Source of the DNA: Picrophilus oshimae DSM 9789
GTDB lineage: Archaea; Thermoplasmatota; Thermoplasmata; Thermoplasmatales; Thermoplasmataceae
Reading direction: 5' to 3'
Assembly: GCF_900176435.1 (NCBI RefSeq)
Contig: NZ_FWYE01000001.1
Coordinates: forward strand, 434,001-498,000
DNA: 64,000 bases
This document shows, in pieces, positions 1-64,000 of this stretch. The position numbers and the translations under genes were made by a program. The first letter of the stretch is position 1. Every line of letters begins with the position of its first letter. A model generated the notes under the pieces. It had not been told where the DNA came from. It searched no databases and saw only the letters and a list, made by a program, of their open reading frames with translations.

Positions 1-99
1 AGCATTGATGCCAATATATTTAAATATTCTGACTACGGCATACTTATGGATGTCAACGACTTCGTAAGAAGGCTCCATGAAAAAGTTTTTAAAAATTAG
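1..99 (+). CDS. electron transfer flavoprotein alpha subunit, C-terminal fragment
   Basis: Only the last 32 codons are in the window; the gene begins upstream. The residues run ANIFKYSDYGILMDV and then a short helix. This matches the conserved C-terminal FAD-binding end of ETF alpha subunits (family pattern A-x-IF-x-x-ADYGIVGD). ETF passes electrons from acyl-CoA and other flavin dehydrogenases to the quinone pool. The reading frame is open from base 1 to the TAG at 97-99. The call rests on a short motif, so it should be confirmed with the upstream sequence. Confidence 0.65.
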   Translation, partial: SIDANIFKYSDYGILMDVNDFVRRLHEKVFKN

Positions 100-114
100 T
101 ATTTTTTCTTAATA

Positions 115-122
115 TTTATATA
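115..122 (+). promoter_or_regulatory. TATA box of the aminotransferase gene
   Basis: The sequence tttatata is centred about 24 nt upstream of the ATG at 143, and no Shine-Dalgarno sequence lies between them. This is the usual spacing of an archaeal TBP/TFB promoter for a leaderless mRNA. Confidence 0.6.
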
Positions 123-142
123 CATTTCAAAGTTATCTATTC

Positions 143-1327
143 ATGAAATACGAATTCTCGGACAATTTAAATTATATGAAATCATCCGCAATAAGGAATC
201 TGTTAAAATACATACAGCAGCCTGGAATGATCTCATTTGGCGGCGGAATGCCAAACCCGGAGACCTTTCCAATAGATAAGATAATGGAGATCACAAATGA
301 TGTTTTAAAAAATTATGGAAAGAGTGCATTGCAGTACGGTACAACAGACGGCCTCAAACTTTTAAGGGATGAGCTTGTTAAATTCATATTAAAGGATGAG
401 AATATAAAATGTGGCCCTGAGAACATATTTATAACAACAGGATCACAGCAGGCACTGTACGCTCTTTCAAAGATCTTTGCAAATCCAGGCGATAAGGTAA
501 TACTTGAAGCACCGACATACGTTGGTATGATATCATCTTTAAATGCCAATGCCGTGGATTCAGAATCAATAGGAATGGACGAAAACGGAATGATTGTTGA
601 GAACCTCGAGGAAAAGATAAAATCAATGATAAAAGATGGTAAAAAGCCCAGGTTTATATATACAATACCAACATTTCAGAATCCTGCAGGTTATACAATG
701 CCGCTGGACAGAAGAAAACATTTAATAGAGATATCAAAAAAATACGAGATACCTGTAATAGAGGATAATCCATATGGCGATTTAAGATACTCTGGAAGCA
801 AGGTACCAACACTGAAAAGCCTTGATGATGATGTTATATACCTTGGAACGTTCTCAAAGGTCATGGCGCCCGGGTTGAGAACCGGATATGTAATAGCAAG
901 TGAGGACGTTGCATCGAAGTTAAACCTTTTAAAACAGGCACTTGATCTTGCAGGCGATTCTTTCTCACAGTACATAGCCTATGAATACCTTAAAAACGGT
1001 ATAATATACGAGCAGATACCAAAAACCATAGAATTATATAAAAGAAAGAGAAATGTTATGCTTGAGGCACTGGACGAGCATGTTGACAATGCCGAGTGGT
1101 CAAAACCAGATGGTGGCATGTTCCTCTGGCTAAGGATAAAAAAGAACGTGGATTCAGAGAAACTCCTTGAAAAGGCCATAGAGAAAAAGGTTGCTTATGT
1201 TCCAGGCTCTGCGTTTTATCATAAAAACCCGGAATTAAATACAATGAGGCTGAATTTCACCTACGCAGATGATGATGATATAAAGGATGGTATAAAGAGG
1301 CTTGGCCAGGTGATAGCCGAGGCATAA
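143..1327 (+). CDS. PLP-dependent aminotransferase, class I/II (2-aminoadipate/aromatic aminotransferase type)
   Basis: A 394-residue fold-type I aminotransferase. The N-terminal ISFGGGMPNPETFP segment, the YGTTDG segment and the PTFQNPAGY motif are typical of the LysN/ARO8-like (MocR-catalytic-domain) group. The Schiff-base lysine is K239 in GTFSKVMAPGLRTGY. The C-terminal arginine that binds the substrate carboxylate is in NTMRLNF. The family transfers amino groups from 2-aminoadipate, aromatic or branched-chain amino acids to 2-oxoglutarate; the exact substrate cannot be read from sequence. It is monocistronic with its own TATA box. The first ATG fits a leaderless start. Confidence 0.85.
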   Translation: MKYEFSDNLNYMKSSAIRNLLKYIQQPGMISFGGGMPNPETFPIDKIMEITNDVLKNYGKSALQYGTTDGLKLLRDELVKFILKDENIKCGPENIFITTGSQQALYALSKIFANPGDKVILEAPTYVGMISSLNANAVDSESIGMDENGMIVENLEEKIKSMIKDGKKPRFIYTIPTFQNPAGYTMPLDRRKHLIEISKKYEIPVIEDNPYGDLRYSGSKVPTLKSLDDDVIYLGTFSKVMAPGLRTGYVIASEDVASKLNLLKQALDLAGDSFSQYIAYEYLKNGIIYEQIPKTIELYKRKRNVMLEALDEHVDNAEWSKPDGGMFLWLRIKKNVDSEKLLEKAIEKKVAYVPGSAFYHKNPELNTMRLNFTYADDDDIKDGIKRLGQVIAEA

Positions 1328-1384
1328 ATTCTATTTATAATTCTATTTATAAATTTATTAATAAGTATTCAACATTATGATTTA

Positions 1385-2344
1385 ATGATAACGCTCGTTG
1401 GTGGAACATTTAACTGTATTCATATAGGTCATAAGAGGCTTTTAAGGACTGCAATATCATTTAAAGACGATCTTATAATAGGTCTTACAAGCGATGATTA
1501 CACAAGGAAAAACAAGAGCTATAAAATACCATATGAAAAAAGAAAGATGGAGCTGGAAAGATTTATTTCAAAGTACACTGAAAGATTTATAATAAGGCCA
1601 ATTGATAGTCCATATGGAAGCACGCTTGAGGTAAATGAACCTGCAAGAATAGTTGTTTCGCCTGAGACCTATTTAAATGCATTAAAGATCAATGAGAGGC
1701 GTGCAGAGCTTGGGCTTATGCCAATAAATATTGTAAGAGTACCATTTGTTCTTGCCGAGGATTTATTTCCTGTTAGTTCAACAAGAATACTTAATAATGA
1801 GATAACAAAAACAGGAAAAAGAAAAAAAACAATAAAAATATCGATATCCACAGGAAATGATGTCAAGGAGCGTGCGCTTAAGGTCTTTTTGAGCAATCAC
1901 ATGAAAAATTTCAGGGTAACAAGAAACAGTGATTACAAACTGGAGGCCGAGCAACCATTTGGCAGTGATACTGAAAGATTTGCTGTTAAGAGGGCACTTT
2001 CAGGATTAAAGGATAATGATTATTCAGTAGGTGTTGAATCCGGTCTTTATTATAATAAAATAAATGACAGATACTATGATGTTCATTTCTGCGCGGTTAT
2101 CGATAGATATGGAAGGATAACCACTGGCTACAGCAGGGGTTTTGAAATACCATATAAAATTGTAGATTATATAAAATCCGGAGTGAGTTCACCCTATGAA
2201 AAATACACCGGAATAGAGAATATAGGAAAAAAGAACGGAATAATTGGTGAGATCACATTTAATAAAATAAGGCGCTTTGATCTTATTTATGATTCAATTG
2301 AGATGGCCTTTGCACCAAGGATTAACCCGTCAATTTACATTTGA
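1385..2344 (+). CDS. coaD: bifunctional phosphopantetheine adenylyltransferase / inosine-xanthosine triphosphatase
   Basis: A fusion of two enzymes in 319 residues. Residues 1 to about 147 are an archaeal-type phosphopantetheine adenylyltransferase: GGTFNCIHIGHKRLL carries the nucleotidyltransferase HxGH motif and PVSSTRI the second ATP-binding motif. It makes dephospho-CoA from 4'-phosphopantetheine. Residues about 148-319, starting KISISTGNDVK, are a YjjX/DUF84-type ITPase/XTPase (SDTERFAVKRA, VGVESGL), which hydrolyses non-canonical purine NTPs. A lysine-rich linker (KTGKRKKTIK) joins the halves. I recall this fusion being annotated in other Thermoplasmatales but could not check. Why CoA synthesis and nucleotide house-cleaning should be joined is unclear. 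Confidence 0.85.
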   Translation: MITLVGGTFNCIHIGHKRLLRTAISFKDDLIIGLTSDDYTRKNKSYKIPYEKRKMELERFISKYTERFIIRPIDSPYGSTLEVNEPARIVVSPETYLNALKINERRAELGLMPINIVRVPFVLAEDLFPVSSTRILNNEITKTGKRKKTIKISISTGNDVKERALKVFLSNHMKNFRVTRNSDYKLEAEQPFGSDTERFAVKRALSGLKDNDYSVGVESGLYYNKINDRYYDVHFCAVIDRYGRITTGYSRGFEIPYKIVDYIKSGVSSPYEKYTGIENIGKKNGIIGEITFNKIRRFDLIYDSIEMAFAPRINPSIYI

Positions 2345-2378
2345 GAATGTTTAAATAATTAATATGTATGTTAATATT

Positions 2379-2678
2379 ATGGTTACAAAGGAAGAGATAC
2401 TTGAGGTATTAAAGGGCGTTTCCGATCCAGAGATAGGTATGGATGTTGTTAACCTTGGACTTGTCTATGATATAAAAATAGACGGAAACCGCGTTTACAT
2501 AAAGATGACGATGACGGCCCCGACATGCCCTGTGACACCATGGATATTAACACAGGCCCAGAAGGAGGTTGAAAATCTTCCAGGTGTCGAGGCTGCTGAT
2601 ATAGAGCTTGTCTGGGATCCACCATGGAACCCAAGCATGATGAGCGATGAGGCAAAGGAGCAGTTAAACATGTTCTGA
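2379..2678 (+). CDS. MIP18/DUF59-family protein (Fe-S cluster assembly factor)
   Basis: A 99-residue single-domain protein with the family signatures SDPEIGMDVVNLGLVYDI near the N terminus and the conserved cysteine in MTAPTCPVTPW. Family members (SufT, PaaD, the MIP18 domain) help load or mature Fe-S clusters. I prefer the ATG at 2379 over the in-frame ATG at 2364: the box tttaaata at 2350-2357 lies about 25 nt upstream of 2379, fitting a leaderless transcript, and the family motif starts soon after. It sits between CoaD-ITPase and TBP on the same strand, but TBP has its own promoter. The exact client is unknown. Confidence 0.8.
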   Translation: MVTKEEILEVLKGVSDPEIGMDVVNLGLVYDIKIDGNRVYIKMTMTAPTCPVTPWILTQAQKEVENLPGVEAADIELVWDPPWNPSMMSDEAKEQLNMF

Positions 2679-2720
2679 TTTAAATATTTTTATAAATTTT
2701 TTTTGTATAAAATTAAAATG

Positions 2721-2728
2721 TTTATATA
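2721..2728 (+). promoter_or_regulatory. TATA box of the tbp gene
   Basis: The sequence tttatata is centred about 26 nt upstream of the ATG at 2751. It supports a leaderless tbp transcript and excludes the upstream in-frame TTG at 2703 as the start. Confidence 0.6.
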
Positions 2729-2750
2729 CCCTTTAAATATAAAGTTTAGG

Positions 2751-3311
2751 ATGACAATGAGCGAGATGGAGAAGATAACAATAGAGAACATTGTTGCCTC
2801 AACTTCACTGGCAGAGCACCTGGACCTTAGCAAGATCGCACTTGCCTTGGAGGGTTCAGAGTACGAGCCTGAGCAGTTCCCCGGGCTTATATACAGGCTT
2901 CAGGAGCCAAAGACCGCGGTTTTGATTTTTAGAAGTGGCAAGGTCAACTGCACAGGGGCAAAGAACCTTGACGATGTTAAAAAGACAATAGACATAATAA
3001 TAGATAAATTAAAAAAGGCTGATATAGAGGTTTATGACAATCCAGATATAATAGTGCAGAACATCGTTGCAGTCTACGATTTAGAATCAAATCTGAATTT
3101 AACCGATATAGCAATGTCCCTTGGACTTGAAAATGTTGAGTACGAGCCTGAGCAGTTCCCAGGGCTTGTATACAGGGTTGAGGAGCCAAAGGTTGTGCTT
3201 TTATTGTTTGGTTCCGGCAAGGTTGTATGCACCGGTGCAAAGGAGGAGAACGAGATAGAGCAGGCTGTAATAAAGGTAAAAAAGGATCTGCAAAAGGTCG
3301 GCCTTATTTAA
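2751..3311 (+). CDS. tbp: TATA-box-binding protein
   Basis: A 186-residue general transcription factor that binds the TATA box and recruits TFB and RNA polymerase. The saddle is built of two imperfect direct repeats, each with the EYEPEQFPGL-(I/V)-YR segment (about residues 38-50 and 128-140), followed by a beta strand and the SGKV-x-CTGAK signature. The start at 2751 (MTMSEMEK) is set by the TATA box at 2721-2728. An upstream extension from 2703 would add residues unlike the family. The gene converges on truD, overlapping it by 8 bp. Confidence 0.95.
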   Translation: MTMSEMEKITIENIVASTSLAEHLDLSKIALALEGSEYEPEQFPGLIYRLQEPKTAVLIFRSGKVNCTGAKNLDDVKKTIDIIIDKLKKADIEVYDNPDIIVQNIVAVYDLESNLNLTDIAMSLGLENVEYEPEQFPGLVYRVEEPKVVLLLFGSGKVVCTGAKEENEIEQAVIKVKKDLQKVGLI

Positions 3312-4518
3312 TTATTTCCCTTAAGAATGATGTTGCGTATATGCCCCTGCCAAGAATAAAATCCAATTTATTTTTTTCTGGAAATTTTAAATTAATGGGT
3401 TTTGCTGAAATTATCCGGTAATCGCCTGATGAGCTCATATATGAATATTCACCGGGTATTTTAAAATCCTGTAATGATACATTCTCATCTTCAAGAACCT
3501 TTAGCATAATATCTCTTTGCAGACCGTCTGGCATCCTTGTATCAAATCCTGGCAGCGGTATTACAGGCCTTATTTTGTCCATGGATGATAGATTGTTCAG
3601 CATTTCAAGGTTGTATCTGTTTGCCTCGATTAGCCTTTTTTTATCAGGATTGAAATAATCATCTATATTATATAATAAATCACCCTCAATCACAGTTTTT
3701 AAATCTTTTACATGCTTCATCCTTTCAGATAGCATTTTATTAAAAAGATATGATTGAAATGCGTGCACAAACATTATTGAAAGGTTCTTTGGCAGCGCAT
3801 TAAATGCACTGGATTTATTCCCTGATGCTATTGCCCCAAGTATGCTTCTTTCAAACGTTAAATTTCCAGGGTATTCCTTTAATGAGTTTTTTGCATCCAT
3901 GTTTTTACCATAGTTTATTCTGTATTCCTCGGTGTCAAAGTTATCATCATAGAGATATTTGTCCGCGGCCTTTTCATACTCACCCTTTATTATCATTTTT
4001 CCTATGTAATGTGTGTTTGACCTCATTGATCCAAAACGCTGAACACCAAAAAAATTTGGAAATCCACCTTTTTCATTGATCTCCTTTAAAGTTTCAGATG
4101 AATCGTTTTCCAAATCACCAGGATAATCAACCTTTATTAAAAATCTGTTTCCGTAAAGATCACCAAGCTTTATTATATCATTTGATCTAAACTGTTCTAT
4201 TATCTCAATGCCGTTAATGGAGCCTGAAAACATCCTGTCAGTGTTTATACAAAAGTACTGTGTTGTTACGGCCCTTTTATCCTTTGTGCCTGCATATGTT
4301 ATTCTCTTTCTGCTTATGTTCATGTGCCTTGCAAGATACATAACAAAGCGATTTGTGTCCCAATCATATAACCTTGCCTTTATAATTAAATATTTTCCGT
4401 TATCATCCTTTTTTATATCAAACGGGATCTCCTCAACGATGAAATCTTCTGGATTGTTCTTTATCGTCCCGTTTAACTTTTCAGTTTTTGTTATGTATCC
4501 ATACATGCCAAGATCCAT
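3304..4518 (-). CDS. truD: tRNA pseudouridine synthase D
   Basis: A TruD/Pus7-family synthase of 404 residues. It isomerises uridine 13 (in archaea also other positions) of tRNA to pseudouridine. The catalytic aspartate is D80 in the family motif AGTKDKRA. NFFGVQRFGS and the C-terminal PGFDTR segments are also conserved. The open frame extends to 4551, but I start at the ATG at 4518: the box atataaaa (4538-4545 on the plus strand) lies about 23 nt upstream of it. It is divergent from pdxT, with about 80 bp of shared promoter region. Confidence 0.9.
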   Translation of the reverse strand: MDLGMYGYITKTEKLNGTIKNNPEDFIVEEIPFDIKKDDNGKYLIIKARLYDWDTNRFVMYLARHMNISRKRITYAGTKDKRAVTTQYFCINTDRMFSGSINGIEIIEQFRSNDIIKLGDLYGNRFLIKVDYPGDLENDSSETLKEINEKGGFPNFFGVQRFGSMRSNTHYIGKMIIKGEYEKAADKYLYDDNFDTEEYRINYGKNMDAKNSLKEYPGNLTFERSILGAIASGNKSSAFNALPKNLSIMFVHAFQSYLFNKMLSERMKHVKDLKTVIEGDLLYNIDDYFNPDKKRLIEANRYNLEMLNNLSSMDKIRPVIPLPGFDTRMPDGLQRDIMLKVLEDENVSLQDFKIPGEYSYMSSSGDYRIISAKPINLKFPEKNKLDFILGRGIYATSFLREIIK

Positions 4519-4599
4519 GAAAATGTATGCAATATTAATATAAAACATCAATATATTGTTTTAAAATACTTTTAATATAAATTAAGTATATCTTCAACG

Positions 4600-5169
4600 A
4601 TGAAAATCGGTGTTCTTGGAATTCAGGGGGATGTTTACGAGCATTACACAGCGATAAGATCATTAAAAAACAAATATAAGGTTGAAGCATATATAATAAG
4701 ATCACCAGAGGAAATAAACGAAATGGATGGTATAATAATACCTGGCGGTGAGAGCACAACGATAACAAGGTTTTTATCCAGATACATAAATATAATAAAC
4801 GAGAACGTTAGAAATGGCATGAAGATAATGGGAACGTGTGCCGGTGCGATAATCTTATCAAAGGATACCGGAGACCCAAGGGTTCATGGAACTGGCATAA
4901 TGGATATAAAAATACAGAGAAACGCCTATGGAAGGCAGATAGATTCCTTTATTGATGCTGTAAATATAAAAAATATCGGAACGTTCAATGCCGTTTTTAT
5001 CAGGGCCCCGGTTATAGATGATCCGGGGAAAACATCAGTCCTTGGAGAATACAATGGTAAACCGGTGATCGTTGAGAATGAAAATGCAATTGCAATGACC
5101 TTCCATCCAGAGCTTACCGGTGATTTAAGAGTTCACGAGTACTTCCTAAGGAAGGTCATGGGAAACTGA
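4600..5169 (+). CDS. pdxT: pyridoxal 5'-phosphate synthase, glutaminase subunit
   Basis: A class I glutamine amidotransferase of 189 residues. PdxT releases ammonia from glutamine and channels it to PdxS for PLP synthesis from ribose 5-phosphate and glyceraldehyde 3-phosphate. Visible signatures are GVLGIQGD at the N terminus, PGGEST, the nucleophile Cys80 in GTCAGAI, and the His/Glu of the triad in TFHPELTGD. The partner pdxS is not in the window. The gene is monocistronic. Its stop is only 7 bp before the left copy of the inverted repeat that surrounds gcvT. Confidence 0.92.
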   Translation: MKIGVLGIQGDVYEHYTAIRSLKNKYKVEAYIIRSPEEINEMDGIIIPGGESTTITRFLSRYINIINENVRNGMKIMGTCAGAIILSKDTGDPRVHGTGIMDIKIQRNAYGRQIDSFIDAVNIKNIGTFNAVFIRAPVIDDPGKTSVLGEYNGKPVIVENENAIAMTFHPELTGDLRVHEYFLRKVMGN

Positions 5170-5175
5170 TGCTCC

Positions 5176-5299
5176 AGGGTGTATTTCCAGTGGAAACATA
5201 TGAAAATACTCTTTTGTTTTGAAAATTTTTTAAAATTTATATACATGGATAATAACCTCCTTTAAAAAGGGGAGAGAGGGGTGTATTTCGAGTGGAAAC
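5176..5299 (+). repeat. left arm of a ~124-bp inverted repeat flanking gcvT (also its promoter and leader)
   Basis: The arm matches the reverse complement of 6596-6719. Two blocks are identical in both arms: 21 bp at 5176-5196 and 19 bp at 5264-5282. They are 88 bp apart start to start in each arm. Between them lies a shared TATA-like stretch (aaatttatatacatgg here). The inner end carries tttcgagtggaaa and the GTG start of gcvT. The arm therefore holds the gcvT promoter, an unusual ~25-nt leader with a Shine-Dalgarno-like agaggggtg, and two copies of a 13-bp palindrome. Confidence 0.85.
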
Positions 5300-6389
5300 G
5301 AAAAATGGTAACCGGACTGCTCTTTATGATGAGCATATAAAGTTGAATGCAAAGATGATAGACTTTCATGGATGGGAAATGCCTCTTGAATACACAGGCA
5401 TTATAGATGAGCATCTTGCAGTAAGAAATCATGTTGGCATCTTTGATGTATCACATATGGGCGATATAGTTATAAAAGGTGATGATGCTGCTGCCTTCTG
5501 TGATTACATATTTCCTGGAAAGGTATCGGATATGAAAAATGGACAGTGTATGTACACTGCCTTTCTTAATAAGGATGGAAGAATCATTGATGATACAATA
5601 ATATATAGATTGTCTGAAAAAAGGTTCTTTTTTATACCAAATGCTGCAAACATAGATAGAATATATAACTGGGTGAATTCAAATAAAAACGATTATAACG
5701 TTGAGATTAAAAATTATTCATATAATATATCGCATATAGCAATTCAGGGTCCTGATTCATTGAAAATATTGGATGAGATGAAAATAAAATACCCTGGTGA
5801 GTTTAAATTCAATTATCATAATACAGAGAGTTACAATGATGTATCAGAGGATAATTCAATAATCGTTTCAGGTACAGGATACACAGGAGAAATAGGAGTT
5901 GAAATAATAGTACCAAATAAAGATGCAACTATCCTATGGGAGGATCTAATAAAAAAGATTAAAGATTACTATGGTAAACCATGTGGCCTTGGATCCAGGG
6001 ATACATTGCGAATGGAGAAGGGCATGCTTTTATCAGGTCAGGACTTTAATGAGGATAGAACACCATATGAGGCTTCCATATCATTTATAATTAATTATAA
6101 CCATGATTTTATAGGAAAAGAGGCCCTTATAAAAAACAGGAATGAATACAATGAAATATTTAGGGGTTTTATATTGAACGGGAGAAACATACCAAGACAG
6201 AACTGTGATATTATATATAACAATGAGGTTGTTGGGATTATTTCCAGTGGAAGTTACTCACCATCATTGAATAGGGGTATTGGACTTGGATATATAAAAA
6301 AGGATATAAAAATAAAAACTACCGTAAAGATAAAAATAAGGGAGAAACTTTTTGATGCTGAGGTTTCAAGGCCAAAAATGCTAAAATGA
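5292..6389 (+). CDS. gcvT: aminomethyltransferase, glycine cleavage system T protein
   Basis: A 365-residue T protein. It transfers the methylene unit of aminomethylated H protein to tetrahydrofolate, releasing ammonia. Family signatures are LYDEHIKLNAKM, FHGWEMP, the VSHMGDI folate-site motif, GYTGEIGVEI and the C-terminal GIISSGSYSPS. The start is GTG at 5292; no in-frame ATG lies near, an upstream stop is at 5253, and agaggggtg about 8 nt before it can act as a ribosome binding site. The GTG lies inside the inner palindrome of the left repeat arm. No other glycine cleavage genes are nearby, so the gene stands alone between inverted repeats. Confidence 0.92.
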   Translation: METKNGNRTALYDEHIKLNAKMIDFHGWEMPLEYTGIIDEHLAVRNHVGIFDVSHMGDIVIKGDDAAAFCDYIFPGKVSDMKNGQCMYTAFLNKDGRIIDDTIIYRLSEKRFFFIPNAANIDRIYNWVNSNKNDYNVEIKNYSYNISHIAIQGPDSLKILDEMKIKYPGEFKFNYHNTESYNDVSEDNSIIVSGTGYTGEIGVEIIVPNKDATILWEDLIKKIKDYYGKPCGLGSRDTLRMEKGMLLSGQDFNEDRTPYEASISFIINYNHDFIGKEALIKNRNEYNEIFRGFILNGRNIPRQNCDIIYNNEVVGIISSGSYSPSLNRGIGLGYIKKDIKIKTTVKIKIREKLFDAEVSRPKMLK

Positions 6390-6595
6390 TGTTTTTTCTT
6401 AATTTTTATTTTATTGTCTATATTTTATGTATAAAAAATTTTTATTTTTTTATTTTTATTTTATTTATGCGAAAGGTGTAAGCCGTAAAATTTTTAATTT
6501 AAATTTTACTAAAAAAATATATAATATAATAATATTATTTATCATTAATTATAAAAAATGAAACACTGCAAAAATTACCATGGCATCAATTTTCC

Positions 6596-6719
6596 ACTTC
6601 CAGTAGAAATATACCCCTCTCTCCCCTTTTTATTATAGTATATTTTCCATGTATGTATATTTTAATTTTTTTCCATTCTCATTCTTTATTTTTCTGCATT
6701 TCCACTGGAAATACACCCT
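6596..6719 (-). repeat. right arm of the inverted repeat flanking gcvT
   Basis: Read on the minus strand, this arm repeats 5176-5299. The 21-bp block is at 6699-6719 and the 19-bp block at 6613-6631, with the same 88-bp spacing as the left arm. A TATA-like aaaatatacatacatgg lies between them. The inner end keeps a start-like ctggaagtggaa, followed in that frame by a stop after four codons. No gene follows it leftward. It may be a relic upstream region, an element end, or a promoter for RNA antisense to gcvT. Confidence 0.8.
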
Positions 6720-6731
6720 TCAAATTTTGCA

Positions 6732-6745
6732 CTTCCAGTGGAAAC
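6732..6745 (+). repeat. extra copy of the ttccagtggaa palindrome upstream of tRNA-Ala
   Basis: The sequence cttccagtggaaac repeats the palindromic core of the two gcvT-flanking arms. It lies just outside the right arm, 12 bp from it, and about 12 bp upstream of the TATA-like tttatta of tRNA-Ala. Nothing shows whether it acts on the tRNA gene. Confidence 0.5.
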
Positions 6746-6785
6746 ATCATAAAAATTTATTAATGTAATATCAATTATGGTAAAA

Positions 6786-6857
6786 GGGCCGATAGATCAG
6801 CGGTAGATCGCCTGCTTTGCAAGCAGGAGGGCTCGGGTTCAAATCCCGATCGGTCCA
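6786..6857 (+). tRNA. tRNA-Ala (anticodon TGC)
   Basis: The 7-bp acceptor stem GGGCCGA pairs with TCGGTCC and contains the G3-U70 wobble pair that is the alanine identity element. The anticodon stem cctgc/gcagg closes the loop tttgcaa, giving anticodon TGC. The T arm has gggttcaaatccc. The discriminator is A and CCA is not fully encoded. No intron is present. A TATA-like tttatta at 6757-6763 lies about 26 nt upstream. Confidence 0.95.
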
Positions 6858-7218
6858 TTTAAATATTTACATTCGTATTTTCATTTTTAGTTCTTTCTTA
6901 TTTGTTCTTCCTTGCACTATTTAGAAAAATATAGAATTTATCTCCTAAAATAAATAAGTTTTTTCATAAAATAATCTATTTATGGAGCTTCGATTACCAG
7001 GCAATATTCATAATATTTCCAGAAATGGATTATCTCCACGCTTATTGAGAAAATAGTAGCCATTAATTTACTTATCATATTATAGCCAAGAAAATAAACA
7101 GTGTAAAAGTATTTCAATTCGATGAGAGCACTCAAAACGGAGGTTAAAATGTTTAAATTTCATCCTATAAACAAGATCTGTTGAAATCTTTATGTTCATG
7201 ATAATAAATAATATCATT
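6858..7218. other. intergenic stretch without a recognisable gene
   Basis: AT-rich sequence between tRNA-Ala and a cluster of small membrane ORFs. All frames are broken. One short stretch near 7085-7145 (frame reading KVFQFDES then a stop) faintly recalls transposase text but is too short to call. The last 30 bp contain a TATA-like ctttatgt (7189-7196) suitably placed for the ORF at 7219. Confidence 0.5.
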
Positions 7219-7335
7219 ATGGGCTATTATTCATTACCTGGAGCACCCTGCTTCAGTTTATCCTTCATTTTTCCTTATGTACTTGGGATATTTTTTATAA
7301 TTATTGGTGTCTTCATTGCAGCAAAGGTTATATAA
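7219..7335 (+). CDS. 38-residue single-span membrane peptide, hypothetical
   Basis: A short ORF of 38 codons. After a polar start (MGYYSLPGAPC), residues 12-38 are almost entirely hydrophobic, forming one membrane helix that ends AAKVI. A TATA-like box at 7189-7196 lies about 26 nt before the ATG, consistent with a leaderless transcript. Two further small membrane proteins follow on the same strand within 320 bp, which favours a real gene. I do not recognise a family, and the length alone cannot exclude chance. Confidence 0.4.
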   Translation: MGYYSLPGAPCFSLSFIFPYVLGIFFIIIGVFIAAKVI

Positions 7336-7381
7336 AAGGATCAATGATATATGGAATAACAGAAGGTTGAGGCGATAGAAC

Positions 7382-7639
7382 TTGAAAAACAGGCTCGGTG
7401 AGGATGTTAATTTAGTAAAAATTGGTTTATTCATTGTTTTCGTTGCACTACTAATATTTGGATTGATTGCGGTATTTATACTGCACTCGCACATTCTTGC
7501 CTTCATTGTAATACCGCTATTTTTCCTATTTTTCATGGTTTTTCTTGTAATTCAGTACAGGGAAGTTAGAAGTGGCAAATTTCAGAATAAAATGGACAAA
7601 ATATTGGAAAATACAAAGGAGAAATACGGGAGGAAATAA
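7382..7639 (+). CDS. small two-span membrane protein, hypothetical
   Basis: An 85-residue protein with two adjacent hydrophobic helices (about residues 12-32 and 37-57) and a charged, probably cytoplasmic C-terminal tail (YREVRSGKFQNKMDKILENTKEK) that may form an amphipathic helix. The start is TTG; an in-frame stop lies at 7376 and no ATG is available nearby. It is the middle member of three tightly spaced small membrane genes. No family is recognised. The opposite-strand frame over the same bases looks like a shadow. Confidence 0.6.
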   Translation: MKNRLGEDVNLVKIGLFIVFVALLIFGLIAVFILHSHILAFIVIPLFFLFFMVFLVIQYREVRSGKFQNKMDKILENTKEKYGRK

Positions 7640-7645
7640 ATCATT

Positions 7646-7870
7646 ATGAAAAATGAGAGGATTATCCTGAGAACAGGTATATACTGCCTTTTAGCGTATG
7701 GAGCTGTAAGCTTTACTTCATATATTTTGTTATACTATTTCAACGCTGGTAATTATAAATATCTTCTTAACACAGGGATTGATATTCTAATGTTTATACC
7801 TATCTATACAATTCTGGTTATTCTTGCCTTCTCTTATAGAAAATATAAATCGAATGGTAAATATTTTTAA
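7646..7870 (+). CDS. small two-span membrane protein, hypothetical
   Basis: A 74-residue protein starting 7 bp after the previous gene, so probably co-transcribed. It has two hydrophobic spans (about residues 10-32 and 42-63), with positive charges at the N terminus (KNERIILR) and C terminus (YRKYKSNGK). No catalytic motif is visible and I recognise no family. Together with its two neighbours it could form a small membrane complex, but that is conjecture from spacing. Confidence 0.55.
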   Translation: MKNERIILRTGIYCLLAYGAVSFTSYILLYYFNAGNYKYLLNTGIDILMFIPIYTILVILAFSYRKYKSNGKYF

Positions 7871-8189
7871 GTAAAATTTGAAAGATAAGAAAAATGAACA
7901 GAAACATTTTTTATTAAAAAATTTTTATATAAATAGCGATTTCAGTTTTTGATTGAATGTTATAATTAAAAATAGATTTTTTAATTAATTGAATTAACCA
8001 TCTTTTCCATATTTAATTTAAGCACATAATATAAATATATTATAAAAGATAAATTCTGATCTGCAAAGAAGCCATTATATATCAAATTCAAGGTGGATAA
8101 ATATAACTGATACCATATTTAAAAGTGAATTATTATATAATTAATGTATAGATAAAAATATTTATATATTTTTACTGTTTATTTTTTTT
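7871..8189. other. AT-rich intergenic region with the acyl-CoA synthetase promoter
   Basis: No open frame of note. The right end contains aatatttatata (about 8157-8168), which lies 25-30 nt before the ATG at 8190 and is the likely TATA box of the acyl-CoA synthetase gene. The rest is low-complexity A/T sequence. Confidence 0.5.
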
Positions 8190-10121
8190 ATGAAGGAGGT
8201 TCTCTCAGTCCATGATATTATAGATAGCGATAATTATATTAGCCCAAAATTTAGATCAGACGATAATATAAAAATAAAAAGCAATGATGATTATTATCAA
8301 TTTTATAAAAAATCCATTGAAAACATTGGAGATTACTGGGCTGGGGTTGCTTCAGAGCTTTACTGGTTTAAAAAATGGGATATTAATATGCACGGCGATT
8401 TCCCTGATTTTAAATTCTTTTTAAACGGTTACTCCAACGTATGCTTTAACTGCATAGATAGGCATGCATTGAAAAACCCCGATAAAACGGCCATAATATG
8501 GTTAAGCGAAGACGGTCTTGAAAGAAAGATGGATTACAGGTCATTAATGATATACACATCAAAGTTCGCCAGCTATCTTCGCAGCATTGGCATAAAAAAG
8601 GGAGATGTTGTTGCAATTTTCATGCCAAACAGGATAGAATCATTTATAGCTGTTCATGCCTGCTATAGAATAGGGGCAATATATAATATAATATTCTCCG
8701 GTTTTTCAACAAAAGCATTGCTTGATAGGCTCTATGAAACAATGCCAAAGGTCATTATAACAGCAGATAAAACAGTCAGGCGTGGAAAGGTCATTAATAT
8801 AAAGGAAAAATTAGATTCAATAATAAATAATGTAAAATCAATTCAAAAGGTAATTATTGTAAAGCGTTTTGTTGATACAAGTTTAAACAAAAACGAGGTA
8901 TCTTTTGAAGATGTATTAAAAGAAACAAACGATCTAATTGATCCGGTACATATAGAGGCAAACGAACCTGGATTTGTAATATACACATCTGGTACAACAT
9001 CAAGACCAAAGGGAATAGTTCACTCAGGAATCGGTTTTATGGTTGGTGCATACCATAATGTAAAATATGCACTTGATTTAAACAAATCTGATGTTTACTG
9101 GTGCACGGCCGATATAGGCTGGCTAACATTTCCAATATTCGAACTTGTTGGAGGTCTGGCTCACGGCGCAACAGTTGTGGCCTACGAGGGTGCTCTTGAT
9201 TTTCCAGGCATAGATAATTTTTACAATACGCTTGAAAAATATAAAATAAACAAGCTTTTTACGGCACCAACGTTCCTTAGAATGCTTGCAAGGTATGGTA
9301 ATGAGACCGCATCTAAATATAATATAAAACTGGATTTAATATCTCTTGTGGGCGAGCCGCTGGATACAAAGACATGGTACTGGGCACACGATACATTTGG
9401 AGCAGATATTAATAATACATACGGCCAGACAGAAACGGGCAGTGCATGGACATCATCTATTGTTGGTGCAACATACATGAGACCTGGATCTGCAGGCCTG
9501 CCGTTGCCAGGACATGCATTTAAAATAATTGATGATACAGGTAAAGAGGTTAAAACAGGTGAAGCCGGGACCCTGGTTATAACAAAGCCGTTTCCATCAC
9601 TGGCAAGGTCAATCTGGAACGATCATAATAAATATATAAATCAATATTTTTCAGTTTTCCCAAATTTTTACTGTACATATGATTCTGCGATAAAGGATAA
9701 ATTTGGGCACATCTGGGTTATAGGACGCACGGACGATGTAATAAATGTATCAGGCCACAGGATATCTACAATGGAGATGGAAAACTCAATTATGTCTGTT
9801 CCTGATATTTCAGAGGCTGCAGTTATTGGAATAGACCATGAAATAAAAGGCACGGTTCCGTACGTGTTTTTTACATCAAAAAACACAGATAACGAAATAA
9901 AGAATAAAATATCATCGGCAATAGAATCATCAATAGGCAGATTCGCAATGCCTGAAAAGATCATAATGATACCGGAGATGCCTAAAACAAGGTCTGGAAA
10001 GATCATGAGGCGTCTTTTAAAGGAAATCGTAATGCATGGTGATGTATCAGGGGATATAACAGGTCTTGAAAATCCAGATTCAATAAATATTATAAAGAAT
10101 GCTATAAATAATCAAAAATAA
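8190..10121 (+). CDS. acyl-CoA synthetase, AMP-forming (acetyl/propionyl-CoA synthetase type)
   Basis: A 643-residue ANL-superfamily enzyme that activates a short carboxylic acid to its acyl-CoA through an acyl-adenylate. Motifs in order: P-loop YTSGTTSRPKG, NTYGQTETGS (A5), the hinge GRTDDVINVSGHRIS (A8), and the catalytic lysine near the C terminus in KTRSGKIMRRLL (A10). The length and N-terminal ACS-type region (about residues 30-100, with YWFKKWD) fit acetyl- or propionyl-CoA synthetases rather than long-chain ligases. The substrate cannot be fixed by eye. It is monocistronic, converging on doxA. Confidence 0.85.
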   Translation: MKEVLSVHDIIDSDNYISPKFRSDDNIKIKSNDDYYQFYKKSIENIGDYWAGVASELYWFKKWDINMHGDFPDFKFFLNGYSNVCFNCIDRHALKNPDKTAIIWLSEDGLERKMDYRSLMIYTSKFASYLRSIGIKKGDVVAIFMPNRIESFIAVHACYRIGAIYNIIFSGFSTKALLDRLYETMPKVIITADKTVRRGKVINIKEKLDSIINNVKSIQKVIIVKRFVDTSLNKNEVSFEDVLKETNDLIDPVHIEANEPGFVIYTSGTTSRPKGIVHSGIGFMVGAYHNVKYALDLNKSDVYWCTADIGWLTFPIFELVGGLAHGATVVAYEGALDFPGIDNFYNTLEKYKINKLFTAPTFLRMLARYGNETASKYNIKLDLISLVGEPLDTKTWYWAHDTFGADINNTYGQTETGSAWTSSIVGATYMRPGSAGLPLPGHAFKIIDDTGKEVKTGEAGTLVITKPFPSLARSIWNDHNKYINQYFSVFPNFYCTYDSAIKDKFGHIWVIGRTDDVINVSGHRISTMEMENSIMSVPDISEAAVIGIDHEIKGTVPYVFFTSKNTDNEIKNKISSAIESSIGRFAMPEKIIMIPEMPKTRSGKIMRRLLKEIVMHGDVSGDITGLENPDSINIIKNAINNQK

Positions 10122-10127
10122 AAAAAT

Positions 10128-10664
10128 TTAAAACGTTACAGTTGCACTTGCAGGTGCTGCCTTCTGTGTTGGTGTTATTAATTTAACAGTATAGGTTCCA
10201 TGCAGTTCCATGTGCATTGATGTTGACAGGTTCATGTATATTTCTGCCTCATCACCCAGCGGTATAAAGATTCCATTGTATGGGCTTACCTTTACATCGT
10301 CGTGATAGTGATATGGCGCATCGACGATTTTGTACACATCCTTGTCTATATTCTGAGACGTTAATATAATTGTTGATGTGCTATTTGATAGTATTATCTC
10401 TGTTACCGCAGCCTGGTTTGGACCATCAACGTCAGTAACATTGAACACAAGGTATGAGTTTCCATTTGAATTATATGCCATTGGCATGCCAACAAATTCT
10501 GTTTTTGGAACCTTTGAATCATTGAACAGTTTTCCCACGGCATTGCCATATGCTATCTGGCCTGTTACAACAGTGAATAAAACGACTATTATTGCGAATA
10601 TTAATGTAACTACAAGTATCTTATTTTTCGACGTCTGCCAGTACTTATTTTTTTGGGATTTCAT
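10128..10664 (-). CDS. doxA: thiosulfate:quinone oxidoreductase small subunit (DoxA-like)
   Basis: A 178-residue protein with one N-terminal membrane anchor (about residues 13-38) and an extracytoplasmic beta-rich domain ending in LHGTYTVKLITPTQKA. Its place directly after doxD matches the doxDA pair of Acidianus, whose products oxidise thiosulfate to tetrathionate and reduce quinone; the family assignment depends strongly on that context. I use the ATG at 10664. A GTG at 10673 overlapping the doxD stop is equally possible and would couple the two genes. Confidence 0.7.
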   Translation of the reverse strand: MKSQKNKYWQTSKNKILVVTLIFAIIVVLFTVVTGQIAYGNAVGKLFNDSKVPKTEFVGMPMAYNSNGNSYLVFNVTDVDGPNQAAVTEIILSNSTSTIILTSQNIDKDVYKIVDAPYHYHDDVKVSPYNGIFIPLGDEAEIYMNLSTSMHMELHGTYTVKLITPTQKAAPASATVTF

Positions 10665-10669
10665 TTTTA

Positions 10670-11242
10670 TCACCAGAGCTTTATAAGATTAAGTATCGGC
10701 ACATTTGCTATTCCGCGGTCTCCAAACTTTTTGTATAAAAAGTAGTCAAGCCCCATTGCCCTGCCGGCACCCACCATCATTAATGTTATTGATCCTGCGA
10801 ATAACAGTATGCCAATCTGCCATTCATCCTCACATGTTGCGCCAAGCCAGAATGCAGGCTGGAAGCCTATTGCCATCATTGCACCGCCAAAGGCTGCAAG
10901 CCTTGTTAGTAGCCCGAGTATTAAAAGTATGCCTGCAATTAATTCAACAAAGGAGAAGAACGTTATAAATGGTGCTGCAAATCCAGGGTGCTCCAGTGCA
11001 AACAGCAAAAATCCCTTGAAGAATCCGGCATGTGGTAGGAAAGATACAAGTTTGTTAAGAACAAACGTTGATGTGCCTACTGCAAGCTTCTGTGGTGCAA
11101 GCACAGCCTTTCTTAGACCACCATCAAAATAGTCATAGCCAACCGCAAATCTCAAAAACCAGGTATAAAGAGTTGGCGTCATTATTTTTGTCTGACCCTC
11201 AAGGCCCTTCAAATCGACCTCGGTCATGTTTTGGTTTAACAT
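10670..11242 (-). CDS. doxD: thiosulfate:quinone oxidoreductase large subunit (DoxD)
   Basis: A 190-residue membrane protein of the DoxD/DoxX superfamily with four hydrophobic segments. It has the family's [18 protein letters not shown] start, a central [23 protein letters not shown]-type pair of helices (here about residues 100-125) and a C-terminal GAGRAMGLD loop. Together with DoxA it should feed electrons from thiosulfate into caldariella- or menaquinone-type pools. The ATG at 11242 is chosen over TTG 11251; a TATA-like box (atttatatat on the minus strand, 11271-11280) lies about 30 nt upstream. It forms an operon with doxA. Confidence 0.85.
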
Positions 11243-11251
11243 AGCTATCAA

Positions 11252-11583
11252 AAATTGTTATTATTATATTATATATAAATTTTGTTTTTTCCGAAATAAT
11301 TTAATTTTATATATCAACACATTTTCATTTTTATCATATTTTATATTTTTTATAATTTATATTCACATTATCTTTTATTTTTTGCAGGAAAATTCAAATT
11401 AATAAATTGTTAAATCATGTGTATTATTAATAAAGTTTTTATAACTTAAATATTATCATTCCTAAATTTATTATATTTAAAGTTATCATCAAAATATTAT
11501 ATATCAAATACTAAAAATAGAAACATAATAAATTTTATATAAATTAAATGGAAATTTTAAATAATTCTTTTCAATTTTTTATT
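11252..11583. other. divergent AT-rich promoter region between doxD and a membrane protein
   Basis: About 330 bp with no credible ORF. It holds the doxD TATA box at the left end. At the right end ttttaaataa (11555-11564) lies about 25 nt before the ATG at 11584. A second TATA-like tttatata is at 11533-11540. Confidence 0.5.
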
Positions 11584-12108
11584 ATGCGAAAAAAGATCGC
11601 AATCGTTGGTCTAATAATTCTCATGCTGGGTATAGCCCTTTTTATAGCCGGCTTTGAAACCGTTGAAAGGGCGCCTACCTATACAACGGTAATTCATATT
11701 AATAATGATGAGTATACAACAGCTTGCTTTACCTATCACAGCGGGGACGTCGTTGTAATCACAGGCGTAAACAATGACTCTGGATTGATATGCAACTCTT
11801 ATATAAACAACGTAACACAAAAAAACATTCATAATTACACAATAATTCCTGAAAAATCGAGTCCTGATGCATTTTATTATGATAATCTAAAACCAGGAGG
11901 CCGCTATGTGTTCGTTGAGTTCTCAAGTTCAAGGCCCGTGATTGGATATTCCATTTCAAGTCAATCAGAGGTTTCATTATTAAGCATTGCAGTTTATCTA
12001 TCAGGCGCCGGCATAATACTTGGCATTATAGGTTTTATAACAGCAATTGCCGGAATCATACTTAAAAAGAAACCAGAAACAAAGTTTATATTGAATAAAA
12101 AGAAATAA
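11584..12108 (+). CDS. membrane-anchored protein with an extracellular domain, hypothetical
   Basis: A 174-residue protein with a hydrophobic segment right after the start (residues 3-26), about 110 mostly polar residues with several N-x-S/T sequons (NDS, NVT, NYT), and a second long hydrophobic segment (about 130-160) followed by a lysine-rich tail. The topology suggests both ends in the cytoplasm and the loop outside. I start at ATG 11584; the frame opens at 11548, but the TATA-like box at 11555-11564 would then lie inside the gene. No family is recognised. Confidence 0.6.
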   Translation: MRKKIAIVGLIILMLGIALFIAGFETVERAPTYTTVIHINNDEYTTACFTYHSGDVVVITGVNNDSGLICNSYINNVTQKNIHNYTIIPEKSSPDAFYYDNLKPGGRYVFVEFSSSRPVIGYSISSQSEVSLLSIAVYLSGAGIILGIIGFITAIAGIILKKKPETKFILNKKK

Positions 12109-12154
12109 AATGAAATTGCAAAAATAATTATTTTATTTCATTATATACTATAAA

Positions 12155-12883
12155 ATGATCATAGTAAAGCTTGGCGGCAGCGTTATAACAGATAAATCAT
12201 ATTACAGAAAATTCAGATCCGGCGCGGTTAAAAAGATATCAAAGGTTCTAAGCGATTTCAATGATATAATAATTGTTCACGGTGGTGGTTCCTTTGGCCA
12301 TATAAAGGCAAAGGAATACGGGCTGCCTGGCAAAATATCTGTAAAAACTTTATCAGGAATGAACGTTGTACATAACGATATGCTTGAACTAAATGTTAAG
12401 GTTTCAAGGATATTGAATGAAAACGGTATTTTTAATATATCAATACCAATACCCGCGATATCAAGAAACGGAAGAATTGATTATACATCATTCATTGAAT
12501 ACATAAAGGCAGGGATAACGCCTGTAAGCTTTGGCGATATATACGTAAAAAATGGAACCATTGGTATATACTCAGGGGATAATATAGTATATGATCTCTC
12601 ATTTATATATAAACCGGATACCGTGGTATTCATGAGCAACGTTGATGGCATATTCGATAAAAACCCTGAGATATATAAGGACGCAAGGCTTTTAAGAAAT
12701 CCTGATATTGAATTAAACTTTGAAAGCAAATACAATGACGTTACAGGAGGCATGAAATCAAAGCTTGATGTAATGAAGAGGATAGCCAGGCTTGGTGTAA
12801 AGGTATATTTAATCAACGGAAATTATCCAGAGAGAATTTACGATTTAAATAATGATGATTTTATAGGTTCGGTGATAGAATGA
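12155..12883 (+). CDS. isopentenyl phosphate kinase
   Basis: A 242-residue amino-acid-kinase-fold enzyme. It phosphorylates isopentenyl phosphate to isopentenyl diphosphate with ATP, the last kinase step of the archaeal mevalonate routes. Signatures are VKLGGSVITDK at the N terminus, VHGGGSFGH with the catalytic histidine, and DVTGGMKSKL near the C terminus. The next gene, IPP isomerase, overlaps it by 4 bp (ATGA), so they are translationally coupled and act in sequence. Its substrate would be supplied by the decarboxylase encoded at 29.7 kb. Confidence 0.92.
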   Translation: MIIVKLGGSVITDKSYYRKFRSGAVKKISKVLSDFNDIIIVHGGGSFGHIKAKEYGLPGKISVKTLSGMNVVHNDMLELNVKVSRILNENGIFNISIPIPAISRNGRIDYTSFIEYIKAGITPVSFGDIYVKNGTIGIYSGDNIVYDLSFIYKPDTVVFMSNVDGIFDKNPEIYKDARLLRNPDIELNFESKYNDVTGGMKSKLDVMKRIARLGVKVYLINGNYPERIYDLNNDDFIGSVIE

Positions 12884-13929
12884 TAGAGAATAGAAAGGAG
12901 GAGCATATAAAAATAGCGGAGAATGAAAATGTTGTATCAGAACATAACTTCTGGGATGATATAAGGATAGTTCATAGGGCAATTCCAGAGGTTGATTTTA
13001 ATGATATAGACACAGGTGTAAAGTTTCTTGGAAAGCAGTTTAATTACCCTATTTTAATATCATCAATGACCGGCGGAACCGAAACTGCAAAAATAATAAA
13101 TAAAAATCTTGCAATGACGGCCGAGCACTTTAAGATAGGTATGGGCGTTGGCAGCATGCGTGTTGCCATTAAAAACAAAAATACGGCAGACACATTCTCT
13201 GTTATAAACGATTACAAGATTCCGGCAAAATTTGCAAATATAGGCGCACCGCAGCTTGTTAGGCAGGACTCTGACTCCTTATCAGATAATGACATAGAAT
13301 ACATTTATAATTTGATAAACGCTGATTTTCTTATAGTGCATTTCAATTTTCTGCAGGAGATGGTACAGCCCGAGGGTGATAGAAACTCAAAGGGTGTAAT
13401 TAAAAGACTAAAGGATATAGCCGGATCGTACAATGTTATAGCAAAGGAGACCGGCAGCGGCTTTTCAAAGGAGGATGCCCTGAACCTCCTTGATGCCGGT
13501 GTGAAGGCAATAGACGTTGGCGGTCTTGGTGGGACCTCGTTTGCTGCAATAGAATATTACAGGGCACAGAAGGCAAATGATGAGATAAAGATGCATACTG
13601 GCAAGGCCTTCTGGAACTGGGGCATACCGTCGCCGGCATCAATAAAATACTGCAGCCTTGGGGAGCCTGTTATAGGCAGCGGCGGTCTTAGAAATGGCCT
13701 GGATCTAGCAAAGGCAATCATGTTTGGTGCAACACTTGGTGGTTTTGCCAGGGAGCTCTTAAAGGACGCAAACACATCATTTGATGATGTAAAAAGGCAG
13801 ATGGAGATGATAATAAACGATCTAAAAATAACAATGATGTTAACATCATCAAGGAACATCGATGAGCTAAAACATGCAAGGTATATAACACTGGAGCCAT
13901 TAAGGTCCTGGCTTGAAGTTTATAAATAA
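12880..13929 (+). CDS. fni: isopentenyl-diphosphate delta-isomerase, type 2 (FMN)
   Basis: A 349-residue FMN- and NADPH-dependent type 2 isomerase that interconverts IPP and DMAPP for archaeal ether lipids. Visible features are RKEEHIKIA at the N terminus, ILISSMTGGTE, MGVGSMR, VKETGSGFS-like FMN-phosphate contacts (here AKETGSGFS), VGGLGGTSFAAIE, WGIPSPASI and SGGLRNGLDLAKA. The ATGA overlap with isopentenyl phosphate kinase makes a two-gene isoprenoid operon. Confidence 0.93.
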   Translation: MIENRKEEHIKIAENENVVSEHNFWDDIRIVHRAIPEVDFNDIDTGVKFLGKQFNYPILISSMTGGTETAKIINKNLAMTAEHFKIGMGVGSMRVAIKNKNTADTFSVINDYKIPAKFANIGAPQLVRQDSDSLSDNDIEYIYNLINADFLIVHFNFLQEMVQPEGDRNSKGVIKRLKDIAGSYNVIAKETGSGFSKEDALNLLDAGVKAIDVGGLGGTSFAAIEYYRAQKANDEIKMHTGKAFWNWGIPSPASIKYCSLGEPVIGSGGLRNGLDLAKAIMFGATLGGFARELLKDANTSFDDVKRQMEMIINDLKITMMLTSSRNIDELKHARYITLEPLRSWLEVYK

Positions 13930-14022
13930 TTTTATTTGCATTAATTATACTTTATATATGATTATAAATATATTTTTACAAAAACCTTATTAACCTGTAT
14001 ATAAATAAATGTCTGTGATTTT

Positions 14023-14532
14023 ATGGACGAGATAACGGAGGTAATATGTCCTGTTTGCGGTAAAAATCTATATTATACCGGCAGCCAGGTAAACATACCA
14101 TACGAGGGTAACATTATAATAGAAACATACTTTTGCAAGTCATGCGGTTATCACAATTCATATACAAACACGCTTGAAGAGCCAAAGGGCCATAAAAGAT
14201 TGAAATTAAAAATAAGAAACAGGGAGGATCTAAAAACAATCGTTTACAGATCATCAAAGGCTGATATAATCATACCCGAGATAGATGCAGAGATAACACA
14301 CGCAAGCAACACAACCGGATACATAACCACTGTTGAAGGTATAATATACAGGATAAAGGATCATCTGGATCTTATGGGTGACGGCGAGGAGATAAACTAT
14401 TTACACCAGAGAATAGACGGAATATTGAATGGTCCGGAGGAAGAGGTAACATTGATACTCGATGATGTATCCGGTTTAAGCAGAATCAACAGCAGCAAAG
14501 TTGAAATAGAGGAAGTGGCCGGAGATCAATAA
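14023..14532 (+). CDS. ZPR1-type zinc finger protein
   Basis: A 169-residue protein matching one half of eukaryotic ZPR1. A C4 zinc finger sits at the N terminus (CPVCGK near residue 9 and CKSCGY near residue 43), followed by the ZPR1 beta domain with EIDAEITHASNTTGYITTVEG and a C-terminal FTLILDDVSG-type end (here VTLILDDVSGLS). Eukaryotic ZPR1 acts as a chaperone for elongation factor 1A; the archaeal role is inferred only. It lies about 45 bp before the ATP synthase operon, but that operon has its own TATA-like box (14542-14550), so they are probably separate units. Confidence 0.85.
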   Translation: MDEITEVICPVCGKNLYYTGSQVNIPYEGNIIIETYFCKSCGYHNSYTNTLEEPKGHKRLKLKIRNREDLKTIVYRSSKADIIIPEIDAEITHASNTTGYITTVEGIIYRIKDHLDLMGDGEEINYLHQRIDGILNGPEEEVTLILDDVSGLSRINSSKVEIEEVAGDQ

Positions 14533-14577
14533 AATAGACAATTTTAAATAATTACATATGATTGGGTCTTGATTATT

Positions 14578-14808
14578 ATGGTTATTACAAGTGCTGATGC
14601 TTTATTGGCGGTTGCAGCATCAATTGCGATAGCCGGTGGACTTATTGGTACCGGCATGGCCCAGCAGGGCATTGGTGCTGCCGGTATGGGCATAATAGCA
14701 GAAAAGCCCGAGAAGTTCGGTCAGGTTTTGTTCTTCTTCGTCATTCCTGAAACGCTCTGGATCATAGGTTTCATACTTGGAATAATATTATTACTCCACG
14801 TGATATGA
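14578..14808 (+). CDS. atpK: A-type ATP synthase proteolipid subunit K (c ring)
   Basis: A 76-residue proteolipid with two membrane helices, joined by a short polar loop (AEKPEKFG). The ion-binding glutamate is in helix 2, in IPETLW. A ring of these subunits carries protons through the membrane rotor. The ATG at 14578 is used; the TTG at 14569 is in frame, but the TATA-like ttttaaata at 14542-14550 fits a leaderless start near 14575. First gene of the operon, overlapping atpE by 4 bp. Confidence 0.93.
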   Translation: MVITSADALLAVAASIAIAGGLIGTGMAQQGIGAAGMGIIAEKPEKFGQVLFFFVIPETLWIIGFILGIILLLHVI

Positions 14809-15356
14809 TGTCCCTTGCAGATATTATTAAGGATATCGATAAATCCAGAGAAGAACAGATATCGAAAATAAACGATGAATACAGCAAAAGGATCGAGGAG
14901 TTAAAAAAATCCTGCGATTCAAGGATTCAGAGCATAAAAGAATACTATGAAAAGAAAAAGGAAGCCGATATAAAGACACTAAAAAAGGTTCAGGAGGACA
15001 AGATAAAGATAGATTCAAAGAGCATAAAGATGGAAAAGAGGCGCGAGATCGTTAAGGACGCACTTGATATATCATATTACCATTTAATGAACATCACAAA
15101 ATCAAAGAGATACGATTCAATACTGAACTCAATGGTCTCAACGGCAATAAAAACACTCGGTGAGGACTGTGAAATTTTTGCCAGCGAGTCCGATGCAAAG
15201 AAGATAAACAATGCAAAGGCAGATCATAAAATCAACGGTGGAATCATTGCCTATTCAAAGGATAAAAAGCGCATGCTTGATTTTAGATTAAACTCAATTT
15301 TTGAAAACATAAAGGATGATCTTGCATCATACTTCTATGAAAACATAGAGGAGTGA
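14805..15356 (+). CDS. atpE: A-type ATP synthase subunit E (peripheral stalk)
   Basis: A 183-residue protein whose first ~90 residues are a highly charged coiled coil (KSREEQISKINDEYSKRIEELKK and on), followed by a globular C-terminal part. Subunit E pairs with subunit H as the peripheral stalk that holds A3B3 against the rotor. Assignment rests on the coiled coil plus the position between K and C, which is the usual archaeal order. It overlaps both neighbours by 4 bp. Confidence 0.88.
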   Translation: MMSLADIIKDIDKSREEQISKINDEYSKRIEELKKSCDSRIQSIKEYYEKKKEADIKTLKKVQEDKIKIDSKSIKMEKRREIVKDALDISYYHLMNITKSKRYDSILNSMVSTAIKTLGEDCEIFASESDAKKINNAKADHKINGGIIAYSKDKKRMLDFRLNSIFENIKDDLASYFYENIEE

Positions 15357-16405
15357 CAATGAATACAGTCTACTCTGGTTCATATGGAAGATTAAAGGTA
15401 AATTACTCGGAGTTCCTGGGCAGGGACTTTATAGAATCACTAATAGATCTTGATATAAACGAGATAAAGAACAGGCTTTATTTAACATCGTACAGGGAGG
15501 ATATAGAAAGATCATCAAATATAAAGGACATGGAAACGATGCTGATTTCGGCAATAAACAGAAGAACCATGAGGCACTATAATAATGCCCTTTTTGCCGT
15601 GCCTCCAGGAATAAAAACCTTTATAAGATCATACGCAGCCAAATGGGACGTTGAAAACATAAAAATTATATTATCTGCAAAGTACATGAAATACGATGTT
15701 AAATACACGGATGAGTTCTTAATAAGCTTTAGGGATATACCATTTGGCATCTTTGCAGGCAACCTTAAGAACGAGGATTTCAAGGCAATAATGTCAAAGA
15801 GCGACGTTGAGGCGGTAATAAATTACCTTGTTAACTATGGTTACAATTACCTTTTAAAGTACATTGAAAATTATAAAAAGACAGGAGATATATCACAGAT
15901 ATTATACGCCCTTGATTATAATTATTATAAAAACCTAATCGAGAGTGCCAGATTCTTCAATGGTGACGAGGGAAATATTATAAATTACATAAGGGAAATA
16001 ATAGATGCAAGAAACATAATGATAATATTAAAGGCTGCCAGATCAAACATGGAATTCAGCAGGATATCATCGTCAATAATAGACCTCGGAAATTTCAACA
16101 GCAATTATTTAATGGATCTATTAAGGAGCAAAAACATTAAGGAAATCATGGATGCCTTTAATAAATATGACATAGAGGCCGGCGTGAGGGCATACGAATC
16201 AAACGGAACGCTGTCACAGTATGAGCTTATATTAAAGAGGAATATTATAAATAGCTACATAGAAAAGATGCTTGTTGATACATTCGGTGCATTCATAATG
16301 GCATATCTTTTAACAGCAGACCGTGAGCGCGAGAATTTAAGAACGATAGTTTCTGGAAAGGTTTACAATCTTGATAAGAATACCATAAAGGGTCTTTTAA
16401 TATGA
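15353..16405 (+). CDS. atpC: A-type ATP synthase subunit C (V-type subunit d)
   Basis: A 350-residue, largely helical subunit that couples the central stalk (D/F) to the K ring. The typical YG-containing N terminus (YSGSYGRLKV), three repeated helical units and the ENLRTIVSGK segment near the C terminus fit the V_ATPase_C/AC39 family. It starts inside the atpE stop region (4-bp overlap), and its own stop overlaps the atpF start by 4 bp, indicating coupled translation. Confidence 0.9.
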   Translation: MTMNTVYSGSYGRLKVNYSEFLGRDFIESLIDLDINEIKNRLYLTSYREDIERSSNIKDMETMLISAINRRTMRHYNNALFAVPPGIKTFIRSYAAKWDVENIKIILSAKYMKYDVKYTDEFLISFRDIPFGIFAGNLKNEDFKAIMSKSDVEAVINYLVNYGYNYLLKYIENYKKTGDISQILYALDYNYYKNLIESARFFNGDEGNIINYIREIIDARNIMIILKAARSNMEFSRISSSIIDLGNFNSNYLMDLLRSKNIKEIMDAFNKYDIEAGVRAYESNGTLSQYELILKRNIINSYIEKMLVDTFGAFIMAYLLTADRERENLRTIVSGKVYNLDKNTIKGLLI

Positions 16406-16701
16406 ACAATATATGTGTTATTGGTGAAAGGGAGCTAATAACAGGTTTTAAATTAATAGGCATAGGCGATGCCTTCGAATTTAAGGATAAAAATGAGGTT
16501 TTGAGGATTTTTAACGCTAAAAAATACAAGTATATATTTTTATCGCAGTCAACGGAAAGATATTTTAATGAGAATGAATTAAATATCTTAAAGAGCTCAA
16601 TAGATCCTCTGGTTATATTCGTGCCAATGCCAGGCATCTCCGAGGAGGAATCCGTTTTTGAGCTTGCAAAAAGGATTTTAGGTATCGATATAGGTGATTA
16701 A
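16402..16701 (+). CDS. atpF: A-type ATP synthase subunit F
   Basis: A 99-residue CheY-like central-stalk subunit. It begins NNICVIGERELITGFKLIGIGDAF, the conserved family start, and ends LAKRILGIDI. It binds subunit D and helps regulate rotation. Identification is by family motif, size and place between C and A. The gap to atpA is 2 bp. Confidence 0.92.
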   Translation: MNNICVIGERELITGFKLIGIGDAFEFKDKNEVLRIFNAKKYKYIFLSQSTERYFNENELNILKSSIDPLVIFVPMPGISEEESVFELAKRILGIDIGD

Positions 16702-16703
16702 GC

Positions 16704-19472
16704 ATGTCAGGATCAATATACAGCGTTTCAGGTCCGGTTGTTATTGCACAGGATATTGAAAATGCCCAGATGTTTGATGTCGTCAGGGTTGGCGAGCTGG
16801 GCCTTATTGGCGAGATTATTAGAATTTCAGGCAACAAGGCGACAATACAGGTTTATGAGGACACAAGCGGGTTAAGGCCGGGTGAAAAGGTTTACTCAAC
16901 AGGGAAACCATTATCAGTTGAGCTTGGCCCCGGTCTTTTATCCTCAATTTACGACGGCATTCAAAGGCCCCTGGACGTTATAAGGGCAAAAACCGGTGAT
17001 TTTATTGCAAAGGGTGTAAACATACCGCCACTGAACGAGGAAAAGCTCTGGGACTTTAAACCACTTGTCAATGAGGGGCAGCAGGTAAAATCGAATTTTA
17101 TCATAGGCGAGGTTGATGAAACAGAGATAATAAAGAATAAAATCATGGTTCCATATGGTGTTGAGGGTACCGTTAAATCAATAAAATCTGGTAAATTTAA
17201 GGTTTCAGATACCGTTGCAATCATAGAAACCAGGAACGGTGATTATGAAATAAAATTGAAGCAGATCTGGCCTGTAAGGGAAGCCAGGCGTGTTTTCCAT
17301 AAGTTTCCGCCTGAGATTCCATTAATAACAGGTCAAAGGGTTATAGATGCATTCTTCCCGGTTGCAAAGGGAGGTACCGTTGCAGTTCCAGGGCCTTTTG
17401 GATCAGGAAAGTGTGTTACAGGTGATACGCCAGTGCTTCTGGCAGATGGAACTGTAATGAGCATAGAGGATATATACAATAAATCAAGTGGAACTGTGGA
17501 ATATAAAAATGAAAACGAAACACTTATCAGGCTTGATGAGCCCCTCAGGCTTTATTCATTTTACAACGGCCATGTAAACGAAAGCACCTCGAATTATATA
17601 TACAAGGGCAAGAGCGATTCAATAATTAAAATAAGAACGGCATCTGGCAGGGAGGTTAAGGTAACACCAGTGCATAAACTATTCAGATTTGTTGATGATA
17701 AAATCATTGAAACCGAGGCAAGATATCTAAACACAGGCGATTTCATAGCATCAATAAAAAGATTCAATAATAAGGATGAAAATTATCTATCCGGCGATGA
17801 ATCAGAACTTCTCGGTTTGTACGCATCATACGGCAGCATAGAGGATGGCATTTTAATTGATGCATCCATAAAGGACAGATTTATAAATCTTGCAATGAAC
17901 ATTTTTAAATTAAAGACAATTAACATTGAATACAAAAATGGCAGGGTTTTAATAAAGAACGATGGTCTCAAGGATTTTATAGCCAGGATGATCTCCAGTG
18001 GTATACCATCAGAGATAATGAGGTCAAGGACATGCGCCACCTCATTTATAAATGGATATCTTTATGGTAAGTTATATCACGATGATGTTATTAAATTACA
18101 TGATAATGAGCAAAACATTTTAAAGATATCATACATGCTAACAGGTCTTGGAATAATCCATTCAATAAGGAAAAATTTAATCGAAATAAAAGCAGAAAAC
18201 ATGAAAATTCTTAATTCAATGGAAAATGAATTAATAGATAATAATGAAACATTGTTAATATCAAATAATGCAGATGATGATTTTGATCTATATCCTGATG
18301 AGATTGAATCAATAGAAATATTGCCAGGGCCATTCGATGTTTACGATGTAACCACACCGGACTTTGGAAGCAACTTTGTCGGCGGCTACGGCGCAATACT
18401 ATTGCACAACACTGTAATACAGCACCAGCTATCAAAGTGGTCAGACAGCGATATTGTTGTTTATGTCGGCTGCGGAGAGCGCGGAAACGAAATGACAGAG
18501 ATACTAAGCACATTCCCTGAGCTTATGGACCCAAAGACAGGAAAGCCAATAATGCAGAGAACAGTTCTTATAGCAAACACATCAAACATGCCTGTTGCGG
18601 CAAGGGAGGCAAGCATATACACTGGCGTTACAATAGCCGAGTACTACCGTGATATGGGATACAACGTGGCATTAATGGCAGACTCAACCAGCAGGTGGGC
18701 CGAGGCACTGCGTGAAATATCCGGCAGGCTTGAGGAGATGCCAGGAGAGGAAGGTTATCCTGCATACCTTGGCAGGAGGATCTCTGAATTCTATGAAAGA
18801 TCTGGAAATGCCCAGATTATTGCGGAGGATCAGAGAACAGGCTCTGTTACGCTTATCGGTGCTGTATCACCTCCAGGCGGTGACCTATCTGATCCGGTTG
18901 TTCAGAACACTTTAAGGGTAACACGTGTATTCTGGGCCCTGGATGCATCACTGGCATCAAGGAGGCACTTCCCATCAATAAACTGGTTAACATCATATTC
19001 ATTGTATACAAACAATCTATCAAAATGGTATATAGAAAATGTTGGACCTGACTGGCCAGAGATATATAAAACAATGATGGATCTGCTTGAGAAGGAGTCA
19101 GAGCTCCAGGAAATCGTTCAGCTCGTGGGCTATGATGCACTGCCTGAGAAGGAGAAGAACGTTCTTGACATAGCAAAGATGATAAGGGAGGATTTTCTCC
19201 AGCAAAACGCCTTTGATGATATAGATACCTACTGCTCAATAAAGAAGCAGTACATGATGTTAAAGATTATAAAAACAGTTTATGAAATGCAGATGAACGC
19301 ATTGAATCATGGAATGAAGATAAGCCAGATAACGTCAATACCCGCAAGATCAAAGATTTCAAGGATGAAGGAGGTATCAGAACAGGACTTTCCGGCTTTC
19401 TATAAAAATATCATAAAGGAGATAAATGATGAGTATAACAGCATGATTGAGGTCGGTGGTGTAAATGCGTGA
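16704..19472 (+). CDS. atpA: A-type ATP synthase catalytic subunit A, with intein
   Basis: The precursor is 922 residues; removing the 333-residue intein (237-569) leaves 589, the normal size. The subunit hydrolyses or makes ATP in the A3B3 head. The P-loop GPFGSGK|T is split by the intein between K236 and what becomes the next residue, T570. Other features are the archaeal-specific insert (about residues 115-185), the Walker B region ([21 protein letters not shown]) and [10 protein letters not shown]. The product works only after protein splicing. It overlaps atpB by 8 bp. Confidence 0.96.
17412..18410 (+). other. intein in AtpA (degenerate LAGLIDADG endonuclease domain)
   Basis: An in-frame insert of 333 residues inside the P-loop. 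The splicing blocks are complete: Cys1 in [13 protein letters not shown] (block A), [10 protein letters not shown] with the TxxH of block [18 protein letters not shown] (block F) and LLHN at the end (block G), followed by Thr+1. The middle ~170 residues hold two LAGLIDADG-like segments, LLGLYASYG (17808-17834) and FINGYLYGK (18045-18071), both lacking the catalytic aspartate. The endonuclease therefore looks dead while splicing should work. Confidence 0.9.
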
Positions 19473-20847
19473 TGTTTTATACAGATCAGTTTCACAGATC
19501 AGTGGTCCGTTACTTTTTGTTGAGGATGTAAAGGACACATCGTATAATGAGATCGTTGATATTATTCTTGATAACGGTGAGAAACGCCGTGGCCAGGTTC
19601 TTGAGACAAGAAACGGCCTTTCAATAGTTCAGATATATGGATCAACAACGGGTATAAGCACATCAAATGCAAGTGTGAAATTTACAGGCTCAACATTCAG
19701 GCTGCCTGTATCAGACGATATGCTTGGGAGAATCTTCAATGGTTTTGGTGAGCCAATAGATAACGGTCCAAAGATATATTCAAAGGACAAACTTGATATA
19801 AACGGCAGTGCAATAAATCCATATTCAAGAGAGGAACCAAGCGAGTTCGTTCAAACCGGAATATCAACAATAGACGGTATGAACACGCTTGTTATGGGAC
19901 AGAAGCTTCCGATCTTCTCAGGTGCAGGTTTATCACACAACAGGCTTGCAGCGCAGATAGCCAGGCAGGCAAAAACATTGAAGGGGACCGAGAACTTCGG
20001 TGTTGTCTTTGGTGCAATAGGCATTACAAGCGAGGAGGCAAATTATTTTATAAATGAATTCCAGAGCTCAGGTTCCCTTTCAAATTCAGTAATATTTTTA
20101 AATCTTGCATCAGACCCATCAATGGACAGAATTGTCCTGCCAAGGATAGCGCTAACAACAGCTGAGTACCTTGCATATGAAAAGGAAATGAATATGCTGG
20201 TTATACTAACGGACATGACAAACTACTGCGAGGCATTGCGTGAGATCTCATCTGCAAGGAATGAAATACCGGGCCGCCGCGGGTATCCTGGCTACATGTA
20301 CACGGATCTAAGCACAATATACGAGCGCGCCGGCAAGATCCGCGGCAGAAATGGTTCGATAACACAGATACCAATACTCACAATGCCCGGTGACGATATA
20401 ACAAATCCGGTTCCGGATCTAACAGGCTATATAACCGAGGGCCAGATAACACTGTCTAGAGATCTAAACAAAAGAAACATATACCCAGAGGTGGACGTCC
20501 TTTTATCACTGTCAAGGTTAATGAACCAGGGTATTGGTTCGGATCATACAAGGGAGGATCACAGGGGTCTGGCAGATCAGCTATATGCATCATATGCAAA
20601 GGGAAAGGATGCAAGGTCAATGAGTGAGATCGTTGGTGAGGAATCATTAACAGAAACAGACAAATTATATCTTAAGTTTGCAGAGGATTTTGAGAACAAA
20701 TATGTAAACCAGGGCAACATTGAAAGGAGCATAGAGGACACATTAAACCTTGGCTGGGATCTTCTATCTGTACTGCCTGTGGATGAGATGAAGAAGGTTA
20801 AATCCGCCCATATACCAAAATATGGGAAGTGGAACAATGGCAAATAA
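19465..20847 (+). CDS. atpB: A-type ATP synthase subunit B
   Basis: A 460-residue non-catalytic nucleotide-binding subunit that alternates with A in the hexamer. Family text includes [12 protein letters not shown], the P-loop remnant [14 protein letters not shown] (no GK[ST], as usual for B), [26 protein letters not shown] and the ITEGQI segment. The ATG lies inside the end of atpA and the gene end overlaps atpD by 11 bp. Confidence 0.96.
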
Positions 20848-21469
20848 TGTTAAGGCAACAAGAATTGAATTAATAAACACAAAGAAGAGAATAAAGGTGG
20901 CAAGGAGGGGCCTCGATCTTCTAAAGATGAAGAGGCAGGCCCTTGTCATGGAATTCATGAAGATCGCAAATGAAATAAAGGGCAAGAGGGAGGCCCTTAG
21001 AAATGATATAGCGGCTGCCATAAATGAAATAAAGATGGCAGAGATCATCGAGGGGCAGATGGAAATAGAGAGGCTATCATATCTATCATCGAATCCGGAT
21101 ATATCAATGAACATGCGCAACATCATGGGTGTAAAGATACCAGAGCTCGATACAAAATATGGAAAAACAGGACTAACAGAGGATTATCTTGTATCTTCAG
21201 TTCCGGTATCCGTTTATGATTCAATAAAGCTCTTTGAAAGGGTATTCAATGAGTTAATGGAAATATCACAAAAAGAGGTTGCCATGCGCAAGCTTTTATA
21301 TGAAATAGACAAAACGAACAGGAGGTCAAACGCAATAGAGAATATTATGATACCAAGAATGGAGTCAAACCTAAAGTTTATTAAGGATCATCTTGATGAG
21401 CTTGAGAGGGAGAGCTTCTCCTCCCTGAAGTTCGTAAAGGAGCACGTGCTCGATGAACCGCAGCGTTGA
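20837..21469 (+). CDS. atpD: A-type ATP synthase subunit D (central stalk)
   Basis: A 210-residue rotor shaft subunit forming a long antiparallel coiled coil. The conserved N-terminal helix TRIEL...[17 protein letters not shown] and the C-terminal helix [21 protein letters not shown] are both present. I start at ATG 20837 ([12 protein letters not shown]), which resembles Thermoplasma orthologues; the ATG at 20822 would give a longer overlap with atpB. Its 3' end overlaps the 36-codon membrane ORF at 21453. Confidence 0.92.
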
Positions 21470-21563
21470 TAAGTTCAGGCTGATTAAAATAATAATATTC
21501 GCTGTTAATGTATCGTTATCCATAGGACTTATTCTATTCATATTTATGGAGGTTTTTCTATGA
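21453..21563 (+). CDS. 36-residue single-span membrane protein inside the ATP synthase operon
   Basis: An unlisted small ORF between atpD and atpH: ATG at 21453, TGA at 21561-21563. It reads [13 protein letters not shown] and then one hydrophobic helix (about residues 10-35) with a single glutamate near the end (FMEVFL). It overlaps atpD by 17 bp in another frame and atpH by 4 bp (ATGA), the same coupling used by the classical subunits. The space between D and H is filled exactly. I know no archaeal ATP synthase subunit of this kind; it may be a small membrane partner of subunit I or the K ring. Confidence 0.6.
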   Translation: MNRSVDKFRLIKIIIFAVNVSLSIGLILFIFMEVFL

Positions 21564-21880
21564 CTGAGCTTGATGAATTGAAGGTTATAAAAGATAAGGA
21601 AGAGAGCATAAAAAAGGAGATCGAGAACATTATAAAGGAAAAGGAAAACGAGATTAAGGAAATAAAATCGGAGTACGAGGAGAAGGCAAAGAGTACAGAG
21701 GAGGAATCATTAAACATGTACAATGCTGCAATCATGGAGGCCAGGGCCGAGGAGGAAAAGAGGTACGTTGAGTTAATAAACAAGGCCAAGGCAGAGGCAG
21801 ATCTGATGAAATTAAAGCTCTCAGAGGATGAAATACGTGAGTTTGTTATAAACAGGGTTATTGAATATTTAAAAGAGTGA
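21560..21880 (+). CDS. atpH: A-type ATP synthase subunit H (peripheral stalk)
   Basis: A 106-residue, almost wholly charged helical protein (KDKEESIKKEIENIIKEKENE and on) predicted to be one continuous coiled coil. Subunit H pairs with E as the stator stalk and anchors to subunit I. It overlaps the preceding small ORF by 4 bp and ends 4 bp before atpI. Sequence identity in this family is low, so the call depends on coiled-coil character and position. Confidence 0.85.
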   Translation: MTELDELKVIKDKEESIKKEIENIIKEKENEIKEIKSEYEEKAKSTEEESLNMYNAAIMEARAEEEKRYVELINKAKAEADLMKLKLSEDEIREFVINRVIEYLKE

Positions 21881-21884
21881 TTCA

Positions 21885-23807
21885 ATGTTAAAGCCTGAAA
21901 AAATGGAGAAGATAATTATAATATCGTTAAATAAATACCGCGATGTTATAGTAAGGGATCTGCACGAGCTTGGTGCAATGCAGGTGGAGGACAGCGGTGA
22001 GAAGATCTCATCGGTATTCAATAAAAGGTATGAAAATAGCATGTACAAGGATGTATACAATTATTTACAGAAATTCCGGGGATATCTATCAATGCTTCCA
22101 AAAAGGGAGATAAGGAGCAGGGCCAGGTTCAAAGGCATAGATGATTTAATATCAAAAATAGAAAGTATAAAAATAGAAAACGATCTAAATGAAATAAAGG
22201 ATAATGAGGATAAATTAATAGCATTAAAAAGGGATCTTGAGAATAATATTAAACCGCTTGAAATAATGCATAACCTTGATTATGATCTTTCAATATTTAA
22301 TAACGATCACGTTAAAAGTGTTGTAATTGAGGAGCCAGCGCTGCCATTTATTGGCGACTGTAATAGATGCGTATCAAAGATAAAATTAAACAATTTTTAT
22401 TTAATAATCGTTGAAAAAAACGCATATGATAATTTAATATCAAGGCTGCCGCAGAATTACATTATAATGCCTGTTCCTGAGGGTTCAGGTAAGATTGGCG
22501 ACGTTCTTGCATCATGGAAAAATGAGCTTTTAAATGTAAATAATAAACTAAACGATTTAAATAAAAGATTAAATGAGATATCAGATAAATGGTATGAAAC
22601 AATAGCACAGGTATCAGAGGAGCTTGAAATATATGCAAACGAATACGATGTAGAATCAGAGCTCGCGTCAAGTGATTCCGCTTTTGCAATAACAGGCTGG
22701 ATACCAGTGGCCATGGAAAAAACCATAAATGAGGTTTTAAGCAGGGACTCAAACAACGAAATTTACATAAAAAGAATTGAAACGGACGAGGAGCCGCCGA
22801 CGCTGTTAAAGAACACAAAAAGACTAAAGATCTTTGAGTTCTTTGTGAGGTTTTACTCCCTGCCAAGGGAGTATGAGATAGATCCTACAATAATCTTTGC
22901 AATAGTCTTTCCAGTATTCTTTGGTTTAATGGTTGGTGATGCCGGCTACAGCCTTGTTATATTACTAATATCACTTTTTATAATACACAGAGTAGATCAT
23001 CCAGTTCAAAGGAGCCATATACCGAAGTTTTTATCAAGGTTTGTCCTTACAATAATGAGTAAAAACTCGCTAAAAACGCTTGCAAAGGCATTAATACCCG
23101 GATCAATAATAGGTATAATAGTTGGAATAATATTCAACGAGTTCTTTGGATTTACAATATACCCAAGACCGTTTGTTGCCAATCCAAGACCATTTCCAAT
23201 TGTTTACATAGGAAAGCTTCTTTTAATATCAGGATACATAGGCCTTGCGATGGTGATCTTTGGTTTTATACTTGGAATAATAAACAACGTTTATATAAAC
23301 AAGAGAAGGGAGGCCGTTGCAAAGTTCGGCTGGATACTTCTCGCGCTTGGCATAGCAGATATAGGCCTTAATTTGCTGCACAGGATCTCGCTAAGCCCTG
23401 ATGTTTTATCATCTTTAATAGGCTATATAATGATCGTCCTTGGCTTTATACTTATATTAATCTTCGAGGGCAGGCAGAGCCTAATGGAGATACCATCCAT
23501 AATAAGCCATATACTATCATATACAAGGCTTGTGGGAATTCTTCTTGCCACTGTTGTCCTTGCACTGGTTATAAACAGGGTCTTTGTTTCAACGCTTAGC
23601 ATGCCCTTCTATTTTATAATACTTGGTGTTATAATACTTGCAATAGGCCAGATATTTAATTTAATAATATCTGTGTTCGAGCCTGGAATACAGGGGGCCA
23701 GGCTTATATACGTTGAATTCTTCTCAAAGTTCTATTTTGGCAACGGAAAACCATTCAGGCCATTCGCTGCAAACAGAAAATACACAGAAAAGGACAATGA
23801 AAGGTAA
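21885..23807 (+). CDS. atpI: A-type ATP synthase subunit I (membrane subunit a)
   Basis: A 640-residue membrane subunit containing the proton half-channels. Residues 1 to about 330 are cytoplasmic with coiled-coil stretches that bind the E/H stalks. The rest holds roughly eight membrane helices, starting at PTIIFAIVFPVFFGLMVGDAGY. The essential arginine facing the K ring is in HILSYTRLVGI. Last gene of the operon. Confidence 0.94.
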   Translation: MLKPEKMEKIIIISLNKYRDVIVRDLHELGAMQVEDSGEKISSVFNKRYENSMYKDVYNYLQKFRGYLSMLPKREIRSRARFKGIDDLISKIESIKIENDLNEIKDNEDKLIALKRDLENNIKPLEIMHNLDYDLSIFNNDHVKSVVIEEPALPFIGDCNRCVSKIKLNNFYLIIVEKNAYDNLISRLPQNYIIMPVPEGSGKIGDVLASWKNELLNVNNKLNDLNKRLNEISDKWYETIAQVSEELEIYANEYDVESELASSDSAFAITGWIPVAMEKTINEVLSRDSNNEIYIKRIETDEEPPTLLKNTKRLKIFEFFVRFYSLPREYEIDPTIIFAIVFPVFFGLMVGDAGYSLVILLISLFIIHRVDHPVQRSHIPKFLSRFVLTIMSKNSLKTLAKALIPGSIIGIIVGIIFNEFFGFTIYPRPFVANPRPFPIVYIGKLLLISGYIGLAMVIFGFILGIINNVYINKRREAVAKFGWILLALGIADIGLNLLHRISLSPDVLSSLIGYIMIVLGFILILIFEGRQSLMEIPSIISHILSYTRLVGILLATVVLALVINRVFVSTLSMPFYFIILGVIILAIGQIFNLIISVFEPGIQGARLIYVEFFSKFYFGNGKPFRPFAANRKYTEKDNER

Positions 23808-23846
23808 CCATCATAATATTAATATTTTTATATTATATCTTACTCC

Positions 23847-25022
23847 ATGGAGACAATAAAAAGCGTAGATATATACGAGCTTGGATCTCCCGGGGAAAAA
23901 TCATCTCCATGGAGCTCAACAATCCTGATAGTTAAGCTGACATCGTCCAATGGTAACGTTGGTTATGGAGAGGCACCAACAACGTTCATGACGCTTCCTG
24001 TTAAGGAAAGCATGCGCGAGGTTGAGCGTGTCTTTAAGGATCAGAACTATTTTAATATAGAAAAGAACATGCGCGAGTTTTATAAGCATTCATTTTACCT
24101 ATCAAGATCCATGGAGGCAACATCAGCCCTAAGTGCATTTGAAATAGCCTCATGGGATTTAATAGGCAAGGATCTTGGTACGCCCGTGTATAATCTGCTT
24201 GGTGGTGAATACAATTCTGAGCTCAGGGCCTATGCCAATGGCTGGTACTCTGACTGTTTGGAACCTGATGACTTTGTTTCAAGGGCAAAGGAATACATAA
24301 AAAAGGGATATACTGCATTTAAGTTCGATCCGTTTAGAAACAACTTTGACAGGATAGGCAACGATGGTATAAAAAAGGCCGTTGATATAGTCTCGGCAAT
24401 GAGGTCAGAGCTTGGTGAAAATATAGATCTTTTAATAGAATGCCATGGAAGGTTCTCAACAAAGTATGCAATAAAGGTTGGCCAGGCACTTGATGAGTTT
24501 AATCCGTTATTTATAGAGGAGCCAATACATCCTGAGATGGAGCTGGGCCTCTTTGATTTTAAAAGGTATGTAAATACACCGGTTGCACTTGGTGAGAGGC
24601 TTTTAAACAAGGAGGATTTTGCAAGGTACATATCACAGGGCATGGTCGACATAGTACAGGCAGATCTAACAAATTCAAAGGGAATACTTGAGGCAAAGAA
24701 GATCTCTGCAATAGTTGAATCCTTTGGAGGCCTCATGGCATTTCATAATGCCTTTGGACCGGTTCAGACTGCCGCAACGTTAAACGTTGATTACACACTG
24801 ACCAATTTTTTAATACAGGAAAGCTTTGAGGACTCATGGCCTGACTGGAAGAGAAATCTTTTCTCAGGATACAGGATAGAAAACGGGCATTTCAAACTTT
24901 CAGGGAAGCCTGGGCTTGGCATAACAGCAGATGAAAAATTAATGGAAAAATTAATTTATGATGGCATGGAGGAATTCAATAAAAACGAGCCATCATGGGT
25001 TGTCTCTGGAACATACAAATAA
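23847..25022 (+). CDS. gnaD: gluconate dehydratase (mandelate racemase/enolase superfamily)
   Basis: A 391-residue MR/MLE-type dehydratase. Metal ligands are visible as glutamates in IECHG, FIEEPIHP and ALGERLL; the catalytic base pair region is FKFDPFR and the histidine is in FHNAFGPVQTAA. Picrophilus degrades glucose by a non-phosphorylative Entner-Doudoroff route in which gluconate dehydratase makes 2-keto-3-deoxygluconate, and this sequence fits that enzyme. Galactonate or another aldonate could also be a substrate. It has its own TATA-like stretch (ttatatctt) before the ATG and is not clustered with other sugar genes. Confidence 0.8.
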   Translation: METIKSVDIYELGSPGEKSSPWSSTILIVKLTSSNGNVGYGEAPTTFMTLPVKESMREVERVFKDQNYFNIEKNMREFYKHSFYLSRSMEATSALSAFEIASWDLIGKDLGTPVYNLLGGEYNSELRAYANGWYSDCLEPDDFVSRAKEYIKKGYTAFKFDPFRNNFDRIGNDGIKKAVDIVSAMRSELGENIDLLIECHGRFSTKYAIKVGQALDEFNPLFIEEPIHPEMELGLFDFKRYVNTPVALGERLLNKEDFARYISQGMVDIVQADLTNSKGILEAKKISAIVESFGGLMAFHNAFGPVQTAATLNVDYTLTNFLIQESFEDSWPDWKRNLFSGYRIENGHFKLSGKPGLGITADEKLMEKLIYDGMEEFNKNEPSWVVSGTYK

Positions 25023-25023
25023 A

Positions 25024-25575
25024 TTAATCATTTTTTAATTTCCTTGCAGTATTAACAAGGTTCTCTAGAAGCTGTCTCATAAATTTCTTTGCATCCTCAT
25101 CCCTTAGGTTCCCATTCTCGTCAAATTTCTGGGATGCCATTGTAACAAAGACCTCAGGTGTATTTATTGGAATTATATTTAAAAATACAAAACTCTGCCT
25201 TAGATGGTACTGTGCCCTGGAACCACCAAGCATACCTATCGATGCGCTCATTATTGCCGCAGGCTTTCCATTGAAGGAATTATCACCGTATGGCCTTGAT
25301 GCAAGATCTATTGCATTTTTTAGATATCCAGGAACCGAATAATTGTACTCTGGCGTTACAAAGAGTATTCCATCAGAATTTTTTATCTCGTTTTTAAAAT
25401 TCTTAACGTTCTCAGGGTAGTTGTTTTCAATATCCTGGTTGTAAAATGGCAGTCCGGAGATGTCAAGAATCTTTAGTTTGGAGCCATCGGGCATTAATTT
25501 TGCAGCCTCAAGCATTAAATACCTGTTATATGAGTTCTTTCTAAGGCTACCGCCTATGCCAACTATATTTATCAT
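25024..25575 (-). CDS. NAD(P)H-dependent FMN reductase, flavodoxin fold
   Basis: A 183-residue protein of the NADPH_FMN_red family. GSLRKNSYNRYL is the FMN-phosphate loop, LPFYNQD is conserved, and PEYNYSVPGYLKNAIDLAS forms the isoalloxazine pocket. Relatives reduce quinones, azo compounds or chromate, or supply reduced FMN. The true substrate is unknown. It is monocistronic and converges on gnaD, with the two stops only 1 bp apart. Confidence 0.82.
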   Translation of the reverse strand: MINIVGIGGSLRKNSYNRYLMLEAAKLMPDGSKLKILDISGLPFYNQDIENNYPENVKNFKNEIKNSDGILFVTPEYNYSVPGYLKNAIDLASRPYGDNSFNGKPAAIMSASIGMLGGSRAQYHLRQSFVFLNIIPINTPEVFVTMASQKFDENGNLRDEDAKKFMRQLLENLVNTARKLKND

Positions 25576-25683
25576 GCTACGTTATTGCTTATTATTATAT
25601 AATAATAAAAGTTGATTTACATTAACATAATTAATATATGGTAATTTTAAAAAGATAATATATTCATTGGTAATATTCATACA

Positions 25684-27093
25684 ATGTACATTGTAAGATA
25701 TTCTGAGATCGGCATAAAGGGGGAAAGGGCCAGAAGAAAGATGGAGGGTATACTATCATACAATATAAAGGCGGCCCTTGAATCGTTAAACATCAATGCC
25801 GATGTAATAAGAACAAGGGGCAGGATATATGTCATGTCAGATAATGACATTTCAGATTTATTAAAGAGGATCTTTGGCATAAAATCATTTTCAAGCGCAT
25901 TAATGTTTAAATTCTCTTCAATCGATGATATAAAAAACATCGTATACAGGCTTTACAATGAAAAGGTATATAAAAAAACATTCGGCATCTTTGCAAAGCG
26001 TGCTGGAAATCATAAATTCACATCAAAGGACGTTGAGAGAATAGTAGGCGATGCATTATATAAAAATTCAAACGGTGTGGATCTCGAGAATCCGGAGGTT
26101 CCCATTTACATAGAGATAAGGGACGATAAATTCTATGTTTTTGATAGAATAATTCCAGGGACCGGTGGGCTGCCGCTGCGCTCCGAGGGATCCGCATTAT
26201 CGCTGTTCTCCGGTGGAAACGATTCACCACTGGCAACTTACATGGTTATGAAGCGCGGATCACCATGCGACCTGCTGTTCTGCTCATTTGCACATCCAGA
26301 GGATACATACAACATGCTCTTATCTGCAAGGAGATTATTTGATAAATACAGTTATGGCTACGATCCTTTAATATACATAATAGATGGAACAGAGCTTGCA
26401 TCGAGAATAATGGAGAGAAATCAAAAATACGGGAATTTAATATTTAAAAAGCTTTTATATCTTTATGCGGACAATCTATGCTCATTAAAGAATTACAATG
26501 CAATGGTAACAGGTGAGTCCATAGGACAGGTCTCTTCACAGACGCTTGAAAATCTAAGGTCATTATCACATGGAATTGACCATCCAATACTAAGGCCATT
26601 AATAGGCTTTGACAAGGATGAAATTGTATCAAAATCCAGGGAGCTGGAGATCTTCGAGTATAACCACCTTGGTGAGTTCTGCTCCATTGTTTCAAAAAGG
26701 CCGGGTGTGAGGGTCTCCGTGGATGAATTAAATAATGAGATGAGATATTATAATATTGATTTAATGAAAACCTCGCTGGTATTAAAATACAGTGAGATAA
26801 ATAATTATATAAATGCAATGAAATTAAGCTTTATCAGGGACATACCTGATGATGCGGTTGTCATGGATCTAAGGCCTGCCAGCGATTATATAAAATGGCA
26901 TCTGAACGGATCATTAAACATCGATGTAAAAAATCTAAAAAACATGAATTTTGATAAGGATAAAACCTATGTGTTCTACTGCAGGAAGGGCCTTAACAGC
27001 GCCTATGCAGCATCAATTCTAAGAAAAAATGGAATCAATGCATATTATACAACGGAAAACAATGTAAAAAGGCTCAAACCGAATAGCTTGTAA
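25684..27093 (+). CDS. thiI: tRNA 4-thiouridine synthase ThiI with rhodanese domain
   Basis: A 469-residue protein in three parts: a THUMP RNA-binding region (about residues 50-165), an ATP-pyrophosphatase domain with the PP-loop SLFSGGNDSPLA (about 180-370), and a C-terminal rhodanese domain (about 375-469) with the persulfide cysteine C433 in FYCRKG. It installs s4U8 in tRNA and may donate sulfur for thiazole synthesis. The N terminus is short, beginning directly at RYSEIGIKG. The 3' end overlaps the convergent nuclease-like gene by 20 bp. Confidence 0.92.
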   Translation: MYIVRYSEIGIKGERARRKMEGILSYNIKAALESLNINADVIRTRGRIYVMSDNDISDLLKRIFGIKSFSSALMFKFSSIDDIKNIVYRLYNEKVYKKTFGIFAKRAGNHKFTSKDVERIVGDALYKNSNGVDLENPEVPIYIEIRDDKFYVFDRIIPGTGGLPLRSEGSALSLFSGGNDSPLATYMVMKRGSPCDLLFCSFAHPEDTYNMLLSARRLFDKYSYGYDPLIYIIDGTELASRIMERNQKYGNLIFKKLLYLYADNLCSLKNYNAMVTGESIGQVSSQTLENLRSLSHGIDHPILRPLIGFDKDEIVSKSRELEIFEYNHLGEFCSIVSKRPGVRVSVDELNNEMRYYNIDLMKTSLVLKYSEINNYINAMKLSFIRDIPDDAVVMDLRPASDYIKWHLNGSLNIDVKNLKNMNFDKDKTYVFYCRKGLNSAYAASILRKNGINAYYTTENNVKRLKPNSL

Positions 27094-27733
27094 AGTGCCT
27101 TTTGAATATTGCATCCTTATAATCTATGTCCCTGCCGTTTTCCATGGCGTAATTATACAAAGATCTTAAAAGGCTCTTTTTTGTTCTTTCTGAGGATTCA
27201 TTTACCCTTACCCTTTGTATTCTTATATATTTTTTATCCCTTGGTATTCCTATAATATAGGATTTAAAATCAGGATAGGCAAGCTGGAAAATCCTTACCT
27301 GTTTTATTACATATAAAGGCGCGGGCCTGACTGAAAAGCTCTTCATCTCATAGAATGTTTTGTTATTATAATCTATGAAATCAGGCTGTGCATAGACACC
27401 GGCATCGCCGTTTATAACTATAAGCCTGGTTTTTTCCTTCATGAACCTGTTTTTATATATCTCGCTGCCTTTGAATGCGTGTATGAACCTCCATGCAGTA
27501 TTTATGTAAAAATCCATGTTCTCTATTTTTAATTCGTTTGATTTTGCCTCACTTTTGAATTCAACTATGAACTTTTTGATTGCCTTTAATGATATATCTC
27601 TTTTAATATAACCGGAATAATAAACCATGCCTGAAACAACGTCATCAAGGCACTTGCCAAGTATCCTGTTTTCAAGAGAACCATCATGCTTTATAAACTG
27701 TTTTGTGTATTCATATGTTGCTATTACCCTCAT
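27074..27733 (-). CDS. putative RecB/Cas4-like PD-(D/E)XK nuclease
   Basis: A 219-residue protein with a plausible nuclease core. PDFID carries D118, FYEMKS carries E129 and K131 (the D...ExK set), and KQVRIFQ near residue 145 resembles the QxxxY/F motif of RecB and Cas4 nucleases. There is no cysteine cluster, so no Fe-S site of Cas4 type. The gene starts 4 bp after the Ogg2 glycosylase gene on the same strand, so they are likely co-transcribed; a role in DNA repair is inferred from that. No assigned family name is recognised. Confidence 0.5.
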   Translation of the reverse strand: MRVIATYEYTKQFIKHDGSLENRILGKCLDDVVSGMVYYSGYIKRDISLKAIKKFIVEFKSEAKSNELKIENMDFYINTAWRFIHAFKGSEIYKNRFMKEKTRLIVINGDAGVYAQPDFIDYNNKTFYEMKSFSVRPAPLYVIKQVRIFQLAYPDFKSYIIGIPRDKKYIRIQRVRVNESSERTKKSLLRSLYNYAMENGRDIDYKDAIFKRHFTSYSV

Positions 27734-27737
27734 TAAA

Positions 27738-28367
27738 TCACTTTAATATCTTTCCGGTTTCAATGTACCATATGTAAAGATCAAAAACCCCGGGCTCCAT
27801 ATTAAATTTTTTTGCAAGCTCATTAAATACAATCTCATTTTCCAGGTATCTCCTTCTGCTGCTGTTATTCTCATATTTTATATAATAATTGTTCTTCATG
27901 AATTTAATTATATGCTTATCGAGTATTGCAAAATCAAAGATGCCAACATTTCTCAGGAAGTGTGACGCCTCCTTGTAGCCTATGCCCTTGACCCTTTCTA
28001 TTAATATCTCCCGGGCCCTAAAATGATCGTCCATGTTAACTATATATTCAAGATCGTCTATAATATCCCTTGCACCGATAATATAGGATGCCCTTTTATT
28101 GTAAAACCGGTAATGAACTTTTATTAATTCTTCCCTTAAATCGTTGTAATCAAGCCTGTAAAATCCATCATTAATGTATGCCTGGCATTTTAATCCAAGC
28201 TCGGCAGATGTATTTGCGGTAAGTATGCAGAATGACAGCTCCTTAAACAGTGTGTACTTATCGCTCTTTTTAAGCCTTTTAAACTCTGAGATCCTTGATC
28301 TTATGAGATTTCCTTGAATGTTTTCTATCTCAAGTATTTTATCTTTAATGTAATCGCTGGATATCAT
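27738..28367 (-). CDS. 8-oxoguanine DNA glycosylase/AP lyase, Ogg2 type
   Basis: A 209-residue HhH-GPD glycosylase. The helix-hairpin-helix and catalytic region VKGIGYKEASHFLRNVG carries the Schiff-base lysine, and the conserved aspartate follows in FAILDKHI. This is the compact archaeal/bacterial Ogg2 architecture. It excises 8-oxoguanine and nicks the abasic site. The next gene downstream, 4 bp away, is the RecB-like nuclease candidate, and superoxide dismutase lies just upstream on the same strand, together suggesting oxidative-damage defence. Confidence 0.88.
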   Translation of the reverse strand: MISSDYIKDKILEIENIQGNLIRSRISEFKRLKKSDKYTLFKELSFCILTANTSAELGLKCQAYINDGFYRLDYNDLREELIKVHYRFYNKRASYIIGARDIIDDLEYIVNMDDHFRAREILIERVKGIGYKEASHFLRNVGIFDFAILDKHIIKFMKNNYYIKYENNSSRRRYLENEIVFNELAKKFNMEPGVFDLYIWYIETGKILK

Positions 28368-28396
28368 TTACATGAATAAAATAAATATAAAAAAAC

Positions 28397-29014
28397 TTAT
28401 TCCTTGAAAACCTCGTATAATTTCTTTGCCTTCTCAAGCCTCTTCTCAACAACCTTCCAGTTTACGTTCTTCATGAAGGCGTCAAGGTATGGTGCCCTCT
28501 TTGCACCGTAATCTGTGTAATATGCATGCTCATAGACGTCCAGTGGCAATATCATTATTGCATTCCATATTGCACCTGCACTGTGTATGTCTGCACCCAC
28601 TATTCTCAGCTTTCCATAGTTTAAATCGAATATCAGGTGTGCCCAGCCCCTGAAGGCCGTACCTGTTGCCTTGAAAAGTGCAACGAACTTTTCATAGCTG
28701 CCAAAGTCCTTCTCTATCTGCTCCTTTACACTTGCCGGTATCTCTGTATGATCCTTTGTTAGCGACTCAAAGTAATACTCATGAAGCATTGAGCCATCAT
28801 AGTTGAATGTTTCCTCAAGCTTCATCTCCCTTAGATCGCTGTAGTTCTGGTTTGCCTTGCTTAAATCAACATCCGGCAGCTTTGACCAGATCTCGTTGAG
28901 CTTTGTCACATAGCCCTTATAATGGAAATCAAAATGGTAGTCTATTTGCTGGTCGGATATGCCGTCAAGTCCCCTCGGTTTTAGTTTTTCCTTTACTTCC
29001 CATGTCTCTGCCAT
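28397..29014 (-). CDS. sod: superoxide dismutase, Fe/Mn family
   Basis: A 205-residue SOD. The four metal ligands are H31 (DFHYKGYV), H78 (SMLHEYYF), D159 and H163 (LDVYEHAYYTDYG). It converts superoxide to peroxide and oxygen in the cytoplasm; there is no signal peptide. Metal choice (Fe, Mn or cambialistic) cannot be read here. It lies 29 bp upstream of the ogg2 gene and may be transcribed separately. Confidence 0.95.
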   Translation of the reverse strand: MAETWEVKEKLKPRGLDGISDQQIDYHFDFHYKGYVTKLNEIWSKLPDVDLSKANQNYSDLREMKLEETFNYDGSMLHEYYFESLTKDHTEIPASVKEQIEKDFGSYEKFVALFKATGTAFRGWAHLIFDLNYGKLRIVGADIHSAGAIWNAIMILPLDVYEHAYYTDYGAKRAPYLDAFMKNVNWKVVEKRLEKAKKLYEVFKE

Positions 29015-29112
29015 GCTTATAATATGTTAAAATGATATTTAAAAATTTAGTGAAATATTAAATAAAAAAGAATTAATGAAAAAATAATTAAATTTAAAAC
29101 GATACGCAATCA

Positions 29113-31814
<2,702 letters not shown>

Positions 31815-31822
<8 letters not shown>

Positions 31823-32717
31823 TGTATGCCTCCATAATCCTTGATTTTTTTAAAATATATTTTATATTATATGATCTCATAACATCATCCACCGATCTTA
31901 AAATGCCATTGTAATCTGATTTGTCATCATAAAGTATAAGCACGGTTGGTCCAGCACCGCTGATGCATGCCGATATTGCATTGTTTTCAATTACCCTTCT
32001 TTTTAGATCATAATAGTAGGGAAACATTCTTATTCTTGCCCTTTCAACGATGTTATCATTCATTCCATATGATACAAGATCCCTGTCCCCGGTGATCAAT
32101 CCTGAGATCAATGATGATAGCCTCTGTGTTGATTCTATATGCTCATCCATCGTTATTTTTGATGGAACAAGGGATCTTGCATACATTGTTTTGTTTTCCA
32201 TGAAGAACTCCGGTATGACCAAAAGTATTGAAAAATTCAAATTTATCTTTAATTTTTTTATTTTTACAGGGTTCTTTGACTGCACAAGTGTGATCCCGCC
32301 GTATATTCCAGAGGAAACATTGTCAGGGTGTGCCGACCCGCATGCGGCTATTTCACCGTGCATTGAATAGTGAACCATCTCATCATGGCTCATGCCAAGG
32401 TTAAAAAGTTTGTTTATTGCCCTTACAGCGGCAGCTGCAGACGCACCACTGCTGCCAAGGCCTAAACCTGCAGGTATGCCCTTTTTTATGTTTATTTTAA
32501 TACCGGTTTTTATTCCATAATCATTTAATATCATTGAGGCGCTTAGCCCGGCCGTATTCTTTTTGTAATCAAGCGGTATTCCATCACCGGAAATCTTTAT
32601 CTCATTTGAATGATCCTCAAGAACCTCAACCTCATCGTAAAAGGCGTCATGCCCCATGGATAGTATATCATATCCCGGCCCGAGATTCGCCGATGATGAG
32701 TAGCTAATTGCAATCAT
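31815..32717 (-). CDS. thrB: homoserine kinase
   Basis: A 300-residue GHMP kinase. The ATP-binding motif is [17 protein letters not shown], the N terminus [16 protein letters not shown] is diagnostic for ThrB, and [11 protein letters not shown] is the third GHMP motif. It phosphorylates homoserine for threonine synthesis. Overlap with the downstream cystathionine gamma-synthase-like gene suggests that the same phosphoester also feeds methionine or cysteine synthesis. Confidence 0.93.
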
Positions 32718-32776
32718 TAAATTAGAATGATCTTATCTAATAAATTTATTATTTAATGATATATTACTCATGGTAA

Positions 32777-34000
32777 TTAAAGCACAATTTCCTCCCTCTG
32801 TGGCGTTCTCAATGGCGATAAATCATTTATATCGATTCTGCCCTCGGAGAGGTCAACGTATTTATCATGCATGTAAATTGCCGCAACAGACCTTCCTATT
32901 GAATCACCCTTCATTATGCCACTGCCGGAGGTTCCAGAAACAATAATTAAATTCATGTTCCTAAAAACGTAAGGTGTGTAATCTATTGTATTGTATGCAT
33001 AGTGGCCTGCCCACATGGTTGTAACCTTTGAGCTTCTTGTAGCCGGGAAGTATAGATCGAATATTGGCTTTATATTATAATTATAAAAGTCTATCTCGGC
33101 CCTTGGATCATCATCAAGCTTGAACGGTCTTCCGGTATTATCTGCAACACCGGCCCAGAAGGATGAATTGTCCGGTACCGGCCTTATGTAAGAACCTGAC
33201 GGAAAGACTGTGAACGGGAAAACGTTTGTATCCGTGAACCTGTCCATTCTTATGATCTTTTCTATTTCAGGGCCTGAAATCTGAAATACCTGCCTCTTCT
33301 TAGGTTTAATGTATGAATCTATGCCAAGCGGGTCCGTTATTAAAGGCGTCCAGACATCAGAGCATAATATTATGGTATCTCCGTTTATTATTCCATGGTC
33401 TGTTTCGATACCTGATATGTATTTATCCTGCCATATAAACGGTTCTCCTGCATAATCTAGAGGCCTTCTTGGTGATAATATTAACCTTTTTACCTCGGTC
33501 CTGAACATAAAGTCAACGTTCATTTCAAGGAGTTTTTTATAATAAAACGATGATAATTTATCAGGCTCTATTATACCTGCATTTTCAGACAATATTGCCG
33601 TCTTTATGCTTGCAACATTCATTAGATCGTTATCGTTCTTCATGTTAAAGATATCGCTTATATCATCTTCTATGATCCTTGCATGTTTATATTTTAAAAG
33701 ATCATTCTTATCATATTCCTTATCGAGTAAAAACAGATATCCATTAAATATCATGCCAAGATCGTATTTAAGATCCTCCTGTACATGTTTATAAAAGGAA
33801 ATCGATGAGGCTGATAAAATGTAATTCAATCTTGATGAAAAGAAATCCCTAAAGCCAGCAGCACTTCTACCCGTGTTTCCCTGGGAAAAGGTTCCGTATC
33901 TGTCGATAACAAGGATCCTTGCATCCGGATTGCGCATTTTTATATGGTATGCAGAACTTAAACCTGTTATGCCAGCACCAACAATAATGGCATCATACAT
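32777..34000 (-). CDS. FAD-dependent oxidoreductase, DAO family
   Basis: A 407-residue D-amino-acid-oxidase/sarcosine-oxidase-like flavoprotein. The dinucleotide motif is IVGAGITGLSSAYH (residues 6-19), the next segment GNTGRSAAGFRD contacts FAD, and the C terminus has VSGTSGSGIMKGDSIG. Relatives oxidise glycine, sarcosine, proline, 2-hydroxy acids or glycerol phosphate. Nothing here fixes the substrate. It stands alone between thrB and the surface protein. Confidence 0.8.
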   Translation of the reverse strand: MYDAIIVGAGITGLSSAYHIKMRNPDARILVIDRYGTFSQGNTGRSAAGFRDFFSSRLNYILSASSISFYKHVQEDLKYDLGMIFNGYLFLLDKEYDKNDLLKYKHARIIEDDISDIFNMKNDNDLMNVASIKTAILSENAGIIEPDKLSSFYYKKLLEMNVDFMFRTEVKRLILSPRRPLDYAGEPFIWQDKYISGIETDHGIINGDTIILCSDVWTPLITDPLGIDSYIKPKKRQVFQISGPEIEKIIRMDRFTDTNVFPFTVFPSGSYIRPVPDNSSFWAGVADNTGRPFKLDDDPRAEIDFYNYNIKPIFDLYFPATRSSKVTTMWAGHYAYNTIDYTPYVFRNMNLIIVSGTSGSGIMKGDSIGRSVAAIYMHDKYVDLSEGRIDINDLSPLRTPQREEIVL

Positions 34001-34054
34001 GAAAAGAAAATAATAATGTGTTAATAAACTATTTTTAAAAAGAAGAAAATGGAT

Positions 34055-34864
34055 TTATCTTCTCTTATAATAAACAAGACCTGCTATTGCAGCTATTACT
34101 GCGACTGCCGCTATTATATAGTACATTGTGTATGAAACTGTATGATTGTTTATTATCTCTATTGAATTTGCATTTACCGCCTTTGCATCTCCAGGCACTA
34201 TTAATTTATATGATGGGTCTGATACTATGTGTATATTTACAAACGTTGTGTTTATATATGTATTCACGGTCTTACCTGCATTGTATGTAAAAACCGTGTA
34301 ATTGTTTGCTGCATTAAAGTATCTGTGCCATTTAACCAGTGATTGATCAAATACACTGTAGTTTGCCGTGTTGTAATGGAATCCAAATGTTTTTGAGCCC
34401 ATGATTGTGTGTGGCAGCTTCATGCCATTTAGGCCCCTCCATGACATATTTATTGTATTATTTTTTATTATGCCTGTAACATTGAATGCTATGCTGTTGT
34501 TGTAATATTTTATAAATGATTTGTCTGTAAGCATTTTGAACTGCTGCATTATTGTTACATTTGAATACTTTATCGTGACGTTATGCATGTTTAAATGCAT
34601 TAACATCCTGTTGAACTGCGTTGTGTTCATGTAATACGTCATGTTATAATCGAAATATCTTGCAAGGAAATTAAATGTTAAATTTGCCATGTTTGATGTA
34701 CCATTCTTTGTTACCTTTATATATGTATAGGAAGAATATGTAACGTTTGCATCGTTTGTGTTCTTGTTAACATAGACAGTTACAGTTGATGCGTGGGAAA
34801 CAGGTACAAAAACGAGTCCAATCATAAAGAGCAGCACAACCGCAACTGCAATTTTTTTGTACAT
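34055..34864 (-). CDS. secreted, membrane-anchored glycoprotein, hypothetical
   Basis: A 269-residue surface protein. A signal peptide (KKIAVAVVLLFMIGLVFVPVSHAS) occupies the N terminus, a single membrane helix (about residues 244-265) ends in YYKRR, and the ectodomain between is rich in Asn, Thr and Tyr with about fifteen N-x-S/T sequons. That density suggests heavy N-glycosylation, as expected for a cell living in strong acid without a cell wall. No family is recognised. A ctttaaata box (minus strand, 34886-34894) lies about 26 nt upstream. It is divergent from the ABC-2 exporter operon. Confidence 0.7.
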   Translation of the reverse strand: MYKKIAVAVVLLFMIGLVFVPVSHASTVTVYVNKNTNDANVTYSSYTYIKVTKNGTSNMANLTFNFLARYFDYNMTYYMNTTQFNRMLMHLNMHNVTIKYSNVTIMQQFKMLTDKSFIKYYNNSIAFNVTGIIKNNTINMSWRGLNGMKLPHTIMGSKTFGFHYNTANYSVFDQSLVKWHRYFNAANNYTVFTYNAGKTVNTYINTTFVNIHIVSDPSYKLIVPGDAKAVNANSIEIINNHTVSYTMYYIIAAVAVIAAIAGLVYYKRR

Positions 34865-34977
34865 AATATAAAGATTAAAATCACATATTTAAAGTATACA
34901 CAAAATTCTTTTTTTATATTGTCTATGATATTATTTTAATACATAATATTTAAATACTTCAATTTTATCTTATTTCC

Positions 34978-35784
34978 ATGTCATTTTCACAGTATTTAAC
35001 ATCACTTAAATATCAGCTTCTCTTTTACATAAGATCCAGAAGATTTATTGGACTGCTTGGCATTGCAATAGCCATATCATTAATATTTACAGTACTTGAT
35101 ATACACTTTGATTATTCACTGTTAAAGTCAGGGACTGATTCATCATTTTTATATGGATACCTATCTTCTTTTATTATATTTTTAACATCAATAGTCGCCG
35201 CATTCTTTGGTGGTGATCTAATATCCATTGATACGGGAACGCAGTCAGCATACTATTCAATGGTTCAGCCCGTTCCAAGATCAATAATCGTTCTTGGCAG
35301 GTACACTGCAGCAGTTATATCAACTTTTATTATATTATTATCGTATGTTTTAATAGGTCTCGGCGGCTCATATTATTTATACGGATCAATTCCATCAAAA
35401 TCATACCTTGTTATACTTATTCTTTTACTGTTTTCGGCAGCCTTTGTTGCCTTTGCAACCTTCTTCTCGGCCCTCTTTAAAACGCCGCTTACCGGAATGA
35501 TAATAACGATACTCCTGGTAATCATAGTCTTCCCGATAATACAGGACGTTGTATCAGACTTTGTTGGCTATGCACCATACATGTTCATAACCTTTGGTGG
35601 CGAGATCGTTTACCTTGTCCTTTTATCAAAATATTCGACAAAGAGTGTTTCAACAATACATGGAATAAAAATGTACTCATTTTTACCATCATTTTATGAG
35701 GGGATAATTATACTTGCACTGTATCTGGTAATTTTTACAGCTCTTGCAATAATACTATATAAATATAAAGAGGTAAAGGGATGA
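34978..35784 (+). CDS. ABC-2 type transporter permease
   Basis: A 268-residue integral membrane protein with about six helices in the ABC-2 exporter pattern: a first helix at about residues 22-40, and a FFGGDLISIDTGTQSAYYSMVQPVPRS cytoplasmic segment followed by paired helices. It forms the membrane part of an exporter with the ATPase encoded next, whose start overlaps this stop by 4 bp. The substrate is unknown. A surface glycoprotein is encoded divergently just upstream. Confidence 0.85.
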   Translation: MSFSQYLTSLKYQLLFYIRSRRFIGLLGIAIAISLIFTVLDIHFDYSLLKSGTDSSFLYGYLSSFIIFLTSIVAAFFGGDLISIDTGTQSAYYSMVQPVPRSIIVLGRYTAAVISTFIILLSYVLIGLGGSYYLYGSIPSKSYLVILILLLFSAAFVAFATFFSALFKTPLTGMIITILLVIIVFPIIQDVVSDFVGYAPYMFITFGGEIVYLVLLSKYSTKSVSTIHGIKMYSFLPSFYEGIIILALYLVIFTALAIILYKYKEVKG

Positions 35785-36707
35785 ACATGAATAATATATC
35801 ATTTAACAGCGTTTCAAAACGTTTTGGCAATTTCCAGGCATTAAAAAACATCTCATTTAGTTATGATGGCAATGGTGCAATAGGCTATCTTGGTCCAAAC
35901 GGTGCCGGCAAAACGACAAGCCTTAAGATACTTGTAAATTTAATAAGGCCTGATAGCGGAACAGTAATGATAAATAATATAAATGTTACAAAGGAACCTG
36001 TGATGGCACTTAAAAAAATAGGTGCATTAATAGAAACGCCATTGCCATATCCGTATCTAAGGGTCAGTGAGTCTCTTAGCTATGTTGCCGAGCTACGCGG
36101 CATAAACAAAAAGGATATAGAAAACAGGATAGAATATTACTCAAAAAAACTTGCACTTCCTGATTTGAATGCAAAGATATCCGGTTTATCAAAGGGTCAG
36201 AGGCAGAGGGTTGTCTTTGCATCCACGCTGATAGTTGATCCTGAGATTTTGATCCTCGATGAACCAACCAGCGGTCTGGATCCATTCGAAAGGAAGCTAT
36301 TCCGTGATGTTATTCTAGAATTAAAGAAGGAAAAGCTCGTGTTTATGAGCTCACATTTATTATCCGAGGTTTCAGAAACCTGCGATTATGTTGTTTTTAT
36401 AAACAACGGTTCAATAAAAGCCTCAGGAAACATAGATGAAATATCATCGTCATTTAATATAAAGAAGGTCATTGCAAGATTTATTGAAAATGTTGATGAT
36501 ATGATGATTGATAAGATAAAAAACGCAGGTTACAATGTATCATCGTATGATAAAAACTCTGTTATAATAGATTTTGACGGCTCTGATGCATCCAGGGCAA
36601 GAATACTATCAGATCTTGTAAAAATAGGAAATGTAATATACTACGATGTTGTAGGATCGCAGCTTGAGGAGGCATACATCTCGATACTTCAGGGCAATAA
36701 TAAATAG
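35781..36707 (+). CDS. ABC transporter ATP-binding protein
   Basis: A 308-residue ABC-2 exporter ATPase. Walker A is GPNGAGKTT, the signature LSKGQRQR, Walker B ILILDEPTSGLDP and the switch histidine in SSHLL. The last ~90 residues form the small C-terminal domain common to drug- or antibiotic-type exporters. It is coupled to the permease gene. Its 3' end overlaps the convergent 84-residue ORF by 19 bp. Confidence 0.92.
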   Translation: MNMNNISFNSVSKRFGNFQALKNISFSYDGNGAIGYLGPNGAGKTTSLKILVNLIRPDSGTVMINNINVTKEPVMALKKIGALIETPLPYPYLRVSESLSYVAELRGINKKDIENRIEYYSKKLALPDLNAKISGLSKGQRQRVVFASTLIVDPEILILDEPTSGLDPFERKLFRDVILELKKEKLVFMSSHLLSEVSETCDYVVFINNGSIKASGNIDEISSSFNIKKVIARFIENVDDMMIDKIKNAGYNVSSYDKNSVIIDFDGSDASRARILSDLVKIGNVIYYDVVGSQLEEAYISILQGNNK

Positions 36708-36943
36708 AGATCCTCAATTCCATCAATATTCAATTTTTTCCTTTTTATCCTCCCGGTTTTTACAAGATTATCTATGGCAAAGATTATCTTATTCTCCAGT
36801 ATGATCTCGGCACCTATTTTTATGTAATCAGATCTTTTTAAATTATTGTAATTGTAATTTTTATCTATTAATTTTGATATTAAATACTCTTCCTTTACCG
36901 GGCCGTTTTCGAGCTCCTTTAATATCATTTCATTTAAATCCAT
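36689..36943 (-). CDS. hypothetical protein, 84 residues
   Basis: A small soluble, charged protein starting MDLNEMILKELENGPVKEEYLISKLIDKN. The pattern of short helices followed by a basic strand-like KTGRIKRKKL could be a winged-helix fold, but no signature is convincing. It follows guaB on the same strand by 34 bp and has an AT-rich box in that gap, so it may have its own promoter. The function is unknown. Confidence 0.5.
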   Translation of the reverse strand: MDLNEMILKELENGPVKEEYLISKLIDKNYNYNNLKRSDYIKIGAEIILENKIIFAIDNLVKTGRIKRKKLNIDGIEDLYLLLP

Positions 36944-36977
36944 AAATTAAAAATTACAACAAAAAATTTATTCTTTA

Positions 36978-38444
36978 TTACTGGTAATTCTGATAATTTG
37001 GCGGTTCAGATATAATTCTTATATCGTGCGGGTGGCTCTCCCTAAGGCCGTTCTCGCTGATCCTTATGAATATCGATTTTTCATGAAGTTCCCTTATATT
37101 GGCCGCACCAACGTAGCCCATGCCTGTTTTTATCCCACCGACAAGCTGAAACAGTATCTCTGAAACCCTGCCGCGGTATGGGACGGCTCCCTCAACACCC
37201 TCGGCTATGAAGCTATTGTTTTCAAGTTTTCCGTACCTGTCAGATTTTCCCGCCTTTATGGCGCCTATTGACCCCATGCCCCTGTATGATTTATACTTCC
37301 TTCCATTTATTATCATTTCCATGCCCGGGCTCTCGTCGGTTCCGGCAAGCAGGGAACCAAGCATTACGGTTGACGCGCCTGCAGCAAGTGCCTTAACAAT
37401 ATCACCGGAGTATCTTATTCCACCGTCGGCTATTACAGGTATATCGTTTTTCTCAGCAACATCGGCCACATTTGATATTGCAGTTAACTGTGGTACACCG
37501 ATGCCTGCAACTATCCTTGTTGTGCATATTGATCCGGGGCCAATGCCAACCCTAAGGCCATCAACACCGGCATCAATCAAATCATTTGCTGCATCTCCCG
37601 TTGCTATGTTTCCTGCTATTATATCTATATTTATTTTTTTCCTCATCTCCCTAATTGAGTTAACAACGTTCATGTTATGGGCATGAGCCGTATCAATAAC
37701 AATAAAATCAACACCGGCATCCTGAAGTGCAAGGACCCTGTTTATATCAAATGGACCAACTGCCGCGCCAACCATTAATTTTCCATCATTATCCCTGGAG
37801 GCATCCGGGAATCTCTCCCTTGTTTTTATGTCCTTGGCAGTTATTAAACCTGTTAATCTTCCCTTTTTATCAACAAGGGGCAGCTTTTCTATTCTGTTTT
37901 TGTATAATATATATTTTGCCTCATCTATTGAGATATCCTCATCGGCATAGATAACGTCCTTTGTCATTATGTCCTTTACAAGGCCCTTGTTGTCAGAGAA
38001 CTCAAGATCGCGTTTTGTAAGAATTCCTGACAATTTTCCGGCTGTTACAACTGGAAGTCCGGCTATATTCCTTGTCATCATTATGGTTCTTGCAACATTT
38101 ACCGGTGTATTCTCATCAACTGTTATAACATCTCTTATTATTATTGTCTCCTCCTTTTTGACCCGCTTTACCATTTCAAGCTGCTCGTTTATTGATATAT
38201 TTCTGTGAAGAACACCAAGTGCACCGTATCTTGCCATGGCTATTGCCATCTCGCTTTCTGTAACCGTATCCATTGGTGAGCTTACTATTGGAACCTTGAT
38301 TTTTATATGCCTTGAGAACATGCTTGATACATCTGCATCCCTTGGCTCAACACCTGACTTTAATGGTAAAAGCAGCACATCATCAAATGTATATCCTTCA
38401 ATTATCTTTTCAAACTTTTCCTTAAACATTGTAACTAAAGACAA
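36978..38444 (-). CDS. guaB: inosine-5'-monophosphate dehydrogenase
   Basis: A 488-residue IMPDH, catalysing the NAD-dependent oxidation of IMP to XMP for GMP synthesis. The TIM-barrel starts with TFDDVLLLP; two CBS domains interrupt it (about residues 100-215), and the catalytic cysteine is C307 in GPGSICTTRIV. The YRGMGSIGA flap and the C-terminal ANIRELHEK segment are present. It is divergent from the PolD small subunit gene. purM, in the same pathway, lies 1.5 kb away. Confidence 0.95.
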   Translation of the reverse strand: MSLVTMFKEKFEKIIEGYTFDDVLLLPLKSGVEPRDADVSSMFSRHIKIKVPIVSSPMDTVTESEMAIAMARYGALGVLHRNISINEQLEMVKRVKKEETIIIRDVITVDENTPVNVARTIMMTRNIAGLPVVTAGKLSGILTKRDLEFSDNKGLVKDIMTKDVIYADEDISIDEAKYILYKNRIEKLPLVDKKGRLTGLITAKDIKTRERFPDASRDNDGKLMVGAAVGPFDINRVLALQDAGVDFIVIDTAHAHNMNVVNSIREMRKKINIDIIAGNIATGDAANDLIDAGVDGLRVGIGPGSICTTRIVAGIGVPQLTAISNVADVAEKNDIPVIADGGIRYSGDIVKALAAGASTVMLGSLLAGTDESPGMEMIINGRKYKSYRGMGSIGAIKAGKSDRYGKLENNSFIAEGVEGAVPYRGRVSEILFQLVGGIKTGMGYVGAANIRELHEKSIFIRISENGLRESHPHDIRIISEPPNYQNYQ

Positions 38445-38547
38445 TCATTATAAATAAAATTAATTATTATTTTTTTTTATATATAATCATAAAATGTTAC
38501 CAGGTTTTTTACCAATAAAACCTTATTTTATATCTCACTGGAAGTCC

Positions 38548-39944
38548 ATGGAACTTTTCCAGGACAGGGAATCAATACTAAAATACTTCCAGGATCATGG
38601 AATACTTGTATCGCCTGGTGCACTTAATATAATACTTGAAAGAAGCATGGGTGAATTAATACCAAAAATGCTCTCTGATGATGTTATAAGTTCTGGATAT
38701 CTAAGCGAATCCGAGGTTCTAAGGCTTATTAGATCACCAAAGGTTGAAAAAAACGATTTTGAAGTCTATGTACCGGATATAAGGGCTCACAGTTCCGTGG
38801 AAGACTTCAGGGAGATGTTCGTTGACAGATATGAAAAGATAAGAAAGATGATAATACAATCATCGGAGATGCGTGGTACATTAACAATAAAAAGTGCAAA
38901 GGTTTCACAGGGGAAGGTAAAGATCGTTGGTATCGTTTCAGATATAAGCACAACAAAGAACGGTCATAAAAAACTTCTTGTCGAGGATCTTGACGATCAT
39001 ATGGATGTCTTTTTATTAAAAAGCAAGGGCCTTTCAAATGAATTAATACTCGAGGATGAGGTGATAGGTATTATAGGATCCATCAGCAGAACCGGCGGGG
39101 ACACGGTAATGTTTGCTGATGAGATAATAAGGCCCGATATACCAAGAAAGATGATCTATGAGGATAAAAAAGAACCAGTATACATTGCATCCATATCTGA
39201 TATACACGTTGGCAGCAGGACATTCAGAAAAAATGATTTTCAAAAATTAATATCATGGATAAAATCATCAAGAAATGAAGCACAGTATCTAAAATATCTA
39301 ATACTAAGCGGCGATGTTGTCGATGGAATTGGTGTTTATCCAGGCCAGGAAAACGACATAGAGATATTAAATCCATTTGAACAGTACGAAAAACTGGCAG
39401 AGTATTTAAACGAACTGCCAGATGATATAGATATCTTCTTAACACCGGGAAACCATGACAATGTAAGACTTGCAGAGCCGCAGCCTGTTTTTTCAAAGAA
39501 GATCTCTGATTTTTTTAATAAAAATGTTCATCTGATACCAAATCCATTTAACATTGAAATAAATGGAAAGAATGTATTAATATATCATGGCATGTCATTA
39601 AATGATATGATCGAGCTCGTTCCAGGGGCAAATTATGCAAGTGTCGGCTCAGCAATAGAGGAATTACTTAAGAGGAGGCATCTTGCACCTGTTTACGGTG
39701 GAAAAACACCAATAATACCATCAAAGATTGATTACCATGTTATAGAAAAGATACCAGATATCTTTATAACAGGCCATATACATTCGCATTCGCTTGGCAA
39801 CTATCATGGAGTTAGATACGTTAATTCATCAACGTGGCAGTCACAGACAGAGTACCAGAAGATGATGAACTTTTCACCAAATCCCTCAATAGCAACATTG
39901 TTTGATTTGAATTCAAACAACGTTATTAAAATGGATTTCAAGGA

Positions 39945-39948
<4 letters not shown>
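38548..39948 (+). CDS. polB: DNA polymerase D small subunit (DP1), 3'-5' exonuclease
   Basis: The small subunit of euryarchaeal PolD: an N-terminal helical region, an OB fold (about residues 120-215) and a calcineurin-like phosphodiesterase domain. All metal-binding motifs are present: SDIHVGS, SGDVVDG, PGNHDN, YHGMS and GHIHSHS, so proofreading activity should be intact. The frame opens at ATG 38494, but I prefer ATG 38548 (MELFQDRESIL), which has a TATA-like ttttatat at 38526-38533 and begins where the family does. The 3' end overlaps purM by 4 bp. The large subunit DP2 is not here. Confidence 0.9.
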
Positions 39949-40952
<1,004 letters not shown>

Positions 40953-41117
40953 AATATGTAATTACATCATAAGATAAAATTTTATATATGCCTGTTAAAA
41001 ACATACAAAATTTATTGAAAATCTATGATATTACGGGTTTCATGTAAAAATATCAATATTAAAATAAATACAATGTATTTTTTTAATTTTTATAATAAAA
41101 TAGCTATTAACAAAACG

Positions 41118-41125
41118 TTTATATT
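41118..41125 (+). promoter_or_regulatory. TATA box of the 23S rRNA gene
   Basis: The sequence tttatatt lies about 120 bp before the mature 23S end. Transcription should begin near 41145-41150. The transcribed leader then includes a small hairpin (ggtct/agacc, 41195-41208) and the 5' strand of the processing stem. Confidence 0.55.
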
Positions 41126-41212
41126 GAAGTTAGTTATATCGAGTATACACACAAATGAACCTATTAATACATGATTATTAATAGGGGAGGTGAAGGTCTT
41201 TTTAGACCAGTG

Positions 41213-41236
41213 ACACCGGATAAGTAAAGCAAGATG
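41213..41236 (+). other. 5' strand of the 23S rRNA processing stem (bulge-helix-bulge)
   Basis: The 12 bases at 41213-41224 (acaccggataag) are exactly complementary to 44153-44164. After one unpaired base and an AA/TT pair, the AGCA at 41228-41231 pairs with TGCT at 44144-44147. Three-base bulges lie on opposite strands (AGA 41232-41234 and AAT 44148-44150). This is the canonical substrate of the archaeal tRNA-splicing endonuclease. Confidence 0.8.
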
Positions 41237-41237
41237 A

Positions 41238-44140
41238 ATTGTGTACTGCTAAACTGTCTGGGGGATGGTTTGGCTTGAGAGCCGAAGAAGGACGTGCCAA
41301 GCTGCGAAATGCTCTGGGGAGGCGCATGGAGCCTTAGATCCAGAGATCTCCGAATGGGACTTCCTGATTCACTCCGTAAGGAGAGGGCACCCCGGGAATC
41401 GAAACATCCTAGTACCGGGAGGAAAAGAAATCAATCGAGATACCGTGAGTAAAGGCGATCGAAAGCGGTAGAGGGCAAACCGAATCCTACCCGAAAGGGC
41501 AAGGAGATGTGGAGTATGGACTTTCCCCAACGCCTCTTTTATCGATTCGAATAAGCTGGGAAGCTTAGCCATAGAGGGTGATAGCCCCGTAGAAGAAGAT
41601 AAAAAGGCCATGAGGGGAAGTATCCTGAGTACCATGCGTCGTTATTCGCGTGGGAATACGGGTGGCATGAACATCCAACCCTAAATACATCTCAAGTCCG
41701 ATAGCGAACAAGTACCGTGAGGGAAAACTGAAAAGCAACCCGGAAGGGCTGTGAAAAGAGCCTGAAACCAGACAGTGAAAACTTTATAGGGCACTAAAGG
41801 GGTGAACCGAAAGGTGACCGGTGTCCTATAGTCCGTGTTGAAGAACGGGCCAGGGAGTTGCGACGGTTGGCAAGGCTAATTCTTAAAGAAGGAGCCGTAG
41901 CGAAAGCGATTACCCGCACAGCAATGGAGGGGTAGCGTACCCAAGTGCGTTTAGTCAGCCGTGGCAGACCCGAAGCCGCTCGATCTACGCCTGAGTAGGT
42001 TGAAGCTTAGCGAAAGCTAGGTGGAGGACCGAACCGGTTCTGATGTGCAAATCGTTCGGATGACTTGGGTGTAGGGGTTAAAGGCTAATCTAGAGCGGCA
42101 ATAGCGGGTTCCCCCCGAAACTACCCGCAGGTAGACCTCCATGGAGATTTCGGATGAGGTAGAGCGACCGATTGGCCGGTTAGTAGTCGAAAGACTGCGC
42201 CGGCCTATCAAACTCCGAACTTGTCCGAATCGTAGATATGGGGTGCTAGGGCATAGGGATAAGCTTTATGCCCGTGAAGGGAACAACCTAGACCTGGATT
42301 AAGGCCTCTAAATACTGGCTAAGTGCGATCTAAAAAGGTTTGCGGCCGAAGACAGTGGGGAGGTTGGCTTAGAAGCAGCCATCCTTTAAAGAGTGCGTAA
42401 CAGCTCACTCACCGAGGCTACATGCCTTGAAGATGGAAGAGGCTAAAGCCAGTTGCCGAGATCCAGGACCACCGCAAGGTGATGTGGTAGGGGGGCGTGC
42501 TGTATGGGACGAAGCTTCTTCGAGAGGAGGAGTGGACCGTACAGTATCGCGGATCCTGGTAAAAGTAGCAGTCAAGAGTGGTGAGAATCCACTCCGCCGA
42601 AAGGGCAAAGGTTCCTTGGCAATGTTCGTCAGCCGAGGGTTAGCCGATCCTAAGGCCATTCCTAACAGGAAATGGTCGAAAGGGAAGCTGGTTAATATTC
42701 CAGCGCCTGAGGTGTTCTGCCATGCATGTGAGCTTCGGGATAGGAGGAGCACACCCGTCAGTGTGTTGGTGCATATAAGCAGATGGAGAGTTGTAATGAC
42801 GTAAAGTCTGCGAAGATGTATCTGTCCCCTTATGGGGATTTCTCTAATTCCTGGAGCCCATGAAAAGCATGCATGGGTCAAGCCTCAGATCGTACCAAGA
42901 ACCGACACAGGTGCCCCTGGATGAGAAGTCCAAGGCGTTTGGGAATAATGGACGCGAGGGAACTCGGCCAAATAGCTCCGTATCTTAGGTAGAAGGAGTG
43001 CCTATCCAGAGAGAGGATAGGTCGCAGTGGCAAGGGGACCCCGACTGTTTACCAAAAACACAGATCACTGCTAGTCCGTAAGGATGTGTATAGTGGTCGA
43101 AACCTGCCCAGTGCTGGTACCTGAAAGCTCCGCTCAAGGAGAAGAAGGGCCAGTAAACGGCGGGGGTAACTATGACCCTCTCAAGGTAGCGTAATACCTA
43201 GCCGCTTAATTGGCGGCTTGCATGAAGGTTCAACGAGAGTCCCACTGTCCCCGCGTTCAGCCCCGTGAAATTAATGTACTGGTGCACAATCCAGTCTCTC
43301 CCACGTGAAAGCGAAGTCCCCGTGGAGCTTTACTGCAGCCTGTAGCTGTGACGCGATTCTCAATGCGTAGGGTAGGAAGGAGCCATCGAAGTTCCGGTTG
43401 TGGCCGGAATGGAGGCGACGATGAAACACTTCCCTTTGGGAGTTGCGTCACTAACCTTGCAAAAGGGACAACTATTGGTGGGCAGTTTGGGTGGGGCGCC
43501 ACGCCTCTAACAATCCAACAGAGGCCTCCAAAGGTCAGCTCAGGAGGGTCAGAAATCCTCCGTAGAGTATAAAGGCAAAAGCTGGCTTGACAGTGTTCCA
43601 GACAATAAGGAACGCTGATGCGAAAGCAGGGCTTAGCGAACCACCTTGTCTCCCTCTTCATGAGGGCAGGTGATAAGAGAGAAGTTACCCCAGGGATAAC
43701 TGAGTTGTCCTCGGCAAGAGTACACATCGACCCGAGGGTTTGCTACTTCGATGTCGTCTGTTCCTATCCTGGCGCTGCATAAGACGCCAAGGGTGGGGCT
43801 GTTCGCCCATTAAAAGGGATCCTGAGATGGGTTCACTACGTCGCGAGACAGTAGGGTTGCTTCTCCGTGGGAGTGCTCGATGCCTGAAGGGAAGGAGCCT
43901 TTAGTACGAGAGGAACGGGGGTTCGTGGCCTCTGGTTTACCGGTTGTCCGACAGGGCAGTTGCCGGGTAGCTACGCCATACGCGAATAAAGGCTGAAAGC
44001 ATCTAAGCCTGAAGTCGCCCCTGAAAAGAGGCATCGTTATCAGGTCCCTCCTAAAAGAGGAGCTTGATAGGACCGGGATGTAAGTGCTGAGCTTTTGCGA
44101 GGCATTAAGTCCACGGTTACTAAAAGACCGAATGCACAAT
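41238..44140 (+). rRNA. 23S ribosomal RNA
   Basis: About 2.9 kb with universal large-subunit landmarks: gaaggacgtgcc near the 5' end, the GTPase-centre and domain IV-V text (gcgtaatacctagccgctt; aaggtagcg), the peptidyl-transferase loop (ccccagggataactg) and the sarcin-ricin loop (agtacgagaggaac) near the 3' end. Ends are placed where attgtg (41238-41243) pairs with cacaat (44135-44140). No intron interrupts it. No 16S, 5S or tRNA is attached, consistent with the known unlinked rRNA genes of Thermoplasmatales. Confidence 0.95.
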
Positions 44141-44141
44141 C

Positions 44142-44164
44142 CATGCTAATTTCTTATCCGGTGT
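44142..44164 (+). other. 3' strand of the 23S rRNA processing stem
   Basis: This strand pairs with 41213-41236: CA (44142-44143) with TG, TGCT (44144-44147) with AGCA, bulge AAT, then TT and the 12-base complement cttatccggtgt (44153-44164). Cleavage in the two bulges would release pre-23S RNA. Confidence 0.8.
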
Positions 44165-44167
44165 GTT

Positions 44168-44182
44168 TCCTTTTATTTTTAA
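44168..44182 (+). terminator. T-rich terminator of the 23S rRNA transcript
   Basis: Two pyrimidine runs (ccttttattttt) follow the processing stem directly. Archaeal RNA polymerase terminates at such oligo-U stretches without a hairpin. The convergent Mrp gene ends 6 bp beyond. Confidence 0.4.
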
Positions 44183-44187
44183 AAAAA

Positions 44188-45012
44188 TTAATTTTTAAGA
44201 TTCTTTATTATGTTTTCTGCAACATCATCAAAAAATTTCCTTGCAAATTCATTTTCAGCAGCTGCAGGTATACCCTTATCTGAATCCTCAACAATTTCAG
44301 GTATTATAGGAATTTTTCCCAAAAAGTTTATATTATACTGCTCTGCAAGCTTTTTTCCACCGCCGGATTTAAATATATCTGTTTCCTTCCCACAGTGCGG
44401 GCATATAAAGCCGCTCATGTTTTCTATTAGACCTATAACAGGTATCTTCACCTTTGATGCAAAGTCAATTGCCTTAACAGCATCGTTTAATGCAACGTCC
44501 TGTGGTGTTATCACTATGACAATTCCATCGGCATTTGGTATTAACTGGCATATGCTCAATGGCTCGTCTCCAGTTCCAGGCGGCAGATCCACTACAAGTA
44601 TGTCCTTTCCATCCCAGATGACATCCTCAAGGAACTGCTGTATGGCCTTGTGCCTCAGTGAACCACGCCATATAACTGCGGTCTCCCTTGGTATTATTAA
44701 CCCCATCGAAATTACATCAACGTTGTATTTTGTTTTAGCAGGTATTATTCCCTTTTCATCGCCGTAGACCTTTTCATTCTCTATGCCGAGCATCTTTGGA
44801 TCATCCGGGCCGTTTATATCAGCATCCAATAAGCCAACATTTAGATTTTTACCTGCAAGGGCAACAGCGAGATTTGCAGCAACCGTTGATTTACCAACAC
44901 CGCCCTTGCCGCTCATGATAAGTATTGTGTGCTTAACCCTGTATTTAAGAGATTTCTCCGGCGTCATCATCGGCCTTGGCGGTGGCGGATTGATCTTTAT
45001 ATTTCCAGTCAT
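44188..45012 (-). CDS. Mrp/NBP35-family iron-sulfur cluster carrier ATPase
   Basis: A 274-residue P-loop NTPase of the SIMIBI class. The deviant Walker A is SGKGGVGKST (about residue 33), ILVVDLPPGTGDEPL is Walker B, and FICPHCGKETDIF carries the CxxC that holds a bridging Fe-S cluster between two monomers. It delivers Fe-S clusters to apo-proteins. The ~30 N-terminal residues are proline-rich (NPPPPRPM). The MIP18-family protein at 2.4 kb may act in the same process. Confidence 0.9.
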   Translation of the reverse strand: MTGNIKINPPPPRPMMTPEKSLKYRVKHTILIMSGKGGVGKSTVAANLAVALAGKNLNVGLLDADINGPDDPKMLGIENEKVYGDEKGIIPAKTKYNVDVISMGLIIPRETAVIWRGSLRHKAIQQFLEDVIWDGKDILVVDLPPGTGDEPLSICQLIPNADGIVIVITPQDVALNDAVKAIDFASKVKIPVIGLIENMSGFICPHCGKETDIFKSGGGKKLAEQYNINFLGKIPIIPEIVEDSDKGIPAAAENEFARKFFDDVAENIIKNLKN

Positions 45013-45076
45013 GATTTTATATGCATTACTTGTATTTAAGAGTGCAGTGAAAAAAATTATAAAATTTAATATATAA

Positions 45077-46591
45077 TTAAAAAGTCTCGGCCAGTATTGA
45101 AGAAAACCTCTTTATTATATACTCCCTGCCAAGGTTATAAATAAAATACCCAAGCCTTGGCCCGCGGCTCCTGCCTATTAATATTTTATAAAATACCGCA
45201 AATGCATCCTGTGGCCTCATTTTTGATCTTCCTATTATGTCATAGACATAATTGTGTATTGAATCCGGTGACCATTCTATATTATCTATGTTCTCCAGGA
45301 ATTCATTTACAATCTTTCTTTCATCATCGTTTAAATTTATGTTTTCATCTGTAAGCGAGAACTTCATCTCAGGAGGTGCATACTTTTCAAGCCAGTACCT
45401 TGCAGTATCAATCTCATTCATTATATAATCATCTATGTAATCCTTCTCGTAGCCGCTTCTCTTAAGCGCTGATAACAGGGCATCGTTATTATTATATATC
45501 TGCACAAGCGTTACTATATGCCTGAATGTTATTTTTTCTGGCTCTTTTAGTATTTTTAATCTTGATAGCTCATAGACATCTTTGTAGTCATCATCCTTTA
45601 CACTGTCAAGGCCAAAATAGGCCCTTTCGTACTTTTCATACTCATCTATTAGATTTAAAAGCCCGGGCCCGGGATCAAAGTCTATGTGCCTGCCAGGATT
45701 GTTCTTTGCAATTAAAAATCTTATTATCTCTGGCGGTGAGAATTTTATCATCTCTGATGCGGGTATTACAACACCCGTTGATGAATGCATTACACCCTTT
45801 CCCTTTAAAAAGATCCTTTCATAAAGTAACGGAAGCGGTGGATTTATGTTAAAAATATCACTGGCTATGGCCTTTCCAGTATCGTATGAGCCACCGGCCG
45901 CGCCGTGATCCTTTCCAAATGGCTCTATTGTAACATGCAGTGAAAACCATTTTGCAGGCCATTCAACACGCCATGGCATCTTTCCATCATCAGTTCTTAT
46001 ATCGGCTTTGCCTGTATAGCCGCATTTGCATTTATACTCGGCATATGGATAATTATATGATATTACAGTGGTCGTGTTTATCCTTCCGCAGGATTTGCAT
46101 ACAGGTTCATATGGATACCAGTCACCGGTTATTTTATAATTTCCTATGCTGTTTAATATATTTTTTATTTTCTCCCTGTTGTTCATTGCAATATCTATGG
46201 CCCTTGACAGCACGCCGTTTTTATAAAGCGATGTCGTGCTTATTATCTCCGGCCTTACATCTATTTTGTCTATTGTCTCCTTAAAAGGCTCTAAAAAGTA
46301 TTCTGAATATGTTTTATCGCCATCTGGAGCAGGTATCATGCTCAATGGATGGCCAACGTACCTTTCATAGCTCCCTGGAAGGAACGGATAAACCTTTCTT
46401 AATGGATCCATGTCATCGCAGAGATATATAAAAGATGCCCTAATTCCAAGCTTTAATGCCTCCTTATATATTATATCGCCTGTGAGTATCTCCCTCATGT
46501 TTCCTATGTGTATTGGCCCTGACGGTGATATTCCCGTTGATATCCTTTGATCCCCTGAAACATCCTTTAATAAAGATTCACTCCAGTGCAT
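45077..46591 (-). CDS. lysS: lysyl-tRNA synthetase, class I
   Basis: A 504-residue class I-type LysRS, the archaeal form. The HIGH-equivalent is GPIHIGN; the KMSKS-equivalent region is KGVMHSSTG. A zinc-binding C4 cluster (CKSCGR...CKCGY) sits at about residues 170-200, and the helical anticodon-binding domain follows. I start at the ATG at 46591, two bases after the upstream stop; a GTG at 46597 overlaps that stop. It is the last gene of the HIT / PRTase-regulator / LysRS unit. Confidence 0.92.
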   Translation of the reverse strand: MHWSESLLKDVSGDQRISTGISPSGPIHIGNMREILTGDIIYKEALKLGIRASFIYLCDDMDPLRKVYPFLPGSYERYVGHPLSMIPAPDGDKTYSEYFLEPFKETIDKIDVRPEIISTTSLYKNGVLSRAIDIAMNNREKIKNILNSIGNYKITGDWYPYEPVCKSCGRINTTTVISYNYPYAEYKCKCGYTGKADIRTDDGKMPWRVEWPAKWFSLHVTIEPFGKDHGAAGGSYDTGKAIASDIFNINPPLPLLYERIFLKGKGVMHSSTGVVIPASEMIKFSPPEIIRFLIAKNNPGRHIDFDPGPGLLNLIDEYEKYERAYFGLDSVKDDDYKDVYELSRLKILKEPEKITFRHIVTLVQIYNNNDALLSALKRSGYEKDYIDDYIMNEIDTARYWLEKYAPPEMKFSLTDENINLNDDERKIVNEFLENIDNIEWSPDSIHNYVYDIIGRSKMRPQDAFAVFYKILIGRSRGPRLGYFIYNLGREYIIKRFSSILAETF

Positions 46592-46593
46592 GA

Positions 46594-47181
46594 TCACACC
46601 ATTACTGTTCTCATTATGGCCCTTATCTTCACGCCATTTATCTCATCGATGTTCAGCTTTGATGCTATTACAATGCACAGAACTGGCTTTCCACCAGATT
46701 TCTTTACATCCTCTATTGTTCTCTTCATGGTTTCGCCGGTGCTAACAACATCATCCATTATCACAACGTTTTTGTTTACAACAGAGGCGAAGTTGCTGCT
46801 GAAAAACCCCTCCTTTCTTGATGGATGTGGCCTGTATACTATTAGCTCCTTCCCGGTCATGTAGGATGCAAGGGTTGCAAATGGAATGCCATTGATTGTT
46901 ATTCCCAAAAATGCGTCAATGTTCAAATTCATCTTGTTTGATTCTTCCTCTGCTATATCTATCATTATCTCTGCAAGACTTCCTATCCTTGATCCAAAAA
47001 CACCGGCACTGCGCCAGCCTATTTTAACATCCTTTGCACTTCTCTCATTTACAAACTCCTTGCTAAGGAGCCATGTAACAGTATTAACCGATAAATGAAG
47101 CTCTGTTGATATCTCCTTATCCGACATTCCCTTATTCTTCATCTCTATGGCCCTGTTGTAGAGCTCCTCAAGACTCTTCAT
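46594..47181 (-). CDS. HTH-phosphoribosyltransferase regulator (GfcR/PyrE-like)
   Basis: A 195-residue protein with an N-terminal helix-turn-helix ([21 protein letters not shown], about residues 19-39) and a type I PRTase domain whose PRPP motif is [14 protein letters not shown]. This is the architecture of GfcR-type regulators, described in haloarchaea as controllers of sugar catabolism and often mis-annotated as orotate phosphoribosyltransferase. DNA targets here are unknown. Its start overlaps the HIT gene by 14 bp, and LysRS follows within 2 bp. Confidence 0.8.
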
Positions 47182-47593
47182 TTAAAACACCTGCCCTTAT
47201 CTTTACTGCCGTTTTTTCCAGCTCTTTTATATCAGTTATATGTCTTTCCATATTAAGCTTACTGTTATTATATCTTGGTATCATATGAACATGATAATGC
47301 ATCACAACCTGGTTTGCCGCCCTGCCGTTGTTCTGGCTTATATTAAGCCCCTGGGCATTCAGGGAGGATATAAGAACCGGTGCAAGCTTTTTAACTGTTT
47401 TATAAATCTTGATGTACAGATCATTATCAATTGAAAATATATCCTGGTAATGTTCCCTTGGTATAACAAGTATGTGGCCGTTGTCTATAGGTGCATTATC
47501 CATAAACGCGACAACATCATCATCCTCATAAACAAAAGCCGCGTTCCTCTTCTTTATTATCTCCCTGCAGAAAACACAGCTGTCATCGTACAT
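47168..47593 (-). CDS. HIT-family nucleotide hydrolase/transferase
   Basis: A 141-residue histidine-triad protein. The catalytic HxHxH motif is HYHVHMIPR near residue 100; the zinc pair starts at CVFC (residues 6-9). Hint-type enzymes hydrolyse adenosine phosphoramidates, including lysyl-AMP formed by LysRS. Its operon here ends in lysS, so a link to aminoacyl-adenylate metabolism is tempting but unproven. Confidence 0.9.
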
Positions 47594-47678
47594 TGTAAGT
47601 ATATATAATATAATTATAAAAGTATTTCAGAAAAATAAAAGAAAAGCTTTTAATAAAAATAATCGATACAGGAAATGG

Positions 47679-47751
47679 GCCGTGATAGCTCAGTTGGGAG
47701 AGCGCCAGACTGAAGATCTGGAGGTCGCTGGTTCAATCCCGGCTCACGGCA
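47679..47751 (+). tRNA. tRNA-Phe (anticodon GAA)
   Basis: Acceptor stem GCCGTGA pairs with TCACGGC. The anticodon stem ccaga/tctgg closes loop ctgaaga, giving anticodon GAA. The T loop is gttcaatcc and the discriminator is A. There is no intron. A TATA-like tttaataaaa lies about 25 nt upstream. The accessory region starts directly downstream, so the gene could be an integration site, although I see no duplicated 3' end. Confidence 0.95.
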
Positions 47752-47878
47752 TTATTATAAAAGTTCAATGTCTTAGCCATTCTAAAATTAAAAAATTATT
47801 TTATTTATATAATCATGATTTAGAGTTTATAATATAAAAATAGTGCTATATAATTTAAATATTATATAAAATTTATAT

Positions 47879-50800
47879 TTAATTATTAAAACATTCTTTC
47901 ACATAATCATTTAATTCATTGTATTTATCATTAAATTCTTTTTTTAATTTATTTATTTCATCTTTATTGGATTCGTTATTAATTTTTTCCTTTAATTGAT
48001 GTAGTTCTATGGATAGTTCAGCTACTTTATTATGAATATTACTATTTTTATCATATTTTGGTATATCTATTTGGAATGGCTTTTTATGTATGTGTCTTTC
48101 AGATAAGATTCCTGAATTCTTAAGCTGCTTAATTAAATAATTAGAATTTAATATTCCGCATATATAATATGCCTCATTTTTATCATCAAAATATGCATAA
48201 TATGAGGTAACATCTACTATTATATCTTTATTTTCTACAACAGCAGACCTTATTTTTGTTCCACTGGTATTATAAACAACCATGTAATTATAACTGTGCT
48301 GTGATAATAATTTATTACCATAGTTTAACCAGTCTATAAAACTCATAGAATTAGCGCTGTTTTTATTATTTGTGAATTTATTTCCTCTATTATTCTCCCA
48401 GTCTTTTTCTATTTCATTTAATTTTTCTAAATAATTTTTTAATAGATTATTTTGTATTGTGTTCATATTTTTTGTTTCGTATATGTTATTTTTTATTGAA
48501 TATGTGTATGGTATTGTATCTTTATTCTGGTCAATAATAAGCGTGTAATCTATTAAAGGCAATATTGCCTTTTCATTTAAATGAATTCCAAAATTTTCAA
48601 TCGATTCTCCTAAAACAATATTGTATATCAAATCTTTAAGAGCATAAAAATTATTCCATATAAATGAATAATCTCCCTTTTTATGCCTCTTATCTGCTGT
48701 TAATGGATTATATTTATCCATTGTTTTTATTAAATATGCATATTGCTCTTCCTTTAATATATCAACAAAGAAATATGGTCTTGGGAATATTGTTGCGCCT
48801 CTTTTGAATATACTTTTATAAATAGAATTTTTAGTAAAATTCATTGGTTTATCTGAAATGGCAGATTCGTTTTCTGATGTATTAATATAATATTTTTTAT
48901 TTATTATATCATAGTTAATATTATTATTAAAAACATCAACTTTTTCATTTGTAGAATTTTTTATTAAATAACCTGATATTTCTTTTTTATCTTTTAAATT
49001 AAAATCAAAAACTACAATACAAGAAGGCTTTCTAAACGGATTAATAGAATTATCTATATCTATTATTTCACTTATGTTTGCTGAATTAATCCATGCTTTC
49101 GTTCTTAAACCGTGATATTGAGAAGCATTCATAATAGATCTGGTTATAACAAAGCCTATTTTTCCAATAATTTTTTTATTTTTCCGTTTTAAATATTCGG
49201 ATGATCTTGCAATAAAGAAACCTGCATAATCAACATTGGCCTTATTTTGTGATCCGTGCTTCATTTTGTAATCATCATAAATGGAATCCAGATCATGTTG
49301 CCTCTCATATGATGTTTCTCTATAAGTTAGCCATGGTGGATTTCCTAATACAACATCTATTTTATTTCTAAAATAATATGGTGTGTATATGTTTTTTAAA
49401 ACATAGAACCATATGCCATCCTTTTTATTCTTAACTAATTGTATTAATTTTTTAATTAGATCTGAATTATACTTAAACTTATCAGGTACATTTATATTTT
49501 TTGTATTTAAATTTTTATAAACAAAATCTTTCATATCCTCTATGTATTTATTTAGCTGTATTATTGGCTCATCACCTGCATTAACATAGGAATAATCAAA
49601 ATCTGCCTTTATATTTGCAATGGGATTAAAATCTATTGTAACACTTTGTACATCGGCATTTAAAGAACTTCTCTTGTAATATGTCATTAGTGAATCTGCC
49701 AAAAATACCGGAATTATTAAATTTAATTTTTGATGTATGTAATTCTTGCCTAGAGATAATATGTAATTTGCCTTTGAGAATACAACAGCCAGGGGATTTA
49801 TATCAAAGCCTATTACCTCATCTGATATTTTTTGCGAACCAAGATCCTTTTTTCTTTCAATGCTTAATTTTAAAAATGTTCCTGAACCGCATGCAGGATC
49901 TAATATTACATTATCCTTTGTAACCAATTCATCAACCAAAATTTTTGCAAGCCATTCAGGTGTATAAAACTCACCTAGATTATGCCTCTCACTTGGAGAT
50001 ATTACACTTTCATACAAAACCCTGAAAATATCATCTTTTATATTTGAAAAATCATATAAATCTATTTCCTCATTGATATATGAGAAAAATTTATTGTTTT
50101 TATCTATAAATATATCAAAAAAGTTGTCAGGTTCAACAAAATTCATTATTCCCTTGGATTCAAAGGCGGAACCGTTTAATATATTTTCTATATTATTTTC
50201 ACCTAAAACTTTGCCAACTATAAACAATGAATAATAATATATTATTACATGCCTTAAATAAAATTCTAATGATATCTCTTTGTTGTTGCCTAAAACCTTG
50301 GCCACATAATTTTTCCATTCATCAAATTTAATTGTGTATTCTAAGTTATCAATTTTTATTTTTTTATTTTGAATATTCTTCAGTATTTCATTTTGTAAAT
50401 CCAAAAGCCTTGGTATTATAATATCAACCTTTGGATTTAATTTTATATCTTTTGGATTAAACAATAAATAGAGCTTTGTATATAGATTATTTAATGTATA
50501 TTCATCATTTTGAGTTTTTATTTCATTGTTTAATATAAAATCATATTCTTTTTGTTCATTGCTATTATATACCTCAAATATATTTCCATCTGTTATAATT
50601 AATTTAGAAACTGTATATCCGTTTTTCTCTCTTGCATTTTTATACCTTTTTAATTCCCTCAATGCCTCTTCTCTTGTATCTTTATTTATCTCATCCTTTG
50701 TTTCCATTAATATTCCTGCATAATAAATATCATTGCGGTTTTCCTCAAAACCTATGAACTCTGGCTTTATTCCCATTATATTTACCATTAACTTGCTTTC

Positions 50801-50911
50801 CATGTATGCCCTTTTGTTTAATTCTCCATTTTTTGTGGGTAAAACTTTTAAATATTCTTTAAGTTCATTTTCAAAATTATCTGGATAAATATATTCTAAC
50901 TGGTTTATCAT
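47879..50911 (-). CDS. single-chain restriction-modification enzyme (type IIG-like N6-adenine methylase with nuclease motif)
   Basis: A 1010-residue protein. The SAM-binding motif DPACGSGTF starts at residue 338 and the catalytic NPPW at residue 524, both marks of N6-adenine DNA methylases. Near the N terminus D61 and E70-T-K72 form a PD-(D/E)XK-like nuclease signature. The C-terminal third should hold the target-recognition domain and ends in a lysine/glutamate-rich coiled coil. No separate specificity or restriction subunit is adjacent, so one chain probably does all three jobs. It is more A/T-rich than its housekeeping neighbours, which suggests lateral acquisition. Confidence 0.8.
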   Translation of the reverse strand: MINQLEYIYPDNFENELKEYLKVLPTKNGELNKRAYMESKLMVNIMGIKPEFIGFEENRNDIYYAGILMETKDEINKDTREEALRELKRYKNAREKNGYTVSKLIITDGNIFEVYNSNEQKEYDFILNNEIKTQNDEYTLNNLYTKLYLLFNPKDIKLNPKVDIIIPRLLDLQNEILKNIQNKKIKIDNLEYTIKFDEWKNYVAKVLGNNKEISLEFYLRHVIIYYYSLFIVGKVLGENNIENILNGSAFESKGIMNFVEPDNFFDIFIDKNNKFFSYINEEIDLYDFSNIKDDIFRVLYESVISPSERHNLGEFYTPEWLAKILVDELVTKDNVILDPACGSGTFLKLSIERKKDLGSQKISDEVIGFDINPLAVVFSKANYILSLGKNYIHQKLNLIIPVFLADSLMTYYKRSSLNADVQSVTIDFNPIANIKADFDYSYVNAGDEPIIQLNKYIEDMKDFVYKNLNTKNINVPDKFKYNSDLIKKLIQLVKNKKDGIWFYVLKNIYTPYYFRNKIDVVLGNPPWLTYRETSYERQHDLDSIYDDYKMKHGSQNKANVDYAGFFIARSSEYLKRKNKKIIGKIGFVITRSIMNASQYHGLRTKAWINSANISEIIDIDNSINPFRKPSCIVVFDFNLKDKKEISGYLIKNSTNEKVDVFNNNINYDIINKKYYINTSENESAISDKPMNFTKNSIYKSIFKRGATIFPRPYFFVDILKEEQYAYLIKTMDKYNPLTADKRHKKGDYSFIWNNFYALKDLIYNIVLGESIENFGIHLNEKAILPLIDYTLIIDQNKDTIPYTYSIKNNIYETKNMNTIQNNLLKNYLEKLNEIEKDWENNRGNKFTNNKNSANSMSFIDWLNYGNKLLSQHSYNYMVVYNTSGTKIRSAVVENKDIIVDVTSYYAYFDDKNEAYYICGILNSNYLIKQLKNSGILSERHIHKKPFQIDIPKYDKNSNIHNKVAELSIELHQLKEKINNESNKDEINKLKKEFNDKYNELNDYVKECFNN

Positions 50912-51470
50912 TATATAATCTTTAATATGGATTTATTTTTAAATTTTTGTATTAGATTATTTCAATATTTTTATAATTATCATTAAAATTTTTTATTTAT
51001 TAAAAATGAAATATTATTTTTTAATTTTTTCATATATTTTATATGCTGAAAAGAACGCATTCCTTGGCATGTTTTTAATTTTCCATTTTCTAAGAATCAC
51101 CGATTTTTATAATTTATTTTATAATTTTCTGTTACAATAAAAAATTATAATGTAACCCCATATCTATTTATTTTAATATGAAAAATAAAAAAATTAAAAT
51201 GCAATGGTATGGAATACATATCCTAAATACCATTAATTTTTAACCTATATTGTGTGCATTGTTTAACCTTATCATAAATTCCTGGACCATGATTTTTAAT
51301 TTCCATTCCTTTACATTTCATTTATTTGTAAATCTATTTTATATATTCATTGATTCTAATAATTCCAGGCCATGTTATTTTTAAAATTCCTGTATTTAAA
51401 ATTGCTTTACAATTCTGTGAGTTTTGTAAAGCCATTATATAAATAATAAAATCTATCAAAAAGATTTAAT
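50912..51470. other. long AT-rich non-coding stretch
   Basis: About 560 bp without a credible ORF in any frame. The left end should hold the promoter of the restriction-modification gene. Near the right end a 9-bp inverted repeat (51404-51432) and a TATA-like box precede the ribbon-helix-helix locus. The rest is low-complexity sequence. Confidence 0.5.
51404..51432. promoter_or_regulatory. 9-bp inverted repeat, possible operator of the ribbon-helix-helix gene
   Basis: gctttacaa (51404-51412) and ttgtaaagc (51424-51432) are perfect complements separated by 11 bases. A TATA-like tatataaat follows at once (about 51437-51445). An RHH protein encoded next could bind here and block its own promoter; that is inference from layout. 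Confidence 0.45.
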
Positions 51471-51502
51471 ATGAGTATTACTAATAATCATACTGATGAA
51501 AA

Positions 51503-51762
51503 ATGAATGATAGAATTACAATAAGTATAACTCCTGAGCTGCACAGCGCCATAATAATAGCTGCGGAAGAAAAAAACATTAGTGTATCCAGGGTCATAGA
51601 AAATTTTCTAAGGGCTCTTCAGATTTTCATAAATTTATCGATAAGGCAAAAAAATATTCCGAGCTTGAGGAAAATATAAATCCAACAGCAGTTGATCCTT
51701 CTTTATTTAATAGTTCAAGAAAGAAAACAAATAATAATGAAATAAAAAATGAACTTTAAACT
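51503..51762 (+). pseudogene. ribbon-helix-helix (antitoxin-type) protein, apparently frameshifted
   Basis: The first ~35 codons read MNDRITISITPELHSAIII and ISVSRVIENF, a clear RHH/CopG-type DNA-binding domain. The frame then runs into unlikely residues and stops at 51679. The adjacent frame continues smoothly (SSDFHKFIDKAKKYSEL and on) to a stop at 51762, so a one-base indel near 51610-51625 is probable. An 11-codon frame at 51471-51506 overlaps this start as ATGA and may be its displaced N terminus. No toxin gene is recognised nearby. Confidence 0.5.
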
Positions 51763-51775
51763 AAATTTTTAATAA

Positions 51776-52216
51776 TCATGATTGCTGCTCCCTAAGGTCA
51801 CATACCATAAAAATAAGCTCTCCTGGCCAATCATTTACATTGTATTTCTCAGAACATGTAATAAAGCCTATTTTCATGTAATAATTTTGTGCTAATTTTA
51901 CAGGATTTTTTCCATCAGCTTCCAAACAAATTATGTTAATATTCATTTTTCTGCACTGATTTTTTAACATATCCATCATTATTGCCCCATCGCCCTTATT
52001 TTTGTTTTGGCTGATTTTTGAATTTCTATTAAAATATTCTATAAATAAGCATTTTTCATTTTCATACCTGCTGCAATATTTATTAATTACAATACCGGAT
52101 GAGTTTACAACCTCATTAAATGTAGATATTTTAACGGCCATAATGGCACTTATTTCACTATTTCTTATAAGGGCAAAAACATCATTTATCATATTCCCCA
52201 AATTTAATATATTCAT
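51776..52216 (-). CDS. GNAT-like acetyltransferase, probable
   Basis: A 146-residue protein with the outline of a GNAT fold: a GDGAIMMDMLKNQCRKM helix after the acetyl-CoA loop, an ICLEADGKNP strand, and AQNYYMKIGFI, close to the usual A-x-x-FY-x-x-x-GF. The acetyl-CoA pyrophosphate loop (KNKGDGA) is weaker than the normal R/Q-x-x-G-x-G/A. The substrate is unknown. It lies in the accessory region and converges on the broken RHH gene. Confidence 0.5.
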   Translation of the reverse strand: MNILNLGNMINDVFALIRNSEISAIMAVKISTFNEVVNSSGIVINKYCSRYENEKCLFIEYFNRNSKISQNKNKGDGAIMMDMLKNQCRKMNINIICLEADGKNPVKLAQNYYMKIGFITCSEKYNVNDWPGELIFMVCDLREQQS

Positions 52217-52955
52217 CCAGTTGTATATTATTCATATAATCATCATCGGATCCAAAATCTTTGTTTAAGTACCTTTTTATATTTCTTGTATATGGAGAAC
52301 GAAGTTTAATGCTATTTATCATATTTCTCTATATAATTTCTGTATTAATATTTTTTATACTATTATATTTATGTTGTTCTCAAATTTTCATGGGAACTAA
52401 CATCTCTAATACTTCTCTCTTGGACCATATATGTGCAAAAATGTCAAAATATCAGTTTTTTAATGCCATACTTATATTAATATTTTAAAATATAGAGCCT
52501 TTGTTTTTCTGTGTTTTAAATTAATTAAAATAATTTTAAAATTTTCAACATATGAAATCCTTTATTTCCCTGTGTTTAATAGCAGTCATTTCAATTTAAT
52601 TATTTTTAATGTCATTGTTATTAAATCCTTTAATATCATGGTTTTGCAATCAATTTTAAAATATTTTGAATATACATTATTAATCCATTATATGAAAAAA
52701 TCCATTAAAATAGGCCATTACAGTTTTAACAATGGTCAGTCTAATATCTTTTATTTTATTGCCTGATTAACTGCGAATATTTATATATAATCTATAGATA
52801 TTTATTTATAGTTTCAACTGCAACAAAAGAATTATTATCTTCATATTCAATGATTCAAAAACAAAGGATAAAAATGTTAAAAAGGCATTATATGAAATAC
52901 TAGGCATTGGCTATGACAAACATTAATATCAATTGGTTAAAATATTATCAAATAT
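52217..52955. other. AT-rich stretch without a recognisable gene
   Basis: About 740 bp between two accessory genes. Plus-strand frames here encode only low-complexity hydrophobic text typical of A/T-rich non-coding DNA. A short frame near 52830-52926 (ending KKALYEILGIGYDKH) looks protein-like but lacks a start and a family. It may be a gene remnant. Confidence 0.45.
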
Positions 52956-53195
52956 TTATTGAAATATTTGTTTTTTATCTTTTTCTTTGTTAATGTGTTC
53001 CCTATGATCTGGAACTGCATAAACTCCGGAAGCGGTATCATGCCTCTGTGCATTTATAATCATTTTTATATTTTTGTCGTGCAATATTATGCTTTCTATT
53101 AATCTTGATTTACTCATCATTTCCCCATCAGCAAGTATGCTTAGGGCCTTATCCACTTCCGCATCTATTGAAATTGATATTTTTTTTACTACCAT
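52956..53195 (-). CDS. ribbon-helix-helix DNA-binding protein, antitoxin-like
   Basis: A 79-residue protein. The N-terminal strand VVKKISISIDAEVDKAL and the helix pair SKSRLIESIIL form an RHH domain; the rest is a polar tail (AQRHDTASGVYAVPDHREH) that could bind a partner. The start codon sits inside accatggt, a short palindrome. The GNAT gene upstream on the same strand ends 25 bp away, and GNAT/RHH pairs can form toxin-antitoxin systems, though the usual order is RHH first. Confidence 0.65.
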   Translation of the reverse strand: MVVKKISISIDAEVDKALSILADGEMMSKSRLIESIILHDKNIKMIINAQRHDTASGVYAVPDHREHINKEKDKKQIFQ

Positions 53196-53220
53196 GGTAT
53201 TACCTCTTTTATATTGTGTA

Positions 53221-53679
53221 TTAGTATTTATAATTTTTTATTTTTTTCTTCATTGGCTGTAGGTTGCCCCATTCATAATCATAAAACATCTCTCCATATT
53301 CTGTATAGCCAAGATCTCTATAAAATTCAACCTTATCTTCAACTGAATCCAACCTAATTTCTGTAAAACCGTATTTTAATGCAATTTTCTCTGCCAAGTG
53401 AAGCATGGATGTGCCGAGTCCCCTTTTTTGAAATCGTTGATCAACGGAAATTAATTCCACATGAAAAGGGCTATTTTTAATAATCTCCATAAACGCAACC
53501 GGTTTTTTCTTTTCCTCCTTAACTATTATAATTATGTTATTATCTTTCAAAGATAGATTATAAAGATCTTCTAAGCTTATACTATCCATTACCTGATTTC
53601 CTGAGATAATTCTTCTCTGATCTGTTTTTTTGATATATCTATAACCGCCCCTTAATCTAAATTTTTTATCCATTTGCAT
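53221..53679 (-). CDS. GNAT-family N-acetyltransferase
   Basis: A 152-residue protein with a clear acetyl-CoA binding motif, DQRFQKRGLGTSMLHLAEKIA, preceded by the beta strand HVELISV and followed by EFYRDLGYTEYG, the usual C-terminal part of the fold. The acceptor is unknown: it could be a protein N terminus, an antibiotic, a polyamine, or a charged tRNA if this is a toxin. It precedes an RHH gene by 25 bp on the same strand. Confidence 0.75.
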   Translation of the reverse strand: MQMDKKFRLRGGYRYIKKTDQRRIISGNQVMDSISLEDLYNLSLKDNNIIIIVKEEKKKPVAFMEIIKNSPFHVELISVDQRFQKRGLGTSMLHLAEKIALKYGFTEIRLDSVEDKVEFYRDLGYTEYGEMFYDYEWGNLQPMKKKIKNYKY

Positions 53680-53722
53680 GTAATTTCTGCCTCCATAAAA
53701 TTTTTTCTGATTCTTATAAGGC

Positions 53723-54197
53723 CTATTTTATTTCATTCCTGAATTTATTTAACAATTCAGGACCCTTTAACCTTACATTCTCAATTAACTTTGATGCCAG
53801 TATTGATGCCCTGGTATGCCTGAACAAATGCGGATATATTCTTTTTTCTATTCCGGTTCTTTCCTTTAAATTTAATAATAGTTTCCTTGCATCATAGTAT
53901 TTCATTGGCTGATGCAAATTGTTCTTATTTATTCCAGTAAATAAATAATAATCATTGTCATCCCTTGATCTTAAATAATCCTTTAAATATGCTATTGAAT
54001 CTCATATTATCCTTACATTTCTGTTTCCTGTTTTGCCATGCACATTTAAAATTAATTGTTCATGAAACAATTACATCCTTCATCAATGATAATATCTCAC
54101 CGATTCTGCATCCGGAGTTGCATATAAAAGATGTATTTACAAAAGATAAAAACATTTTATGCAGAATGCGCATGAATAAAAAGGCATTAATGCCATT
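53723..54197 (-). pseudogene. tyrosine recombinase/integrase remnant
   Basis: Read on the minus strand, one frame (54197 to a TGA at 54060) contains the Box I text NSGCRIGEILSL with the catalytic arginine. A shift of one base near 54060-54070 leads into LNVHGKTGNRNVRII, then an in-frame TGA (54002-54004), then YLKDYL and YPHLFRHTRASILASKL with the HxxR of Box II. The protein then ends without the catalytic tyrosine. So there is at least one frameshift, one stop and a missing C terminus. It marks the right side of the accessory region. Confidence 0.75.
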
Positions 54198-54338
54198 CTA
54201 TTATTTCATCAAACCTTTATGCAAAAATTATATGCTTATTTTTATGTATAATCAATTCATGCTTAAATATTTATTTAAAATCTCTTATAATCATATAAGA
54301 AAATTAATAAAATTATACCTATTTACATTTTTATGTTA

Positions 54339-56291
54339 ATGGTTTCTGTGGATATAGGTGGAACCTTCACAGATATAGTCATCATTGAAAATAAAAATGT
54401 TGGTTATTACAAGGTTCCAACAACGCCAAAAAATCCGGAGATCGGCGTTATAAACGGCCTTAAAAAATATTTGAATGGTAAAAGGATTGATGAATTCCTG
54501 CATGCAACAACAATAGCCACAAACTCACTGCTTGGCCAGTACGGTCTTGAGCTCCCAAAGGTTGCACTGTTAACAACATATGGCTTTAAGGATATAATTG
54601 AGATAGGCAGGCAGAACAGGCCAGAACTTTATAATTTAAATTTCCACAGGCCCAGGGTTCTTGTTCCGGGAAATTTAAGGTACGAGGTTAATGAAAGGAC
54701 AGATGTAAATGGTGAAATAATAGAATCTGTAAAAGAATCTGAAATAAAAAATATTGCTGAAAGGATGCTTGAAAAAAATGTGGAATCAGTTGCGGTTTGT
54801 TATCTGCATTCATATAAAAATCCTGATAACGAAATATTAACAAAGAATATTATTGGAAAAAGATTTAAAAACGTTTCAATATCATCCGAAATATCGCCTG
54901 AACCACGTGAGTATGAAAGAATGTCAACAACCGTGGTTAATGCTGCACTGTCTCCGGTAATATCAAATTATGTAAGAAATCTGGAGCTTTCAATTAAAGA
55001 TTTTGGTGATTTTGATATTAAAATCATGTCAAATGCCGGGGGTCTTATTTTTAGCAACGAGGCCTCTGAAAAACCGGTTAATATCATAGAATCAGGACCG
55101 GCTGCAGGCGTTATAGCAGCATCGGAATTTGCTAAAATCATTGGAATAAATAATGTTATATCATTTGATATGGGCGGCACCACCGCAAAGGCAGGAACGG
55201 TTCTCAACGGCAACTTTGAAATCACATCAGAGTACGAGGTTGGGGGATTATCCCATCATGGCAGGATAATAAAGGGCTCCGGATATCCTGTTAGATTCCC
55301 ATTTATAGACCTTTCCGAGGTATCTGCAGGCGGTGGAACAGTAATATGGAGGGATTCGGCCGGAGGATTAAACATTGGTCCATGGAGTGCAGGCTCAGAT
55401 CCTGGGCCTGTATGTTATAATCGCGGCGGTAGATATCCGACCATAACGGATTCAAATCTGGTTCTTGGAATAATAGGTGATAAAATGTCAGGTTCCGATT
55501 TTAAGCTAAGAAGAGATCTATCATTAAAGGCATTATCAAAGCTTGGAAATCCATACGAAATTGCCGAGGATGCTGTTAGGCTTGCCATACTTGAGATGGC
55601 CCGCGGTATAAGGCTTGTTACTGTTGAACGCGGTCTTGACCCATCAGATTTTACATTATTTGGCTTTGGTGGTGCTGGACCGCAGTTTGCGGTTAGAATT
55701 GCAGAGGAACTTGGCATAAAAAGGGTTATTATACCACCAGCTCCAGGTGTTTTCAGTGCCCTTGGTCTGGCATACTCTGATATGAGATATGAGGCGCGCA
55801 AATCATATCCCGAGGATCTTGAGCATGATTTTGATGCATTAAAAAATAAACTTATGGTTAAACTCAAGAATCCCGGGTTCATAATGTACGCTGATTGCAG
55901 GTATCATGGTCAGGGCTCAGAATTAACGGTTCCTGTAAATGAAATAAACAGGGATAAAATCATACATGATTTTGAAAACCTTCACTATAAAACCTTTGGA
56001 TTCAGGCTTGATAGGCCTGTTGACATCGTTACAATACGTGTTTTTGCGGTAGAAAAGCGTGAAAAACCCAGGATAAACATTGAAAAGGGCAGCAAAATGT
56101 TTTTTGTTAACAGGAAATTATATATAAATGGATCATGGGTCTGGATTAAAGTATATTCAAGAAACAGTCTAATAGAAGGTGAAAACATTCCAGGTCCATG
56201 CGTAATAGAGGAGGACGGATCAAGCACGTTTATACCTGAAAACTGGAATGCCCATACTGGAAAAAATAATGAAATTGTGGTGGTTAGATGA
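54339..56291 (+). CDS. hyuA: hydantoinase/oxoprolinase family protein, subunit A
   Basis: A 650-residue protein of the HyuA family (N-methylhydantoinase A, 5-oxoprolinase, acetone carboxylase beta). The ATP site is [11 protein letters not shown] at the N terminus; [21 protein letters not shown] and [10 protein letters not shown] are further family motifs. With HyuB it performs ATP-dependent opening of a cyclic amide or a related carboxylation; the substrate is uncertain. I use ATG 54339 rather than 54333, with a TATA-like aattatacc at 54311-54319. HyuB overlaps by 4 bp. Confidence 0.88.
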
Positions 56292-57814
56292 ACTGGGAAA
56301 TAATAGGAAAGGCAACACAGTTTATAGCCGAGGAGATGGGAATTTCCCTTAAAAGGTCTGCACTCTCGCCTAATATAAGGGAGAGAATGGATCATAGCTG
56401 TGCAGTTCTTGACGAAGAAGGAAGAATAGTGGCCCAGGCAGAGCATATACCTGTGCATCTTGGATCATTTAAGATTGGTGCAAAGAACATAATAGATTAC
56501 ATGAATGAAAACAATATTATTTTAAAAGATAATGAGATGCTTGTTACAAACGATCCATACATCTCGGGAACGCATCTAAATGACGTTACATTCATGGCAC
56601 CGGTGTATAATAAAAATAAATTATTTTGCTATGTTATAAACAAGGCGCATAATGTCGATGTTGGTGGCCCGGTATTTGGCAGCCTTAACCCCGGGGCAGT
56701 AAACATATACCAGGAGGGGATGATAATACCACCGGTGAGGGGTTCAGGTGATATTATAAAATTCATTATATCCAATTTCAAGGATCCTGACACTGCCCTG
56801 GGTGATCTTAATGCGCAGATGGCCGCAAATAGAACTGGTATAAAAAGGATTAAGGAGATCCTATATAAATACAACGAGAACGATATAAAAAACTCATGGG
56901 ATGAATTAATATATCACTCAAGGGAACTATCATTGAATGCAATATCAAAATGGCCATCAGGAGAATACGAATCCGAGGACTTTCTTGAGGGCAATGATGA
57001 TTTAATTAAATTAAAATTAAAACTTTTTATAAATAAAAATGGTATTAAAGCAGACTTCTCTGGAACCAATAAACAGGTAAATTATCCATTAAATGCTGTT
57101 CTTGGTGTAACGTTTTCCTCTGTTTCATTCTCAATTAGAAGTGCCATTAATCAGGAAATCCCAACAAACGATGGTTTTTATTCCATAATTGACCTAATGG
57201 TTCCTAAAGGATCGCTGTTAAATCCTGAGAGACCACATCCTGTTTCAGGCGGCAATGTGGAAACAACACAGCGTGTTGCCGATACGGTTTTGCTTGCGAT
57301 GTCCAGATTTTTAAAGGAAATTCCGGCAGCATCTTCCGGTACGATGATGAACATCATGCTTGGCGGTGAGAACAATGGAAAATACTGGTCATACTATGAA
57401 ACAATAGGCGGTGGCAACGGTGCCAGATTCAATTCCAATGGTGAATCAGGAATACATTCAAACATGACGAACACACTTAACACGCCTATTGAGATAGCCG
57501 AAAGGGAGTATCCGGTATTCTTTACAGCATATAAATTAAGGCGCGGCAGCGGTGGTTCAGGCCATTACAATGGCGGTGATGGCATAATAAGATCATTTTA
57601 TGTTAAAAATCAAACATATATATCTGTAATTGCTGATAGATTTAAGGTTAAACCCTGGGGTCTTCATGGTGGTTCTCCGGGAAAAAATGGAATTATTTAT
57701 ATAATATCATCCGGAAGAAAAAAGAGAATGCCCGGAAAATTTTCATTTAAATTAAAAGCAAATGATGAGGTTATTATAAAAACGCCAGGTGGCGGGGGCT
57801 ATGGTAATAGATGA
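56288..57814 (+). CDS. hyuB: hydantoinase/oxoprolinase family protein, subunit B
   Basis: A 508-residue HyuB partner. Conserved text includes [55 protein letters not shown] and the C-terminal TPGGGGYG. It forms the enzyme complex with HyuA, and the ATGA overlap of the two genes supports co-translation. Both genes look intact despite lying next to the decayed integrase. Confidence 0.9.
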
Positions 57815-57984
57815 TAGAACATGCACAACAAAGAGTAAATATTAATATTGATTTTAATATTATATACAAATTAAAGCTCATAAAACCTTATTTAGATCAG
57901 AAGCATGGAAATTATTGGCGTTAATTATAATAGCGGAGATCCAGAGGCCTGTGATGGTAACGCCCTGGTTACGGGCCCATGATA

Positions 57985-58485
57985 TTATACTGTATATATT
58001 AATTTAAGAAAGATGCCAGCTTTCCCAATCTTACCGTTAAAAAAGAACAGTAGAGGTTTGCCACGATTTGTTACCTTTCTTTTGTAGGGCACATTAAATG
58101 CACTAAAAGTAATGATGGCCATTGTCATTAAAATAATTATTCCTGGATTAGGCCTATAACAATTATTGAATGGTGAAATTAACTGGCATAAATATGCACT
58201 ATCAACACCTTTTATTTTTTCACGGTATATTTTAAAATTATGTGATAATAAATATTTTATGGCCTGATCTATATCTTCTACAGAAAAATATGGAACAATA
58301 TTTGCTTTTAATGATTTTTCATCTGATTGATGAAAACCTATGTTAATAAAACCTGCATTATATAATATGAAATGATCACTCTTGAATATAGGTTCTCCAA
58401 AAATATTTTTATAATATTTTGATGCATCAATTATATTATCAACAAAAAATGTAATTTCTTTTAAAGTATGAAATATAGATTTCAT
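57985..58485 (-). pseudogene. glyoxalase/VOC-superfamily protein, frameshifted at the C terminus
   Basis: The first ~110 residues form a VOC domain: EITFFVDNIIDASKYYKNIFG, a PYFSVEDIDQAIKYLL second repeat, and the end CQLISPFNN. After SPFNN the frame runs on for about 50 odd, hydrophobic residues. The neighbouring frame at that point reads IVIGLIQE and stops (58137), exactly how VOC proteins finish. A one-base loss near 58165 thus explains the long tail. The intact protein would be about 116 residues. The substrate is unknown. Confidence 0.65.
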
Positions 58486-58767
58486 TTTATATTATAATAT
58501 TCTTTTATTTAAATCTTATAAAATTTTTAGGTGTGCATGATAAATAATTGATTTTGTTTGACTTATTTCAATTTTATAAAAAGTATAAATTAAAAAAAGT
58601 TTATCAAAATGGCACATCTGTTAAAATATTTACAGATTAAATAATTTTAACCTCCTGGATTTGATTAGAGAACATTTAATTATATAAATCAACCAAAAAC
58701 GATAATAAAATATACACAAATAAAATGTTTTACTTAATAATTTTAAGTGAATATAAAAATCACATTT

Positions 58768-59895
58768 TTATCTGCTGTAAATAATACTGGAATCACTTTT
58801 TTTTATCCTTAATGTTGCAGCGCCAATTATTGCAAGTAAAGCCGAGATTATGCATATCAGTGAGAGGCCCATGCGCAGCGGCCCTATTAATGATACTATA
58901 AAAGGTGAAAAGCCACCAAGAATTCTTCCAGCAAAGAAAACGATGTTTGTTGCGCTTGCCCTTATCTCAAATGGATAGTTCTCACCAACCCAGACGCCAA
59001 GGAATGAAAAGAATCCGGAAAAGATATAAACAGGAATCATTATTATAATGATGTAAAAAGATGATGTAATAAAGTATAGAATTAATGATGATATAAGTCC
59101 AGGTACTGTAAACATTAATGTTGTATATTTTCTTCCAAAGCGGTCTGATAAGATCCCTGCAATTACAAAGCCAGAGAATCCAACAATTGAATATAATGTA
59201 ACGAATGAATCCGAGACATTTATCTCATTTAAAAGCGTTGGAACAACAGACAGTAACGGAACCGTAAACATAAATGCACCTATTGTCACAAGTGATAGTG
59301 ATATCGTTTTTGGAACCATATCCCTTGTAAGGCCTTTCCTTACAGTTTTCATTTTATTTTCATTTATTAGTATTGCAGTGCCAACTGAAAATATTAAACT
59401 TATTATGCCTATTGCTAGAAGATAATACCTCCAGAAATGGATAATTATATAGGTAACCGAATCAAGCAAAAAACCTAAAAAATAAAGGCTTTGCGTTATT
59501 CCACCTATTGATCCGGATGATCTCCTTAATGTTTCAACTATTAATGGATATGCCATACCGTTATCTGCGTTTACACCAAAGCCTATTATAAACCATATTA
59601 TGTATATCTCAATTATGTTTCCTGCCAGTGAGCCAAGAATCGTTCCAACGCTGAACATTATCGCGGCAATTAAAATAACCGGCTTTCTTCCAATTCTATC
59701 TGCAACATAGCCCATGGCCAAACCACCTATGGCCCCGCCCACAAAGTCAACAGGCACAGTTACAAGCACATCGGTAATGGAAACATTAAAAGCCCTTGAT
59801 ATATCTGTAATTATCATTGCTATTGAAAAAACAGTGTATGCAGACAACAAAAAGGGAACCATTATGCCAGTGATGTTCCTTGAAAGACCTGACAT
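58768..59895 (-). CDS. major facilitator superfamily transporter
   Basis: A 375-residue protein with 11-12 predicted membrane helices. The loop-2/3 signature appears as YVADRIGRKPV, and its repeat in the second half as LSDRFGRKYTT. These are marks of the sugar/organic-acid (MHS/sugar porter) branch. A proton-coupled solute symport is likely in this acidophile, but the solute is not readable. The start MSGLSRNITG has few residues before helix 1. Confidence 0.88.
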   Translation of the reverse strand: MSGLSRNITGIMVPFLLSAYTVFSIAMIITDISRAFNVSITDVLVTVPVDFVGGAIGGLAMGYVADRIGRKPVILIAAIMFSVGTILGSLAGNIIEIYIIWFIIGFGVNADNGMAYPLIVETLRRSSGSIGGITQSLYFLGFLLDSVTYIIIHFWRYYLLAIGIISLIFSVGTAILINENKMKTVRKGLTRDMVPKTISLSLVTIGAFMFTVPLLSVVPTLLNEINVSDSFVTLYSIVGFSGFVIAGILSDRFGRKYTTLMFTVPGLISSLILYFITSSFYIIIIMIPVYIFSGFFSFLGVWVGENYPFEIRASATNIVFFAGRILGGFSPFIVSLIGPLRMGLSLICIISALLAIIGAATLRIKKSDSSIIYSR

Positions 59896-59980
59896 GGTTC
59901 ATTAATAAATTATTTTATAATATATTTTTGTCCATTATCATAATAAATGTATATATACTTAAAATTATTTAGTGTATTGC

Positions 59981-60217
59981 ATGGCAAAGTATCTTACAGC
60001 ATATAATGGTTACAAAATATTGGGTGGCCTCCTTTTATTCATTGGCGTGGCCTTTTATTTATTCTGGGGCATAAACTACCATGACTGGGGTGACAGCGGT
60101 CTTGTTTCATTTACAGTACCTGTTATACTATTTGGTATACTTGGCTACTGGCTTGGTGTTGAAAAGCAGAAGGAATCAACCGCAGTGGTAAAAACCAGCA
60201 GGGAAATAAGAAGATAA
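59981..60217 (+). CDS. small two-span membrane protein, hypothetical
   Basis: A 78-residue protein with two hydrophobic helices (about residues 12-30 and 43-62) joined by a polar loop (NYHDWGDSG), and a basic C-terminal tail ending SREIRR. ATG 59981 is used; the GTG at 59972 is in frame, but the TATA-like gtatatatac (59949-59958) suits 59981. It lies 48 bp before an HTH gene on the same strand. No family is recognised. Confidence 0.65.
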   Translation: MAKYLTAYNGYKILGGLLLFIGVAFYLFWGINYHDWGDSGLVSFTVPVILFGILGYWLGVEKQKESTAVVKTSREIRR

Positions 60218-60265
60218 ATTTATTTTAATGTTAATAAATAAATATTAAGTAAAAATATACATTAA

Positions 60266-60571
60266 ATGGATTTAAATGATGATAACTCAAGGCTCATCTG
60301 GTGGCTCCTGGTTGGCACAAGAGGAGGCAAAACGAGATCCAGGATTATAACATTGATAAAGGATGAGCCAAAAAATATACATCAATTATCTCTTGAAATG
60401 AACGTGAATTACCGTACAATAGAGCATCATATAAAAATAATGCTTGATAATAAAATAATAACATTTATAGGTGATGGCTATGGCAGATCCTATGTTTTAT
60501 CTAATTATTACAGATCAAATTATTCAATGATTGATGAAATATTAAGAAATTATTATAATTTTGACAAATAA
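60266..60571 (+). CDS. winged-helix transcriptional regulator (ArsR-like)
   Basis: A 101-residue protein with a compact winged helix: TRSRIITLIKDEPKNIHQLSLEMNVNYRTIEHHIKIM is helix 1 to the recognition helix, and DNKIITFIGDGYGRSYVL the wing. No metal-binding cysteines are present, so ordinary ArsR metal sensing is unlikely. Archaeal relatives often regulate neighbouring membrane proteins; the small two-span protein just upstream is the obvious candidate partner. Confidence 0.75.
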   Translation: MDLNDDNSRLIWWLLVGTRGGKTRSRIITLIKDEPKNIHQLSLEMNVNYRTIEHHIKIMLDNKIITFIGDGYGRSYVLSNYYRSNYSMIDEILRNYYNFDK

Positions 60572-60664
60572 CGGTCAGTAAAAACTTACTTACTATGAAT
60601 AATAAATACCAGATCAACTAATACTGATAATAATTTTAAAATACCTTTTAAGCGATATACTTCC

Positions 60665-62899
60665 ATGCAATCCGATGGTATAATACTCAGGGTTGCCGAG
60701 GCTAACGCCACTGATCCTGGTATGGCCAGGGTTCGTCTCGATGAGGAATCAAGGCTTGCACTTGATGTTGATATAGGCGATGTGGTCTCAATAGAAAAGG
60801 TGAGGCCAACAGTGGGCAGGGTTTTCAGGGCTCGCCCCGAGGATGAGAATAAGGGTATAGTAAGAATAGACAGTGTAATGAGGAACAACTGTGGCGCTTC
60901 AATTGGTGATAAGGTCAAGGTCAAAAAGGTCTTTGTTGAGGAGGCAAAGAAGATCGTTTTAGCTCCTATAATAAGAAAGGATCAGAGGCTTCGCTTCGGT
61001 GAGGGCATTGATGACTTCGTTCAAAAGGCATTAATGAGAAGGCCAATGATAGAGCAGGATTCAATTAGCGTTCCAGGGTTGACGCTGGCAGGACACACTG
61101 GGCTTTTATTCAAGGTTGTAAAAACGATACCAAGCAAGGTTCCTGTTGAGGTATCTGAATCAACACAGATAGAAATAAGAGAGGATCCTGCATCAGAGGT
61201 TCTTGAGGAGGTAACAAGGGTAAGCTACGAGGATATCGGTGGTCTCTCGGACCAGCTTGGAAGGATACGCGAGATCATAGAGCTGCCATTAAAGCATCCA
61301 GAGCTCTTTGAAAGGCTTGGAATAACGCCGCCAAAGGGTGTCCTTCTCAGCGGGCCTCCTGGAACAGGCAAAACATTGATAGCAAAGGCCGTTGCAAACG
61401 AGAGCGGTGCAAACTTCTATGCAATAAACGGTCCAGAGATAATGAGCAAATACTACGGCCAGAGCGAGCAGAAGCTCCGTGAGATCTTCCAGAAGGCAGA
61501 GGAGTCTGAGCCATCAATAATATTCATCGATGAGATAGACTCAATAGCACCCAAAAGAGAGGATGTTCAGGGTGAGGTCGAGAGAAGGGTTGTTGCGCAG
61601 TTATTAACATTGATGGATGGCCTTAAGGAAAGGGGGCACGTCATAGTAATAGGTGCCACAAACCGTATAGATGCCGTTGATCCGGCCCTCAGGAGGCCTG
61701 GCAGGTTCGACAGGGAGATAACCATAGGCGTTCCTGACAAGAAGGGCAGAAAGGAGATACTTGCAATACACACCAGGGGTATGCCGCTTGGCATGACCGA
61801 TGATGAAAAGGAGAACTTTCTGGAAAAGATAGCAGATCTCACATATGGCTTTGTTGGTGCCGATCTTGCAGCATTAACAAGGGAATCTGCAATGAACGCA
61901 TTAAGAAGGTATCTCCCGGAAATAGATCTTGACAAGCCGATACCAACAGAGGTTCTTGAAAAGATGGTTGTAACAGAGCAGGACTTCATGGAGGCACTAA
62001 AAACAATAGAGCCCAGCAGTCTAAGGGAGGTTACCGTGGAGGTTCCAAACGTTAAATGGGACGATATCGGTGGTCTCGAGAACGTTAAGTCTGAGCTAAG
62101 GGAGGCTGTTGAATTACCATTATTAAATCCTGATGTCTTTAAGAGGCTTGGCATCCGTGCACCAAAGGGCTTTCTATTATATGGACCCCCTGGAACGGGC
62201 AAGACGCTCCTTGCAAAGGCTGTTGCAAACGAGAGCAATGCCAATTTCATATCAATAAAGGGGCCTGAGGTGCTAAGCAAGTGGGTCGGAGAGAGTGAAA
62301 AGGCCGTCAGGGAGATATTCAAAAAGGCAAAGCAGGTTGCGCCATCTATAGTATTCCTTGATGAAATAGATTCAATAGCCCCAAGACGCGGTGCATCCAT
62401 GGATTCAGGCGTAACAGAAAGAATAGTTAACCAGCTCTTAACATCCCTTGACGGCATAGAGGTATTAAACGGTGTCGTCGTTATAGCAGCAACCAACAGG
62501 CCAGACATAATAGATCCAGCGCTTCTAAGGGCAGGTCGTTTCGATAAAATAATGTACATACCACCACCGGATGAAGAGGGAAGATACAAGATACTTCAGG
62601 TGCACACAAAGAACATGCCACTGGCACCGGACGTCGATCTTCGCGAACTTGCAAAGAAGACCGATGGCTTTGTCGGTGCTGATATAGAAAACCTATGCAG
62701 GGAGGCTGGCATGATGGCATACAGGTCAAATCCAGATGCAACAGAGGTTACGCAGAATGACTTCCTAAACGCATTAAAGACGATAAGACCATCAGTTGAC
62801 GAAAGCGTAATAAAATTCTATAATGACCTTGCAAAGAGCATGGGCCGCGATATAATCGAAAGGAAGAAATCCGTGGAGGATCTCGGTTTATATCAATAA
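60665..62899 (+). CDS. vat: VCP-like AAA ATPase VAT (CDC48 family)
   Basis: A 744-residue unfoldase that extracts and threads proteins to the 20S proteasome. Order: N domain (double-psi barrel plus beta-clam, about 1-185), D1 with Walker A GPPGTGKT (K236) and Walker [16 protein letters not shown]2 with GPPGTGKT (K513) and [14 protein letters not shown]. Both rings look catalytically complete, with arginine fingers in RRPGRFDRE and RAGRFDK. The gene is monocistronic. Confidence 0.96.
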
Positions 62900-62953
62900 A
62901 TTTTTTAATGCACCTAAAACAATTGTTTTATATTTTATAAATATTATTTATTA

Positions 62954-63169
62954 ATGGAGGAATACACATATAAAGGCTCATTAAAAAAGGTCTTCGATTT
63001 TATAAGAGAAAGAAAGGTAACAACACTATGCGAGATTATTGAAAACACAAATCTGTCCAAGAGGACTGTTCTCTATGCAATAAAAAAGCTTGAGGCAATG
63101 GATTTAGTATATATTAGTATATGTTTAAATGATGCCAGGCGCAGGTATTATTGTATAAACATTGCATGA
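62954..63169 (+). CDS. small winged-helix DNA-binding protein
   Basis: A 71-residue protein that is little more than a winged helix: VFDFIRERKVTTLCEIIENTNLSKRTVLYAIKKLEAMDLVYISI, followed by a short wing DARRRYYC. It lacks a ligand domain. It is monocistronic, between vat and tgtA on the same strand, with a TATA-like tatattttataaat before it. The target is unknown. Confidence 0.75.
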   Translation: MEEYTYKGSLKKVFDFIRERKVTTLCEIIENTNLSKRTVLYAIKKLEAMDLVYISICLNDARRRYYCINIA

Positions 63170-63198
63170 TTTTATATATTATATAAAAATCGCACTCC

Positions 63199-64000
63199 AT
63201 GGAGATACTTTTCAGGGAAAATCTTGCAAGGATAGCCAGGTTTAAAACCCCGCATGGTGAGATAGAAACACCGACGGTTATGCCGGTTATCAATCCAAAT
63301 CTTAACTTTCTGGATGAATCAACATTAAGATCATATGGTGTTCAGGCCGTTATAACGAACAGCTATATTATAAAGAGAAATCAAAGGTTAAATGAGGATG
63401 CATTAAGACATGGTCTGCACTCATTGATAAAATTCAGCGGTCCAATAATGACAGACTCGGGAACATTTCAGAGCCACGTGTACGGCGATATAGAGTATTC
63501 AAATAAGGAAATAGTCGATTTCCAGAAGGCCATAGGCAGTGATATAATAACAATACTTGATGTTTTCACCGAACCTGATGAAAGTTATAATTCCGCCAGG
63601 TCAAAGGTCATTGAAACGTATAAAAGACTTAAGGAAATAGATTTTGAGGATAAAATTATAGCCGGGCCGGTGCAGGGATCAATATACCCGGATCTAAGGA
63701 GGCTGTCCGCATATCTAATGTCTGATGCATCATATCTGCCCATAGGCGGGGTCGTTCCACTTCTTGAGTCATACAGGTACAGCGACCTTGTAAAAATAAT
63801 ATTTAATTCAAAGGTTTCATCTGATTTTTCAAGGCCGGTGCACCTCTTTGGAGGCGGCCATCCCATGTTCTTTGCCTTTGCGGTGATGCTTGGAGTTGAT
63901 CTCTTCGATTCCGCATCATATATAAAATACGCAAAGGACAACAGGCTTTTATACAGTGAGGGCACAAGGGCGTTAAATGATATAAGGGAGTTTCCTGAAT
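63199..64000 (+). CDS. tgtA: archaeosine tRNA-guanine transglycosylase, 5' part
   Basis: 267 codons from ATG 63199 to the window edge, where the frame is still open. It begins MEILFRENLARIARFKTPHG, and contains PTVMPVINPN, the catalytic nucleophile aspartate in MTDSGTFQ, and the PVQGSIYPDLR and GGVVPL segments. The enzyme swaps guanine at position 15 of tRNA for preQ0 on the way to archaeosine. The C-terminal zinc site and PUA domain would lie beyond the window. A tatataaaa stretch at 63180-63188 serves as a close-set promoter. Confidence 0.92.
   Translation, partial: MEILFRENLARIARFKTPHGEIETPTVMPVINPNLNFLDESTLRSYGVQAVITNSYIIKRNQRLNEDALRHGLHSLIKFSGPIMTDSGTFQSHVYGDIEYSNKEIVDFQKAIGSDIITILDVFTEPDESYNSARSKVIETYKRLKEIDFEDKIIAGPVQGSIYPDLRRLSAYLMSDASYLPIGGVVPLLESYRYSDLVKIIFNSKVSSDFSRPVHLFGGGHPMFFAFAVMLGVDLFDSASYIKYAKDNRLLYSEGTRALNDIREFPE

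Follow-up and report, generated by a model that had tools for sequence, protein, structure and literature searches.

The archaeon Picrophilus oshimae DSM 9789 probably starts copying its chromosome at the gcvT locus, with gcvT lying inside the origin (oriC); we place the probability of this reading at roughly 80%. At archaeal replication origins, Orc1/Cdc6 binds to origin recognition boxes (ORBs). Inverted ORBs around gcvT, matches to the same kind of site at cdc6 in related families, and outward-facing pairs beyond the order Thermoplasmatales together led us to regard the locus as a probable origin. The identification is based on the sequence identity of the sites, their pairing, their orientation, their conservation, and their linkage to cdc6 in relatives. 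The locus is unusual for an origin in that cdc6 is far away, a metabolic gene lies inside, and a C-run is present where most ORBs have a G-run.

The inverted repeat enclosing gcvT

The window (the whole 64,000-nucleotide stretch analyzed here) contains gcvT between two mirrored arms. Positions 5176-5299 were compared with the whole genome by blast and matched two places: themselves and their reverse complement at 6598-6719 (74% identity over 122 bp; E 1.3e-15). A repeat search of the window returned the same two inverted pairs (77 nt at 81% and 33 nt at 85%). A 21-bp block, AGGGTGTATTTCCAGTGGAAA (5176-5196 and 6699-6719), and a 19-bp block, AAAAAGGGGAGAGAGGGGT, are identical in the left and right arms, and acatgg sits between the two blocks. 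The symmetric inverted repeat described in the initial annotation was thus confirmed by three lines of evidence: blast, the repeat search, and the identical blocks.

Each arm contains two dyads, 102 bp apart, and one more dyad is present at 6732-6744. With up to two mismatches, the near-palindrome TTTCCASTGGAAA occurs 10 times in the window versus 2.4 expected, a number reached in 0 of 100 shuffled windows; within the genome, its exact form is confined to the two arms. A copy at 6241-6253 (TTTCCAGTGGAAG) falls within the gcvT coding sequence, in the part for the conserved SSG region, and is probably a chance match.

The sites match origin recognition boxes

In the outward direction, the sites agree with the ORB dyad TTCCASTGGAAA(T/C), i.e., TCCASTGGAAA(T/C), as compared with the published consensus. 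That archaeal ORB consensus is CTTCCAGTGGAAACGAAAGGGGT, and the Methanomassiliicoccales consensus is GTTCCAGTGGAAATGG-AGGGGTA (PMC4153887); Ori-Finder 2 gives TCCA[CG]T[TG]GAAA[TC][GA]AAGGGGT as the common motif (PMC4164010). The fifth dyad has exactly the core published for the archaeal ORB, CTTCCAGTGGAAAC. Judged by sequence, then, each arm carries two ORBs and not a gcvT promoter (Table 1). The match to the ORB dyad runs counter to the earlier proposal that the arms are mirrored copies of the gcvT promoter and leader, and the earlier remark that no known family matches did not hold, since ORBs are a known family. An antisense promoter is unnecessary as an explanation of the repeat.

Table 1. 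Features of the P. oshimae gcvT locus (window coordinates; ORBs as predicted), with two gene-free ORB pairs of group g11 (locus coordinates)
Feature	Position	Strand	Match or remark
pdxT, usual left neighbor	4600..5169	+	
Outer left ORB, dyad TTTCCAGTGGAAA plus short outward string GGGTGT	5176..5197	- (outward)	R1 match G000:C1:439177-439197, 18.8 bits
Inner left ORB, full string (GGGGAGAGAGGGGTGTATTTCGAGTGGAAAC on + strand)	5267..5298	-	R1 match G000:C1:439267-439298, E 4.9e-7
gcvT (aminomethyltransferase), gene inside putative origin	5292..6389	+	
A+T-rich stretch	6390..6595	none	85.4% A+T versus 63.8% for the window
Inner right ORB, full string, mirrored	6596..6628	+	R1 match G000:C1:440596-440628, E 1.0e-7
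Outer right ORB, mirrored	6698..6719	+	21 bp identical to outer left ORB; R1 match 440698-440718, 18.4 bits
Fifth dyad ACTTCCAGTGGAAAC, without string, mini-ORB-like	6731..6745	+	
tRNA-Ala(TGC), right neighbor	6786..6857	+	
Empty ORB pair, g11, L120	9671-9845		
Empty ORB pair, g11, L132	7156-7323		

The string that follows the dyad is a C-run in Picrophilus and its family (f1), where the element reads GGGGGAGAGGGGTRYATTTCC-NN-TGGAAC, and a G-run in most sites of families f3 to f6, which on the other strand read TTCCASTGGAAATNNRGGGGT(CTCCC). The Picrophilus sites thus have a C-run instead of the G-string of ORBs. A G-string after the dyad is common but not universal, the Thermococcaceae motif being without it (PMC4164010), and the C-run was treated as a variant, not as a defining feature. 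The swap of the string between strands might mean either that the contact tolerates both polarities or that the specificity of the initiator has changed. In three g25 loci (L021, L023, and L048), one C-string ORB and one G-string ORB occur in the same pair.

A single match to the Orc1/Cdc6 family was found in P. oshimae. Among solved structures, this protein is closest to 2qby_A and 2v1u, both of which are of ORB-binding Orc1.

Conservation of the pair in Thermoplasmatales

The gcvT loci of this genome and 52 relatives were gathered and oriented, and both flanks were searched; most had a mirrored element of ~33 bp on either side of gcvT, whose relatives are 44-62% identical. A sequence-only model of the sites (R1) was run over 61 genomes, and in most f1 genomes the two sites flanking gcvT were the only strong matches genome-wide. 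A search of the arms in Thermoplasmatales, as suggested in the initial annotation, was extended to a second, named collection, which overlaps the first in species and includes Ferroplasma acidarmanus, Acidiplasma aeolicum, Thermoplasma spp., E-plasma, I-plasma, Aciduliprofundum/DHVE2, and others. The inverted pair proved to be conserved around gcvT: both sites were present, inverted and with the string outward, in 68 of 80 loci, and the other 12 included contig ends, loci with one arm below threshold, the g11 group, and outgroups. The inner left ORB overlaps the gcvT start codon in P. oshimae, and in many relatives the pdxT stop abuts the left ORB.

The contents of the pair vary. Between the ORBs lie gcvT in f1, f4, f5, and f6 and gcvT, pdxT, and aspS in f3 (about 3.1 kb); in g11, an ORB pair about 115-140 bp apart stands beside pdxT with no gene between, and gcvT is found elsewhere without sites. 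Because the ORB pair occurs with various genes or with none, as in the empty g11 pair, the sites do not exist for gcvT. This bears on the idea that they form the operator of a regulator of gcvT (glycine cleavage), with one dyad per side and perhaps looping. In Picrophilus, Ferroplasma, and g19, the dyad does overlap the start of gcvT; however, the pair is kept without gcvT in g11 and brackets cdc6 in f9, which lacks gcvT, and the sites match ORBs, with the same model finding cdc6 promoters. A gcvT-specific operator is therefore disfavored, and we consider it very unlikely.

The empty g11 pair, with gcvT elsewhere, and the presence of inverted ends around one gene might instead suggest that gcvT is carried by a small mobile unit whose ends are the arms, as had been suggested earlier. 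No sign of this was seen: there was one locus per genome rather than multiple copies, gcvT was the sole gene between the arms, with no transposase, conservation was vertical over the order, and similar sites bracket other genes. A mobile element is disfavored by the single locus per genome, and we give this explanation almost no credence.

Two further observations were made at these loci. Directly 3' of gcvT, the f4 and f6 loci (L108-L113) encode a small protein of about 90 aa that is conserved and unannotated (cluster c20). Two g27-type loci (L304, at 2678, and L308, at 2693) carry an additional ORB in the same orientation, about 740 bp beyond the 5' arm.

Inversion and concerted evolution of the arms

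Gene clusters in family f5 were defined by all-against-all blastp. The order is pdxT> [gcvT>] c10< c6< in g23 and pdxT> [gcvT<] c10< c6< in g26 and g27; i.e., the outer neighbors are the same and the ORB-bounded gcvT segment is flipped. The inner flanks moved with gcvT while the outer flanks stayed outside, which places the breakpoints at the ORBs or close to them. Inversion between the inverted repeats would explain this flip. In all genomes seen, gcvT orientation is fixed by genus, and every f1 genome with an adjacent pdxT shows the same orientation. Thus, the earlier suggestion of an invertible segment stands insofar as gcvT has flipped between the arms in evolution, in f5, and it does not fit the fixed orientation within genera.

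In two relatives of Picrophilus (L247 and L253), the arms extend through the spacer and the gcvT start codon, and the same species-specific changes occur in both; the arms therefore undergo concerted evolution, and in the Picrophilus/Ferroplasma clade, they appear to have been homogenized by recombination. The start-like gtggaa noted earlier in the right arm of P. oshimae does mirror the gcvT start, the L247 and L253 loci show the same mirrored start, and we attribute it to this concerted evolution. The shared changes in L247 and L253, together with the inversion between g23 and g26/g27 amid the same outer neighbors, could also be read as signs of a switch, i.e., a site-specific recombination cassette whose arms flip gcvT in living cells. 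That reading has little probability given that the flip is fixed by genus and that the f1 genomes with adjacent pdxT all have one orientation.

Over the order, the 5' and 3' arms of the same locus are no more alike (identity, 0.650) than arms swapped within a genus (0.644), and they do not covary. The f1 arms are complementary over about 20-28 nt, as would suit a gcvT mRNA whose 5' end pairs with its 3' end and so hides the ribosome-binding site. This end-to-end pairing is disfavored by the lack of covariation and by the g25 runs, which cannot pair; moreover, an Rfam search of the window yielded nothing but tRNA, and we find the idea scarcely credible. A glycine riboswitch and other RNA families were likewise set aside, as the only Rfam hit in the window was tRNA-Ala.

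Linkage to orc1/cdc6 across the class

A second model (R2) was built solely from the gcvT-flanking sites of the four other families, f3 to f6, and whole genomes were searched with it. As an independent test, this gave matches beyond the gcvT sites: in 14 genomes (f3, f5, and f6), sites lie a short distance 5' of orc1/cdc6, about 170 bp from the matched domain. This position holds one ORB or two in tandem (L339-L342, L333/L334, and L336), and autoregulation is a possible function for them. In the f1 and f4 genomes examined, no ORB was found near cdc6. The P. oshimae cdc6 gene is on contig C2 and is not adjacent to the ORB pair; an adjacent orc1/cdc6 gene is usual, not universal, at archaeal origins.

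Outside the order but within the class, R2 found 32 close pairs in 32 genomes from 11 families, all outward and 0 inward, plus one extra tandem site; single weak matches in GC-rich genomes may be due to chance. The pair brackets cdc6 in 7/7 f9 genomes (1.4-1.9 kb apart), and gcvT was not found in these genomes. In f18, the pair lies 5' of cdc6 at a distance of about 210 bp. In f10, the sites are 3.0-3.2 kb apart and the gcvT 3' end adjoins one ORB, and in f13 (G067), gcvT, the ORB pair, and cdc6 fall within one 3-kb stretch, with one ORB overlapping the 3' part of gcvT. By their layout, these cases connect the gcvT-bracketing pair with cdc6-linked origins.

Skew analyses and a role other than initiation

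The position of the origin was also sought by GC skew, T-A skew, and gene strand in about 18-27% of G024, G040, and G009, as well as in 400 kb of P. oshimae, and these analyses pointed to no clear position. In the 400 kb of P. oshimae sampled, GC skew showed no switch at the locus and a minimum near 326 kb. Three relatives gave no signal (ASS_A1) or a weak fit (G024 and G040).

The skew thus lends no support to an origin at gcvT, as would be expected if the Orc1/Cdc6 sites served initiator titration or transcriptional control of gcvT/pdxT and the true origin lay elsewhere. The single ORBs upstream of cdc6 in f3, f5, and f6, placed as for autoregulation, point the same way, and some Orc1 proteins act as transcription regulators (PMC9738581). 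Nevertheless, the sites at gcvT always form an inverted outward pair, as they also do in 32/32 genomes of other orders; the same kind of pair is found at cdc6 in f9 and f13; and f1 and f4 have neither an ORB near cdc6 nor another strong site. We regard a role other than initiation as unlikely and favor the chromosomal origin.

Proposed mechanism at the probable gcvT origin

We infer Orc1/Cdc6 binding, melting, and origin activity at the locus from the arrangement of sites. Two or more inverted ORBs flank the interior, and an A+T-rich region is present between the ORBs in Picrophilus. The single Orc1/Cdc6 would bind the two inverted ORBs on each side and the fifth dyad, each facing outward. The bound initiators would then melt the interior, most easily at the 85% A+T stretch at 6390-6595, which is a candidate DNA-unwinding element. 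Comparable A+T peaks number 11 in 400 kb, and this stretch is not unique by itself; many f1 relatives have no intergenic stretch at this place, their right ORB lying directly against the gcvT stop. After melting, MCM would be recruited and two forks would leave. In such a scheme, gcvT would be a passenger inside the origin, the arms would persist through selection on the ORBs, and recombination between the inverted arms could flip the interior over evolutionary time. A bolder version, which we think doubtful, is that the gcvT interior flips in living cells via the inverted ORB arms and that the f1 string has switched strand, possibly altering initiator/MCM placement.

Discussion

The closest known system is the oriC of Methanomassiliicoccales, which likewise has the dyad (TTCCAGTGGAAAT), an inverted pair, strings facing outward, and a gene inside; there the pair encloses orc1/cdc6.1 (PMC4153887, Table 2), whereas in Picrophilus it encloses gcvT. 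The string is a G-string in Methanomassiliicoccales (PMC4153887) and a C-string in Picrophilus. In "Ca. M. alvus," ORB1/2 are inverted downstream and ORB3/4 lie upstream of cdc6.1, with the two ORBs per side 39-47 bp apart (PMC4153887, Table 2) compared with 102 bp in Picrophilus; the f9 pair is placed around cdc6 in the same way as in "Ca. M. alvus." As here, the ORBs of classical cdc6-linked archaeal origins flank an A+T-rich region (PMC4010727; PMC4164010). The Picrophilus locus differs from them in that cdc6 is on another contig and not next to the ORBs, a metabolic gene lies between the ORBs, and the string is on the other strand. Within the genus, P. torridus also has a single Orc1/Cdc6, which recognizes ORB DNA; according to Arora et al. 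2014, as cited in PMC4356968, its ATPase responds to ORB-containing DNA when PCNA is present. A literature search, covering sources other than Arora et al. 2014 itself and the DoriC records, found no report of this origin; a location at gcvT may have been proposed before by others.

The locus provides a specific, conserved address for the probable chromosomal origin in an order whose initiator gene usually lies apart from it. Because of this lack of linkage, cdc6-based origin prediction would miss the gcvT locus. The gene content between the ORBs is free (none, gcvT, cdc6, or three genes) and the outward geometry is fixed, a combination that constrains models of archaeal initiation. The natural ORB variants, including both string types within one g25 pair, are material for probing the function of the string, and the locus could help in building replicating vectors for extreme acidophiles.
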